Assembly: GCA_003645255.1 (NCBI GenBank)
Contig: QNES01000016.1
Span: 1-39,707 of the forward strand
Source: Gammaproteobacteria bacterium
GTDB taxonomy: Bacteria > Pseudomonadota > Gammaproteobacteria > Beggiatoales > Beggiatoaceae
DNA length: 39,707 nucleotides
Reading direction: 5' to 3'
The notes under the pieces were generated by a model. It was not told the DNA's origin, searched no databases, and worked only from the letters and a program-made list of their open reading frames with translations. The translations under genes and the position numbers were made by a program. Positions 1 through 39,707 of this stretch are shown here, in pieces. Within the stretch, counting starts at the first letter, position 1. The number at the start of each line of letters is the position of its first letter.

Positions 1-123
1 TTAAAATCAAGCTATTAGATTTTTGGCAAATAATTTGCTTTTATTAAGTATAAGTCAAAACAAACTAATATAATTGAGGAGAAAAAAATGGAAAATGTCA
101 TAGATTGCAATATTGTTTTTAAG
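1..123. repeat. Left arm of contig-terminal inverted repeat
   Basis: These 123 bases are the exact reverse complement of 39585-39707. The match stops sharply: after the shared AAG at 121-123 this copy continues AAGATAATT, while the other continues TGGATACC. The repeat holds the upstream region, the ribosome binding site (GAGGAGA, 76-82) and the first 12 codons of the sugar-transferase gene that is intact at the other end. Either the genome has two inverted copies, or a de Bruijn assembler left a shared node at both contig ends. Confidence 0.95.
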
Positions 124-234
124 AAGATAATTGGGGTCAGAGTCACATTAATTTTGGTAGTGAACCACTTATTACCAATGGTTATCATTTACAGTCTTTT
201 TGGTTCTTTCTATAAATTATTAATTTTACTCTGA
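88..234 (+). pseudogene. 5' fragment of bacterial sugar transferase, interrupted after codon 12
   Basis: An ATG at 88 follows a good ribosome binding site (GAGGAGAAAAAA). The first 12 codons (MENVIDCNIVFK) are identical to those of the complete sugar transferase at 38958-39620. The reading frame then runs out of homology at base 124, just before a MITE-like palindromic element, and continues through non-homologous hydrophobic residues to a TGA at 232-234 (48 codons in all). The promoter and start are therefore kept, but the enzyme is lost. The fragment could be a duplicated gene start broken by an insertion, or the repeat end of an unresolved assembly branch. Confidence 0.75.
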
Positions 235-244
235 CCCCAATTAT
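127..244. mobile_element. MITE-like element with 17-bp perfect terminal inverted repeats
   Basis: ATAATTGGGGTCAGAGT (127-143) is matched in inverted orientation at 228-244. Partial complementarity (attaattt) continues inward. The element is about 118 bp and has no long open frame. A diverged relative lies at 2292-2369, and the two copies bracket the restriction-modification remnant. The GGGGTCAGAGT core resembles palindromes associated with IS200-like or REP-type transposases, but no transposase is present here, so that link is inference. Confidence 0.75.
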
Positions 245-253
245 TGAGTTTTT

Positions 254-1594
254 TCATAAAGTTGTATAGCTAGGCACGAGTAGAGCAGCTTTTAGCAGCC
301 CGCTTTTGTTAGCTATTTTTTTCACATTTTGTGTCATAAAATCTAATAAAACAGCTTTAACAACTGGAACTGATACACCATTGCCCATTTGTTTGTACAC
401 CGCATTATCATTATCTAAAAGCTTGTAATTATCTGGATATCCTTGAATCCTCGCACATTCTCTTGGGGTAATACGCCTAGCAATATTATTTTGAATTACC
501 CCTAGTCGATTAGAATCAGATGCAGTTAAGGTAATTGAAATTCCTTCAGGATCAAGAAACTTAAATACTTCAAAGGACATATTTCCACAGACGGGATTAT
601 ATTTTCCATCATAACAACTTAAATATCCTTTTTTGATGAGAGATGATGTAATTTCATTAAAATTTTTGGCATCATAAAAAGTTTCAATTTGCTCTCTTGT
701 CAAACTCTTACCATCTTGGTGTGTGCCAAATACTTTCTTTCTACGATTTGATATAAGAAGGTTCATGAACTCTATTTCATTTTGAGTACAAATACCTTTT
801 ACACCTAACTCCCATGAATGTAATGACTTTCCACCTCTATAGTCTATTAGCCTATACCCATCAAGTTGTGCAAAATCATAGTCAACTATTCTTTTTAGCT
901 TGTCTGTAAAATCTGGAGAACATGTATATTTAGAATCTGGATTTTTCTCCAATATATCTTTAACCACTTTGGGTTTTATTTTTTCTTCTTCAAATAAAGA
1001 AGTTTGGAAATTTTCCGTATTTAATTTAAATTTGTGAGTATCAGCAGCACCTAGATCACTATTTAAGGTAAGCTTTAATGTTCCATACATTACTCCAAGA
1101 ATATATATTCTTACCCTATTTTGTGGGACATCATAATTGCTAGAATTCAATAAAAGATAATCAACAGAATACCCAATTTTCTCTAGTTTTTCTTTGATTG
1201 TTTGATAAGTTCTCCCTTTATCGTGTGTGATCAAACCACGTACGTTCTCAAGTAAAAAATACGCCGGTTTTTTTTGATTTAAGATTCTTTCGACATCAAA
1301 AAAAAGTGTTCCTCTAGTATCTCCAAATCCTTTTCTTTTTCCAGCGTACGAGAATGATTGGCATGGAAATCCTGCTAATAAAAAATCGAAATCTGGGAAT
1401 TCATGGATTTTTCTAATGTCAGAGTATGGATTCTCCCCAAAATTTAATTCATAAGATAAACAAGCATTCTTATCTATTTCTGAACTAAATACACATTCTG
1501 TTTCTATTCCAGATTCTAAGCAAGCTTGTTCCATAGCAAGTCGCATACCACCTGTACCAGCGAATAAATCAATAAATTTAATCAAGTGTTTCAC
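254..1594 (-). CDS. DNA (cytosine-5-)-methyltransferase, type II R-M
   Basis: This enzyme methylates cytosine at C5 within a short recognition site using SAM. The 446 residues show the ordered C5-methyltransferase motifs: I (FAGTGG, 11-16), IV with catalytic Cys78 (GFPCQSFS), VI (ENVRG, 116-120), VIII (QNRVRIY, 158-164), IX (RECARIQGYPD near 378-388) and X (GNGVSVP, 404-410). The target-recognition region between VIII and IX is large (about 200 residues), which fits sequence-specific recognition; the site itself cannot be read from sequence. The start is GTG at 1594, inside the end of the decayed endonuclease gene (17-base overlap), so the two were a translationally coupled R-M operon. All key motifs are intact, so it may still work as an orphan methylase. 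The C-terminal tail after motif X is slightly long. Confidence 0.93.
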   Translation of the reverse strand: MKHLIKFIDLFAGTGGMRLAMEQACLESGIETECVFSSEIDKNACLSYELNFGENPYSDIRKIHEFPDFDFLLAGFPCQSFSYAGKRKGFGDTRGTLFFDVERILNQKKPAYFLLENVRGLITHDKGRTYQTIKEKLEKIGYSVDYLLLNSSNYDVPQNRVRIYILGVMYGTLKLTLNSDLGAADTHKFKLNTENFQTSLFEEEKIKPKVVKDILEKNPDSKYTCSPDFTDKLKRIVDYDFAQLDGYRLIDYRGGKSLHSWELGVKGICTQNEIEFMNLLISNRRKKVFGTHQDGKSLTREQIETFYDAKNFNEITSSLIKKGYLSCYDGKYNPVCGNMSFEVFKFLDPEGISITLTASDSNRLGVIQNNIARRITPRECARIQGYPDNYKLLDNDNAVYKQMGNGVSVPVVKAVLLDFMTQNVKKIANKSGLLKAALLVPSYTTL

Positions 1595-2291
1595 CTATCC
1601 ATTGAGAAAGAATATCAAATTCTTGATTTGAATAAGCTACTGTACAGTCACTGTTGGTACAAATAGTTGATATAGCAGACGTTCTTTTAAAATTTCCTGC
1701 ACCATCTAAAATATAGGCAATCTTATAACCATTTTAGTGCATAAGATTCATACGGTCTGCCGCTTGCCCTGCTTTTCGCTCAATTGTACTGTTTGTAGTA
1801 ACCTGAAAACTAACTTCTATTCCTATTTTCTTATTTCCTTTTTCTACAACCACATCAAAAGGCATTCCATTTTCTTTTTCGTACCCAACTAACTCCATAT
1901 AACCATTGCTGATTACATGGTAGTCCTCTCCTAATGATTGGGATAAATATTTTACAATTTCTTTTTTGTGCAAGTTGACCCAATGAATTTGCAGTAGCAC
2001 CGCCTGTTATACGACTCACATTTATATAACGTTCTTTAACATATTTTTCTAAAATCGCTGTTTTTCCAAGTAACGTACCAATTTCACAAGCTACTAATCC
2101 TGCTTCTTCATTTACCGTTGATGTTGATCCAAACATCAATAAAACAATCATATCTTTATACAGGTCTGTTAGCTGCTTTTCTTCAATTAAACCTTCACCA
2201 TCTATAAATAACTTTTTGTTACCAAGGCCACGAATTGGAAGACGTTTAAAATCATAAATATAATTATTTGAATTCCATGAGAATGTTATGA
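1578..2291 (-). pseudogene. Type II restriction endonuclease, decayed
   Basis: Reading right to left, a continuous coding signal runs from the edge of the MITE-like element (about 2291) to TAA at 1578-1580, which overlaps the methyltransferase start. Three lesions break it: no start codon or N-terminus (frame open into the element), a frameshift at a six-T run at 1962-1967 on the plus strand (AAAAAA in the coding strand), and an in-frame TAA at 1734-1736. After the frameshift the segment FDVVVEKGNKKIGIEVSFQ resembles a PD-(D/E)XK nuclease core (D...ExS). Position and overlap make it the cognate endonuclease of the methylase. The exact family was not recognised. The homopolymer frameshift alone could be a sequencing error; the stop codon and missing N-terminus argue for genuine decay. 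Confidence 0.75.
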
Positions 2292-2369
2292 AATAATTGG
2301 GATCAGAGTAAAATTAATTATATACTTAATATTCATCAAAAATTTAATGTTACTTTGGTCCCAATTATT
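2292..2369. mobile_element. Short MITE-like palindromic element, relative of the 127-244 element
   Basis: AATAATTGGGATCAGAG (from 2292) is mirrored by CCAATTATT at the other end (to 2369), with the inverted repeat continuing imperfectly inward (AGTAAAATTAA against AGTAACATTAA). It shares the ATAATTGGG-TCAGAGT core with the first element but is shorter and diverged. It sits where the restriction endonuclease gene loses its N-terminal coding sequence, so it probably marks the truncation point. Confidence 0.65.
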
Positions 2370-2383
2370 TTTAATAAAATTTT

Positions 2384-2461
2384 TTAATACGATGGTTGAG
2401 CATGATACATTAACTCAAAATAAATATCAAACATTTTTTTCGTTTCCTCGCCCATATGCAT
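2384..2461 (-). other. Short coding-like remnant, unknown
   Basis: A 25-codon minus-strand frame ends at a TAA (2384-2386) and reads MFDIYFELMYHAQPSY at its end. An adjacent frame upstream (about 2460-2500) reads like protein too (WEDMQKACLDAYGRG), separated by a seven-A run on the coding strand. This looks like the frameshifted 3' end of a lost gene between the second MITE-like element and cutA. No family was recognised. Confidence 0.2.
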
Positions 2462-2524
2462 CAAGGCAAGCTTTTTGCATGTCCTCCCATCTCTTTGATT
2501 TATATCAGATATTATGAAAGATCA

Positions 2525-2560
2525 GGTAGGTTGGGTTAGTGATAACGTAACCCGACATTT
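2525..2560. repeat. Dispersed imperfect palindrome (GGTTGGGTTA...TAACCCGAC)
   Basis: GTTGGGTTAGTGATAACGTAACCCGAC folds into an imperfect hairpin. A related, longer copy is at 5341-5387 (GTAGGTTGGATTAGC...GCGATAACGTAACCAGAC). Both lie in gaps on either side of dsbD, so this is one of the dispersed repeat families of this genome. Confidence 0.6.
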
Positions 2561-2592
2561 ACTTATTAACTTGACTATGAACAATACCATCT

Positions 2593-2862
2593 ACCGTAGC
2601 AAATGAATTGGCAACGATGCTTGTCGAAAATCATTTAGCCGCTTGTGTTAATATATTGCCCAATATTCAGTCTATTTATGAATGGGAACACAAAATTGTC
2701 AATGATGCCGAGGTGTTATTATTTATTAAGACGCGCCGTGAACATTATGCTACTATTGAACAAACCTTGTTAGGATAACATCCTTATGACATACCTGAAT
2801 TAATTGCGCTTCCTATAGAAACAGGCTTGCCGAGTTATTTGGTGTGGCTGGATAAGGTATAG
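2593..2862 (+). pseudogene. cutA: cutA divalent-cation tolerance protein, inactivated
   Basis: The frame reads TVANELATMLVENHLAACVN, then a YEWEHKI core, then HPYDIPELIALPIETG and LVWLDKV, which are the conserved blocks of the small trimeric CutA1 family. An in-frame TAA at 2776-2778 falls just before HPYDIPE, and no start codon remains in frame (a TGA lies 12 bases before the first recognisable codon, and an ATG at 2576 is in another frame). CutA is normally about 105-115 residues, so both the N-terminus and the middle are damaged. The gene sits directly upstream of dsbD, the classic gammaproteobacterial neighbour, so this is an ancestral gene that decayed in place. A sequencing error could explain one lesion but not easily both. 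Confidence 0.85.
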
Positions 2863-2926
2863 AAATACCATTTTTTCAACAAATGCTATTTCTTTTTAAG
2901 GTATTTACAAAACTGAAAATTTAACT

Positions 2927-5248
2927 ATGATGAAAAAAGCCCTAGTATTATTAAGTTTGTGTTTCTTCACCTGGTATAGTAACGCCCAATCTCAACAAAA
3001 TTTTCCTGAATTGGAAAACCTTTTTGAATCTGAAGAACTAAACAACTTTTCCCCCTTTGAGACAAATCCACCCTTTGAAAAAGAAGAGTTAGGGGGAATT
3101 TCTGACATTCTACCTCCAGACGCGGCTTTTATCTTTTCAAGCTACCTGGAAAGTTCTTCCATGTTAGTAGCCCATTGGCAAATTGCCGATAATTATTATC
3201 TATATCGCGATCAATTTCAATTTACACTTAAAGGAGGTGGCATATTAGGCGCACCCCAATTTCCCCCTGGTAAAATCATAGATGATGTCAAATATGGGCG
3301 TGTCGAAATCTATGAACAAACATTAAGCATTAAATTGCCAATTGTTGACGCGCAGGGCTTAGACACTCTAACACTAGAAACCAGTTACCAAGGCTGCGCT
3401 GATGGGAGACTCTGTTATCCCCCTATTCAAAAAAGTGCCCTGGTAACATTAGAAGAAACTCCACAACTTAGTCAAGCGATAGAAGCTGATGACGCTGAAT
3501 TAGCTGAATTAGCTAAATTAATGGATGGTTTAATACCAGAAAATAGGGGCACTCAATTTGGGGAAAAAGTAGAATTTCTTAAAGTTGATGAAGCTTTTAT
3601 ACTTTCAGCCGAATTTTCTGATCCCTCTCATCTCGTGGTACGGTGGAAAATTGCCGATGGCTACTATTTATATCAAGATAAATTGAATTTTTCATTAGAA
3701 AGTGAGGGCAAACTCGGTACACCACAATTACCACCCAGCACCCTGAAACCTGATCCTTACTTTGGCGATGCCCAAATTTATTTATCACCCCAACTTGAAA
3801 TAATTCTGCCTATTCAAACAGCGCAGCTTAAAACTGTCGCATTGAAAGTTAAATATCAAGGTTGTGCTAATGCCGGCTTATGTTATCCGCCGACAACAAA
3901 AGTGGTTAATTTAAGTTTCCCTTCCAACGGCATTTCTGAACAAGATCGTCTCGCTAACTTGCTGGCTGATGCTCATATATTATATACCATCATGGTATTT
4001 TTCGGCTTGGGAATATTATTATCATTGACACCTTGTGTTTTCCCAATGATTCCGATTTTATCTAGCATCATTGTAGGGCAAGGCAAACAAGTCACTACTT
4101 ATAAAGCCTTTATCATGTCATTGGTTTATGTATTAGCGATGGCATGTACTTATGCCATTGTCGGCGTTTTGACAGGATTACTCGGCGAAAATCTATCAGC
4201 AGCCTTTCAAAATCCCTGGATATTGATCAGTTTTGCGTTAGTATTTGTCGTCTTATCTTTTTCCATGTTTGGCTTTTATGAGTTGCAACTACCGAGTGGA
4301 TTACAAACTAAACTCACTCATTTCAGCAATCGCCAACAAGGTGGCACATTGATAGGGGTTGCCATTATGGGTGTATTATCCGCACTGATTGTTGGACCCT
4401 GCGTTGCCGCTCCCTTGGTAGGTGCATTAATTTATATCAGTCAAACCGGTGATGCCGTGCTAGGCGGACTTGCCCTCTTTTTTATGAGTTTAGGTATGGG
4501 CATTCCATTGATTATCATCGGTATTTCCGCCGGTCACTGGTTACCCAAAGCAAACAAATGGATGAATACAGTCAAAGCCGTTTTTGGAGTCTTGTTACTA
4601 GCCGTTGCGATTTGGATGCTAGAGCGCGTTATCCCAGGACAAATAACAATGCTATTATGGGCAAGCTTGTTGATTATATCAGCAGTGTATATCGGCGCGT
4701 TGGATAAACTTGATTCCAAAGTATCCGGTTGGCATAAACTTTGGAAGGGCTTGGGATTTATTTTACTGGTATATGGTGTATTGCTTATAATCGGTGCCGC
4801 CAGCGGCAATGTGAATCCTTTACAACCACTGCAAAATCTCAAAATAGGTGATCAGACAACTGACTCTAGCGTGGTGCAAGTGTCACCATTTAAAGCTATC
4901 AAAGGCGTAGAAGGACTAGAACGTGAACTGGCTGTAGCAAAAGCACAAAATAAGCAGGTGATACTAGACTTTTATGCAGACTGGTGTATTTCTTGTAAAG
5001 AAATGGAACACCTCACTTTGAGTGATCCTGGGGTGCAAAAAATATTGGCTCATTTTGTTTTATTACAAGCCGATGTTACACCCAATGATAAACAAGATAA
5101 AGCCCTCTATAAACGCTTTGGCATTTTTGGACCACCGGCAATTCTATTTTTTGATACGAACGGGCTGGAACAACAAGCTTATCGCGTCGTTGGATTTATG
5201 CAGGCTGAAGCATTTCGTCAACATTTACAAAAAATCGTTCAACTATAG
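2927..5248 (+). CDS. dsbD: Thiol:disulfide interchange protein DsbD with duplicated N-terminal domain
   Basis: DsbD carries electrons from cytoplasmic thioredoxin across the inner membrane to periplasmic DsbC/DsbG and cytochrome-c maturation partners. Of 773 residues, 1-21 look like a signal peptide. Two successive periplasmic alpha domains follow, at about 58-177 and 213-332. Each keeps the cysteine pair, Cys157/Cys163 (QGCADGRLCYPP) and Cys313/Cys319 (QGCANAGLCYPP). The membrane domain (about 350-625) keeps its redox cysteines at TPC370 and GPC492. The C-terminal thioredoxin-like domain has the active site CISC (687-690). The usual protein is about 565-600 residues with one alpha domain, so this one has gained a tandem copy. 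The start is one of two adjacent ATGs. It follows the cutA pseudogene by 64 bases. Confidence 0.95.
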   Translation: MMKKALVLLSLCFFTWYSNAQSQQNFPELENLFESEELNNFSPFETNPPFEKEELGGISDILPPDAAFIFSSYLESSSMLVAHWQIADNYYLYRDQFQFTLKGGGILGAPQFPPGKIIDDVKYGRVEIYEQTLSIKLPIVDAQGLDTLTLETSYQGCADGRLCYPPIQKSALVTLEETPQLSQAIEADDAELAELAKLMDGLIPENRGTQFGEKVEFLKVDEAFILSAEFSDPSHLVVRWKIADGYYLYQDKLNFSLESEGKLGTPQLPPSTLKPDPYFGDAQIYLSPQLEIILPIQTAQLKTVALKVKYQGCANAGLCYPPTTKVVNLSFPSNGISEQDRLANLLADAHILYTIMVFFGLGILLSLTPCVFPMIPILSSIIVGQGKQVTTYKAFIMSLVYVLAMACTYAIVGVLTGLLGENLSAAFQNPWILISFALVFVVLSFSMFGFYELQLPSGLQTKLTHFSNRQQGGTLIGVAIMGVLSALIVGPCVAAPLVGALIYISQTGDAVLGGLALFFMSLGMGIPLIIIGISAGHWLPKANKWMNTVKAVFGVLLLAVAIWMLERVIPGQITMLLWASLLIISAVYIGALDKLDSKVSGWHKLWKGLGFILLVYGVLLIIGAASGNVNPLQPLQNLKIGDQTTDSSVVQVSPFKAIKGVEGLERELAVAKAQNKQVILDFYADWCISCKEMEHLTLSDPGVQKILAHFVLLQADVTPNDKQDKALYKRFGIFGPPAILFFDTNGLEQQAYRVVGFMQAEAFRQHLQKIVQL

Positions 5249-5285
5249 ATTGTCAGAAAAATAACTTCACAAAGGGCAGAGGTAA

Positions 5286-5313
5286 GGTGGGCAATTAAAA
5301 CACTTTGCCCACC
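5286..5313. terminator. Hairpin after dsbD
   Basis: GGTGGGCA and TGCCCACC form a perfect 8-bp stem around a 12-base loop 38 bases after the dsbD stop. There is no long T run, so it may be one of the genome's GTGGGCA repeat hairpins acting as a weak terminator. Confidence 0.4.
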
Positions 5314-5340
5314 CTACAATTCTATTTTTGTTTCTTGTAT

Positions 5341-5387
5341 GGTAGGTTGGATTAGCTTAGAGCGCGATAACGTAACCAGACATTTAC
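5341..5387. repeat. Dispersed imperfect palindrome, second copy
   Basis: GTAGGTTGGATTAGC followed by GCGATAACGTAACCAGACATTTACC repeats the element at 2525-2560 with an added stretch in the middle. It ends 23 bases before the next gene. Confidence 0.55.
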
Positions 5388-5409
5388 CTAATAAATAGAG
5401 GATAATTCA

Positions 5410-7515
5410 ATGTATATCAATAAACGATTAACTCAGAGCTTATGCATTAGCTTATTGGTTTTATCTAGCTATGCTTATGCACAAAGCTTCCCTCTTTCAC
5501 TGAACAAAAGCTTATTTGCGGCGGGTGATTTATTGGAACTATCTGTCGCCGCTAATGTTGATGAAATCAGTGTGACAGAGGCTGATGTTTACCTGAGCGT
5601 CCAATTTCCAGATGGTGCTCTTTATTATTGGGATGGTCCTGGTCTGGAAGGGATTAATAAACGCAATCAAATTGTGTCATTAATCACCGGATGGTTTATC
5701 CAGAGCGTACCTGAAATTAAGCTCCTTGCCTTTGAAATTCCTACTGGGATACCATCAGGCACTTACAAGTGGTATCTTACTTTAGCAAAGGCGGGTTCAG
5801 ATGTCGCGCAACCGGTTAACTGGCTAGCTAACGTCAGTGCCACATTGATGCTCACTGAAGATGAAAGAAACTTCCTTGATGGACCGTATGAATCGGGAGT
5901 TGACTTTTCTGGAGCTGATGATGATGGCGGAATCGATAAATTTTCTGCACCACTTCCTTCTGCACCAGCAAGCATGTCTGGTGGATCAGTTGTGGCTGCT
6001 GCTGAAATTATAGCACCATCGCCCTTTCCTGGTGATAGCCAGATTACCCCCATTTCAGGCACTTTGACAGCGGGTGATATTGATGATAATCTGAATTTTG
6101 CCGCCTTTCAAGATTATTTAAATAGGCAACAGGATGATCGTTCTTTACCCTTTATTAATATGTTAGATAGAGTGACATTGTCTATTGTTGATGATGCGGG
6201 AAAAGGGGTGAGTAATGCGAGTTTAAGGGTTCTCAATTCTCCGATAGATTCTGCACCGCTAATAGATACTTATGTGGGTACTGATGGGCGGTTTTACCTA
6301 TTTCCACAATTTGACAGGGTGACAAATTCACAGATTAATTTGCACGTAGCAGCACCGGCAGATGAATTAGGTTCACCCAATTCAGTGTTGAATACCATAC
6401 TGGATTTAGAACAGTTATCTGAAGACCGTCGCTTAACTATCACGTTGCCCGGTGTGGCGGCTAGTTTACCGCATTCATTAGATGTGATGTTTGTGATTGA
6501 TACAACTGGCAGTATGTTTGATGAATTGCATTATATCATCACTGAACTACGTGACATCATTAGTGTGGTGCAAGCTCGTCATCAGCAGATTCGTATGCGT
6601 TTTGGTTTAGTGCTTTACCGCGATAGGGGTGATGAATATGTGGTGCGGGATTTTGCTTTCACTGACTCACTTAATGAGATGCAAATTCAGTTAAATGAGC
6701 AAAAAGCGAGAGGGGGTGGCGATTATCCTGAAGCTATGGAACAAGCTTTAGAAAAAGCGGTAACAGCCAAATGGAGCCAAGGTAATGTCGCACGCCTATT
6801 GTTTTTAGTCGCTGATGCCCCTCCGCATGATGAAAATTTAAAGGCGATGTTGGAACCGATCCGTATTGCGCGGCATAAAGGGCTACGCATTTATCCACTG
6901 GCAGCCAGTGGTGTTGGTGATAAGGCGGAATTTATGATGCGTCATGCCGAGGTATTGACACAAGGGCGTTATCTTTTCTTAACCGATGATTCCGGCGTAG
7001 GGTCTTCACATAAGGAGCCAAGTGTACCTTGCTATGTTGTGACGCGCCTGGATAAACTGATTGCTCGTGTGATTGATAGTGAATTAGCAGGGCAACGTGT
7101 TGAGGCTGAAGAGATTTTGCGTCAGGTTGGAGATTATGATGCGGGTATTTGTGGGGATAGCAATGTGACTCCGCCCCCTATTCCGTCTGATCGTCTCGCT
7201 CAAGTTGAAAATATCAGAATTAACCTGCTTGAATCTTTTCCTGTACAAGTCAATATTATTGTCAACGGTTATTTCCGTGATGGCTGTGAGCAGATTGAGC
7301 AAATTCATAGCGCACAAGAAGATAATCTTTTCAAAGTGGTCATAAACACTCATTCAGTAGGAGAAATGTGTACAGAGGCATTAGTGCCTTTTGAAAAAGT
7401 CATTCCCTTGGATGTTTATGGTTTGAAAGCAGGTATTTATACTGTTGATGTGAATGCTGTGATAGACACATTTGAATTAAGTTTGGATAATGTGCCTAGT
7501 ACGACGCGCCGCTAA
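5410..7515 (+). CDS. Secreted von Willebrand factor A domain protein
   Basis: The protein has 701 residues. Residues 1-24 form a signal peptide (cleavage near AYA-QS), so it is probably periplasmic, outer-surface or secreted. Residues about 30-150 look like a beta-rich domain and 165-215 a low-complexity Asp/Gly/Ser/Pro linker. The VWA domain spans about 355-560 with a MIDAS motif DTTGS (364-368), a GGGDYPEA segment (436-442) and VADAPPH (467-473). The last about 100 residues (597-695) form a small beta domain with two cysteines (DGCE, EMCTEAL) and the pattern VPFEKVIPLDVYGL...GIYTVDVN, a domain often attached to secreted bacterial proteins. VWA domains bind metal and protein ligands. The specific role is unknown. 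The next gene, same strand, also encodes an extracytoplasmic protein, so the two may cooperate at the envelope. Confidence 0.8.
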   Translation: MYINKRLTQSLCISLLVLSSYAYAQSFPLSLNKSLFAAGDLLELSVAANVDEISVTEADVYLSVQFPDGALYYWDGPGLEGINKRNQIVSLITGWFIQSVPEIKLLAFEIPTGIPSGTYKWYLTLAKAGSDVAQPVNWLANVSATLMLTEDERNFLDGPYESGVDFSGADDDGGIDKFSAPLPSAPASMSGGSVVAAAEIIAPSPFPGDSQITPISGTLTAGDIDDNLNFAAFQDYLNRQQDDRSLPFINMLDRVTLSIVDDAGKGVSNASLRVLNSPIDSAPLIDTYVGTDGRFYLFPQFDRVTNSQINLHVAAPADELGSPNSVLNTILDLEQLSEDRRLTITLPGVAASLPHSLDVMFVIDTTGSMFDELHYIITELRDIISVVQARHQQIRMRFGLVLYRDRGDEYVVRDFAFTDSLNEMQIQLNEQKARGGGDYPEAMEQALEKAVTAKWSQGNVARLLFLVADAPPHDENLKAMLEPIRIARHKGLRIYPLAASGVGDKAEFMMRHAEVLTQGRYLFLTDDSGVGSSHKEPSVPCYVVTRLDKLIARVIDSELAGQRVEAEEILRQVGDYDAGICGDSNVTPPPIPSDRLAQVENIRINLLESFPVQVNIIVNGYFRDGCEQIEQIHSAQEDNLFKVVINTHSVGEMCTEALVPFEKVIPLDVYGLKAGIYTVDVNAVIDTFELSLDNVPSTTRR

Positions 7516-7640
7516 TATATCGGATAATAATTGTAGCCTGCACCTCACTGCCATTTAGTTAAGGGCAGTCGCGGTGGTGGTCTGCCCCGACGAAATCCCT
7601 TATATTTCTTGGAATTCAAACCTTCAGATTTGGATTCCAA

Positions 7641-7710
7641 AGCTTAACTTAATGGCATTGGATGTGTGCATAGAGTAGCCTACCCACCCTACCCACCCTA
7701 CACTAACTAA
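7641..7710. repeat. Repeat-rich spacer with AACTTAATGGCATTG motif and CCTACCCAC tandem
   Basis: The spacer holds AACTTAATGGCATTG (7646-7660), a short word seen again at 10257, 17513, 28340 and 28380 (variants), followed by a tandem of CCTACCCAC (about 7679-7700). It lies 15 bases before the next gene's start and probably belongs to the dispersed repeat families. Confidence 0.45.
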
Positions 7711-7724
7711 CAGGAGAAATAATC

Positions 7725-8777
7725 ATGTTGAGAGTTATCATTGCTTTTGTGGGTATCATTATAGTAGGTGCCCTCTTTTTCATTCAATTTGATACCGAAG
7801 CTCCTGAAAAGAAGGGCATTCGCTCATCAGGGCAAAATAGCGCACGCATTGCCCTTGTCATGGGGATTGGCGATTATCGCAATGCTACGGATCCGTTTTA
7901 TTTTGCTCAATCTACATCTATTACACCGCCACTACTGCCTATTATCGAGCCTTTGGCACCCGGTCAAGTTTTCACTGATCGCTTACAAGACGGTAATTCA
8001 GGTCCAGAAATGGTTGTGATTCCAGCAGGGCAATTTCGGATGGGCGATATTCAGGGTGGTGGATATGATGATGAACAGCCTGTGCATCGGGTGAATATTG
8101 ATCAATTTGCGATGGGGAAGTATGAAGTTACCGTCGGTGAATTTAGACAATTTGTGAATGCGACTGGGTATAAGACGGACGCGGAGAAAGAGAGAAGTTG
8201 TTGGGCATTAGGTCAGAATGAGGGAGCCAGTTGGCGTGATCCCCGTTTTTCTCAAGCTGAGACACATCCTGTTGTCTGTGTGAGTTGGAATGATGGAATT
8301 GCTTATGCGGAATGGCTAACTCAACAAACAGGTAAACAATATCGCTTACCAACTGAAGCTGAATGGGAATATGCCACACGCGCCGGCACCGAGTATTCTA
8401 GATATTGGGGGAATAATTTCGATGATGCGTGTGGTTATGTGAATGTAGCTGATAAAACAGCTAAGAAAAAGTTTTCAAATTGGACTATTCACAATTGTAC
8501 TGATGATTATATTTATACCGCCCCAGTAGGTTCTTTTAAATCAAACGTTTTTGGTTTATTTGATATGTTGGGAAATGTATGGGAATGGACTTGCTCTGAA
8601 TATGAAGATAAGTATAACGGTAAAGAAAAAAAATGTGGAAGCAAAAATCATGACATGCGGTTTGTGGTTCGGGGCGGCTCGTGGATCAACAAAGCAATGG
8701 ACGTGCGAGCGGCTGCCCATAGCAGGTTCTCGCATGACAACCGCTACAACAACATCGGATTTCGCCTCGCCTGGTAA
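7725..8777 (+). CDS. FGE/SUMF1-like (C-type-lectin-fold) protein with DGR-type variable tail
   Basis: The protein has 350 residues. A hydrophobic segment (3-20) anchors it in the membrane or exports it. Residues 40-53 (ARIALVMGIGDYRN) resemble the first strand of a caspase-like (peptidase C14) domain, but the catalytic His/Cys region is absent. The formylglycine-generating-enzyme-like domain spans about 94-350: MVVIPAGQFRMG, EVTVGEFRQFV, RLPTEAEWEYATRAG, GLFDMLGNVWEWT and RGGSW...NNIGFRLAW. This fold is the usual display scaffold of diversity-generating retroelements, and the last about 38 residues have the look of such a variable region. No sulfatase lies nearby, so formylglycine synthesis is unlikely; ligand binding is a better guess. 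The RBS is AACAGGAG, with the ATG at 7725. Confidence 0.85.
   Translation: MLRVIIAFVGIIIVGALFFIQFDTEAPEKKGIRSSGQNSARIALVMGIGDYRNATDPFYFAQSTSITPPLLPIIEPLAPGQVFTDRLQDGNSGPEMVVIPAGQFRMGDIQGGGYDDEQPVHRVNIDQFAMGKYEVTVGEFRQFVNATGYKTDAEKERSCWALGQNEGASWRDPRFSQAETHPVVCVSWNDGIAYAEWLTQQTGKQYRLPTEAEWEYATRAGTEYSRYWGNNFDDACGYVNVADKTAKKKFSNWTIHNCTDDYIYTAPVGSFKSNVFGLFDMLGNVWEWTCSEYEDKYNGKEKKCGSKNHDMRFVVRGGSWINKAMDVRAAAHSRFSHDNRYNNIGFRLAW
8661..8777 (+). other. Candidate DGR variable region (VR) at the 3' end of the FGE-like gene
   Basis: From codon 313 the base composition changes from AT-rich to clearly GC-rich and codon use shifts to C-ending codons (ATC AAC ... TAC AAC AAC ATC). The encoded stretch RGGSWINKAMDVRAAAHSR... 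ending NNIGFRLAW matches the layout of DGR target proteins, in which AAC codons of a template repeat are mutated at adenines. The invariant end (ATCGGATTTCGCCTCGCC) would be the homing-type 3' anchor. No template repeat or reverse transcriptase is visible in this window. Confidence 0.6.
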
Positions 8778-8813
8778 CCCTTTGATATTTAAGACTTTTT
8801 TCATTTAACGGGG

Positions 8814-8832
8814 GCTGGGGGTGTCCTCCAGC
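8814..8832. repeat. GC-rich 8-bp hairpin just downstream of the candidate VR
   Basis: GCTGGGGG and CCTCCAGC pair (one G-T wobble) around a TGT loop, 37 bases after the stop codon. DGR target genes are known to carry a small GC-rich hairpin just past the variable region that helps retrohoming, so the location is suggestive. It may equally be part of a terminator region. Confidence 0.5.
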
Positions 8833-8840
8833 GAGGTTGT

Positions 8841-8868
8841 AGGGGCAGCGCCCCTGCTCGATTTTTTT
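8841..8868 (+). terminator. Rho-independent terminator after the FGE-like gene
   Basis: AGGGGC-AGC-GCCCCT (8841-8855) is a perfect 6-bp stem followed by GCTCGA and a seven-T run (8862-8868). Confidence 0.7.
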
Positions 8869-8907
8869 AGGGGTATTTCCGTATTTTTATAGGATTATTA
8901 TTTCACC

Positions 8908-8939
8908 AGAAATCCGATTTTTTCAAAAATCGGATTTCT
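8908..8939. repeat. Perfect 15-bp-stem hairpin, AGAAATCCG family
   Basis: AGAAATCCGATTTTT-TC-AAAAATCGGATTTCT is a perfect palindrome with a 2-base loop. The same 32-base unit, with one loop base changed, occurs at 13158-13189. Looser relatives (AGAAACCCCGTTTTTT..., AAATGCTATTTTTG...) occur at 14908, 21012, 28221 and 28844. Confidence 0.85.
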
Positions 8940-9118
8940 ATTTCAGGTTTCGTTCTTACAAAACCCTTACTCCTTATTAACCTGCTGTACTTGTACCCGG
9001 ATGATTTCTTCAATATGCCGTTGTTTATCCTCATCCTGTAAAGCCACCGCCACTGAATGCCCTGCACGGACCAATTGTCCGATATATAGCATTTCCCTTT
9101 TGAGTGAAGTACATCTTT

Positions 9119-9147
9119 TGTAGGGGCAATCCCTTGTGGTTGCCCTT
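9119..9147. repeat. GTAGGGGCAA...TTGCCC dispersed repeat
   Basis: TGTAGGGGCAATCCCTTGTGG followed by TTGCCCTT is one copy of a family also found near 10124, 16073, 17269, 17455-17516 and 31961. The unit is an imperfect palindrome around CAACCACAAGGGATTG. Confidence 0.75.
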
Positions 9148-9229
9148 TTTTGTATCTCACCCAAACGAAAAACGCTATACTTATTGATCGTTCCCAATAA
9201 AAAATCCGTTAGTTGATCGTAAACTCTGT

Positions 9230-9326
9230 TTGAGTACAACGGATTAGGGAATGCAACGGATTTTAACGACTTTTGTTGATCGTTTCCCCTAAAAATCCGT
9301 TTGTTTCGATAATCCGTTGTACTCAA
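9230..9326. mobile_element. 97-bp element with 17-bp perfect terminal inverted repeats
   Basis: TTGAGTACAACGGATTA (9230-9246) is exactly inverted at 9310-9326. Between them ATCCGTT/AACGGAT and GATCGTTTCCC-type words recur, with related words just outside on the left (9195-9219). No transposase. Its right end lies about 12 bases before the ribosome binding site of the following toxin-antitoxin pair. Confidence 0.75.
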
Positions 9327-9356
9327 GAAGTCAAAATGAAGGAGTAAAAATGACAG

Positions 9357-9617
9357 ATGAATTTTAGAATTTCTCAACATGCCTTAGATGAAATACAACG
9401 AAGAGCTATTCCTTTCAATTTGTTAAAATCTGTATTAGAAAAACCACAGCAAATTATCCCAGAAAAGAATGGAAGACACGCTTATCAATCACAAGTTGAT
9501 TTTGGTTCCGGCAAGTTCTTTTTATTACGTGCTATTGTAGCAGATGATAACGATCCTGCTGTCGTTGTCACGGTTTACAGAACCCGTAAAATCAAAAAAT
9601 ATTGGAAAACATTATGA
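9357..9617 (+). CDS. DUF4258 domain protein, putative toxin
   Basis: The 86-residue protein MNFRISQHALDEIQRRAI... has the DUF4258 pattern: an N-terminal His/Arg helix (HALDEIQRRAIP), a central loop, and a beta-rich end (FFLLRAIVADDND, VVVTVYRTRKIKKYW). DUF4258 proteins are small RelE/BrnT-like candidates for toxins and usually precede a DUF2283 gene, as here. The stop TGA overlaps the partner's ATG (ATGA). An odd point at the start: the best ribosome binding site (GAAGGAG) is placed for an ATG at 9350 that opens a five-codon frame (MTDEF, then TAG) overlapping this gene, so translation may begin by re-initiation at 9357. Toxicity is inferred from family and pairing only. Confidence 0.75.
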   Translation: MNFRISQHALDEIQRRAIPFNLLKSVLEKPQQIIPEKNGRHAYQSQVDFGSGKFFLLRAIVADDNDPAVVVTVYRTRKIKKYWKTL

Positions 9618-9850
9618 AAGTCATTTACGATATCGAAATGGATATACTACGTATCCTATTTAATGATAGCCCGGTTGAAGAAAGTGATGAAGAAAGGGAA
9701 GGAATCATTTTTGATTATGACAAACAAGGCAAACTGGTTGGCATGGAAATACTGGATGCCTCTCAACAAATTAATGAACCTTATACAATGGAAATGAAGT
9801 ATGCCGTTACCAATTTTCATCGTTCTAAAATGCCCTTGTTAGCCAGGTAG
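9614..9850 (+). CDS. DUF2283 domain protein, putative antitoxin
   Basis: The 78-residue protein MKVIYDIEMDILRILF... shows the DUF2283 pattern: a beta-hairpin start, an acidic middle (EESDEEREGIIFDYD), and KLVGMEILDAS. The family is the regular downstream partner of DUF4258 and is regarded as an antitoxin-like component. The ATG at 9614 overlaps the upstream stop as ATGA, which implies translational coupling; a TTG at 9602 is an unnecessary earlier alternative. The end (about residues 55-78, MEMKYAVTNFHRSKMPLLAR) is somewhat longer than the core domain. A small minus-strand frame overlaps its 3' end. Confidence 0.75.
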   Translation: MKVIYDIEMDILRILFNDSPVEESDEEREGIIFDYDKQGKLVGMEILDASQQINEPYTMEMKYAVTNFHRSKMPLLAR

Positions 9851-9948
9851 CCCACCATTGCTAATATTAATACCAATCCAGTAAACCCACTTTTGAATTG
9901 CTCTTTTTCCACATCTTTTAATTTTGCCTGGTCACGATGAAGTGGCAC
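9817..9948 (-). other. Short minus-strand ORF with one membrane segment, unknown
   Basis: A 43-codon frame starts at GTG 9948 and ends at TGA 9817, overlapping the antitoxin gene's 3' end on the other strand. It reads like protein: a charged start (HRDQAKLKDVEKEQFK), then a hydrophobic stretch (GLVLILAMVGYLAN). It could be a small membrane protein or the 3' remnant of a lost gene. No family was recognised. Confidence 0.25.
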
Positions 9949-10497
9949 ATTTATGGGGACTTGCTAACGGTTTGCGTCCTTCCAAGTGCCTGGACTGCTT
10001 AATTTGCAAAGAAGAGCTTATTCTGACTTCAAATAAATAGCGAGCGTAGGCTCAATGCCATTAAGTATCGGGATGGCGAACACTTATGTTCGCCACTACA
10101 GTCCCTGAATACGTGAAATTTTGTAGGGGCAGACCTGTGTGTTTGCCCTTAACTTAGGAATGAGGATTTAATAACTTCCAAAACTTGAATGTCCAAACCT
10201 GCCAGGTTTTAAAAACCTGGCAGGTTTAATTTCGGGTTTTATTGAATCCTCATTCCTTAATGGCATTGAACCGGTATCTGCCCTTTAATTAACTATAAAT
10301 CACAATCTAAATCTTAATTGATTGTTCAAATCAAATAGGATGACAATATTAAATCTTTTAATTCTCCGCATTGCCCATCATTATTGATAAACATGGTATT
10401 ATATTCAATTTTTAAATGGATTTTACCTTTTTAGTTCACATATCTATTATAATTAAAATCTATACTTCTTTTCAATTATTTTTTTATAAGACTCTCT
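9851..10497. other. Gene-free gap before yajR, with nested palindromes
   Basis: The gap holds a GATGGCGAACACTTATGTTCGCC hairpin (about 10071-10093), a GTAGGGGCAGA...TTTGCCC repeat (10123-10149) and the nested palindrome at 10154-10259. An AT-rich stretch follows (10280-10490) and probably contains the yajR promoter. The 9949-10050 part looks like degraded sequence; no gene is supported there. Confidence 0.5.
10154..10259. repeat. Nested palindromic element (AGGAATGAGGATT ... AATCCTCATTCCT with inner CCTGCCAGG hairpin)
   Basis: The outer arms 10154-10168 and 10245-10259 match inversely at 14 of 15 bases. Inside lies a perfect 16-bp hairpin, AAACCTGCCAGGTTTT (10195-10210) with its complement at 10212-10227. 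The outer right arm runs straight into the TTAATGGCATTGAA word found at several other sites. Confidence 0.75.
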
Positions 10498-11853
10498 ATG
10501 ACACCCACTGAACGACGTGCCACCATTGCATTAGCCAGTATTATGTCTATGCGAATGTTGGGTTTATTTATGATTTTTCCTGTATTTGCCCTTTACGCAC
10601 AAGATTTGCCAAGCGTAACTCCCCTATTAGTGGGATTGGCGATAGGCATTTATGGTTTGACGCAAGGGATTTTGCAGATTCCTTTTGGAATGTTATCAGA
10701 TCGTATTGGACGTAAACCTATCATCTATATTGGTTTATCAATATTTGTGTTTGGTAGTATTATTGCTGCTTTATCCACTTCAATTATTGGCATTATTATA
10801 GGTCGTGCTTTGCAAGGCTGCGGTGCGATTTCTTCAACCGTGTTAGCACTCACAGCCGATTTGACTCGTGAAGAACATCGCACTAAAGCAATGGCGATTT
10901 TAGGGATGAGCATCGGAGCTTCGTTTATTTTCGCATTGGTTGCAGGTCCTTTATGTTATCAGTGGATAGGGATGTCCGGCATTTTTTGGTTCACTGCCAT
11001 ACTGGCTTCGGTGGGTATTGTTATATTATACCGCACCATACCCCAGCCGCCCACTTGTAGTTTTCACCGTGATACAACGCCTGCATTAGCACAATTTAAA
11101 CGGGTATTACAAGATACCCAATTGCTACGCATAGATATTGGTATTTTCGTGTTACATTTGCTATTGACTTCAATGTTTGTTGTATTACCGATTGCTTTAT
11201 TAGATAACCAAGTGGATGTGGCTCACCATTGGCAAGTTTATGTATCAGTGCTAATGGCTTCTATCATTGTTATGGTGCCATTGATTATTATTGCTGAAAA
11301 ATATCGCCACCTGAAACTCATATTTGTGGGAGCAATAGGTTTACTTGGTTTATCGCAAGTGGGATTGAGCTATTTTCATCAAAGTTTGACCGGTATTATT
11401 ATCATGCTCTTTTTCTTTTTTACGGCGGTGAACTTACTTGAAGCCAGCTTACCTTCCCTGGTTAGTAAACTAGCACCAACAGAAAGCAAAGGGACCGCGA
11501 TGGGTGTCTATTCAAGTTCTCAATTTTTCGGCGCATTTTTTGGAGGTGTAGGCGGAGGTTGGTTACATCAACATTATAGCATTGGAGCCGTTTTCGGTTT
11601 TTGTGCCATATTAACTATAATATGGTTTATACTCGCTGCCACAATGCGACATCCAAATTATTTAAGTAGCCACTTACTTAAAATTGGACAACTTAACAAA
11701 AAACAGGCTAATCAATTAACCCAATGTCTGATGCAAGTACCTGGTGTGGCAGAAGTCATGGTTATTATTGACGAAGAAGTGGCTTATTTAAAAGTTGATC
11801 GTAAGATTTTAGAGCCAGCCGCATTGGATAAATGTGCAGCTGTTTGCTGCTAA
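10498..11853 (+). CDS. yajR: MFS transporter YajR with C-terminal YAM domain
   Basis: This is a major facilitator superfamily inner-membrane protein of 451 residues with about 12 transmembrane segments. The MFS signature GMLSDRIGRKP lies near 64-74 in the loop between helices 2 and 3, and RALQG (100-104) follows. After the last helix (about residue 380), residues about 390-451 form a small ferredoxin-like domain (LLKIGQLNKKQANQLTQ, GVAEVMVIIDEEVAYLKVD), which is the YAM domain that distinguishes YajR from other drug-transporter-like MFS proteins. Substrate is not known. The gene ends 35 bases before ssb, an arrangement seen in many gammaproteobacteria. The start ATG is at 10498; there is no strong ribosome binding site (AAGACTCTCT). 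Confidence 0.88.
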   Translation: MTPTERRATIALASIMSMRMLGLFMIFPVFALYAQDLPSVTPLLVGLAIGIYGLTQGILQIPFGMLSDRIGRKPIIYIGLSIFVFGSIIAALSTSIIGIIIGRALQGCGAISSTVLALTADLTREEHRTKAMAILGMSIGASFIFALVAGPLCYQWIGMSGIFWFTAILASVGIVILYRTIPQPPTCSFHRDTTPALAQFKRVLQDTQLLRIDIGIFVLHLLLTSMFVVLPIALLDNQVDVAHHWQVYVSVLMASIIVMVPLIIIAEKYRHLKLIFVGAIGLLGLSQVGLSYFHQSLTGIIIMLFFFFTAVNLLEASLPSLVSKLAPTESKGTAMGVYSSSQFFGAFFGGVGGGWLHQHYSIGAVFGFCAILTIIWFILAATMRHPNYLSSHLLKIGQLNKKQANQLTQCLMQVPGVAEVMVIIDEEVAYLKVDRKILEPAALDKCAAVCC

Positions 11854-11888
11854 GTTTTTGATTTAATTGATATAAAGGGGAAAATGAA

Positions 11889-12527
11889 ATGTCTAGGGGT
11901 GTTAATAAAGTTATTTTGATAGGTAACCTGGGAAATGAACCTGATGTGCGTTATACGCCGGCAAATCTTGCTATAGCAACTATCAGTTTGGCTACCAGTT
12001 TTTCAACTAAGGATAGACAAACCGGTGAATGGCGAGATGAAACGGAATGGCATCGCGTGGTTTTTTTTGATCGCCAAGCTGAAGTCGTCAAACAATATCT
12101 ACATAAAGGTTCAAAAATTTATGTAGAAGGTCATTTACGAACTCGTAAATGGCAAGATCAAAATACAGGGCAAGATCGCTACATGACAGAAGTTATTGGT
12201 CGTGAAATGCAAATGTTAGACAGTCGTGCTGATGCCGGTTATGGTGCGCCGCAGCAGCAAAGTGGTGGTTATGGTGCGCCGCAGCAGCAAAGTGGTGGTT
12301 ATGGTGCGCCACAGCAGCAACCGAATAGTGGTTATGGTGCGCCGCCTATGAATCAAGGTGTAGGACAACAAATTCCACCACCACCGCCTTCCAGTGACGG
12401 TATGGGACAATCCATTCCCCCATCGCCTCCGCCCATGGATAATGTGACTCAACCAAGTCCGCCGCCAGCAACGGATTCGACTAAGCCACCTGCTGATAAA
12501 AGTTTTGATGAGGATGTGCCGTTTTAA
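11889..12527 (+). CDS. ssb: Single-stranded DNA-binding protein
   Basis: SSB coats single-stranded DNA as a tetramer and recruits replication and repair proteins through its acidic tip. The 212 residues start with a standard OB fold ([22 protein letters not shown], about 1-110). A Gly/Gln/Pro linker follows, and the tail ends DEDVPF, the conserved protein-interaction tip. The linker holds two exact 30-base repeats and a third partial one ([10 protein letters not shown] units, 12237-12326), making the protein longer than the usual about 170-180. The stop overlaps the rdgB start by one base (TAATG), so the two are cotranslated. The RBS is AAAGGGG, about 10 bases before the ATG. Confidence 0.96.
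12237..12326 (+). repeat. 30-bp tandem repeat inside the ssb linker
   Basis: The unit encoding [10 protein letters not shown] occurs at 12237-12266 and 12267-12296. A partly diverged third copy (acagcagcaaccg) and a short fourth piece follow (GYGAPP). The copy number could vary between strains. Confidence 0.85.
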
Positions 12528-13132
12528 TGAATGAGCAAACCATTGTTTTAGCCAGTGGCAATCCGGGCAAATTACGCGAATTTGCCCAAATACTACAATC
12601 CTTTGATTTTGAAGTAGTCCCTCAAAGTCAATTTAAAGTACCTGATGTCGCAGAAACCGGTTTAAGTTTCGTTGAAAATGCCCTTATTAAAGCGCGAAAT
12701 GCTGCCCTACATACCGGTTTACCTGCCATGTCAGATGATTCTGGGATTGAAGTTGACGCGCTTAAAGGTGCGCCTGGTATTTATTCAGCACGATTTGCTG
12801 GTGTAGGGGCAAGCGATGAAGATAATAACCGGCTATTATTGGAAAAATTAAAAGGGGTAGCAGATGCCAAGCGCACGGCGCGTTATCACTGCGTCATTGT
12901 TTATATGCTCCATGCCAATGACCCCATGCCCTTGATTTGTCAGGGCAGTTGGGAAGGGCGAATTTTGCATAAATCGCGTGGTGAACATGGCTTTGGTTAT
13001 GATCCGTTTTTTTATGTACCAACGCATGATTGTACTTCGGCGGAATTACTGCCAGCGGTGAAAAATGATTTAAGTCATCGGGGGCTGGCATTACGAGCTT
13101 TACAAGCGGCTTTATCAGCAAATTTATCTTGA
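12527..13132 (+). CDS. rdgB: XTP/dITP diphosphatase (RdgB/HAM1)
   Basis: RdgB hydrolyses non-canonical purine triphosphates (dITP, XTP, dXTP) to monophosphates and so keeps deaminated bases out of DNA. The 201 residues carry the family motifs SGNPGKLREF (10-19), the ENALIKARNAA helix, the SDDSGIEVDAL metal site (about 70-80), PGIYSARFAG, and the late HGFGYDPFF and SHRGLALRAL blocks. Length is typical. It starts one base into the ssb stop codon, so the pair forms an operon with yajR upstream. The hairpin at 13158-13189 follows the stop and may end the transcript. Confidence 0.96.
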   Translation: MNEQTIVLASGNPGKLREFAQILQSFDFEVVPQSQFKVPDVAETGLSFVENALIKARNAALHTGLPAMSDDSGIEVDALKGAPGIYSARFAGVGASDEDNNRLLLEKLKGVADAKRTARYHCVIVYMLHANDPMPLICQGSWEGRILHKSRGEHGFGYDPFFYVPTHDCTSAELLPAVKNDLSHRGLALRALQAALSANLS

Positions 13133-13157
13133 AACTTGAATTAAGTAGGTACGCAGT

Positions 13158-13189
13158 AGAAATCCGATTTTTCCAAAAATCGGATTTCT
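13158..13189. repeat. Perfect 15-bp-stem hairpin, AGAAATCCG family (second copy)
   Basis: AGAAATCCGATTTTT-CC-AAAAATCGGATTTCT is identical to 8908-8939 except for one loop base. It lies between rdgB and the next gene. Confidence 0.85.
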
Positions 13190-13223
13190 TGATTGAACAG
13201 CTTAAAAATGTTAAAGAGGCTAA

Positions 13224-13946
13224 ATGAAAAAAATCATTGCAATAGTCGTATTATTGTTAGCAGCCCATTTTGTATCGGCAAAAGACATTGAAATCACAGA
13301 CGTGATTACACAAGACGACTTTAAGGAATTTACTAAAGAATTTGGCAGTGCCCTATTATTTTCTCCAATGGCACCAGCAGAGCCTTTGGGTATCACCGGC
13401 TTTGATGTATCATTGGAAATGGTGATCACTGACATTAGTGATGATAAGGTATTCTGGAAAAATATGGTTGACGATGGTGATCCCTATTCTTTTATCCCCG
13501 TTCCCAGATTGCATGTCCAAAAAGGATTACCGTTTAATATAGACGTAGGTGCAATGTATGTTGCTATGCCCGATACCAATATCAAACTATGGGGGCTGGA
13601 AGCAAAATATGCCATTCTTGAAGGGAGCATGGTGACACCGGCACTTAGCGTTAGAGCCAGTTATAGTAAACTGCAAGGCGTTGACGATATTAACGTAGAT
13701 ACCCAGTCGCTTGATGTGCTAGTCAGCAAAGGCTTTCTAATGTTTACGCCGTATGCAGGTGCATCTCTTACTAAAATCAATGCCAGTGAAAACTCCGCAT
13801 TAGTCACGCTGGATGATGTGAGCGAAACTGGTTATAGGGGATTAGCGGGGCTACAATTTTCGCCCTTTCCGCTGCTCATTATCAATGGTGAAATTTCTTA
13901 TGGTGAAACCATGCAATATGGTTTAAAAATCGGATTTAGATTTTAG
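13224..13946 (+). CDS. Predicted outer-membrane beta-barrel protein, unknown
   Basis: The protein has 240 residues. Residues 1-19 form a signal peptide (cleavage after VSA). The rest alternates polar and hydrophobic residues in beta-strand fashion, with Gly/aromatic-rich strands (FNIDVGAMYVAM, MFTPYAGASLTK, GYRGLAGLQFSP) and ends in Phe (YGLKIGFRF), the usual outer-membrane-protein C-terminal signal for BAM. Size and layout suit an 8-10-strand barrel. No specific family was recognised. The RBS is AAAGAGG, about 7 bases before the ATG. A convergent terminator hairpin follows at 13985-14012. Confidence 0.7.
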   Translation: MKKIIAIVVLLLAAHFVSAKDIEITDVITQDDFKEFTKEFGSALLFSPMAPAEPLGITGFDVSLEMVITDISDDKVFWKNMVDDGDPYSFIPVPRLHVQKGLPFNIDVGAMYVAMPDTNIKLWGLEAKYAILEGSMVTPALSVRASYSKLQGVDDINVDTQSLDVLVSKGFLMFTPYAGASLTKINASENSALVTLDDVSETGYRGLAGLQFSPFPLLIINGEISYGETMQYGLKIGFRF

Positions 13947-13984
13947 GTGAGTGTGCTCTTGATTTGATAACGTTTTTTTTGTAG

Positions 13985-14012
13985 GGTGGGCAAGATCCTC
14001 TTCTTGCCCACC
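13985..14012. terminator. Bidirectional hairpin terminator between convergent genes
   Basis: GGTGGGCAAGA and TCTTGCCCACC form a perfect 11-bp stem with a 6-base loop, between the stops of the barrel protein (plus) and the Arg/Ser-rich protein (minus). The GTGGGCA core is shared with the hairpin at 5286, so this is a dispersed repeat probably used as a terminator. Confidence 0.6.
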
Positions 14013-14035
14013 ATTGACGCTACATTAGTAGCTTG

Positions 14036-14377
14036 CTACCGACGACTTTCACTCCTTTTTTGAGTAGACCGGCTTGACCTTTTGCGTTGCCGAGGTTGGC
14101 TTCTTCTTTGACTAGATTGGCGGCTTGATCTCTGCTGATGTTTGTTTTTTGAACGCGATTTTTTGGAGTATTTTCTGTATTTTTTTTCAGCTTGCTTTTT
14201 AGCCACTATTTCCGTTAAATAACGAAAGTTAGCTTCAGATTTCGTCATGACTAGCATAATATTTGTAGTCATGTTCACTGCCATACCATCCACCGTACTC
14301 TTTTCCAATACAATATTGGCAGAGGCATTCGTTACCAACAACATGGCAAAAGCCACAATAAGCAATTTCAATTTCAT
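14036..14377 (-). CDS. Secreted small protein with Arg/Ser/Lys-rich tail, unknown
   Basis: The protein has 113 residues. Residues 1-20 form a clear signal peptide (LLIVAFAMLLVTNASA). A short middle region (21-65, NIVLEKSTVDGMAVN...FRYLTEIV) follows. The last about 45 residues are almost entirely Arg, Ser, Lys and Gln (RSSRQSSQRRSQPRQRKRSS). Such a tail would carry a strong positive charge in the periplasm and could bind peptidoglycan, DNA, RNA or another acidic polymer. No family was recognised. The RBS is AGGAGGA upstream (14386-14392 on the plus strand reads tcctcct). It is convergent with the barrel gene and divergent from the next gene. Confidence 0.65.
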   Translation of the reverse strand: MKLKLLIVAFAMLLVTNASANIVLEKSTVDGMAVNMTTNIMLVMTKSEANFRYLTEIVAKKQAEKKYRKYSKKSRSKNKHQQRSSRQSSQRRSQPRQRKRSSRSTQKRSESRR

Positions 14378-14494
14378 AGAAAAATCCTCCTGTTCATATA
14401 CTGTAAAATTCCAGAGTCTTTTATCAACTATTATATTTATTATACACTTTTCAATTTTAAATGCAAATTTTCAGCGGCTGAAAATTTATAAATT

Positions 14495-14896
14495 ATGAAG
14501 TCAACCCAATTTACTAGAAATAGAATTATTTACGCATTAATAATACTCATTGTGATTATGCTAGGGCTGGCTTCGCGCAGCTACCCTGAACTATTCCCCC
14601 TGTTTATAGCGACTTATGCCGGTGATACATTATGGGCATTAATGGTTTTTCTTTTAATTGGTTTTATTTTTCCGCAAAAATCAATTGTTAAGGTAGCTAT
14701 TTTCGCACTACTATTTTCGTTTTTCATCGAATTGAGCCAGTTTTATCATGCTCCTTGGATTGACAACATTCGAGAATATCGCCTGGGTGGTTTAATACTG
14801 GGGTATCGTTTTTTATGGAGTGATTTGGTGTGCTATAGTGTGGGTGTTGCGATAGGTAGCGTTGGTGAAATAATTTGGTTAAAGCTTAATGATTAA
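14495..14896 (+). CDS. DUF2809 family membrane protein
   Basis: A 133-residue integral membrane protein with about four hydrophobic helices: 12-28, about 42-62, 67-84 and 108-128. The conserved DUF2809 features are visible: LASRSYPELFP, YAGDTLWALMVFLLIGF, an acidic/aromatic ELSQFYHAPWIDNIRE segment, and a final SDLVCYSVGVAIG helix. Function is unknown; the name DUF2809 is from family memory. No close operon partner: tgt begins 90 bases downstream. The start ATG lies in an A/T-rich leader without a strong ribosome binding site. Confidence 0.75.
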   Translation: MKSTQFTRNRIIYALIILIVIMLGLASRSYPELFPLFIATYAGDTLWALMVFLLIGFIFPQKSIVKVAIFALLFSFFIELSQFYHAPWIDNIREYRLGGLILGYRFLWSDLVCYSVGVAIGSVGEIIWLKLND

Positions 14897-14929
14897 TGCC
14901 ATTATAAATGCTATTTTTGTCAAAAATAG

Positions 14930-16137
<1,208 letters not shown>

Positions 16138-16176
16138 TTCGTCGTCACAAAAACTAGAACTAAGGATAAAAAAATT

Positions 16177-17268
16177 ATGGGATTCAAATGCGGAATTGTA
16201 GGTTTACCCAATGTAGGCAAATCGACTTTATTTAATGCACTAACCAGTGCCGAAATCCCGGCTGAAAATTACCCCTTTTGTACCATTGATCCCAATGTGG
16301 GGATAGTTGCCATGCCCGATGCTCGCCTGGATACATTAGCTAACATCGTCAAACCAAAAAAGATCATTCCAACGACTATGGAATTTGTCGATATTGCCGG
16401 CTTAGTTGCCGGCGCGTCGAAAGGTGAAGGGCTTGGCAATCAGTTTTTAGGCAATATTCGTGAAACCCAAGCCATTGCCCATGTTGTGCGCTGTTTTGAG
16501 GATGATGATGTCACGCATGTTAGTAATCAAATTAACCCGCAAGACGATATTGAGGTGATTAACACCGAATTGGCATTAGCAGACTTAGATACAATTGATC
16601 GCACCTTGCAGCGATCTATGAAAAATATCAGAAGTGGCAAAAAAGAAGCATTGGCGCAAAAAGAATTATTGGAAAAAGTTCACGCCCACCTTAATAACGG
16701 ACAACCCGTTCGCACCTTGACACTTAGTGAAAATGAGCTAACCTTATTACGCGAATTGCATCTACTGACTGCAAAAAAGACGCTGTATATTGCCAATGTT
16801 GCAGAAGATGGTTTTGAACAGAATCCTTATCTTGAGCAAGTACAAGCCGTTGCCAAACGTGAGGGGGCAGAATTAGTATCAGTGTGCGCCGCGACAGAAG
16901 CCGAGTTAATTGGCTTAACGCCAGAAGAACAACAAGAGTTTTTAAATGAAATGGGTTTAAGTGAACCTGGGCTAAATAGGGTTATTCATGCGGGTTATCG
17001 TATGTTAGGTTTACAAACATTTTTCACGGCTGGTCCTAAAGAAGTACGTGCTTGGACAGTACGTATCGGTGCCACAGCACCAAAAGCCGCCGGGGTGATT
17101 CACACCGATTTTGAGCATGGTTTTATTCGTGCCGAAGTCATTTCATATCAGGATTTTGTCACTTTCAACGGAGAACACGCTGCAAAAGAAGCCGGTAAAT
17201 GGCGATTAGAAGGTAAAGACTATATCGTACAAGAAGGAGATGTCATGCACTTTCGGTTTAATGTTTAA
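16177..17268 (+). CDS. ychF: Ribosome-binding ATPase YchF
   Basis: YchF is an OBG-family P-loop protein that prefers ATP to GTP, binds ribosomes and affects the oxidative stress response. The start [17 protein letters not shown] (ATG 16177) is the standard N-terminus; an upstream in-frame start at 16132 would read through repeat DNA and is rejected. Motifs: P-loop GLPNVGKST (8-16), [17 protein letters not shown] (G3 region), NVAE in place of the GTPase NKxD (the reason for ATP preference), and the C-terminal TGS domain ([14 protein letters not shown] ... [17 protein letters not shown]). Length is 363, as usual. A repeat begins immediately at the stop codon. Confidence 0.96.
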
Positions 17269-17516
17269 GGGCAACCACAAGGGATTGCCCCTACATAAGA
17301 ATATTTATCGTGACAAAACTCTGTTATCACCATTATACACAAGGTTTCCGGATGGACACCCAGTACCAAGCACCGTAAATGAATCCGACTATTGATATCA
17401 GTGCCAATCATGGGTTTCCGCAATGCCCTTAACTTAAGGGCTATCCGAAAGTCTTGCCCCTACATAAAATGCGCTCCTCTGTAGGCTGCACACCCTTGTG
17501 GTTGCCCTTAACTTAA
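17269..17516. repeat. Cluster of GTAGGGGCAA-family repeats between ychF and the helicase
   Basis: A perfect copy (GGGCAACCACAAGGGATTG, CCCCTACATAA) starts at the ychF stop. Partial copies follow at about 17429-17470 (CCTTAACTTAAGGGC..., CTTGCCCCTACATAA) and 17479-17516 (TGTAGGCTGCACACCCTTGT). The middle (17300-17425) is unique sequence without a supported gene. Confidence 0.65.
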
Positions 17517-17518
17517 TG

Positions 17519-18829
17519 TCATTGGGTAGTTGCAGCCATTTTTTTACCCATGTTTCTACCTTGTCGTTTGTGGGCTTGCGGTTGGTTATAGCGACCCCCC
17601 TTGCGTTTGGGAGCACTATAATATTTTTTAGGCTGTGATGAAGAACCATTGCCACGAGATTTGCGTTTATTTTTGCGAGCGCGTTGTAATCCACGTGTGG
17701 GTTCCAGTCCAGGAATCACATGTTGAGGCACTTTTTGACCGGTATAACGTTCAATCCGTTCTAAATGAATGGCATCACCTGGCAACGCAAAAGAGATAGC
17801 CGTTCCCGATGCACCTGCACGTCCTGTACGCCCAATGCGGTGTACATAATCTTCAGCAAAACGGGGTAAGTCAAAATTAATCACATGGCTAATACTAGTG
17901 ACATCAAGCCCCCGTGCTGCTACATCAGTCGCTACCAATAAGCGCAATCTGCCCCGACGCATATTCATTAAAGTTCGATTGCGTGCGCCCTGCTTCATAT
18001 CACCATGTAAAGCTGCCGCGGAATGTCCTTGCGCTATCAATTCTTGAGCGAGTATATCAGCACCTTGTTTCGTTGCGGAAAAAATGAGCGCTTGGCTCAG
18101 TTCATTATCATCCAGTAAATGATGCAATAAGCGGTTTTTATGCTTAAGATCATCGGCTAGATGTAAGCGTTGTTCAATATTATGTTGAGTTGGCTGGCTT
18201 TCAATTTGGATGCGTTCTGGCTCCTTGAGTAAGCGATGCGCCAATGTTGACAATTCGTTATCCCAAGTTGCAGTAAATAATAATGTTTGACGATCAGCCT
18301 GGGTCAAATCGGCAATTTGATTTACCTCATCAACAAAACCCATGTCCAACATACGATCAGCTTCATCAAGCACCAACATATTGACATTGGATAAATCAAT
18401 GCGACGACTTTTAATATGGTCAATTAAACGACCAGGAGTTGCTACCACGAGATCAACGGGTCGTGATAAGCTTCGGAGTTGAGGTCCATAAGGCATTCCT
18501 CCTACCAGGATAAGACTTGATAAACGAAGATTTTTACCATAGTTGCGAATGGCTTGATTAACCTGATTAGCTAATTCTCGCGTTGGGGTCAATATTAATA
18601 CTGACGGTTTGCCAGACGTTTTTTTAAAGCGGCGCTTAGTCAGACGCTGTAAAGCAGGCAGCACAAAGGCAGCCGTTTTACCGGTGCCTGTATTTGCAGA
18701 AGCAATCAAATCATGGCCGGCAAGCACTTTTGGAATGGCTTCAGACTGAATGGGTGTAGGTGTGCTATAGCCACACTGTTGTACGGCTTTAAGGATCCCA
18801 GGGTGTAATTGAAAATCTTTGAAAGACAC
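17519..18829 (-). CDS. rhlE: DEAD-box RNA helicase, RhlE-type
   Basis: An ATP-dependent RNA helicase of 436 residues. It shows the Q motif (GYSTPTPIQSEAIP, about 20-33), motif I (ANTGTGKT), Ia (PTRELANQ), Ib (TPGR), II (DEAD), III (TAT rather than SAT), V (VATDVAARGLD) and VI (YVHRIGRTGRAG). The tail after about residue 380 is basic and Gly/Asn/Arg/Lys rich (RARKNKRKSRGNG...), as in RhlE proteins that bind structured RNA in ribosome assembly or decay. RhlE is favoured over RhlB/SrmB because of the VPQHVIPGLEPT segment and basic tail, but the subfamily call is not certain. It is transcribed away from the M23 peptidase gene upstream; the intervening 256 bases hold AT-rich repeats. Confidence 0.88.
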   Translation of the reverse strand: MSFKDFQLHPGILKAVQQCGYSTPTPIQSEAIPKVLAGHDLIASANTGTGKTAAFVLPALQRLTKRRFKKTSGKPSVLILTPTRELANQVNQAIRNYGKNLRLSSLILVGGMPYGPQLRSLSRPVDLVVATPGRLIDHIKSRRIDLSNVNMLVLDEADRMLDMGFVDEVNQIADLTQADRQTLLFTATWDNELSTLAHRLLKEPERIQIESQPTQHNIEQRLHLADDLKHKNRLLHHLLDDNELSQALIFSATKQGADILAQELIAQGHSAAALHGDMKQGARNRTLMNMRRGRLRLLVATDVAARGLDVTSISHVINFDLPRFAEDYVHRIGRTGRAGASGTAISFALPGDAIHLERIERYTGQKVPQHVIPGLEPTRGLQRARKNKRKSRGNGSSSQPKKYYSAPKRKGGRYNQPQAHKRQGRNMGKKMAATTQ

Positions 18830-18959
18830 AAAAATTCCTCTTTAAGGAAAAAGCAAAAGCGCAAGCCGCAACGCTCAATACAAGATTTAAACAGGAAACG
18901 GCTGGCGCAGGAGTAGCGAATATCACTATTCGCATTATCAATTGTCGCCAACCATAATA

Positions 18960-19062
18960 ATTGTGAATTGTGAATCGTGAATGGTAAATTATTAATTATG
19001 GAGATTGAGATTAATCAATAGCAATCTTCAATAACAATTCACCATTCACAATTAGAAAGGAT
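18960..19062. repeat. GAATTGTGAATCGTGAATGG / ACCATTCACAATT inverted words
   Basis: TTGTGAATTGTGAATCGTGA (18960-18980 region) is a short tandem, and ATTCACCATTCACAATT (19036-19053) is its inverted match. The 70 bases between are AT-rich. This resembles dispersed repeats elsewhere in the window (20920, 32795). Confidence 0.5.
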
Positions 19063-19085
19063 TATCTAGCAATCATGTTGGCAAC

Positions 19086-20102
19086 CTACTGTTTTACTAA
19101 CATGGGGTCAATCATGGTATTATTCAAACTCACACCCCAATGTAAATGTGGTCCAGATGCACGTCCTGTCTTGCCAACTGTTCCAATGATTTGTCCTGTT
19201 TTTACGATTTGTTCGGGGGAAACGACAATCGTATTAAGATGACCGTATAAAGTCACTACGCTTTGACCATGATCAATAAACACTGTTTTCCCAGTGAAAA
19301 AATAATGACCTGTTCTGACCACTTTACCGGGCGCCGCGGCGACAACCGGGGTACCCAGAGGCACGGCAATATCTAACCCTTTATGGGGACTACGGCGTTG
19401 TCCATTAAAATAACGACGAAGACCAAAAGGGCTACTGAAACGCCCCTTGACAGGTTGCATTAATGGCAAAGGCGAATTTGAAGTTGCTTGCCAATAACTT
19501 GACAAAGCGGCTTGAATCTGTTTTTGTTCATGCCTAATGCGTTGTAAATCCTTGCGATTAGGATTAACTTTTCGTTTATTTTTAATCCTAACATGTTGTG
19601 TTTTGTATTTTTTATACTTAACTTTAAATGAATAACGTTTCCTGGTTTCTTGATCAATAACGCTATGCGATCCCACTTTAGCATTTAGGGGAACACCTAC
19701 CAGTGCGACCCATTTTTTTCCATGACGCAATACCACTACTTGGCGTTTTTGATATAGAATTTTGGGTGGCGTGGCACTTTGCTTAGGCAAAGTTATCCAG
19801 GCAACACCACCAGGGACAGCTGATGTATGACGTAGTGAAAGAAGGGAAGTCGGTAATAAAGCGACTATCGGTGGAGGTGTTAAGACAGGCTTATATTGTA
19901 TCAGTGGTTTATCAATTTCCGTTATTTCAGCCAGGGGGGATGGTTTGGAAGGTAGCGGTGTTTGGTCAATTTTGGTTATCTTTTCTTGACGTTCTATTGG
20001 TACGGCACTTGGTTGGGGTGGATGAACCGGTGCTACTGTACAAGATACCCCAGCCAAAGTAGCTACGCAGATGATAAAAACTTTTCCAAAGGAGATATTC
20101 AT
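19086..20102 (-). CDS. M23 (LytM) metallopeptidase, secreted
   Basis: A 338-residue peptidoglycan endopeptidase. The N-terminus (VFIICVATLAGVSCTVAP) is a signal sequence ending in a Cys at 21 that may be lipidated, though GVSC is not a perfect lipobox. Residues 25-90 are a Pro/Ile-rich linker. Residues 95-165 form a beta domain (AWITLP, WVALVGVPLNAKVG) common ahead of these peptidases. A Lys-rich stretch precedes the catalytic domain (215-335), which keeps all M23 residues: HKGLD (His240, Asp244), YGHL (His288) and HLH (319-321). It is probably an active periplasmic enzyme that trims cross-links in cell growth or separation. Compare the second M23 gene at 35893, which lacks one of these residues. 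Confidence 0.92.
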   Translation of the reverse strand: MNISFGKVFIICVATLAGVSCTVAPVHPPQPSAVPIERQEKITKIDQTPLPSKPSPLAEITEIDKPLIQYKPVLTPPPIVALLPTSLLSLRHTSAVPGGVAWITLPKQSATPPKILYQKRQVVVLRHGKKWVALVGVPLNAKVGSHSVIDQETRKRYSFKVKYKKYKTQHVRIKNKRKVNPNRKDLQRIRHEQKQIQAALSSYWQATSNSPLPLMQPVKGRFSSPFGLRRYFNGQRRSPHKGLDIAVPLGTPVVAAAPGKVVRTGHYFFTGKTVFIDHGQSVVTLYGHLNTIVVSPEQIVKTGQIIGTVGKTGRASGPHLHWGVSLNNTMIDPMLVKQ

Positions 20103-20202
20103 TTCGTTTAAACCTTTATGCTATAGTTATCCAGATAATATTGCGACTGAAAAATCCGATTTTTGGCTGATCACCATGGAAATAAATTTCCATGCTAACA
20201 GC

Positions 20203-20280
20203 TAAAGTCGGTTAAAACCGACTAAAAATAATGTGATTCGTAGTAGTCGGCTTTAGCCGACTTTAGCCGACTTTAGCCTG
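20203..20280. repeat. AGTCGGTTAAAACCGACT and AGTCGGCTTTAGCCGACT palindromes with tandem units
   Basis: GTCGG-TTAA-AACCGAC (about 20207-20223) is a hairpin. At 20245-20277 TAGTCGGCTTTAGCCGACT is followed by two direct repeats of TTTAGCCGAC. The block ends at the 3' edge of the methyltransferase gene on the minus strand and could serve as its terminator. Confidence 0.7.
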
Positions 20281-20286
20281 CAGAAT

Positions 20287-20901
20287 TTATTCTAAGGCAG
20301 ATGATGTGTGTATAGAGTTGCCTTTGTCAAAGGGGATTTTTCTGGCAATTAATAATGCTTCATTACGCAAACCTTGCGTTGTATCTCCGATACAGGCTTC
20401 TTCTTGATAAACCACTACTTGTAAATCAGCAAACATAAGCAATAATTCATTATCCCTCAAACGAAATTCAGGATTTTTTGGACCACAATCATTGACACAA
20501 GTGCGCGTAAAAGTTTGATAAAATAGCAAACCATTTGGTTTTAAGGCTTGTATCAAGGCAGATACTAAACTTCTATCTAAAAAATGACACACCACAATAA
20601 CATCATAAGTAGCGGGGGAAGGTTTTGAAACACTCACATCACGTACTTGGGTATGAATTTGCCCAGGTTGAGTTACTGCATAAGCTTGTAAACGCTCAAG
20701 TGCCGTTTGAGCATAATCCCAAGCATAAGTATCTAAACCATGACGGGCAAGTAGGAGAGCATTAGCTCCCAAACCACAAGCTAAATCTAAAGCGGTGCCG
20801 CTGGAAGGTAATAAATGTGTATAAGCTGCAAGTACCTGACAAGGTGGGGGCTTATGTGCTGTTGTTTGGTAACGATTATTCCATTCGATTGCACTGTTCA
20901 T
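20287..20901 (-). CDS. Class I SAM-dependent methyltransferase, TehB/Tam-like
   Basis: A 204-residue methyltransferase. The start is taken at ATG 20901 (MNSAIEWNNRYQ); a TTG three codons earlier is less likely. The SAM-binding motif I is LDLACGLGANALLLA (near 39-53), followed by an acidic residue at the end of strand 2 (YAWDYAQTALERL) and motif IV (YDVIVVCHFLDRSL). The WNNRY start and overall length are those of small TehB-like or UbiE-type methyltransferases. The substrate cannot be told from sequence. It is transcribed toward the M23 gene across a repeat block, so it is probably monocistronic. Confidence 0.8.
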   Translation of the reverse strand: MNSAIEWNNRYQTTAHKPPPCQVLAAYTHLLPSSGTALDLACGLGANALLLARHGLDTYAWDYAQTALERLQAYAVTQPGQIHTQVRDVSVSKPSPATYDVIVVCHFLDRSLVSALIQALKPNGLLFYQTFTRTCVNDCGPKNPEFRLRDNELLLMFADLQVVVYQEEACIGDTTQGLRNEALLIARKIPFDKGNSIHTSSALE

Positions 20902-21059
20902 ATTTATCAATTGAAATTGGAAATTGGAAATGGGGAAACACGAAGTAATTGGGAATTAATAAAGAGCAAATTAACCGTAAAAATAAATAACATACCAAAA
21001 TACCAGGTTAGAAACCCCGTTTTTTTGGAAACGATTTTTAACTGATAACTAATAACTGG

Positions 21060-21821
21060 TTATTTTTCAAATTCATTCCAATCTTTATCATGTACATTCC
21101 AACCTCGTGCCCAATAAATAAAAAAAGTATCAATAACTGCAATGATAACCTTGATGATATATTTAGCAAAAGCTAATTCAATAGCTTGCCAGAAACCGAC
21201 AACTGGACCCCAGACAACCATGGTATATAAAATGGAATCAAGTGCTTGAGATGTAATGGTTGAAACATTATTTCTGAGCCACAGATGACGACCCTGGGTT
21301 TTTTCTTTTATATAATGAAATATCCAAACATCAAAACTTTGTGTGATGATATAAGCTAGAAGGGAACCAAACACAAATAGCGGAGTAAAATTAAAGATGG
21401 TGGCGATAGCATGATGGACATTTGTTGCAAATTCTACATGTTCTGGTACATCACTTGGCAAAAACCGTAAGCTAATATAAATCATAATAACCATAATGAT
21501 ACTAGCAGCAAAGCCTAATAATACAGCACGTTGCCCCTCCCTTTTCCCATATTTCTCACTGAGTAAATCAGTGGCGAAATAGATGCCAGAATACAATATA
21601 ACCCCTAAACTGGTTTCCATACCAAAAATAACGGTAAGTTTAGGACCTTGAAAATTACTTAACATAATATTAAGTATCACAACAGTATAAAGCCCCATTT
21701 TACCAAACAGCCTGTAAAGTAGCAGCGTGATAGATAAATCAATTGCAACAGTTAATAACCACAATAAATCTTGATAGGTTGAAAAAAAATGCTCAATATG
21801 CTCAATATATGGAGACAACAT
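21060..21821 (-). CDS. yhhQ: Queuosine precursor transporter, YhhQ/VUT family
   Basis: An inner-membrane protein of 253 residues with about six to seven hydrophobic helices. Family features: LSNFQGPKLTVIFG, SLGVILYSGIYFATDLLSEKYG (the conserved acidic loop), RFLPSD, then IITQSFDVWIFHYIK and NNVSTITSQALDSILYT. YhhQ imports preQ0/preQ1 for tRNA queuosine modification. In this window the enzyme using preQ1 is Tgt at 14987-16102, so the organism could salvage precursor. No preQ1 riboswitch was found in the 280 bases upstream. The DUF165 family name and the substrate come from family knowledge. Confidence 0.9.
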   Translation of the reverse strand: MLSPYIEHIEHFFSTYQDLLWLLTVAIDLSITLLLYRLFGKMGLYTVVILNIMLSNFQGPKLTVIFGMETSLGVILYSGIYFATDLLSEKYGKREGQRAVLLGFAASIIMVIMIYISLRFLPSDVPEHVEFATNVHHAIATIFNFTPLFVFGSLLAYIITQSFDVWIFHYIKEKTQGRHLWLRNNVSTITSQALDSILYTMVVWGPVVGFWQAIELAFAKYIIKVIIAVIDTFFIYWARGWNVHDKDWNEFEK

Positions 21822-22037
21822 GTTTTTCTAGTCCATTCTTTTTGGTAGGGTAAAGTACTTGAATAAATCACAATAGACATTATAGCGATTTAAAAATAAT
21901 GCAGTGCATTTTTATTGCCATCATCGAACCTATATAAGTTAAAGAAACTGATCAATCATTTTACATTATAATAATTATATTTATCCGATTTTAGGTGTAA
22001 AATCAAAGCGAGATATTTTATTATCATAACGATTAAC

Positions 22038-22065
22038 CTTGAAACTGTTCATGATAGCCTTATAT
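22038..22065 (+). promoter_or_regulatory. Sigma-32-type heat-shock promoter for htpG
   Basis: CTTGAAA (22038-22044) is followed after 13 bases by CCTTATAT (22058-22065). This is close to the sigma-32 consensus CTTGAAA / CCCATNT with normal spacing, 44 bases before the htpG start codon. Confidence 0.7.
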
Positions 22066-22108
22066 CTACGCCTGTTTAATTCTTAATACAAAGGAGAGAC
22101 CTGAAAAA

Positions 22109-24040
22109 ATGACAGTTGAAGCTCATAAAGAAACTCTTGGTTTTCAAACCGAAATAAAACAACTACTTGATTTAATGATACATTCCTTGTATAGCAACAA
22201 GGAAATATTTTTGCGCGAGTTGATTTCTAATGGCTCAGATGCAGCTGATAAGCTGCGTTTTGAGGCACTGTCAGATGAGGCACTGTATGAAGGTGATGCT
22301 GATCTAAAAATTTGGGTCAATGTGGATAAAGATGCGCGGACTATCACGGTACGCGATAACGGTATTGGCATGTCGCGTGAAGAAGTTGTCGAAAATATTG
22401 GTACCATTGCCAAGTCAGGTTCTCAGAACTTTTTTAAAGCGTTAACCGGTGATGATGCTAAAGATAGCCAATTAATTGGACAATTTGGAGTCGGATTTTA
22501 TTCTTCGTTTATCGTTGCTGATAAAGTGACTTTGTTAACCCGTCGTGCCGGATTAGAACCATCGCATGGAGTCAAATGGGATTCCAGTGGTGAAGGAAGT
22601 TATAGCATCGAAACCGTTGAACGTCAAACCCATGGCACAGAGGTGACTTTGCATTTGCGGTCCGATGAAGATGAATTTTTATCGGATTATCGCCTACATG
22701 GCGTCATCAAAAAATATTCTGATCATATCACCTTGCCTATTATCATGCCTAAGGTGACGACAGATGATAAAAAAGATGAAACCACAATCGAAGAAGAAGT
22801 GGTGAACACGGCGAAAGCCTTATGGACGCGGTCTAAAACCGAAATAACCGACGAAGAATACACGGAATTTTACAAACATGTTGCCCATGACTTTGAAGCC
22901 CCTTTGGCTCATCTTCATAGCAAAGTTGAAGGCACAAATGAATATACCGCGTTATTGTTTATCCCGGCTCGTGCGCCATTCGATTTATGGGATCGCACTA
23001 ACCGCCACGGCATAAAACTCTACGTGCGGCGCGTGTTTATCATGGATGATAATGATAAACTGCTACCGCCTTATTTGCGCTTTATTCGCGGCATCATTGA
23101 TAGCAACGATTTACCTTTGAATATTTCACGGGAAATGTTGCAACATAATAAGCAAATAGATGCCATTCGCTCCGGTACGGTGAAAAAGATCCTCAGTACG
23201 CTGGAAAACATAGCGAACAATGAGCCTGATAAATATGCCACTTTATGGAAAGAATTTGGCAGAGTCCTTAAAGAAGGTATTGTTGATGATACTGCTAATA
23301 AGCAACGCATTGCTAAATTATTGCGTTTTTCAAGCACGCATGACGATAATCCAACACCGGCTATTGCGCTTTCCGATTATGTTGAACGCATGAAAGAAGA
23401 GCAGAAAAAGATTTACTACATCACTGCTGACAGTTTTGCAGCGGCGAAAAATAGTCCACACATGGAAATTTTTCGCCAAAAAGATATTGAGGTGCTGTTG
23501 CTCTTTGACCAAATTGATGAATGGGTGAGCACACATCTGACTGAATTTGATGACAAACCGTTGCAATCGATCACTAAAGGTGACCTGGATCTAGGCGATT
23601 TGGAAGATAGCGAGGCGAAAAAAGAAGCTGAAAAAGTTTCAGATTCCTTGAAGCCCCTATTAGAACGCATCAACACCAGTTTAGGCGAAAAGGTAAAAGA
23701 AGTGCGCTTCACGCACCGTTTGACTACATCACCGGCGTGTTTGGTGGCTGATGAACAGGCAATGGATGCCAGTTTAGAACGCCTACTCAAATCGGCTGGG
23801 CAAGCAATCCCTGGTAGCAAACCCATTTTGGAAATCAATCCGCAACATCCCATTGTAGAAGCTATCAAAGAAGAAAAGGAAGATACACGTTTTAATGACT
23901 GGGTGTCTATCTTATTTGACCAAGCCTTGCTCAGTGAAGGAGGGCAGCTAGATGATCCGGCGGCATTTGTCAAGCGTTTGAATGAAATGTTTATTTCGAT
24001 GGGTGATTTATCATCTTCCCGGATCATAACTTTAAATTAA
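22109..24040 (+). CDS. htpG: Molecular chaperone HtpG (Hsp90)
   Basis: HtpG is the bacterial Hsp90, a dimeric ATP-driven chaperone in the cytoplasm. The 643 residues begin with the GHKL ATPase domain: [35 protein letters not shown] (Mg-binding Glu/Asn), DNGIGM, and the lid [11 protein letters not shown]. The middle domain has the catalytic Arg segment NISREMLQ, and the C-terminal dimerisation domain follows, with no MEEVD tail, as expected in bacteria. It is slightly longer than E. coli HtpG (624). The gene has its own sigma-32-like promoter at 22038 and a good ribosome binding site (AAGGAGAG), and is flanked by AT-rich gaps, so it is monocistronic. Confidence 0.97.
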
Positions 24041-24220
24041 TTTGGAATTGGGGATTGGGAACTTATTGAAAAAGAAATACTATTTTTTTAAATAGAATTG
24101 AAATAATAATTCCCAATCCTTGTTTATAAATTTATTTTCAAAAAATATTGTGTAAGGTATTGAAAAATATCATTTTTTTTAATTTTTAGTTTTTTTAATT
24201 TAATTTTTTAAAAAAAAGAC

Positions 24221-24249
24221 TAGACATCATGATTTTTTTCTGTTAGAAT
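24221..24249 (+). promoter_or_regulatory. Sigma-70 promoter for the tRNA-Ser / 4.5S RNA unit
   Basis: TAGACA (24221-24226) and TAGAAT (24244-24249) are separated by exactly 17 bases, in a very AT-rich region, with the tRNA starting 16 bases after the -10 box. Confidence 0.75.
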
Positions 24250-24264
24250 GTCTTTCACCTTTTT

Positions 24265-24356
24265 GGAGAGATGTCCGAGCGGTCGAAGGAGCACGATTGG
24301 AAATCGTGTGTACGTTTCTTAGCGTACCGAGGGTTCGAATCCCTCTCTCTCCGCCA
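24265..24356 (+). tRNA. tRNA-Ser (GGA)
   Basis: The acceptor stem GGAGAGA (24265-24271) pairs with TCTCTCC (24346-24352), followed by discriminator G and encoded CCA. The anticodon stem CACGA/TCGTG encloses the loop TTGGAAA with anticodon GGA at 24299-24301. A long variable arm (about GTGTACGTTTCTTAGCGTAC) identifies the class II serine tRNA, and the T arm reads GAGGG-TTCGAAT-CCCTC. It reads serine codons UCC/UCU and lies just upstream of 4.5S RNA, a common gammaproteobacterial order. Confidence 0.97.
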
Positions 24357-24362
24357 ATTTAT

Positions 24363-24474
24363 GGTAGTCAGTGTCGGTCCCCTCGCGACGCAAAGTTGTG
24401 AACCCCGTCAGGTCCGGAAGGAAGCAGCGGCAGCAATGGAGGCGGGTGCCGGGGTGTGGCTGGTGCTGACTACC
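24363..24474 (+). ncRNA. ffs: Signal recognition particle RNA (4.5S RNA)
   Basis: This is the small bacterial SRP RNA, the scaffold for Ffh in cotranslational membrane targeting. The diagnostic core GTCAGGTCCGGAAGGAAGCA (24407-24426), containing the GGAA tetraloop and the Ffh-binding symmetric loop, is intact. The ends GGTAGTCAG (24363-24371) and CTGACTACC (24466-24474) pair into the closing helix. About 112 nt, as usual. A CTTCTTTTTT tail right after the closing helix acts as the terminator. It is cotranscribed with or closely follows tRNA-Ser and precedes dnaX by 28 bases. Confidence 0.95.
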
Positions 24475-24502
24475 ACTCTTCTTTTTTAATTATCATAGCA
24501 GT

Positions 24503-26095
24503 ATGGCCTATCAAGTTCTAGCTCGCAAATGGCGGCCTCACAATTTCCCCGAAATGGTTGGTCAGACCCATGTTTTACGCGCCTTGATAAATGCCCTGTC
24601 TAATAATCGTCTCCATCACGCTTATTTATTCACCGGCACACGTGGCGTGGGTAAAACCACGGTGGCACGTATTTTGGCAAAATCTCTCAACTGCGAAAAG
24701 GAAATAACAGCTTATCCCTGTGGACAATGTGCCGCCTGTCGTGAAATTGACGAAGGGCGATTTGTTGACTTAATTGAAGTCGATGCCGCTTCGCGTACTA
24801 AAGTTGAAGATACCCGCGATTTATTAGACAATGTACAATATGCACCCACGCGGGGTCGTTATAAAATTTACCTCATTGACGAAGTACACATGCTATCGAA
24901 CCACAGTTTCAATGCTTTGTTGAAAACTTTGGAAGAACCGCCACCGCATGTTAAATTTTTGCTCGCCACTACAGATCCCCAAAAATTACCCCCAACGATT
25001 TTATCGCGTTGCCTACAATTTAATCTTAAACGCATACCGCTGGAACAGATTATCCAACATTTGACTAAAATCGCTGAAGAAGAAGGTATTAGTTATGAAT
25101 CTCAAGCATTACGCTTATTGGCACAAGCGGCAGATGGAAGTTTACGAGATGCACTCAGTCTATTAGATCAAGCAATTGCCTACGGGGCGGGCAACCTATC
25201 AAACGACGATGTAAGTCGTATGTTAGGTACGCTCGATCAAAATGTCGTATTAGAATTAATTAAAATATTAGCCGCTAAAGATGCTCCTGGGGTATTGCAA
25301 CAAATTGCCCTTATATCTGAACAAAATCCTGATTTTGTGACGATTTTAGGTGACATTTTATCGTTATTACAACAAATTGCTATAGCCCAAATCGTATCAA
25401 CTACCATTGATACTCATCAACAAAACAGTGAAGCTATATTGCAACTAGCCCAACAATTATCACCTGAAGATGTACAATTATTTTATCAAATTGCTTTATT
25501 AGGACGACGCGATTTACCATTAGCACCTGAACCGCGTGGCGGTTTTGAAATGCTCATGTTGCGAATGTTAGCCTTTCGCCCCAATAATGAACAACAACCA
25601 TCACCGACTCAAGTCATACCAACGGCATCTTCCCCTGCCATGACTGCTTATGCTTCCCCACCTTCAGTCAATGTTCCATTTAAACCCGCCACTTCGCCTG
25701 CATTGACAAACACTAATAATGCTCAAAATGAATGGGGAAATATCGTACACTCTTTAGGGCTACCAGGGACGATCAAACAACTAGCTCTTAATTGCGAGCT
25801 TAAAAAACATGAAGGGGACACCTGGCATTTAACTTTGTCACCCGAAAAAAAATTCTTATTGACCGAGGATCGAACCCAGAAAATAGAAGAATTATTACAA
25901 AAACAGCTAGGTGGTCCACAAAATGTACGAATTCGTGTAGAACATCCTGAAAGCGAAACGCCAGCTATAGAACAGCAACGCATTGCCGAAACTCGTCAAC
26001 AATACATTGTCAAAGCTGTTGACAAAGATCCTTTTATTCTTTATCTGAAAGAAAAATGTGGCGCACTTATTAATAATGTGACAGTGCTTGAATAA
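24503..26095 (+). CDS. dnaX: DNA polymerase III subunit gamma/tau
   Basis: DnaX is the clamp-loader motor that also holds the replisome together. The 530 residues carry Walker A GTRGVGKT (45-52), the zinc cysteines Cys64/73/76/79, Walker B LIDEVHM (124-130), sensor 1 (LLATTD) and the SRC arginine finger (168-170). AAA+ and collar regions run to about residue 370, then a Pro/Thr/Ser-rich linker (375-410) and a tau-like domain to the end. An eight-A run (25845-25852, codons GAA AAA AAA) is the only obvious slippery site: a +1 slip would stop two codons later and give a shorter, gamma-like product of about 451 residues. The start ATG follows the 4.5S RNA terminator with a weak ribosome binding site. 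Confidence 0.96.
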   Translation: MAYQVLARKWRPHNFPEMVGQTHVLRALINALSNNRLHHAYLFTGTRGVGKTTVARILAKSLNCEKEITAYPCGQCAACREIDEGRFVDLIEVDAASRTKVEDTRDLLDNVQYAPTRGRYKIYLIDEVHMLSNHSFNALLKTLEEPPPHVKFLLATTDPQKLPPTILSRCLQFNLKRIPLEQIIQHLTKIAEEEGISYESQALRLLAQAADGSLRDALSLLDQAIAYGAGNLSNDDVSRMLGTLDQNVVLELIKILAAKDAPGVLQQIALISEQNPDFVTILGDILSLLQQIAIAQIVSTTIDTHQQNSEAILQLAQQLSPEDVQLFYQIALLGRRDLPLAPEPRGGFEMLMLRMLAFRPNNEQQPSPTQVIPTASSPAMTAYASPPSVNVPFKPATSPALTNTNNAQNEWGNIVHSLGLPGTIKQLALNCELKKHEGDTWHLTLSPEKKFLLTEDRTQKIEELLQKQLGGPQNVRIRVEHPESETPAIEQQRIAETRQQYIVKAVDKDPFILYLKEKCGALINNVTVLE

Positions 26096-26144
26096 ATCAG
26101 ATTATAAATCTCGTATTTTGTCAAGGTTATATTAACGAATTTTA

Positions 26145-26172
26145 GGAATACAAAGCTAAAGCTTTGTATTCC
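26145..26172. terminator. Perfect 13-bp hairpin after dnaX
   Basis: GGAATACAAAGCT-AA-AGCTTTGTATTCC folds without a mismatch between dnaX and the Uma2 gene. There is no T tract, so it may be a repeat palindrome; it still probably separates the two transcripts. Confidence 0.6.
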
Positions 26173-26207
26173 AACCTACAAACAAAGTCGTACTTGGTAA
26201 TAAAGAA

Positions 26208-26747
26208 ATGACTGAATTGATAGAAATTGAAACTCTTGAAAACGAGGTACGGGATATTATGCCATCAAGGAACCATAGTCTAGCGGTGGGTAGAATAACA
26301 GGCTTATTATTTAAGGACGAAAGGTTGACTGTTATGCCAAAACTCAGCTTAGATAGCAGTCAAATTGATCTCAGCCAATTTGCTTTCAAAGCGAAAGATG
26401 AATTAATTCCTGACATAAGCGTTTATCTTGAACTACCTGAAGAATCGGAAGATGAATTGGAGCAGGATATTTTGAAAATGACTCAAATGCCAGAATTAGT
26501 GATTGAAGTACTTTCGCCAAAGCAAGCGATTACAGAAATTCTTTCCAAGTTCAAGGCTTATTTTACGCTCGGTATTAAATCATGCTGGTTAGTTATCCCC
26601 TCCGTGAAAGTGATCAAAATTTATTTTCAAAATGGAAACAAAATTTTTGATATACAACATGACACTGAAGTTATTGATGAAATCATAGATATTCGTTTAC
26701 CTATCCAAAGAATTTTTTTCAAGTCGATGATGATTAAAAATACATGA
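26208..26747 (+). CDS. Uma2 family (DUF820) putative endonuclease
   Basis: The 179-residue protein has the PD-(D/E)XK layout of Uma2 proteins: an N-terminal helix, NHSLAVGRI, a conserved LIPDISVYLE (catalytic Asp), MPELVIEVLSP (Glu), then ILSKFKAYFTLGIKSCWLV (Lys and helix). This family is very abundant in cyanobacteria and in some large sulfur bacteria and is suspected to be a mobile, selfish or defence-related nuclease; its biological role is not settled. It sits between dnaX and ybaB, genes that are usually adjacent, so it is an insertion in a conserved operon. The leader before it contains repeat-type sequence. Confidence 0.82.
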   Translation: MTELIEIETLENEVRDIMPSRNHSLAVGRITGLLFKDERLTVMPKLSLDSSQIDLSQFAFKAKDELIPDISVYLELPEESEDELEQDILKMTQMPELVIEVLSPKQAITEILSKFKAYFTLGIKSCWLVIPSVKVIKIYFQNGNKIFDIQHDTEVIDEIIDIRLPIQRIFFKSMMIKNT

Positions 26748-26911
26748 CTTCTATCTGAAATAAACGAATTTTTTAAAATGGTATATTTTGTTATATTTCG
26801 TGTCATTAACTGAAAAAAAGTCATTTATCTGTTATCATTAATAATAGTTGATCAATGTTGATAATTCGCAATGATCATTTTTAAAGTTGTTAAAGCAAGA
26901 GGTGTGTCAAC

Positions 26912-28189
26912 ATGAACAAATCTGATTTTAAATCACTACTAGCAACCCTATTGTTAGTCATGATGGTAGGCTGTGTCGATGCCACCCCACAAAATAATGA
27001 GGCTGAAATTTCCTGGTTGGAAAAATCAAAACAAGCTATGGGCAACATGTGGGGTCAATCCACAGAAACGGCTGAAGAGTCAGTCAATCCGTCAACGGAA
27101 ATGACGGAACCGGTTGAAAAGAAAAACGGATTGTTTGCAGAAATGTGGAAAAAAGTGACTCCAACACTTAATAAGGTGCTAAACCTTGAAAAAGAACAGG
27201 AAACATTACCAGAGTCAACTTGGTTTGGAATCGGTAAAGATAAAGCAGATAGCATCAGTGAAATCAATCTATTGCTTGATGAAGCCGTAGAAATTTTGAG
27301 TATCTCTCATTCTACTGAAACCAGGCAACGCATTCGTGCCTTCGAAGCACGAAACAGGGAACTGAAACAAATCATTTCCCAACATCGCCAGGCTAAAATT
27401 AGTGCCCCTATTAGCTCAACTTGGCAAACCACGGTGGCAGATTATGATGCTAAAATCCAGCAATTAACCAAGCAAATTGAAAAAAATTATTACCAAATTG
27501 ATGAACTTAAAATTCAATTTGCTAAGGAATTGGCTGATAACGGTTTATCTATAACCGACGCACAATTAGAAGTGCTATTATCCAGTGTGGTGGGAGACGA
27601 TATTATTCAAAGTAGTATCGTTTATGATAACGTGAAACAAATCAGTCAACAGCTGATGACGCTCACCACTGAAAGCGGTGAAGATTTAGACATTAGCCAA
27701 CGCTATTATGGTATGTACACTGTGCTGCTCAAAACGCTGGTTCACATGCAGCAAAAGTTCATCAATAATATTGATGAAAAATACTTACCCAAAATTGCTC
27801 AAATTGAGGCTGATGTTCAAGATATCAGCGCGATAACCCGAAATTTATTGCGCGGAGAACGTGATAAAAATCGTCGTCAGCATTTATCAGCTAACCTTGA
27901 AGCTCAAAATTTGACGTTAAAAACGTCAAGATTATACAAAAAGCACCTAAGGGCGCAACGCCGCAAAGTAGTTCTTGCCAAGGAGAAAACCATGGCAGAT
28001 TTACAAATAGCGCACAATACCTATAAAACGGTCAGCGTCAGTGGTGAATTGATTAATTTACTACGCACTAGCCAAAAATCTTTTGAGTTATTGCTTAATA
28101 TCCAGGTACCAGATTTATTGGTTTTCCAGAACTTGCAAATGAAACAAGAGTTTGCCATCCTAACTCAAAAATTGGCTAAAGAACAGTAA
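26912..28189 (+). CDS. Coiled-coil lipoprotein, unknown
   Basis: The 425-residue protein starts with a lipoprotein-type signal (LLATLLLVMMVGC, Cys21 as the lipid site). After an acidic and Pro-poor spacer (22-110), residues about 115-425 are almost all helical and charged, with heptad-like stretches (ETRQRIRAFEARNRELKQII, DAKIQQLTKQIEKNYYQIDE, LYKKHLRAQRRKVVLAKEK). It would be a lipid-anchored periplasmic or outer-membrane coiled-coil protein of the type that spans the envelope or bundles filaments. No domain family was recognised. A TGTTATCATTAATAATAG stretch upstream and the RBS AGAGGTG support its own promoter. Like the Uma2 gene it interrupts dnaX-ybaB. Confidence 0.7.
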   Translation: MNKSDFKSLLATLLLVMMVGCVDATPQNNEAEISWLEKSKQAMGNMWGQSTETAEESVNPSTEMTEPVEKKNGLFAEMWKKVTPTLNKVLNLEKEQETLPESTWFGIGKDKADSISEINLLLDEAVEILSISHSTETRQRIRAFEARNRELKQIISQHRQAKISAPISSTWQTTVADYDAKIQQLTKQIEKNYYQIDELKIQFAKELADNGLSITDAQLEVLLSSVVGDDIIQSSIVYDNVKQISQQLMTLTTESGEDLDISQRYYGMYTVLLKTLVHMQQKFINNIDEKYLPKIAQIEADVQDISAITRNLLRGERDKNRRQHLSANLEAQNLTLKTSRLYKKHLRAQRRKVVLAKEKTMADLQIAHNTYKTVSVSGELINLLRTSQKSFELLLNIQVPDLLVFQNLQMKQEFAILTQKLAKEQ

Positions 28190-28467
28190 CAAAATAACTT
28201 GAACATTTAGTAGTGATGCAAGAAACCCCGTTTTTTCAAAAAACGTCATTGCCCCACTAATAAAGTTAAGTTTGTCACCACGTTGAGTATACTTTTATTT
28301 CATGGCTGTAGGGCGAACATAAGTGTTCGCCCTGGCTTAAGTCAATGGCATTGAGAGGCGAACCTGCGCGTTCGTACCTGACTTAATGGCATTGACACGC
28401 CCCATACTTGGAAAAACACCGTTTAATTTCCCTAATAACTTTCACTTGATAGAAGACAGAACACATT
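28190..28467. repeat. Repeat-filled spacer before ybaB
   Basis: An AGAAACCCCGTTTTTTC/AAAAAACG hairpin (28221-28245) is followed by GTAGGGCGAACATAAGTGTTCGCCC (about 28309-28333) and two units of the CTTAA(G)T(C)AATGGCATTGA word (28340-28354, 28381-28396). No gene is supported. Confidence 0.6.
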
Positions 28468-28791
28468 ATGAAAAACGGACTGGCTGGCTTAATGAAACAA
28501 GCCCAAAAAATGAAAGGCGATTTTGAAAGCGCACAACAGGAATTAGCTGATTTGGAAGTCATTGGCGAATCTGGGGGCGGTATGGTCAAGATCGTTATGA
28601 CGGGGCGGCACGATGTGCAGCGAGTTGAAGTTGATCCTAGCTTAATGAGCGAAGATAAGGAAATGTTAGAAGATTTAGTAGCAGCTGCCATTAATGATGC
28701 AGTGCATAAAGTTGAAAGAACGAGTCAAGAAAAATTTTCGGGTTTAACAGGTGGACTCGGATTACCGAATGGTATGAAGTTACCTTTTTAA
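28468..28791 (+). CDS. ybaB: Nucleoid-associated protein YbaB/EbfC
   Basis: YbaB is a small dimeric DNA-binding protein that coats the nucleoid. The 107 residues carry the family pattern: a helical start ([24 protein letters not shown]), [25 protein letters not shown] in the beta section, and [19 protein letters not shown]. The usual order in the class is dnaX-ybaB-recR. Here ybaB is 2.4 kb from dnaX because of the Uma2 and lipoprotein genes, and recR does not follow: the next gene on is yafS after a repeat hairpin. Confidence 0.95.
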
Positions 28792-28843
28792 AAGAACATA
28801 CCGGTTTTTCAGTACGAAATACTATTTTTCCGTCAACTAAGTT

Positions 28844-28866
28844 TTTTCAAAAAACTGGGTTTCTAA
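28844..28866. repeat. Hairpin of the GAAACCC/GGGTTTC family after ybaB
   Basis: TTTTTTCAAAAAA with a flanking ACTGGGTTTCT resembles the repeats at 8908, 13158 and 28221. Together with CCGGTTTTTCAGTACGAAATAC at 28801 it fills the 98 bases to yafS. Confidence 0.5.
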
Positions 28867-28889
28867 GAATTTACAAAATAATTATCCTC

Positions 28890-29654
28890 ATGGGCAATGC
28901 CTCTCAGCTTAATCAATGGTTTAAAACCTTCTTAGGACAACGCTTATTACGCGAAGAAACCAAGGTTTTGCAACAAATTTTACCCCAGTTATTTGGTTAT
29001 CATTTATTGCAAATTGGCGACGTGGGACACGGCTGTTTGCTAGAAAGCAGTCGTATCATGCACCGCTGCGTATTAGGCAAGACCGTCAACACTATTTGTA
29101 AACCCTATTCCAGTGTTTATGCTTTAGCTGATGATTTGCCTATTGCCAGCGATAGTATTGATGTTGTCATATTGCCACATATTTTAGAATTTGAAAAAAA
29201 ACCGCATGACATCTTGCGCGAGGTGGAAAGAATATTAATTCCAGAGGGTCATCTAGTCATATTGGGTTTTAATCCGTTGAGCCTATGGGGATTCTGGTGT
29301 TGGTTGTTTGCGCGACGCGATACTGTAGCGTGGTGTGGACGATTTTTACCGTTAGTACGCCTAAGAGATTGGTTAGCTCTTCTAGGATTTGACTTGAAAA
29401 AACAAGAAACTTTCTTTTTTGGTTTACCTTTTCAAAAAGACCGGTTTAAGAATTACACCCAATTTTTAGAAAAAATGGGTTCACGCTGGACTTTTAATTT
29501 TGGAGCGGTATATATAGTAGTTGCACAAAAACGTGTCGCCACTTTAACACCTATTAGATCAAAATGGCTGACTCAGCCGATATTAGTAACAGAAGCCATC
29601 GGCACACATTTTGAAAATACATTGAGAACACAAGATGACGATTCCCATTGTTAA
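28890..29654 (+). CDS. yafS: YafS-like SAM methyltransferase family protein
   Basis: A 254-residue member of the methyltransferase-11 fold, in the position of E. coli yafS (next to rnhA and dnaQ). Visible: a leader helix ([20 protein letters not shown]), a motif I region [10 protein letters not shown] that departs from the GxGxG SAM loop, [23 protein letters not shown] (motif IV-V), and a [20 protein letters not shown] end. The altered glycine loop suggests that SAM binding may be weak or lost, as in other members of this conserved but uncharacterised family. It overlaps rnhA by 20 bases (29635-29654), so the three genes yafS-rnhA-dnaQ are a tight operon. Confidence 0.8.
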
Positions 29655-30078
29655 AGCGTTTACTGACGGTGCCTGTCGTGGCAATCCAGGTCCAGGCGGC
29701 TGGGGCGTGTTATTATGCTTTTCTGACCAAGAAGAACAATTGTATGGTGGCGAGCTTAATACAACGAATAATCGCATGGAATTATTAGCCGCTATTAAGG
29801 CGTTAGACAGTTTAACGCACCCCAGTCACGTTTACTTAACGACTGATTCTGTATATGTTAAAAAAGGCATCACCCAATGGATTGAAAATTGGATAAAACG
29901 CGGTTGGAAACGAGCGAATAACAAACCTGTCAAAAATGTTGACTTATGGCAACTCTTACACACCGCCAGTCAACGCCATAAAATTGAATGGCAATGGGTC
30001 AAAGGTCATAGTGGACATCCAGAAAATGAGATGGCTGATCATTTAGCTAATCAAGGAATTGACTCCATAATTGGGTAG
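29635..30078 (+). CDS. rnhA: Ribonuclease HI
   Basis: RNase HI cleaves RNA in RNA:DNA hybrids, removing primers and R-loops. The 147 residues keep the four acidic catalytic residues: [15 protein letters not shown] (Asp near 10), NRMELLAAI (Glu near 47), TTDSVYV (Asp near 69) and NEMADHLAN (Asp near 134), plus the KGHSGHP His loop. Length is standard. The ATG lies inside the end of yafS and the next gene begins 20 bases after the stop, so all are cotranslated. Confidence 0.97.
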
Positions 30079-30098
30079 CACTAAAGAGGATTTTCAAT

Positions 30099-30809
30099 AT
30101 GCGCCAAATTGTCTTAGATACCGAAACGACGGGTCTTGAACACAGAGAAGGTCATCGCATCATAGAAATTGGTTGTATAGAAATCTCAAATCGACGCATC
30201 ATAGACAAACGTTATCATCAATATCTGCAACCTGATCGCAAGATTGACACAGAAGCGGCTACTGTCCACGGTATCACAAATCAATTTCTCCAAGATAAAC
30301 CGCATTTTGCTGACATCGTCAATGAATTTATGGATTTTATCCGGGGTGCTGAACTGATTATCCATAATGCCGATTTTGATGTGGGTTTTATTAACCATGA
30401 ATTGAATTTGCTCAATCAAAACTGGAAGCTATTGGATGATTATTGTCGAATAACAGACACTTTAGCTTTAGCCAGGAAACGTCACCCCGGTCAAAAAAAT
30501 AATCTGGATGCCTTATGTAAACGTTATAATATAGATAATTCTAAGCGTAAGCTACATGGTGCATTGCTTGATACGGAAATTCTCGCTGAAGTATATTTAG
30601 TCATGACTGGTGGACAAGTCAGTTTATTGGCTCAAAATAACAATATTTCAGAGCATTCCAATAATATCATCAAACCTATTTCTGAGAAAAGAGCGCGTTT
30701 AACAATACTGGCACCAACTACTGAGGAATTACAAGCCCATAAACAATGTTTAGCCGCGATTGATAAAGCAAGTGGTGGTAATTGTTTGTGGCAACGTTTG
30801 GAGCCATGA
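30099..30809 (+). CDS. dnaQ: DNA polymerase III subunit epsilon (proofreading exonuclease)
   Basis: The 3'-5' proofreading exonuclease of the replicative polymerase. The 236 residues have the DEDDh motifs: ExoI VLDTETTGLE (7-16), ExoII IHNADFDVGFI, and ExoIII RKLHGALLDTEILAEVY with its catalytic His. The C-terminal part (about 185-236) is the segment that binds the polymerase alpha subunit. It follows rnhA at 20 bases with the RBS AAAGAGGA, the usual arrangement. After the stop the region is non-coding to 31260. Confidence 0.97.
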   Translation: MRQIVLDTETTGLEHREGHRIIEIGCIEISNRRIIDKRYHQYLQPDRKIDTEAATVHGITNQFLQDKPHFADIVNEFMDFIRGAELIIHNADFDVGFINHELNLLNQNWKLLDDYCRITDTLALARKRHPGQKNNLDALCKRYNIDNSKRKLHGALLDTEILAEVYLVMTGGQVSLLAQNNNISEHSNNIIKPISEKRARLTILAPTTEELQAHKQCLAAIDKASGGNCLWQRLEP

Positions 30810-31260
30810 TGCTCAAGCTTATGGCTATTTTTGTAGCTTCCGATACTTTTATGTTAACTAATTTTAACAATAGCACCCAAACATTGGGTGGGGGTATCTC
30901 CCAAAGTTCTAAATAATTTTTAGATCGCTTTAAACAACCCAAATTGACTTGGTTCTCGCCAATTTGAAAGGATTGTTAGTTTAGCTTCGCTGACTTCGTT
31001 TCAGGTTTTACCAGTTCGAGGTTTTAGTTTTTTGAAGAAAAACTAAAACCTCGAACTCACTTTTTAGACTGAACCAAATACCTGCCACTTGAGCTAAAGT
31101 CCTTTGACTATAACTGTTATTCATTAGACTCAAAAAGGGATAATTTGTCAAGAAAATCGTTAACTCTATATTTCATTTAAGACTGATTTTTGTTAAATAT
31201 TGTTAATATTTGTTAGCAAAAGATTTACTATGCATAAACCTTCATTATAGAGAGAGAACT
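30810..31260. other. Gene-free gap after dnaQ, with a 19-bp hairpin
   Basis: The only clear structure is the palindrome at 31014-31056. Otherwise the stretch is AT-rich unique DNA. The last 80 bases, with the RBS AGAGAGAGAACT, carry the likely promoter and leader of the TerD-like gene. Confidence 0.5.
31014..31056. repeat. Perfect 19-bp hairpin
   Basis: GTTCGAGGTTTTAGTTTTT pairs exactly with AAAAACTAAAACCTCGAAC around TGAAG. Perfect stems of this length suggest a mobile palindrome or a strong bidirectional terminator. Confidence 0.75.
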
Positions 31261-31803
31261 ATGGAACTTAAACAAAAAGGTGAAAATACGTCAATTGACG
31301 TTAAAAAATCGTTTACAATAACGATGAAGTGGACAACGGCTGCGGATTTTGATTTGGCGGCTGTTTATGAAACGAAAGACGGTAAACAAGGACTTGTTTA
31401 TTTTGGTGATAAAGGAAAATTGGAGCAATTTCCTTACATGAGCCTCAGTGATGATGAGGGCGTAGGCGATACTGGTGGAGATAATGAAGAAACCATGCGT
31501 ATCTACAGTTTAGATAACATGAACTACGTGTGGATATTTTGTTGGGACTATGGCATGGTACAAAAAGGACAGGCAGCGCGTTTCAAAGACAGTGATGTTA
31601 AACTCACGATGAGTGATGAATCTGACGAGCGTACTTTCGTTGAGATCGACACAGGTGATAAGGGCAATGTTTGTTGCATCGCCACCATAGACAATAATGA
31701 TCCTGAAGCTGCTAAATTGATTAATTATAGCCAAGTCGGGACCTTGCAAGGACTTAAAAAGCTTGAGCAATTAACAGATATTGTACAGCAATTTATTATA
31801 TAA
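31261..31803 (+). CDS. TerD-like stress protein
   Basis: A 180-residue protein starting at ATG 31261 (the 17 codons before it in frame are leader sequence; the RBS is AGAGAGAGAAC). It has the TerD family outline: MKWTTAADFDLAAVYETKDG near the start, a calcium-binding acidic loop (LSDDEGVGDTGGDNEETMRIYSL), then WIFCWDYG and FVEIDTGDKGNVCCIATIDN. TerD proteins are linked to tellurite, phage and stress resistance together with TerB/TerC/TerZ, but none of those partners is here, so its role in this genome is open. It stands alone between two repeat-filled gaps. Confidence 0.7.
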   Translation: MELKQKGENTSIDVKKSFTITMKWTTAADFDLAAVYETKDGKQGLVYFGDKGKLEQFPYMSLSDDEGVGDTGGDNEETMRIYSLDNMNYVWIFCWDYGMVQKGQAARFKDSDVKLTMSDESDERTFVEIDTGDKGNVCCIATIDNNDPEAAKLINYSQVGTLQGLKKLEQLTDIVQQFII

Positions 31804-31960
31804 AGCAGCTCAGGTGGGCAAGATGTTGCCTAGCATTGGGCAGACAACGTGGAGTTCAGTCTTTAAATCATTGTCTGCTCTTCCTACCTCCATTTTTACG
31901 CTACTTTAACTGAGCCTATTCCTATTATTCCACAATTCGGTATTTGGAAACCACTTAATT

Positions 31961-31990
31961 GTAGGGGCAACCACAAGGGATTGCCCCTAA
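31961..31990. repeat. GTAGGGGCAACCACAAGGGATTGCCCCTA repeat
   Basis: A nearly perfect inverted pair (TAGGGGCAA / TTGCCCCTA) in the gap between the TerD-like gene and tatD. It is one of the best copies of the family in the window. The same gap also has GGTGGGCAAGA...GGGCAGACAA words at about 31812-31850. Confidence 0.8.
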
Positions 31991-32038
31991 ACTGACGATA
32001 ATTTTGATAATCTTTAAAAGCGCGTTGGTTGTTTTGCA

Positions 32039-32791
32039 TCAAAACAAGCGAAAGAAATTTTCTGTTGTTACACGTGCGATGGTTTCAAAACTTTCATTCC
32101 GTAATTTGGCAATAAATTCAGCAACTTGTTTCACATAGGCAGGGTAATTGGTTTTGCCGCGATAAGGCACTGGTGCTAAATAAGGTGAGTCAGTTTCTAC
32201 TAACATAACATTTAAGGGTACCTGTTTTGCTACCGATTGTGAGACTTTGGCATTTTTAAAAGTGACAATACCGGAAAATGAAATATAAAATCCCATATTC
32301 ATGACTTGTTGAGCCACTTCCCAATCTTCAACAAAACAGTGCATGATGCCTCCAACATCAGCAGCCTTTTCTTCGCGCAAAATGCGTAGTGTGTCAGAAA
32401 TGGCATTGCGGCTATGAATAATTAAAGGTTTACCGATTTCTTTAGCGGCTTGAATATGGGTACGAAAACGCTGTTGTTGCCAGGTTAAATCGCCGATGCT
32501 ACGAAAATAATCTAAGCCGGTTTCACCAATGGCAATGACATTGGGATCATCAGCTAAATTCGTGAGCGTTGACACTTCAACGATCAGATCAGGTGAGCTA
32601 TTAGGATGAATGCCCACTGATGCAAATACGTTATTAATGCGTTGAGCAATTCCTAATAGTCTTGGAAAATGATCAAGATCAATAGAGACACTCAGAAAAT
32701 GAGTCACGCCCTGAGCCTGGGCGTTAGAAACCAGGGTATCGGGATCACTATTTTTAATTAAATCTAAATGGCAATGTGAATCAACTAACAT
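32039..32791 (-). CDS. tatD: TatD family metal-dependent DNase
   Basis: A 250-residue amidohydrolase-fold hydrolase with the TatD metal-site motifs: DSHCHLD (4-10), SVGIHPNS, IGETGLDYFR, KPLIIHSRNA, GGIMHCFVEDW, and LVETDSPYLAPVPYRG near the end. TatD proteins degrade DNA and are thought to act in repair or DNA turnover. It is the last gene of the holB-pilZ-tatD block, where tmk often comes first. A repeat block (32795-32909) separates it from the PilZ gene, so it may have its own promoter. Confidence 0.94.
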   Translation of the reverse strand: MLVDSHCHLDLIKNSDPDTLVSNAQAQGVTHFLSVSIDLDHFPRLLGIAQRINNVFASVGIHPNSSPDLIVEVSTLTNLADDPNVIAIGETGLDYFRSIGDLTWQQQRFRTHIQAAKEIGKPLIIHSRNAISDTLRILREEKAADVGGIMHCFVEDWEVAQQVMNMGFYISFSGIVTFKNAKVSQSVAKQVPLNVMLVETDSPYLAPVPYRGKTNYPAYVKQVAEFIAKLRNESFETIARVTTENFFRLF

Positions 32792-32794
32792 AAT

Positions 32795-32909
32795 CAGTTA
32801 TCAGTGAACAGTTATCAGTGAACAGTTATCAGTGTAAAACTAACCCACAACTTTGTTACCCACTAAATTTATCAGGAATGGATAACTGGTAACGGAACAC
32901 TGATAACTG
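32795..32909. repeat. CAGTTATCAGTGAA tandem repeat with an inverted distal copy
   Basis: Three 14-base units CAGTTATCAGTGAA start at 32795, 32809 and 32823 (the last is partial). The inverted words GATAACTGG (32881) and ACTGATAACTG (32899-32909) lie 60 bases on. The block separates tatD from pilZ and could form a hairpin. Confidence 0.75.
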
Positions 32910-32913
32910 AATA

Positions 32914-33279
32914 TTACATGGTATAAGTCCGTCTGTCTAAATTCAGTTTACCAACCAATATATCTTCAATTTTTTTTCGGGTTTCACCTTTATCCATTTC
33001 ACTAAAATGCACCCCAATGCCAGATGGACGGCTTCCCTGGCTGTCTTTGGGATTAATCCAAACAACTTTACCTGCTACAGGTGATTTTTCACCGTTGAAT
33101 AAAGTCAATAATAAAAACACTTCGTCCCCTAATTTAAACTTGTTGTATTTTTCAGTTTTAATGAATAAACCACCTTGTTTAAGAAACGGCAAGTAAGAAG
33201 AATATAAAGCACCTTCATCGGGAATATTCAAGGTGAGCATATTTTTACGTAAGCCACCAGGGCGTTTTTTAACGGGCAT
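32914..33279 (-). CDS. pilZ: PilZ domain protein (type IV pilus-type, c-di-GMP-binding motif absent)
   Basis: A 121-residue PilZ protein next to holB, the regular place of the pilus-assembly PilZ gene. The fold is visible (MLTLNIPDEG, SSYLPFLKQGGLFIKTEK, VFLLLTLFN, VAGKVVWINPK, SGIGVHFSEMD), but the RxxxR and (D/N)xSxxG residues that bind c-di-GMP are absent, which is known for this non-canonical group. It probably acts in type IV pilus function through protein contacts. It lies 2 bases after the holB stop, so the two are cotranscribed. Confidence 0.88.
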   Translation of the reverse strand: MPVKKRPGGLRKNMLTLNIPDEGALYSSYLPFLKQGGLFIKTEKYNKFKLGDEVFLLLTLFNGEKSPVAGKVVWINPKDSQGSRPSGIGVHFSEMDKGETRKKIEDILVGKLNLDRRTYTM

Positions 33280-33281
33280 AT

Positions 33282-34292
33282 TTATTTCCTACGGCGTATA
33301 GCGGATTTAAACCAGGCAATAGCAATTGATTCTAATAAGCCTTGCGCTTTGACATTAGCCTTGCTGGTAACTAATTGATAAGCTTCTGTTTGTAAGTCTA
33401 GCAGTTTAAATAAACTATGCAAGTCAAATTGCCTGGCAAAGCGTTGTAACATTTCTTGATAATCATGGTTAACCAGGTAATGGGTTTGAGCTGTCATAGC
33501 ATAGCGAATCATATCCCTTGTTCCACTCAACATCCACTGCAAGATAGGCACTACCTCTAATTGGCTCCACCCTTCTGCAATATGAACAGGATCATTTTTA
33601 CCACTGGATAATGCTGCTAAACTATCAAATAATTCACGCCGCTTTGTCATGTCATTGGCTAGGGCAAGTGCTGCGAAAGGGGCTTGGCTAGAAAGGTTCA
33701 ACAATAATCGAATATCATAAGTGGGTGAATTGTTTAACTGGTTATGTAGCCAAGTTTGTGCCACTGCACTTTCTGAACGAGTGAAATCCAGACGTTGACA
33801 ACGACTACGAATCGTAGCCATTAATGCCATTGGTTGATGACTGACTAACATGATTAAAGTTTTAGGCGGTGGCTCTTCTAATAATTTTAATAAACTATTA
33901 GAGGCATTGCGATTCATCGCTTCCGCGGGCTTGATAATAATGATTTGATAGCGTCCATAATGCGCCGTAAGAACACAAAATTGAATTAAGTGCCGTATTT
34001 GGTCAATTGAAATTTGTTTACCGACATCTGCGGGTTGTATTTGTAATAAATCAGGGTGTGTTTTAGCTTGAAGCAGGTGACAAGGTTTACAATGTCCACA
34101 GGCTGATCCCGACTCTTCCCCTGTTTTTAGGGGCGTTTCACACAATAAAGCTTCAGCTAAACATTGTGCAAACACGCCTTTACCCATTCCGGTGGGTCCA
34201 CATAATAATAAAGCATGTGGCAAACAGTTTTTTTGCCAACGCTGCATTATTTTTTGCCATAATACATTATGCCAAGGTAATATAGTGTTCAT
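33282..34292 (-). CDS. holB: DNA polymerase III subunit delta-prime
   Basis: Delta-prime is the stator of the clamp loader, working with DnaX (24503 here) and delta. The 336 residues have an AAA+ N-terminus with a P-loop-like GPTGMGKG (32-39), the zinc cysteines CGHCKPC (near 64-70) together with an upstream Cys, NASNSLLKLLEEPPP, sensor motif MLVSHQP and SRC-type IRSRCQRLDF, and a helical collar domain (230-336). Delta-prime usually lacks ATPase activity, although this P-loop is fairly complete. pilZ follows at 2 bases. tmk is not upstream; a repeat-rich gap begins there instead. Confidence 0.93.
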   Translation of the reverse strand: MNTILPWHNVLWQKIMQRWQKNCLPHALLLCGPTGMGKGVFAQCLAEALLCETPLKTGEESGSACGHCKPCHLLQAKTHPDLLQIQPADVGKQISIDQIRHLIQFCVLTAHYGRYQIIIIKPAEAMNRNASNSLLKLLEEPPPKTLIMLVSHQPMALMATIRSRCQRLDFTRSESAVAQTWLHNQLNNSPTYDIRLLLNLSSQAPFAALALANDMTKRRELFDSLAALSSGKNDPVHIAEGWSQLEVVPILQWMLSGTRDMIRYAMTAQTHYLVNHDYQEMLQRFARQFDLHSLFKLLDLQTEAYQLVTSKANVKAQGLLESIAIAWFKSAIRRRK

Positions 34293-34342
34293 GCTGGTAT
34301 GATTTTAAATAGTGTCTATTCGCAATTGCAAATTTTATATAC

Positions 34343-34505
34343 AATAGACTTGTTCCTAAATAATTTGAACTGTAATTTATGTGATTAGTATGATTATCAT
34401 GAGTTTTTTTGGACGAGAGTCTATAGAATCATATCCTAATTTTTCAGAAAAATAACATCAATCACAAAAATCATAGTTCAAACTTTATTAAGGAACAAGT
34501 CTATT
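34343..34505. mobile_element. 163-bp MITE-like element with about 45-bp imperfect inverted repeats
   Basis: AATAGACTTGTTCC (34343-34356) is exactly inverted at 34492-34505 (GGAACAAGTCTATT). The match continues inward with few mismatches through TAAATAATTTGAACT against TTAATAAAGTTTGAACT and ends in GTGATT/AATCAC. Loop about 75 bases. It looks like a non-autonomous transposon relic; no transposase is present in the window. Confidence 0.8.
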
Positions 34506-34734
34506 ATTAAACTTTCAGAAATGAACTAGAAATGTTTTTGAGGTAGATTTTTCGTGATTGAGAATGATGAGTAGAAATGACTAAAAACTGAAAGACGGTG
34601 CATCTGAGCGTGACCAGCACTCAATGCACCTAACCACAATTGATAATTAGGTAGGATTAATTTTAATTATGGTTGCTTATAAGTAAGCAAAATGAATGCC
34701 AATTTTTTAAAGGCTCGACAATTACTAGGCTTAG

Positions 34735-34836
34735 TTATTTCGTTTCGTACTTTTTAACTGAATCACCGACCCAATGCATCAGGGTATTTTCTAATCTGAC
34801 TAATTGTTGTGCCGTTTCAAAATCTCGCGGGTTCAT
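34735..34836 (-). other. Short ORF or gene remnant, unknown
   Basis: A 33-codon minus-strand frame (MNPRDFETAQQLVRLENTLM, HWVGDSVKKYETK) ends at TAA. It is coding-like, without a proper ribosome binding site (AAGG directly abuts the ATG). The minus-strand DNA just upstream (about 34840-35030) also has protein-like runs such as ENQHQWQELNTL, so this may be the tail of a decayed gene. Confidence 0.25.
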
Positions 34837-35275
34837 CCTTAAAATGTAGGCAATGATTTTGAAATTAAGGTATTAAGTTCTTGCCACTGGTGTTGATTTT
34901 CCGTCAAATGAGGCGAAGTTAAATTTTGGCCTGTTGAGTGAGCCAATTGAGAGTAAGGGTTTGGCAAAGTTTTATTAAACTCAGTAAAAATTTGATATAT
35001 CGGAAAATGACTTCTTGGGGACGAAAATGTTGGTCTAATGCGGGTGTAACATTGGCGTTGCAGTGTTATAGATAAGACAAAGGTGAATAGCGGGTTGAAA
35101 CATCTTATGTTAATGCTTAATGGTTAATGATTAATGTTTATAGTTTGAACAGCTAAAAACGTGATTTTTTATTTAACGGCAGACTTCACAAGTTTTAGAA
35201 ACTTGGAAAAAATAAAACTCAATCGTTAGTAGTATAACGGAAGATTGTTTACCATTAACCATTAACCATTAGACA

Positions 35276-35614
35276 TTAGTAACAAGCTGGATTCCAAACT
35301 AGGTAACGAGCATTCACCCATCCCATAGTGTTTCGATAGTCTACTTGATACCATTTATTTTCGTTTGGAGCATAACCCATCCCAATCACCATCACACATT
35401 TTTCATTTCGTGGAATTCGCCCCACTTTTGGGCTACGATGATTGGGGCTTTGACGAATATTTAAAACATCCTTTTTGGGTATATTGACTACTTTATAATA
35501 GGATTCTTCATCCTCAGTAGCTTGAACAATATTTTGCCAGCCTGATAATACAAAAAAAGATATAAAAATCAACAGCTTGGCAATTTTTCTTGTCTGAGAA
35601 AAATATAATATCAT
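35276..35614 (-). CDS. Secreted SH3b domain protein
   Basis: The 112-residue protein has a signal peptide or membrane anchor (IAKLLIFISFFVLSGWQ, cleavage near QATE) followed by one bacterial SH3 domain (about 38-108). The domain matches the C-terminal domain of the nearby kinase (36875-38362): both have DVLN(I/V)R, EKC, W..V.Y and GWVN..YL, and both keep the same two cysteines (Cys73, Cys111 here; Cys449, Cys488 there), which could form a periplasmic disulfide. Bacterial SH3 domains often bind peptidoglycan. It is the third gene of the minus-strand cluster, 280 bases after the M23 gene. Confidence 0.8.
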   Translation of the reverse strand: MILYFSQTRKIAKLLIFISFFVLSGWQNIVQATEDEESYYKVVNIPKKDVLNIRQSPNHRSPKVGRIPRNEKCVMVIGMGYAPNENKWYQVDYRNTMGWVNARYLVWNPACY

Positions 35615-35892
35615 ATTAACTTCCTTTGATGCTTATCATGTTCCGATTGTCCAAACTCAAATTGAGTTTGCTATACGCAGCGTGGAAACAAACTTAACTT
35701 TTCATATGAGGTTGATAAGCAAAAAAAGATGCAACCCCTTTTGGAACTCCATAAGTTGTATCCGCGTGCAGTATATACTTGACACCGTCAAAGACTGATT
35801 GTGTCACACAATGAAATATGCATACTTTGTGCCAGAAGCTGTTTTTGAAAATGGTACCTGGTTTCAACTACTGTGAAACTGCGTGCGCTCCG

Positions 35893-36909
35893 CTAATCTA
35901 AAAATTTTATAACCGCTCTATTTCGACGTTGTATAGACTTTTTAAGGGTTCTTTCATAGCTTTTAATTTTATCTATTATTTGATTGTCATCTTGATAAAA
36001 TTCTTTTATCAAAAGAAGTGGATCAACACTTTTATTATTCGGTTTAATTTCAAAATGCAATTGTGCCTCAATGGCATTTCCGGATGAACCATTAATTATT
36101 CCTATCACTTCACCTTGTTTAACCTTTTGACCTCTTTTGACTGAGGCACGTTTAAGATGAACATAAAGCGTGTAGAGTTTATTACCATGATGCAATTTCA
36201 CATATAAACCGGAACGAGAACTTCTTTTAACTTTTGTAACTGTTCCATCAGCCGCCGCAATCACATTAATTTTATCAATATAGATATCATAGCCCTGATG
36301 TTTTCTTTTTTTACCCTTCCAATCATCGCGTTTGGAACCAAAGTGGGGCAGTCCATCACGAATAAAGTCAGAAGGAACATATCCAATAGACCGAAGCAAA
36401 AATTCGTCTATTAACATGTCCTGTAAGGGAATTTGAAATAAAATACTATTGAAGAAGAACATCATTTTCTTCGAACTCCTGATTTCACTCAACCAGTCAT
36501 TTTGAGCAGTGCGTTTTGAACAGGCTGGAAGACATATATAATATTGATAAGGAGATGAAGTTATTTCAAATTCATTTTTGCTCAAATCCGTTAAAAAAGT
36601 TGCAACAACCCGAACGATTCGTTTTTTTCCATCATAGAGTGCCCAATGGATACCTTTTAAATTAGGATAATCCACTTTTATTTTGCCCTTGTCACTGACC
36701 AAACAATTCTGCAACGATAGGATTAATTTTCGCTTCCATAAATCATAAGATTTTAACTGACAACCACTATGGCGAATAACAATAACAGCATTATCTTGGT
36801 CAAAAAAGATATTATTTATCCTACCTGCATGACTAGCCATTGGGAGCCATAATAAAACGATAAAAATAAAAGTTCTATTCAATATTTTTTTCTCCTTTAC
36901 AATCTTCAT
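35893..36909 (-). CDS. M23-family (LytM) protein with altered active site
   Basis: The 338-residue protein has a signal peptide (IFIVLLWLPMASHA, 15-28), a novel N-terminal region (30-165, beta-rich with cysteines at 50, 69, 126 and 130), and an M23 fold (180-300): HQGYD (His204, Asp208), YTLYVHL (His251) and QLHFEI (Gln283-Leu284-His285). In active M23 peptidases the last motif is HxH. The zinc ligands His204, Asp208 and His285 are kept, but the first, catalytic His is Gln here, so the protein may be inactive or weak and instead bind cell wall or activate an amidase, as EnvC/NlpD do. A basic helical tail follows. The ATG lies 35 bases inside the kinase gene, so the two are translationally coupled. 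Confidence 0.82.
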   Translation of the reverse strand: MKIVKEKKILNRTFIFIVLLWLPMASHAGRINNIFFDQDNAVIVIRHSGCQLKSYDLWKRKLILSLQNCLVSDKGKIKVDYPNLKGIHWALYDGKKRIVRVVATFLTDLSKNEFEITSSPYQYYICLPACSKRTAQNDWLSEIRSSKKMMFFFNSILFQIPLQDMLIDEFLLRSIGYVPSDFIRDGLPHFGSKRDDWKGKKRKHQGYDIYIDKINVIAAADGTVTKVKRSSRSGLYVKLHHGNKLYTLYVHLKRASVKRGQKVKQGEVIGIINGSSGNAIEAQLHFEIKPNNKSVDPLLLIKEFYQDDNQIIDKIKSYERTLKKSIQRRNRAVIKFLD

Positions 36910-38362
36910 GACTTTCTGTTAGGTAATATGAATTAACCCATCCCTGTAATTCCTTATATTGCACTTTAACCCACAGATGGTTTTTGACAGGATGAAGTTC
37001 ACCTAAGTATTCAATACATTTTTCGGTCGATGTTATTACCCCAATAGCATGTTGACGAGAACCATAACTGACACGTACATTTAAAACGTCATTAATGGCA
37101 ACACGGGTGACATCATAGTATTTTTTGGCTTTAAAGTCATTAGATACTTGTTGTTGAAGCACCACACGCGGCTCAAAACGTTGTACTTCTAAAAGCAAAG
37201 CTTCGGCTGTCAGGTATTTATTTTCAAACTTTATGCGATTTTTTCGTTCTATTGATAATTTGCTTTCAGCAATACGACGTGCTTTTTGTTCTTGGTTAAT
37301 AGTTGCCTCGGTTTCGTTTAGGATACGTTCTACATCCGTTTTTCTTTCTGTACGGAATTGGTGGTTTTTATACCCTAAAATCGTTGTAACAGCACAAAGC
37401 AATAAAATAACCCCAATGTAGGAAATATGTAATCGGCGATAACCTGATTGAGATACGTTAGTAGTTGAAATAACTTGAGGTGTGGGGGCTAACATTTTTG
37501 AATGCCATTGTTCCACAGTTTGAGGTCTATCTTCCTCGCTGAGTTGTAAAGCCCAATCAATGGCTTGTAATAAGCTTTTCCTATATTTACCTTTTCCAAT
37601 TTTGACGGCGGGTATCATAGGATCTTTCATGACACGACGAGTAGCAGCCGGCGGTGCTTCACCGTTAATAGTACAATACATGACCGCCCCTAGCGCGTAA
37701 ATATCCGTCCACGGTCCTTGATCTTTAATTTCATTATCATATTGCTCTAAAGGCGCGTAGCCAGGGGTCACGATACTGGTGACGCTACGACTTTTTTGCC
37801 CAACTGCAAAACGGGCGGAGCCAAAATCAAGCAAAATAGGCGTTTCATCGCTTCGAATATAGATATTATTTGGCTTAATATCACGGTGCAAAAAACCTGC
37901 CAAATGTAGTTCTTGAAGCCCGTCTAATAATGGCAATACGATGGCTAAAAGTTCTTCTTCAGTTAAAATACGTCGTTGTTTTAAGTAGTCCGTCAGACTA
38001 CAGCCCTTTTGGTACTCCATGACCATATAGGCGGTACCATTGGCTTCAAAGAAACGTAATACCCTGACAATACCAGGGTGTTTAAATTTCGCCAGCACTC
38101 GTGCTTCATCAATGAAGCATTTTAGGCCCCATTGAAATGATTCTTCATAAGAAGCCGATCTCACATAAACCGTGTTCCTACCTTCACGGACAGCAAAATC
38201 ACTGGGTAAATATTCTTTGATAGCCACTGATTGACGCAAGTGAGTATCTGTTGCCAGGTAAGTGATACCAAAGCCACCTGGTTTTCCAAGTACTGACTCA
38301 ATTTGATATTCAAGCAGCCCAAATCCTTGTGGGAGTGCGTTACGATATTGTTGCTCTTCCAA
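36875..38362 (-). CDS. Transmembrane Ser/Thr protein kinase with periplasmic SH3b domain
   Basis: A 495-residue Hanks-type kinase. The cytoplasmic kinase domain (about 18-290) has the Gly loop GKPGGFG (26-32), Lys49 (VAIKEY), the catalytic HRDIKPNN (159-166), DFG (179-181) and APLEQY in the activation segment, so it should be active. Residues 313-331 are the single transmembrane helix (YIGVILLLCAVTTILGY), which leaves the C-terminal part in the periplasm: a charged coiled coil (338-392) and an SH3b domain (about 418-486) with the cysteine pair 449/488. Sensor kinases of this kind usually have PASTA repeats; SH3b is an unusual replacement that could also read peptidoglycan. The next gene, an M23-like protein, overlaps it by 35 bases. 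Confidence 0.9.
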   Translation of the reverse strand: MEEQQYRNALPQGFGLLEYQIESVLGKPGGFGITYLATDTHLRQSVAIKEYLPSDFAVREGRNTVYVRSASYEESFQWGLKCFIDEARVLAKFKHPGIVRVLRFFEANGTAYMVMEYQKGCSLTDYLKQRRILTEEELLAIVLPLLDGLQELHLAGFLHRDIKPNNIYIRSDETPILLDFGSARFAVGQKSRSVTSIVTPGYAPLEQYDNEIKDQGPWTDIYALGAVMYCTINGEAPPAATRRVMKDPMIPAVKIGKGKYRKSLLQAIDWALQLSEEDRPQTVEQWHSKMLAPTPQVISTTNVSQSGYRRLHISYIGVILLLCAVTTILGYKNHQFRTERKTDVERILNETEATINQEQKARRIAESKLSIERKNRIKFENKYLTAEALLLEVQRFEPRVVLQQQVSNDFKAKKYYDVTRVAINDVLNVRVSYGSRQHAIGVITSTEKCIEYLGELHPVKNHLWVKVQYKELQGWVNSYYLTESHEDCKGEKNIE

Positions 38363-38700
38363 GGTTAGTGCCTAATCTTATGGTTAGGTATTTTGAACAT
38401 GAGATAATTAGTGTTCATCCGAAAACTTCTTCAAAAATCCCGACAGTTTTAGAAATTATTTTATGCACGTTCCTAATCCACAAAAATGATGAATAAGGTG
38501 GATATGCTATAGCTTCAGTCGCCCTACACAGAAAAAGAAGAAATTGAGCGAAGCTAAATTCACTCAATTACTAATTATAAATAGTAATTATAATTTTAAT
38601 TTCAATGTTTTTTGGATAATAATTCAGGATTGACAGAAAGATAAGCAAATTCTTGGAAGAGGTGGAACCTTGAAGGGATAATAAAAATCAACGAAAGAAG

Positions 38701-38804
38701 CTAGCTGCTTGTCAGAGAATACCGCTATGTTTTGTCATAAAATGGATTTATATAAAAATGTATAATAATCAATGAGTTATTGGATTAATCTGACAGGCTG
38801 CTAG
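38701..38804. mobile_element. 104-bp element with 16-bp near-perfect terminal inverted repeats
   Basis: CTAGCTGCTTGTCAGA (38701-38716) against TCTGACAGGCTGCTAG (38789-38804) matches at 14 of 16 positions in inverted orientation. The interior is AT-rich and non-coding. Likely a small non-autonomous element. No target duplication can be confirmed. Confidence 0.6.
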
Positions 38805-38867
38805 TATTTTCAGATAAATAGATAGTTAATTTGCTCATAAAGGTGATTGCTGAATATGCTCTTAAAG

Positions 38868-38952
38868 TTCAAGTTTGTGAATGTGGATTATATTTATCCA
38901 CTTAGCTGTTTTTTTACTTATGCTGGACCATAAATAAATTTTTGAACTTGGA
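38868..38952. terminator. Inverted-repeat region after the sugar transferase
   Basis: AAGTTCAAG (38868) with a TTTTTGAACTT partner (about 38939-38949) brackets a small GTGGAT...ATCCAC hairpin (38882-38900). Read on the minus strand this lies directly after the transferase stop, so it could end that transcript. Confidence 0.35.
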
Positions 38953-38957
38953 ATATT

Positions 38958-39620
38958 TTAGTAAGCACCTCGTGCCATCACCACTGCTGGTATCGTTTGA
39001 AATAAAAGTACTATATCATTGATAAAAGATTGATTAGCAATATATTTTAAATCCAGTTCAACTTGCTGATTAAAAGGAATATCGGAACGACCCGAAACTT
39101 GCCAAATACAGGTGATACCTGGTGTGACTTTTAAACGCTGATGTTGGTAGGGTGTATATTCTGCTACTTCGCTAGGTAGTGCTGGACGTGGTCCTACTAG
39201 AGACATATCACCCATAATAACATTCCAAATTTGTGGAAGTTCATCAATAGAAAATTTACGGATAAAACGACCTACCAGCGTAATACGTGGATCTTTTTTC
39301 ATTTTAAACAATACTCCACCTTTCATTTCATTATCCTTCGTCAAAGCCGTTTTACGTTCTTCTGCATCAATATACATAGAACGAAATTTCCAGATGATAA
39401 ATAAGTTTCCATCTTTGCCAACCCGAGTTTGAGAAAATAGAATTGGACCTTTAGAATCTAAGCGGATCCATAAAGCAACAGCCAGTAATAAAGGGCTTAA
39501 TATAAGAAGAATTATTCCCGAAACCATAACATCGAAAACACGTTTAATAAGTAAACGGGCATTCAAACTCTGTTTTGGTATCCACTTAAAAACAATATTG
39601 CAATCTATGACATTTTCCAT
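38958..39620 (-). CDS. Bacterial sugar transferase (undecaprenyl-phosphate glycosyl-1-phosphate transferase)
   Basis: The enzyme moves a sugar-1-phosphate onto undecaprenyl phosphate, the first membrane step of an exopolysaccharide, capsule or O-antigen unit. The 220 residues are the short, monotopic (PglC-like) form without the four-helix N-terminus of WcaJ: a single hydrophobic segment (KRVFDVMVSGIILLILSPLL, 27-46), then GPILFSQTRVGKDG, WKFRSM, RFIRKFSIDELPQIWNVI (with the conserved Asp-Glu) and MSLVGPRPALP, and TPGITCIWQVSGR. Start ATG 39620 with the RBS GAGGAGAAAAAA. The first 12 codons and the upstream region are duplicated in inverted orientation at 1-123. Polysaccharide partners are outside the window. 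Confidence 0.93.
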   Translation of the reverse strand: MENVIDCNIVFKWIPKQSLNARLLIKRVFDVMVSGIILLILSPLLLAVALWIRLDSKGPILFSQTRVGKDGNLFIIWKFRSMYIDAEERKTALTKDNEMKGGVLFKMKKDPRITLVGRFIRKFSIDELPQIWNVIMGDMSLVGPRPALPSEVAEYTPYQHQRLKVTPGITCIWQVSGRSDIPFNQQVELDLKYIANQSFINDIVLLFQTIPAVVMARGAY

Positions 39621-39707
39621 TTTTTTCTCCTCAATTATATTAGTTTGTTTTGACTTATACTTAATAAAAGCAAATTATTTGCCAAAAATCTAATAGCTTG
39701 ATTTTAA
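39585..39707. repeat. Right arm of contig-terminal inverted repeat
   Basis: The exact reverse complement of 1-123. It covers the first 12 codons and the upstream region of the sugar transferase gene, up to the window end. Confidence 0.95.

Follow-up and report, generated by a model that had tools for sequence, protein, structure and literature searches.

The window, a stretch of 39,707 nucleotides, contains three minus-strand genes between positions 35276 and 38362, identified from the list of open reading frames (ORFs). They encode a kinase, an M23 protein and a small SH3b protein, and all coordinates given below refer to the minus strand. The first gene (36875–38362) has a TTG start and encodes a Hanks-type Ser/Thr kinase of 495 amino acids, as judged from Pfam, alignment, hydropathy and structure prediction. 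Its kinase domain (residues 19–280, 37523–38308) has the PF00069 fold (E-value 1.7e-35). His-Arg-Asp 159–161 and Asp-Phe-Gly 179–181 show no variation across 26 of 26 aligned orthologues; G018 and G019, with truncated or split ORFs, were left out of this alignment. The hydropathy maximum begins at residue 311 and marks a transmembrane segment at about residues 311–329 (37376–37432). The AF2 model predicts the tail as a single long helix covering residues 302–396, with a possible coiled coil at about residues 334–396 (37175–37363), followed by the strands of an SH3b domain at about residues 413–488 (36899–37126). The predicted topology is thus a cytoplasmic kinase domain, a transmembrane segment, a long helix and a periplasmic SH3b domain. 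In the window kinase this SH3b domain falls under Pfam's cut-off (SH3_3, E-value 0.0049). SH3_3 matches it at E-value ≤0.1 in 25 of 26 orthologues, BLAST matches it to the free SH3b protein, and a fold comparison shows its resemblance to the endolysin SH3b 4krt (Z 10.0, rmsd 2.3, 71 residues). Residues C449 and C488 are invariant in all 26 aligned orthologues. No PASTA family was among the Pfam matches to the window kinase at E-value ≤1, and its score against the PASTA-kinase model NF033483 (127.8 bits) lies below the cut-off of 450. The sequence-only reading, of a transmembrane Ser/Thr kinase with intact HRD and DFG motifs and a C-terminal SH3b domain where other sensor kinases have PASTA repeats, was borne out on these points.

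The second gene (35893–36909) encodes a secreted protein of 338 amino acids, with a signal peptide read by eye, and shares positions 36875–36909 with the kinase ORF, the 35-base overlap noted earlier. The protein combines an AMIN and a LytM domain. The AMIN-like domain (residues 28–132, 36514–36828) was recognised from its fold in the AF2 model, which VIA-align matched to PilQ 4av2 (Z 11.5) and AmiC 4bin (Z 11.1). Pfam AMIN (PF11741) matched two of 19 orthologues at E-value ≤5 (best 0.0013) and did not match the window protein. The M23/LytM domain (residues 203–297, 36019–36303) places the protein in peptidase family M23 (PF01551, E-value 2.3e-24), in agreement with the proposed secreted M23 fold. 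All three zinc ligands, H204 and D208 of the HxxxD motif and H285, are invariant in 19 of 19 aligned orthologues, as is His251, the other catalytic histidine. Active M23 peptidases have an HxH motif, but here the first histidine is glutamine in 22 of 22 aligned orthologues (Q283-L-H285, 36055–36063), giving QxH throughout; Gln283 is also invariant in the separate alignment of 19. The earlier description as a degenerate M23 protein therefore suits one active-site residue, but not the zinc ligands and His251, which are kept. Loss of the zinc ligands, the mark of EnvC/NlpD-type LytM activators, is not seen in any of the 19. Among 98 ORFs in loci L026–L120 that match the M23 model, seven have QxH, all from orthologue loci L041–L047. 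The remaining 91 include 66 with HxH by pattern, 24 in which the pattern hit a different site and the tails show HxH or HxD by eye, and one N-terminal piece of a split orthologue in L045. In this sample of 98 ORFs, no M23 protein from beyond this group had the Gln283-type QxH. Together with its retention in 22 of 22 orthologues, this points to a changed function.

The third gene (35276–35614) encodes a free secreted SH3b protein of 112 amino acids, which belongs to the bacterial SH3b family PF08239 (SH3_3, E-value 6.3e-11). It is separated from the M23 gene by 278 bases and is therefore not tightly coupled to it. In both G000 and G002 the gene comes after the M23 gene; G001, the third genome of the window's genus, has it at the end of a different contig, consistent with a contig break. 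As a linked free SH3b gene was found in the window's genus alone, the proposed three-gene module, in the same order across genera, was rejected. G012 has a diverged second SH3b ORF between its kinase and M23 genes, apparently a degenerated duplicate of the tail of its kinase. In a tree of SH3b domains, the kinase-borne domains, with the G012 copy among them, formed one cluster, apart from a branch of the three free domains. With 66 rows, only 76 columns and a bootstrap that had not settled, we read this tree only as indicating that free and kinase-borne domains are not sisters, so that the expected grouping of the SH3b proteins was not recovered. The cysteine pair of the free protein, read from the sequence, does occupy positions similar to those in the kinase. 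The assignment of both to the same subtype is not specific, because the same SH3b model also matches family proteins with the architectures SH3b-LysM-SH3b, SH3b-SH3b and SH3b-SH3b-SLT.

What remains of the proposed module is the kinase–M23 pair. An SH3b kinase was found in 28 of the 42 genomes of the family, and in 21 of these 28, representing 12 genera, the M23 gene is its neighbour. The two ORFs overlap in 17 of the 21 linked loci (first-start coordinates), and linkage is retained where the identity of the pair is down to 42–45%. Considering whole genomes, the M23 gene is present in 22 of the 28 SH3b-kinase genomes versus one of the 14 others (Fisher p 1.2e-5; genomes are not independent). 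That single M23 gene is split into two ORFs and has no such kinase beside it. No M23 relative was detected at E-value ≤1e-25 in six of the 28 (G011, G018, G024, G041, G047 and G055), two of which, G011 and G041, have assemblies of 3 and 1 contigs. The kinase can therefore do without the M23 partner. In G006, the M23 gene lies elsewhere in the genome, apart from the kinase. A kinase found alone had been named as evidence against a module, and these seven genomes count in that direction, set against the 21 in which the genes are neighbours.

Seven other genomes encode the same kinase lineage with an NTF2-like outer domain. None of the seven has the M23 gene, and all of them have one type of Amidase_3 (E-value ≤1e-15) that occurs in one of the 35 others (Fisher p 3.0e-7); because the NTF2-like kinases form one clade (100/98), they probably reflect a single replacement, and the Fisher values exaggerate how independent the genomes are. 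The amidase gene adjoins the kinase in five of the seven genomes and is located elsewhere in G015 and G040. The SH3b and NTF2-like kinase types never occur together in one genome. A local scan with models built for this analysis agreed: the sister-branch amidase was found in 5/7 NTF2-kinase loci and 0/29 SH3b-kinase or M23 loci, the amidase model being narrow, built from five proteins and liable to miss distant amidases, and M23 in 0/7 and 22/29, respectively. The partner matched Amidase_3 (PF01520) above the cut-off in three of the seven proteins scanned (E-values 1.6e-35 to 9.8e-24), as did the amidases of G069 and G053. The G053 gene is the single amidase of this type within the family outside the NTF2-kinase genomes; we considered it as an NTF2-like/amidase fusion and rejected this, as its N-terminal part was matched by neither the NTF2 model nor Pfam. 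Free NTF2-like proteins occur in four of the seven genomes. SnoaL_3 matched three of nine NTF2-like proteins (best E-value 0.037) and Pfam gave no match for that of G069, a genome of another family in which the gene for this protein overlaps that of an amidase of the same type and no kinase is nearby. The SH3b-kinase genome G023 also carries a 64-residue NTF2-like piece, some 2.3 kb away from a paralogous kinase (L267), and a weak NTF2-like match was found near a kinase in another family (L253). NTF2-like sequence is thus not confined to the NTF2-kinase branch. In this branch the outer domain of the kinase and the partner hydrolase have changed jointly, an indication that kinase and partner function as a single unit. 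This sister branch was invisible to the sequence-only reading, and it rescues the idea of a unit.

We determined how the two kinase types are related, and how far they extend, with trees and class-wide searches. A first kinase tree of 73 rows left the deep order open. After five long end branches were dropped (L249, L257, L261, L266 and one of two from L245), a branch at 100/97.6 in the trimmed tree of 68 rows separated the 35 SH3b and NTF2-like kinases from all other rows. On this trimmed set, the two types are placed as one lineage. The order contains the same 42 genomes as the family, so searches were extended to 369 genomes of the class. Kinases at E-value ≤1e-85 were present in at least 25 genomes outside the family, at most 55% identical, and 20 of their loci contained no SH3b or NTF2-like tail recognised by our models (L254 and L255 are cut by a contig end). 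The M23 profile matched at least two of the 369 genomes among the best candidates, both in the family; for kinase and M23 alike, up to six candidates were scored per genome and misses are therefore possible. The amidase search matched two genomes, G069 and G109. The family of G069 comprises two genomes, of which only G069 matches, and the 3.7 kb amidase contig of G109 carries no NTF2-like gene. In a control set of 33 related-kinase loci, 20 of them from other families and 13 paralogous loci from this family, the sister-branch amidase was in none and an M23 gene nearby in one; seven of the 33 are shorter than 9 kb, so that not all their neighbours were seen.

We suggest, with a probability of roughly one half, that the kinase and its M23 partner form a two-protein peptidoglycan-sensing unit. 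The grounds are the conservation of the pair across genera, the domain make-up, the conserved glutamine and the joint replacement in the sister branch; further support comes from proteins of the family in which this kind of SH3b is fused to LysM or a lytic transglycosylase. The kinase would sit in the inner membrane, its SH3b domain held out into the periplasm by the long helix, and the exported partner would be directed to peptidoglycan by its AMIN domain. The LytM domain of the partner probably still binds zinc and the stem peptide and, without the histidine thought to activate water, may mark or slowly process a particular wall site. The SH3b domain of the kinase would read this site or the partner itself and alter kinase activity inside the cell, and the free SH3b protein of the window's genus may compete for the same ligand. 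Peptidoglycan as the ligand, weak or absent catalysis, the direction of the signal and the competition are parts of this scheme that we infer. Most likely, what the outer domain recognises is peptidoglycan, or else the partner, where the wall is being remodelled. A cell-envelope theme common to the genes could also keep them together without direct sensing.

A more tentative, wider reading is a receptor-kinase system of Gram-negative bacteria in which every kinase has a wall hydrolase of its own, cognate to its outer domain, with outer domain and enzyme exchanged as a cassette (SH3b with AMIN-M23, NTF2-like with Amidase_3), the free copy of the outer domain in some genomes tuning the receptor and the M23 protein acting as a zinc-binding pseudo-enzyme that serves as ligand. 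We find it somewhat doubtful that the M23 protein activates amidases in the manner of EnvC and NlpD, with the kinase in the same cell-separation pathway and the two proteins never meeting. The lost catalytic histidine would suit this role, as would the AMIN domain, known from the amidases AmiB and AmiC (PMC10268282), and the fact that the sister-branch partner is itself an amidase. However, PMC8416486 describes EnvC and NlpD as lacking a zinc site, whereas the three ligands are invariant here, and the sister-branch amidase, the one type scanned for, is absent from the SH3b-kinase and M23 loci. It is unlikely that the M23 protein is an active endopeptidase, with His251 as sole base and a cleavage product as the kinase ligand. 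The invariant zinc ligands and His251 are consistent with activity, a second histidine may share in water activation (PMC9662197), and PMC6978369 leaves open which of two histidines is the base. Against this stand the changed function to which Gln283 points and the term degenerate for LECT2, which lacks the catalytic histidine (PMC9662197). Still less probably, the kinase controls the hydrolase by phosphorylating the M23 or amidase precursor before export, and SH3b merely anchors it to the wall. The gene overlap permits co-translation, and PrkC of Clostridioides difficile phosphorylates CwlA, an SH3b-NlpC/P60 hydrolase (PMC8262956), but the joint change of outer domain and hydrolase is left unexplained. 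Inherited synteny without a functional tie is very unlikely: a comparison of flanks in 16 of the 21 linked loci did reveal a shared sugar transferase upstream (G000, G019, G021 and G051), a gene of 385–391 amino acids downstream (G019, G021 and G051), ruvB and two more genes upstream (G008 and G012), one common upstream gene (G016 and G020) and lower-identity or short matches (G002, G004, G009, G020, G022 and G050; G003/G016; G008/G019), but each close flanking match is confined to four of the 16 loci at most, G023 and G053 lack any such match, linkage outlasts the divergence of the pair, and partner type follows sensor type.

Like the PASTA kinases PknB, StkP and PrkC, the system combines a membrane Hanks kinase, an outer domain, here putatively wall-binding, and a tie to peptidoglycan hydrolysis. 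It differs in having an SH3b or NTF2-like outer domain and no PASTA, a linked partner gene and a gammaproteobacterial host; compared with PrkC and CwlA, SH3b is on the kinase and not on the hydrolase. RgsP and RgsM of Rhizobiales similarly pair a Gram-negative membrane receptor with one M23 protein in wall growth, but RgsP is a 7TMR c-di-GMP protein and not a kinase, and RgsM is membrane-anchored, with no AMIN domain mentioned in the available part of PMC6107284. EnvC and NlpD share an altered LytM domain and a division or wall-remodelling setting (PMC8416486), whereas the window M23 protein keeps its zinc ligands, has an N-terminal AMIN domain and is linked to a kinase. AmiB and AmiC share the AMIN fold, but the catalytic part of the window partner is M23 and not Amidase_3. 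YARHG-domain kinases are Hanks kinases with a putative non-PASTA peptidoglycan-binding outer domain; this domain is a different one, and the accessible text of PMC3355149 describes no linked hydrolase gene. We read the kinase–partner system as a variant of the wall-sensing kinases, one that lacks PASTA repeats. We found no publication on this gene pair in the open-access literature.

To our knowledge, wall sensing via Ser/Thr kinases is poorly known in Gram-negative bacteria compared with the PASTA kinases of Gram-positives. Here, the genome offers a candidate receptor and a candidate wall partner together, and the natural domain replacement shows how outer domains and enzymes are paired. The conserved change from HxH to QxH allows a direct test of whether an M23 protein has turned into a signalling partner. 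The host genomes include bins titled Thiomargarita, Parabeggiatoa and Marithrix; these bacteria have large or filamentous cells, and how such cells grow their wall and divide is of particular interest. Across many genera of these giant sulfur bacteria and their kin, a kinase and a wall-remodelling protein are encoded together.

The three genes of the proposed module lie on the minus strand of a 4.4 Mb draft genome (contig C16). They encode a Hanks-type Ser/Thr kinase of 495 aa (36875-38362), an exported M23 protein of 338 aa (35893-36909) whose ORF overlaps that of the kinase by 35 bases, and an exported SH3b protein of 112 aa (35276-35614), 278 bases beyond the M23 gene. ORFs and domain matches agree with what the sequence-only reading had observed on these genes. 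Upstream of the kinase is a bacterial sugar transferase gene (PF02397; 38958-39620), relatives of which also sit upstream of the kinase in three other genomes (G019, G021 and G051). Downstream of the SH3b gene, at 35100-35280, are short AT-rich repeats around TTAATGGTTAATG and TTAACCATTAACCATTA.

The catalytic motifs of the kinase are intact in all 26 aligned orthologues, in which C449 and C488 are also invariant. Its strongest hydrophobic segment, at residue 311, is followed in the structure model (mean pLDDT 80.8) by a long helix and then the SH3b domain. In fold, this domain is similar to its counterparts in wall hydrolases, endolysins among them (4krt, Z 10.0, rmsd 2.3 over 71 residues); rows near Z 8 fall within the common background. 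PASTA kinases are the nearest working likeness. However, family-model searches of the window protein found no PASTA repeat, and the kinase is not a member of that group.

Of five models of the M23 protein, built from seven sequences, the best reaches a mean pLDDT of 71.5 (52-61 for the rest) and is bipartite. Its N-terminal part, residues 28-132, matches the AMIN domains of PilQ (4av2, Z 11.5, rmsd 1.9 over 91 residues) and AmiC (4bin, Z 11.1, rmsd 2.5 over 100 residues), a domain that Pfam detects in only two of 19 orthologues (best E-value 0.0013). Residues from about 150 to 306 align with LytM domains, up to Z 11. H204, D208, H251, Q283 and H285 are invariant in all 19, and the first position of the HxH motif is Gln in 22 of 22 aligned orthologues. 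In loci L026-L120 the M23 model matches 98 ORFs; QxH occurs in seven of these, all orthologues of the window protein. According to PMC9662197, the first His of HxH is no zinc ligand and is proposed to activate water; another His may contribute, and the catalytic His is missing in LECT2. In PMC6978369, substrates were trapped with the Pgp3 variant H247A, which our alignment places at the first His of HxH, and the base is left open as either of two His. Because of the invariant residues, the Gln and these published roles, zinc and substrate binding are likely and catalysis is doubtful. An active peptidase using one His is the corresponding rival; another is that the protein is an amidase activator.

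Family-level sampling covered 42 genomes from 25 genera, and an order-level search returned the same 42. The SH3b-kinase lineage occurs in 28, including G018, where the ORF stops before SH3b, and G019, where it is split in two. The M23 gene adjoins the kinase in 21 of the 28, from 12 genera, lies elsewhere in one (G006), and gave no match at E ≤ 1e-25 in the remaining six. Bins with the titles Thiomargarita, Candidatus Parabeggiatoa, Candidatus Marithrix and Thiotrichaceae supply its named relatives. By first-start coordinates the two ORFs overlap in 17 of the 21 linked loci, the values for G019 and G053 hinging on start choice. The SH3b kinase is absent from 14 genomes, of which only G049 (L313:3234-4457) has an M23 relative of the window kind; it is split into two ORFs, with no kinase of the window type beside it. 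In G019, the kinase break falls between the kinase domain and outer part, giving two overlapping ORFs (L130:5956-7360, on a contig shared with L047), and the M23 neighbour is intact. The wider kinase family is expanded in this genome, with nine matches at E ≤ 1e-80, several of them clustered (L273, L274).

A further rival explanation of the linkage is plain synteny. We compared flanks of up to 4.5 kb per side for 16 of the 21 linked loci. Close matches were found among G000 (the window's genome), G019, G021 and G051 through the sugar transferase, the last three also sharing a downstream gene; between G008 and G012 (ruvB and two more); and between G016 and G020. Weaker or shorter matches join further pairs, and none was found for G023 and G053 among the 16 loci. 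The linkage is therefore partly due to shared surroundings, but in most genera the surroundings of the pair differ. The ruvB gene near the G008 kinase (L126:3422-5773, minus strand) has an intein inserted within the region for the P-loop domain (Pfam Intein_splicing, E-value 4.3e-10, flanked by two RuvB_N pieces); the one upstream of the G012 kinase (L128) appears similar by eye.

A linked free SH3b gene occurs in G000 and G002, with a G001 orthologue at a contig edge, all of one genus. The three-gene module thus holds for the kinase and M23 pair, with the third gene only optional. The three free domains group together (97/85) apart from the kinase domains, in the same half of the tree and away from SH3b-LysM-SH3b proteins. 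The shared subtype claimed for free and kinase domains proved unspecific, as kinase-type SH3b domains are also fused to LysM or lytic transglycosylase in relatives, fusions that support a wall ligand. Architectures comprise SH3b-LysM-SH3b, SH3b-SH3b and SH3b-SH3b-lytic transglycosylase (L298:3772-5211, L299-L312), three proteins being scanned against Pfam and the remainder assigned from the model and by visual inspection. One such multi-SH3b protein (L303) is encoded in the genome of the window.

Seven genomes from six genera (G005, G007, G010, G014, G015, G017 and G040) carry a kinase of the same lineage in which an NTF2/SnoaL-like outer part, a weak assignment (SnoaL_3 in three of nine proteins, best E-value 0.037), replaces SH3b. 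A free NTF2-like protein follows the kinase in G007, G010, G015 and G040. Amidase_3 lies close downstream in G005, G007, G010, G014 and G017, and on another contig in G015 and G040. Genome-wide, this amidase type (E ≤ 1e-15) is present in 7/7 NTF2-kinase genomes versus 1/35 others; at locus level, in 5/7 NTF2-kinase loci versus 0/29 SH3b-kinase or M23 loci. The M23 gene is in none of the seven, and no searched family genome was seen to hold both kinase types. In a tree from which five long-branch rows had been dropped, a branch supported at 100/97.6 separates the SH3b and NTF2-like kinases together from 33 others; the fuller tree did not resolve this. Judged from these sequences, a single kinase lineage bears either SH3b, mostly with AMIN-M23, or an NTF2-like domain with Amidase_3. 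Since the NTF2 kinases form one clade, the replacement was probably one change, not many. G053, which has an SH3b kinase and M23, encodes on another contig a lone sister-type Amidase_3 (L291:3151-4440) with an extra N-terminal domain without Pfam match and a possible lipobox.

In the 33 loci of related kinases used as controls, the amidase type is absent, an M23 gene occurs once (L261, other strand), and NTF2-like matches occur twice. One, in L253, is weak; the other (L267:4912-5106, E-value about 1e-8) is a fragment of 64 aa that lies close to the end of a G023 contig, next to a paralogous kinase. The NTF2-like domain, but not the NTF2 kinase type, is therefore also present in an SH3b-kinase genome. 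The sister-branch NTF2-like domain (E-value 1.4e-29) also occurs in G069, which belongs to a different family of the class; there the gene encoding it overlaps one for an amidase of the sister-branch type, and the 8.8 kb containing both genes show no kinase of the window kind. This independent case, from one genome, suggests that outer domain and hydrolase may be tied to each other without the kinase.

Searches of the open-access literature turned up no report of the kinase/M23 pair. For a receptor joined to an M23 protein in Gram-negatives, the nearest likeness is RgsP-RgsM (PMC6107284), but RgsP has c-di-GMP domains in place of the kinase, and the window system is not a member. By analogy with CwlA (PMC8262956), the kinase might instead control the hydrolase before export. 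In the reading that we propose, the kinase would act as a receptor: its outer domain would recognise either the partner or the site in the wall that the partner serves, and the kinase would report this inward. The M23-form partner would probably be a zinc-binding LytM protein, weakly active or inactive, that AMIN may hold on peptidoglycan. What points most strongly to a functional unit is that sensor and hydrolase changed in concert.
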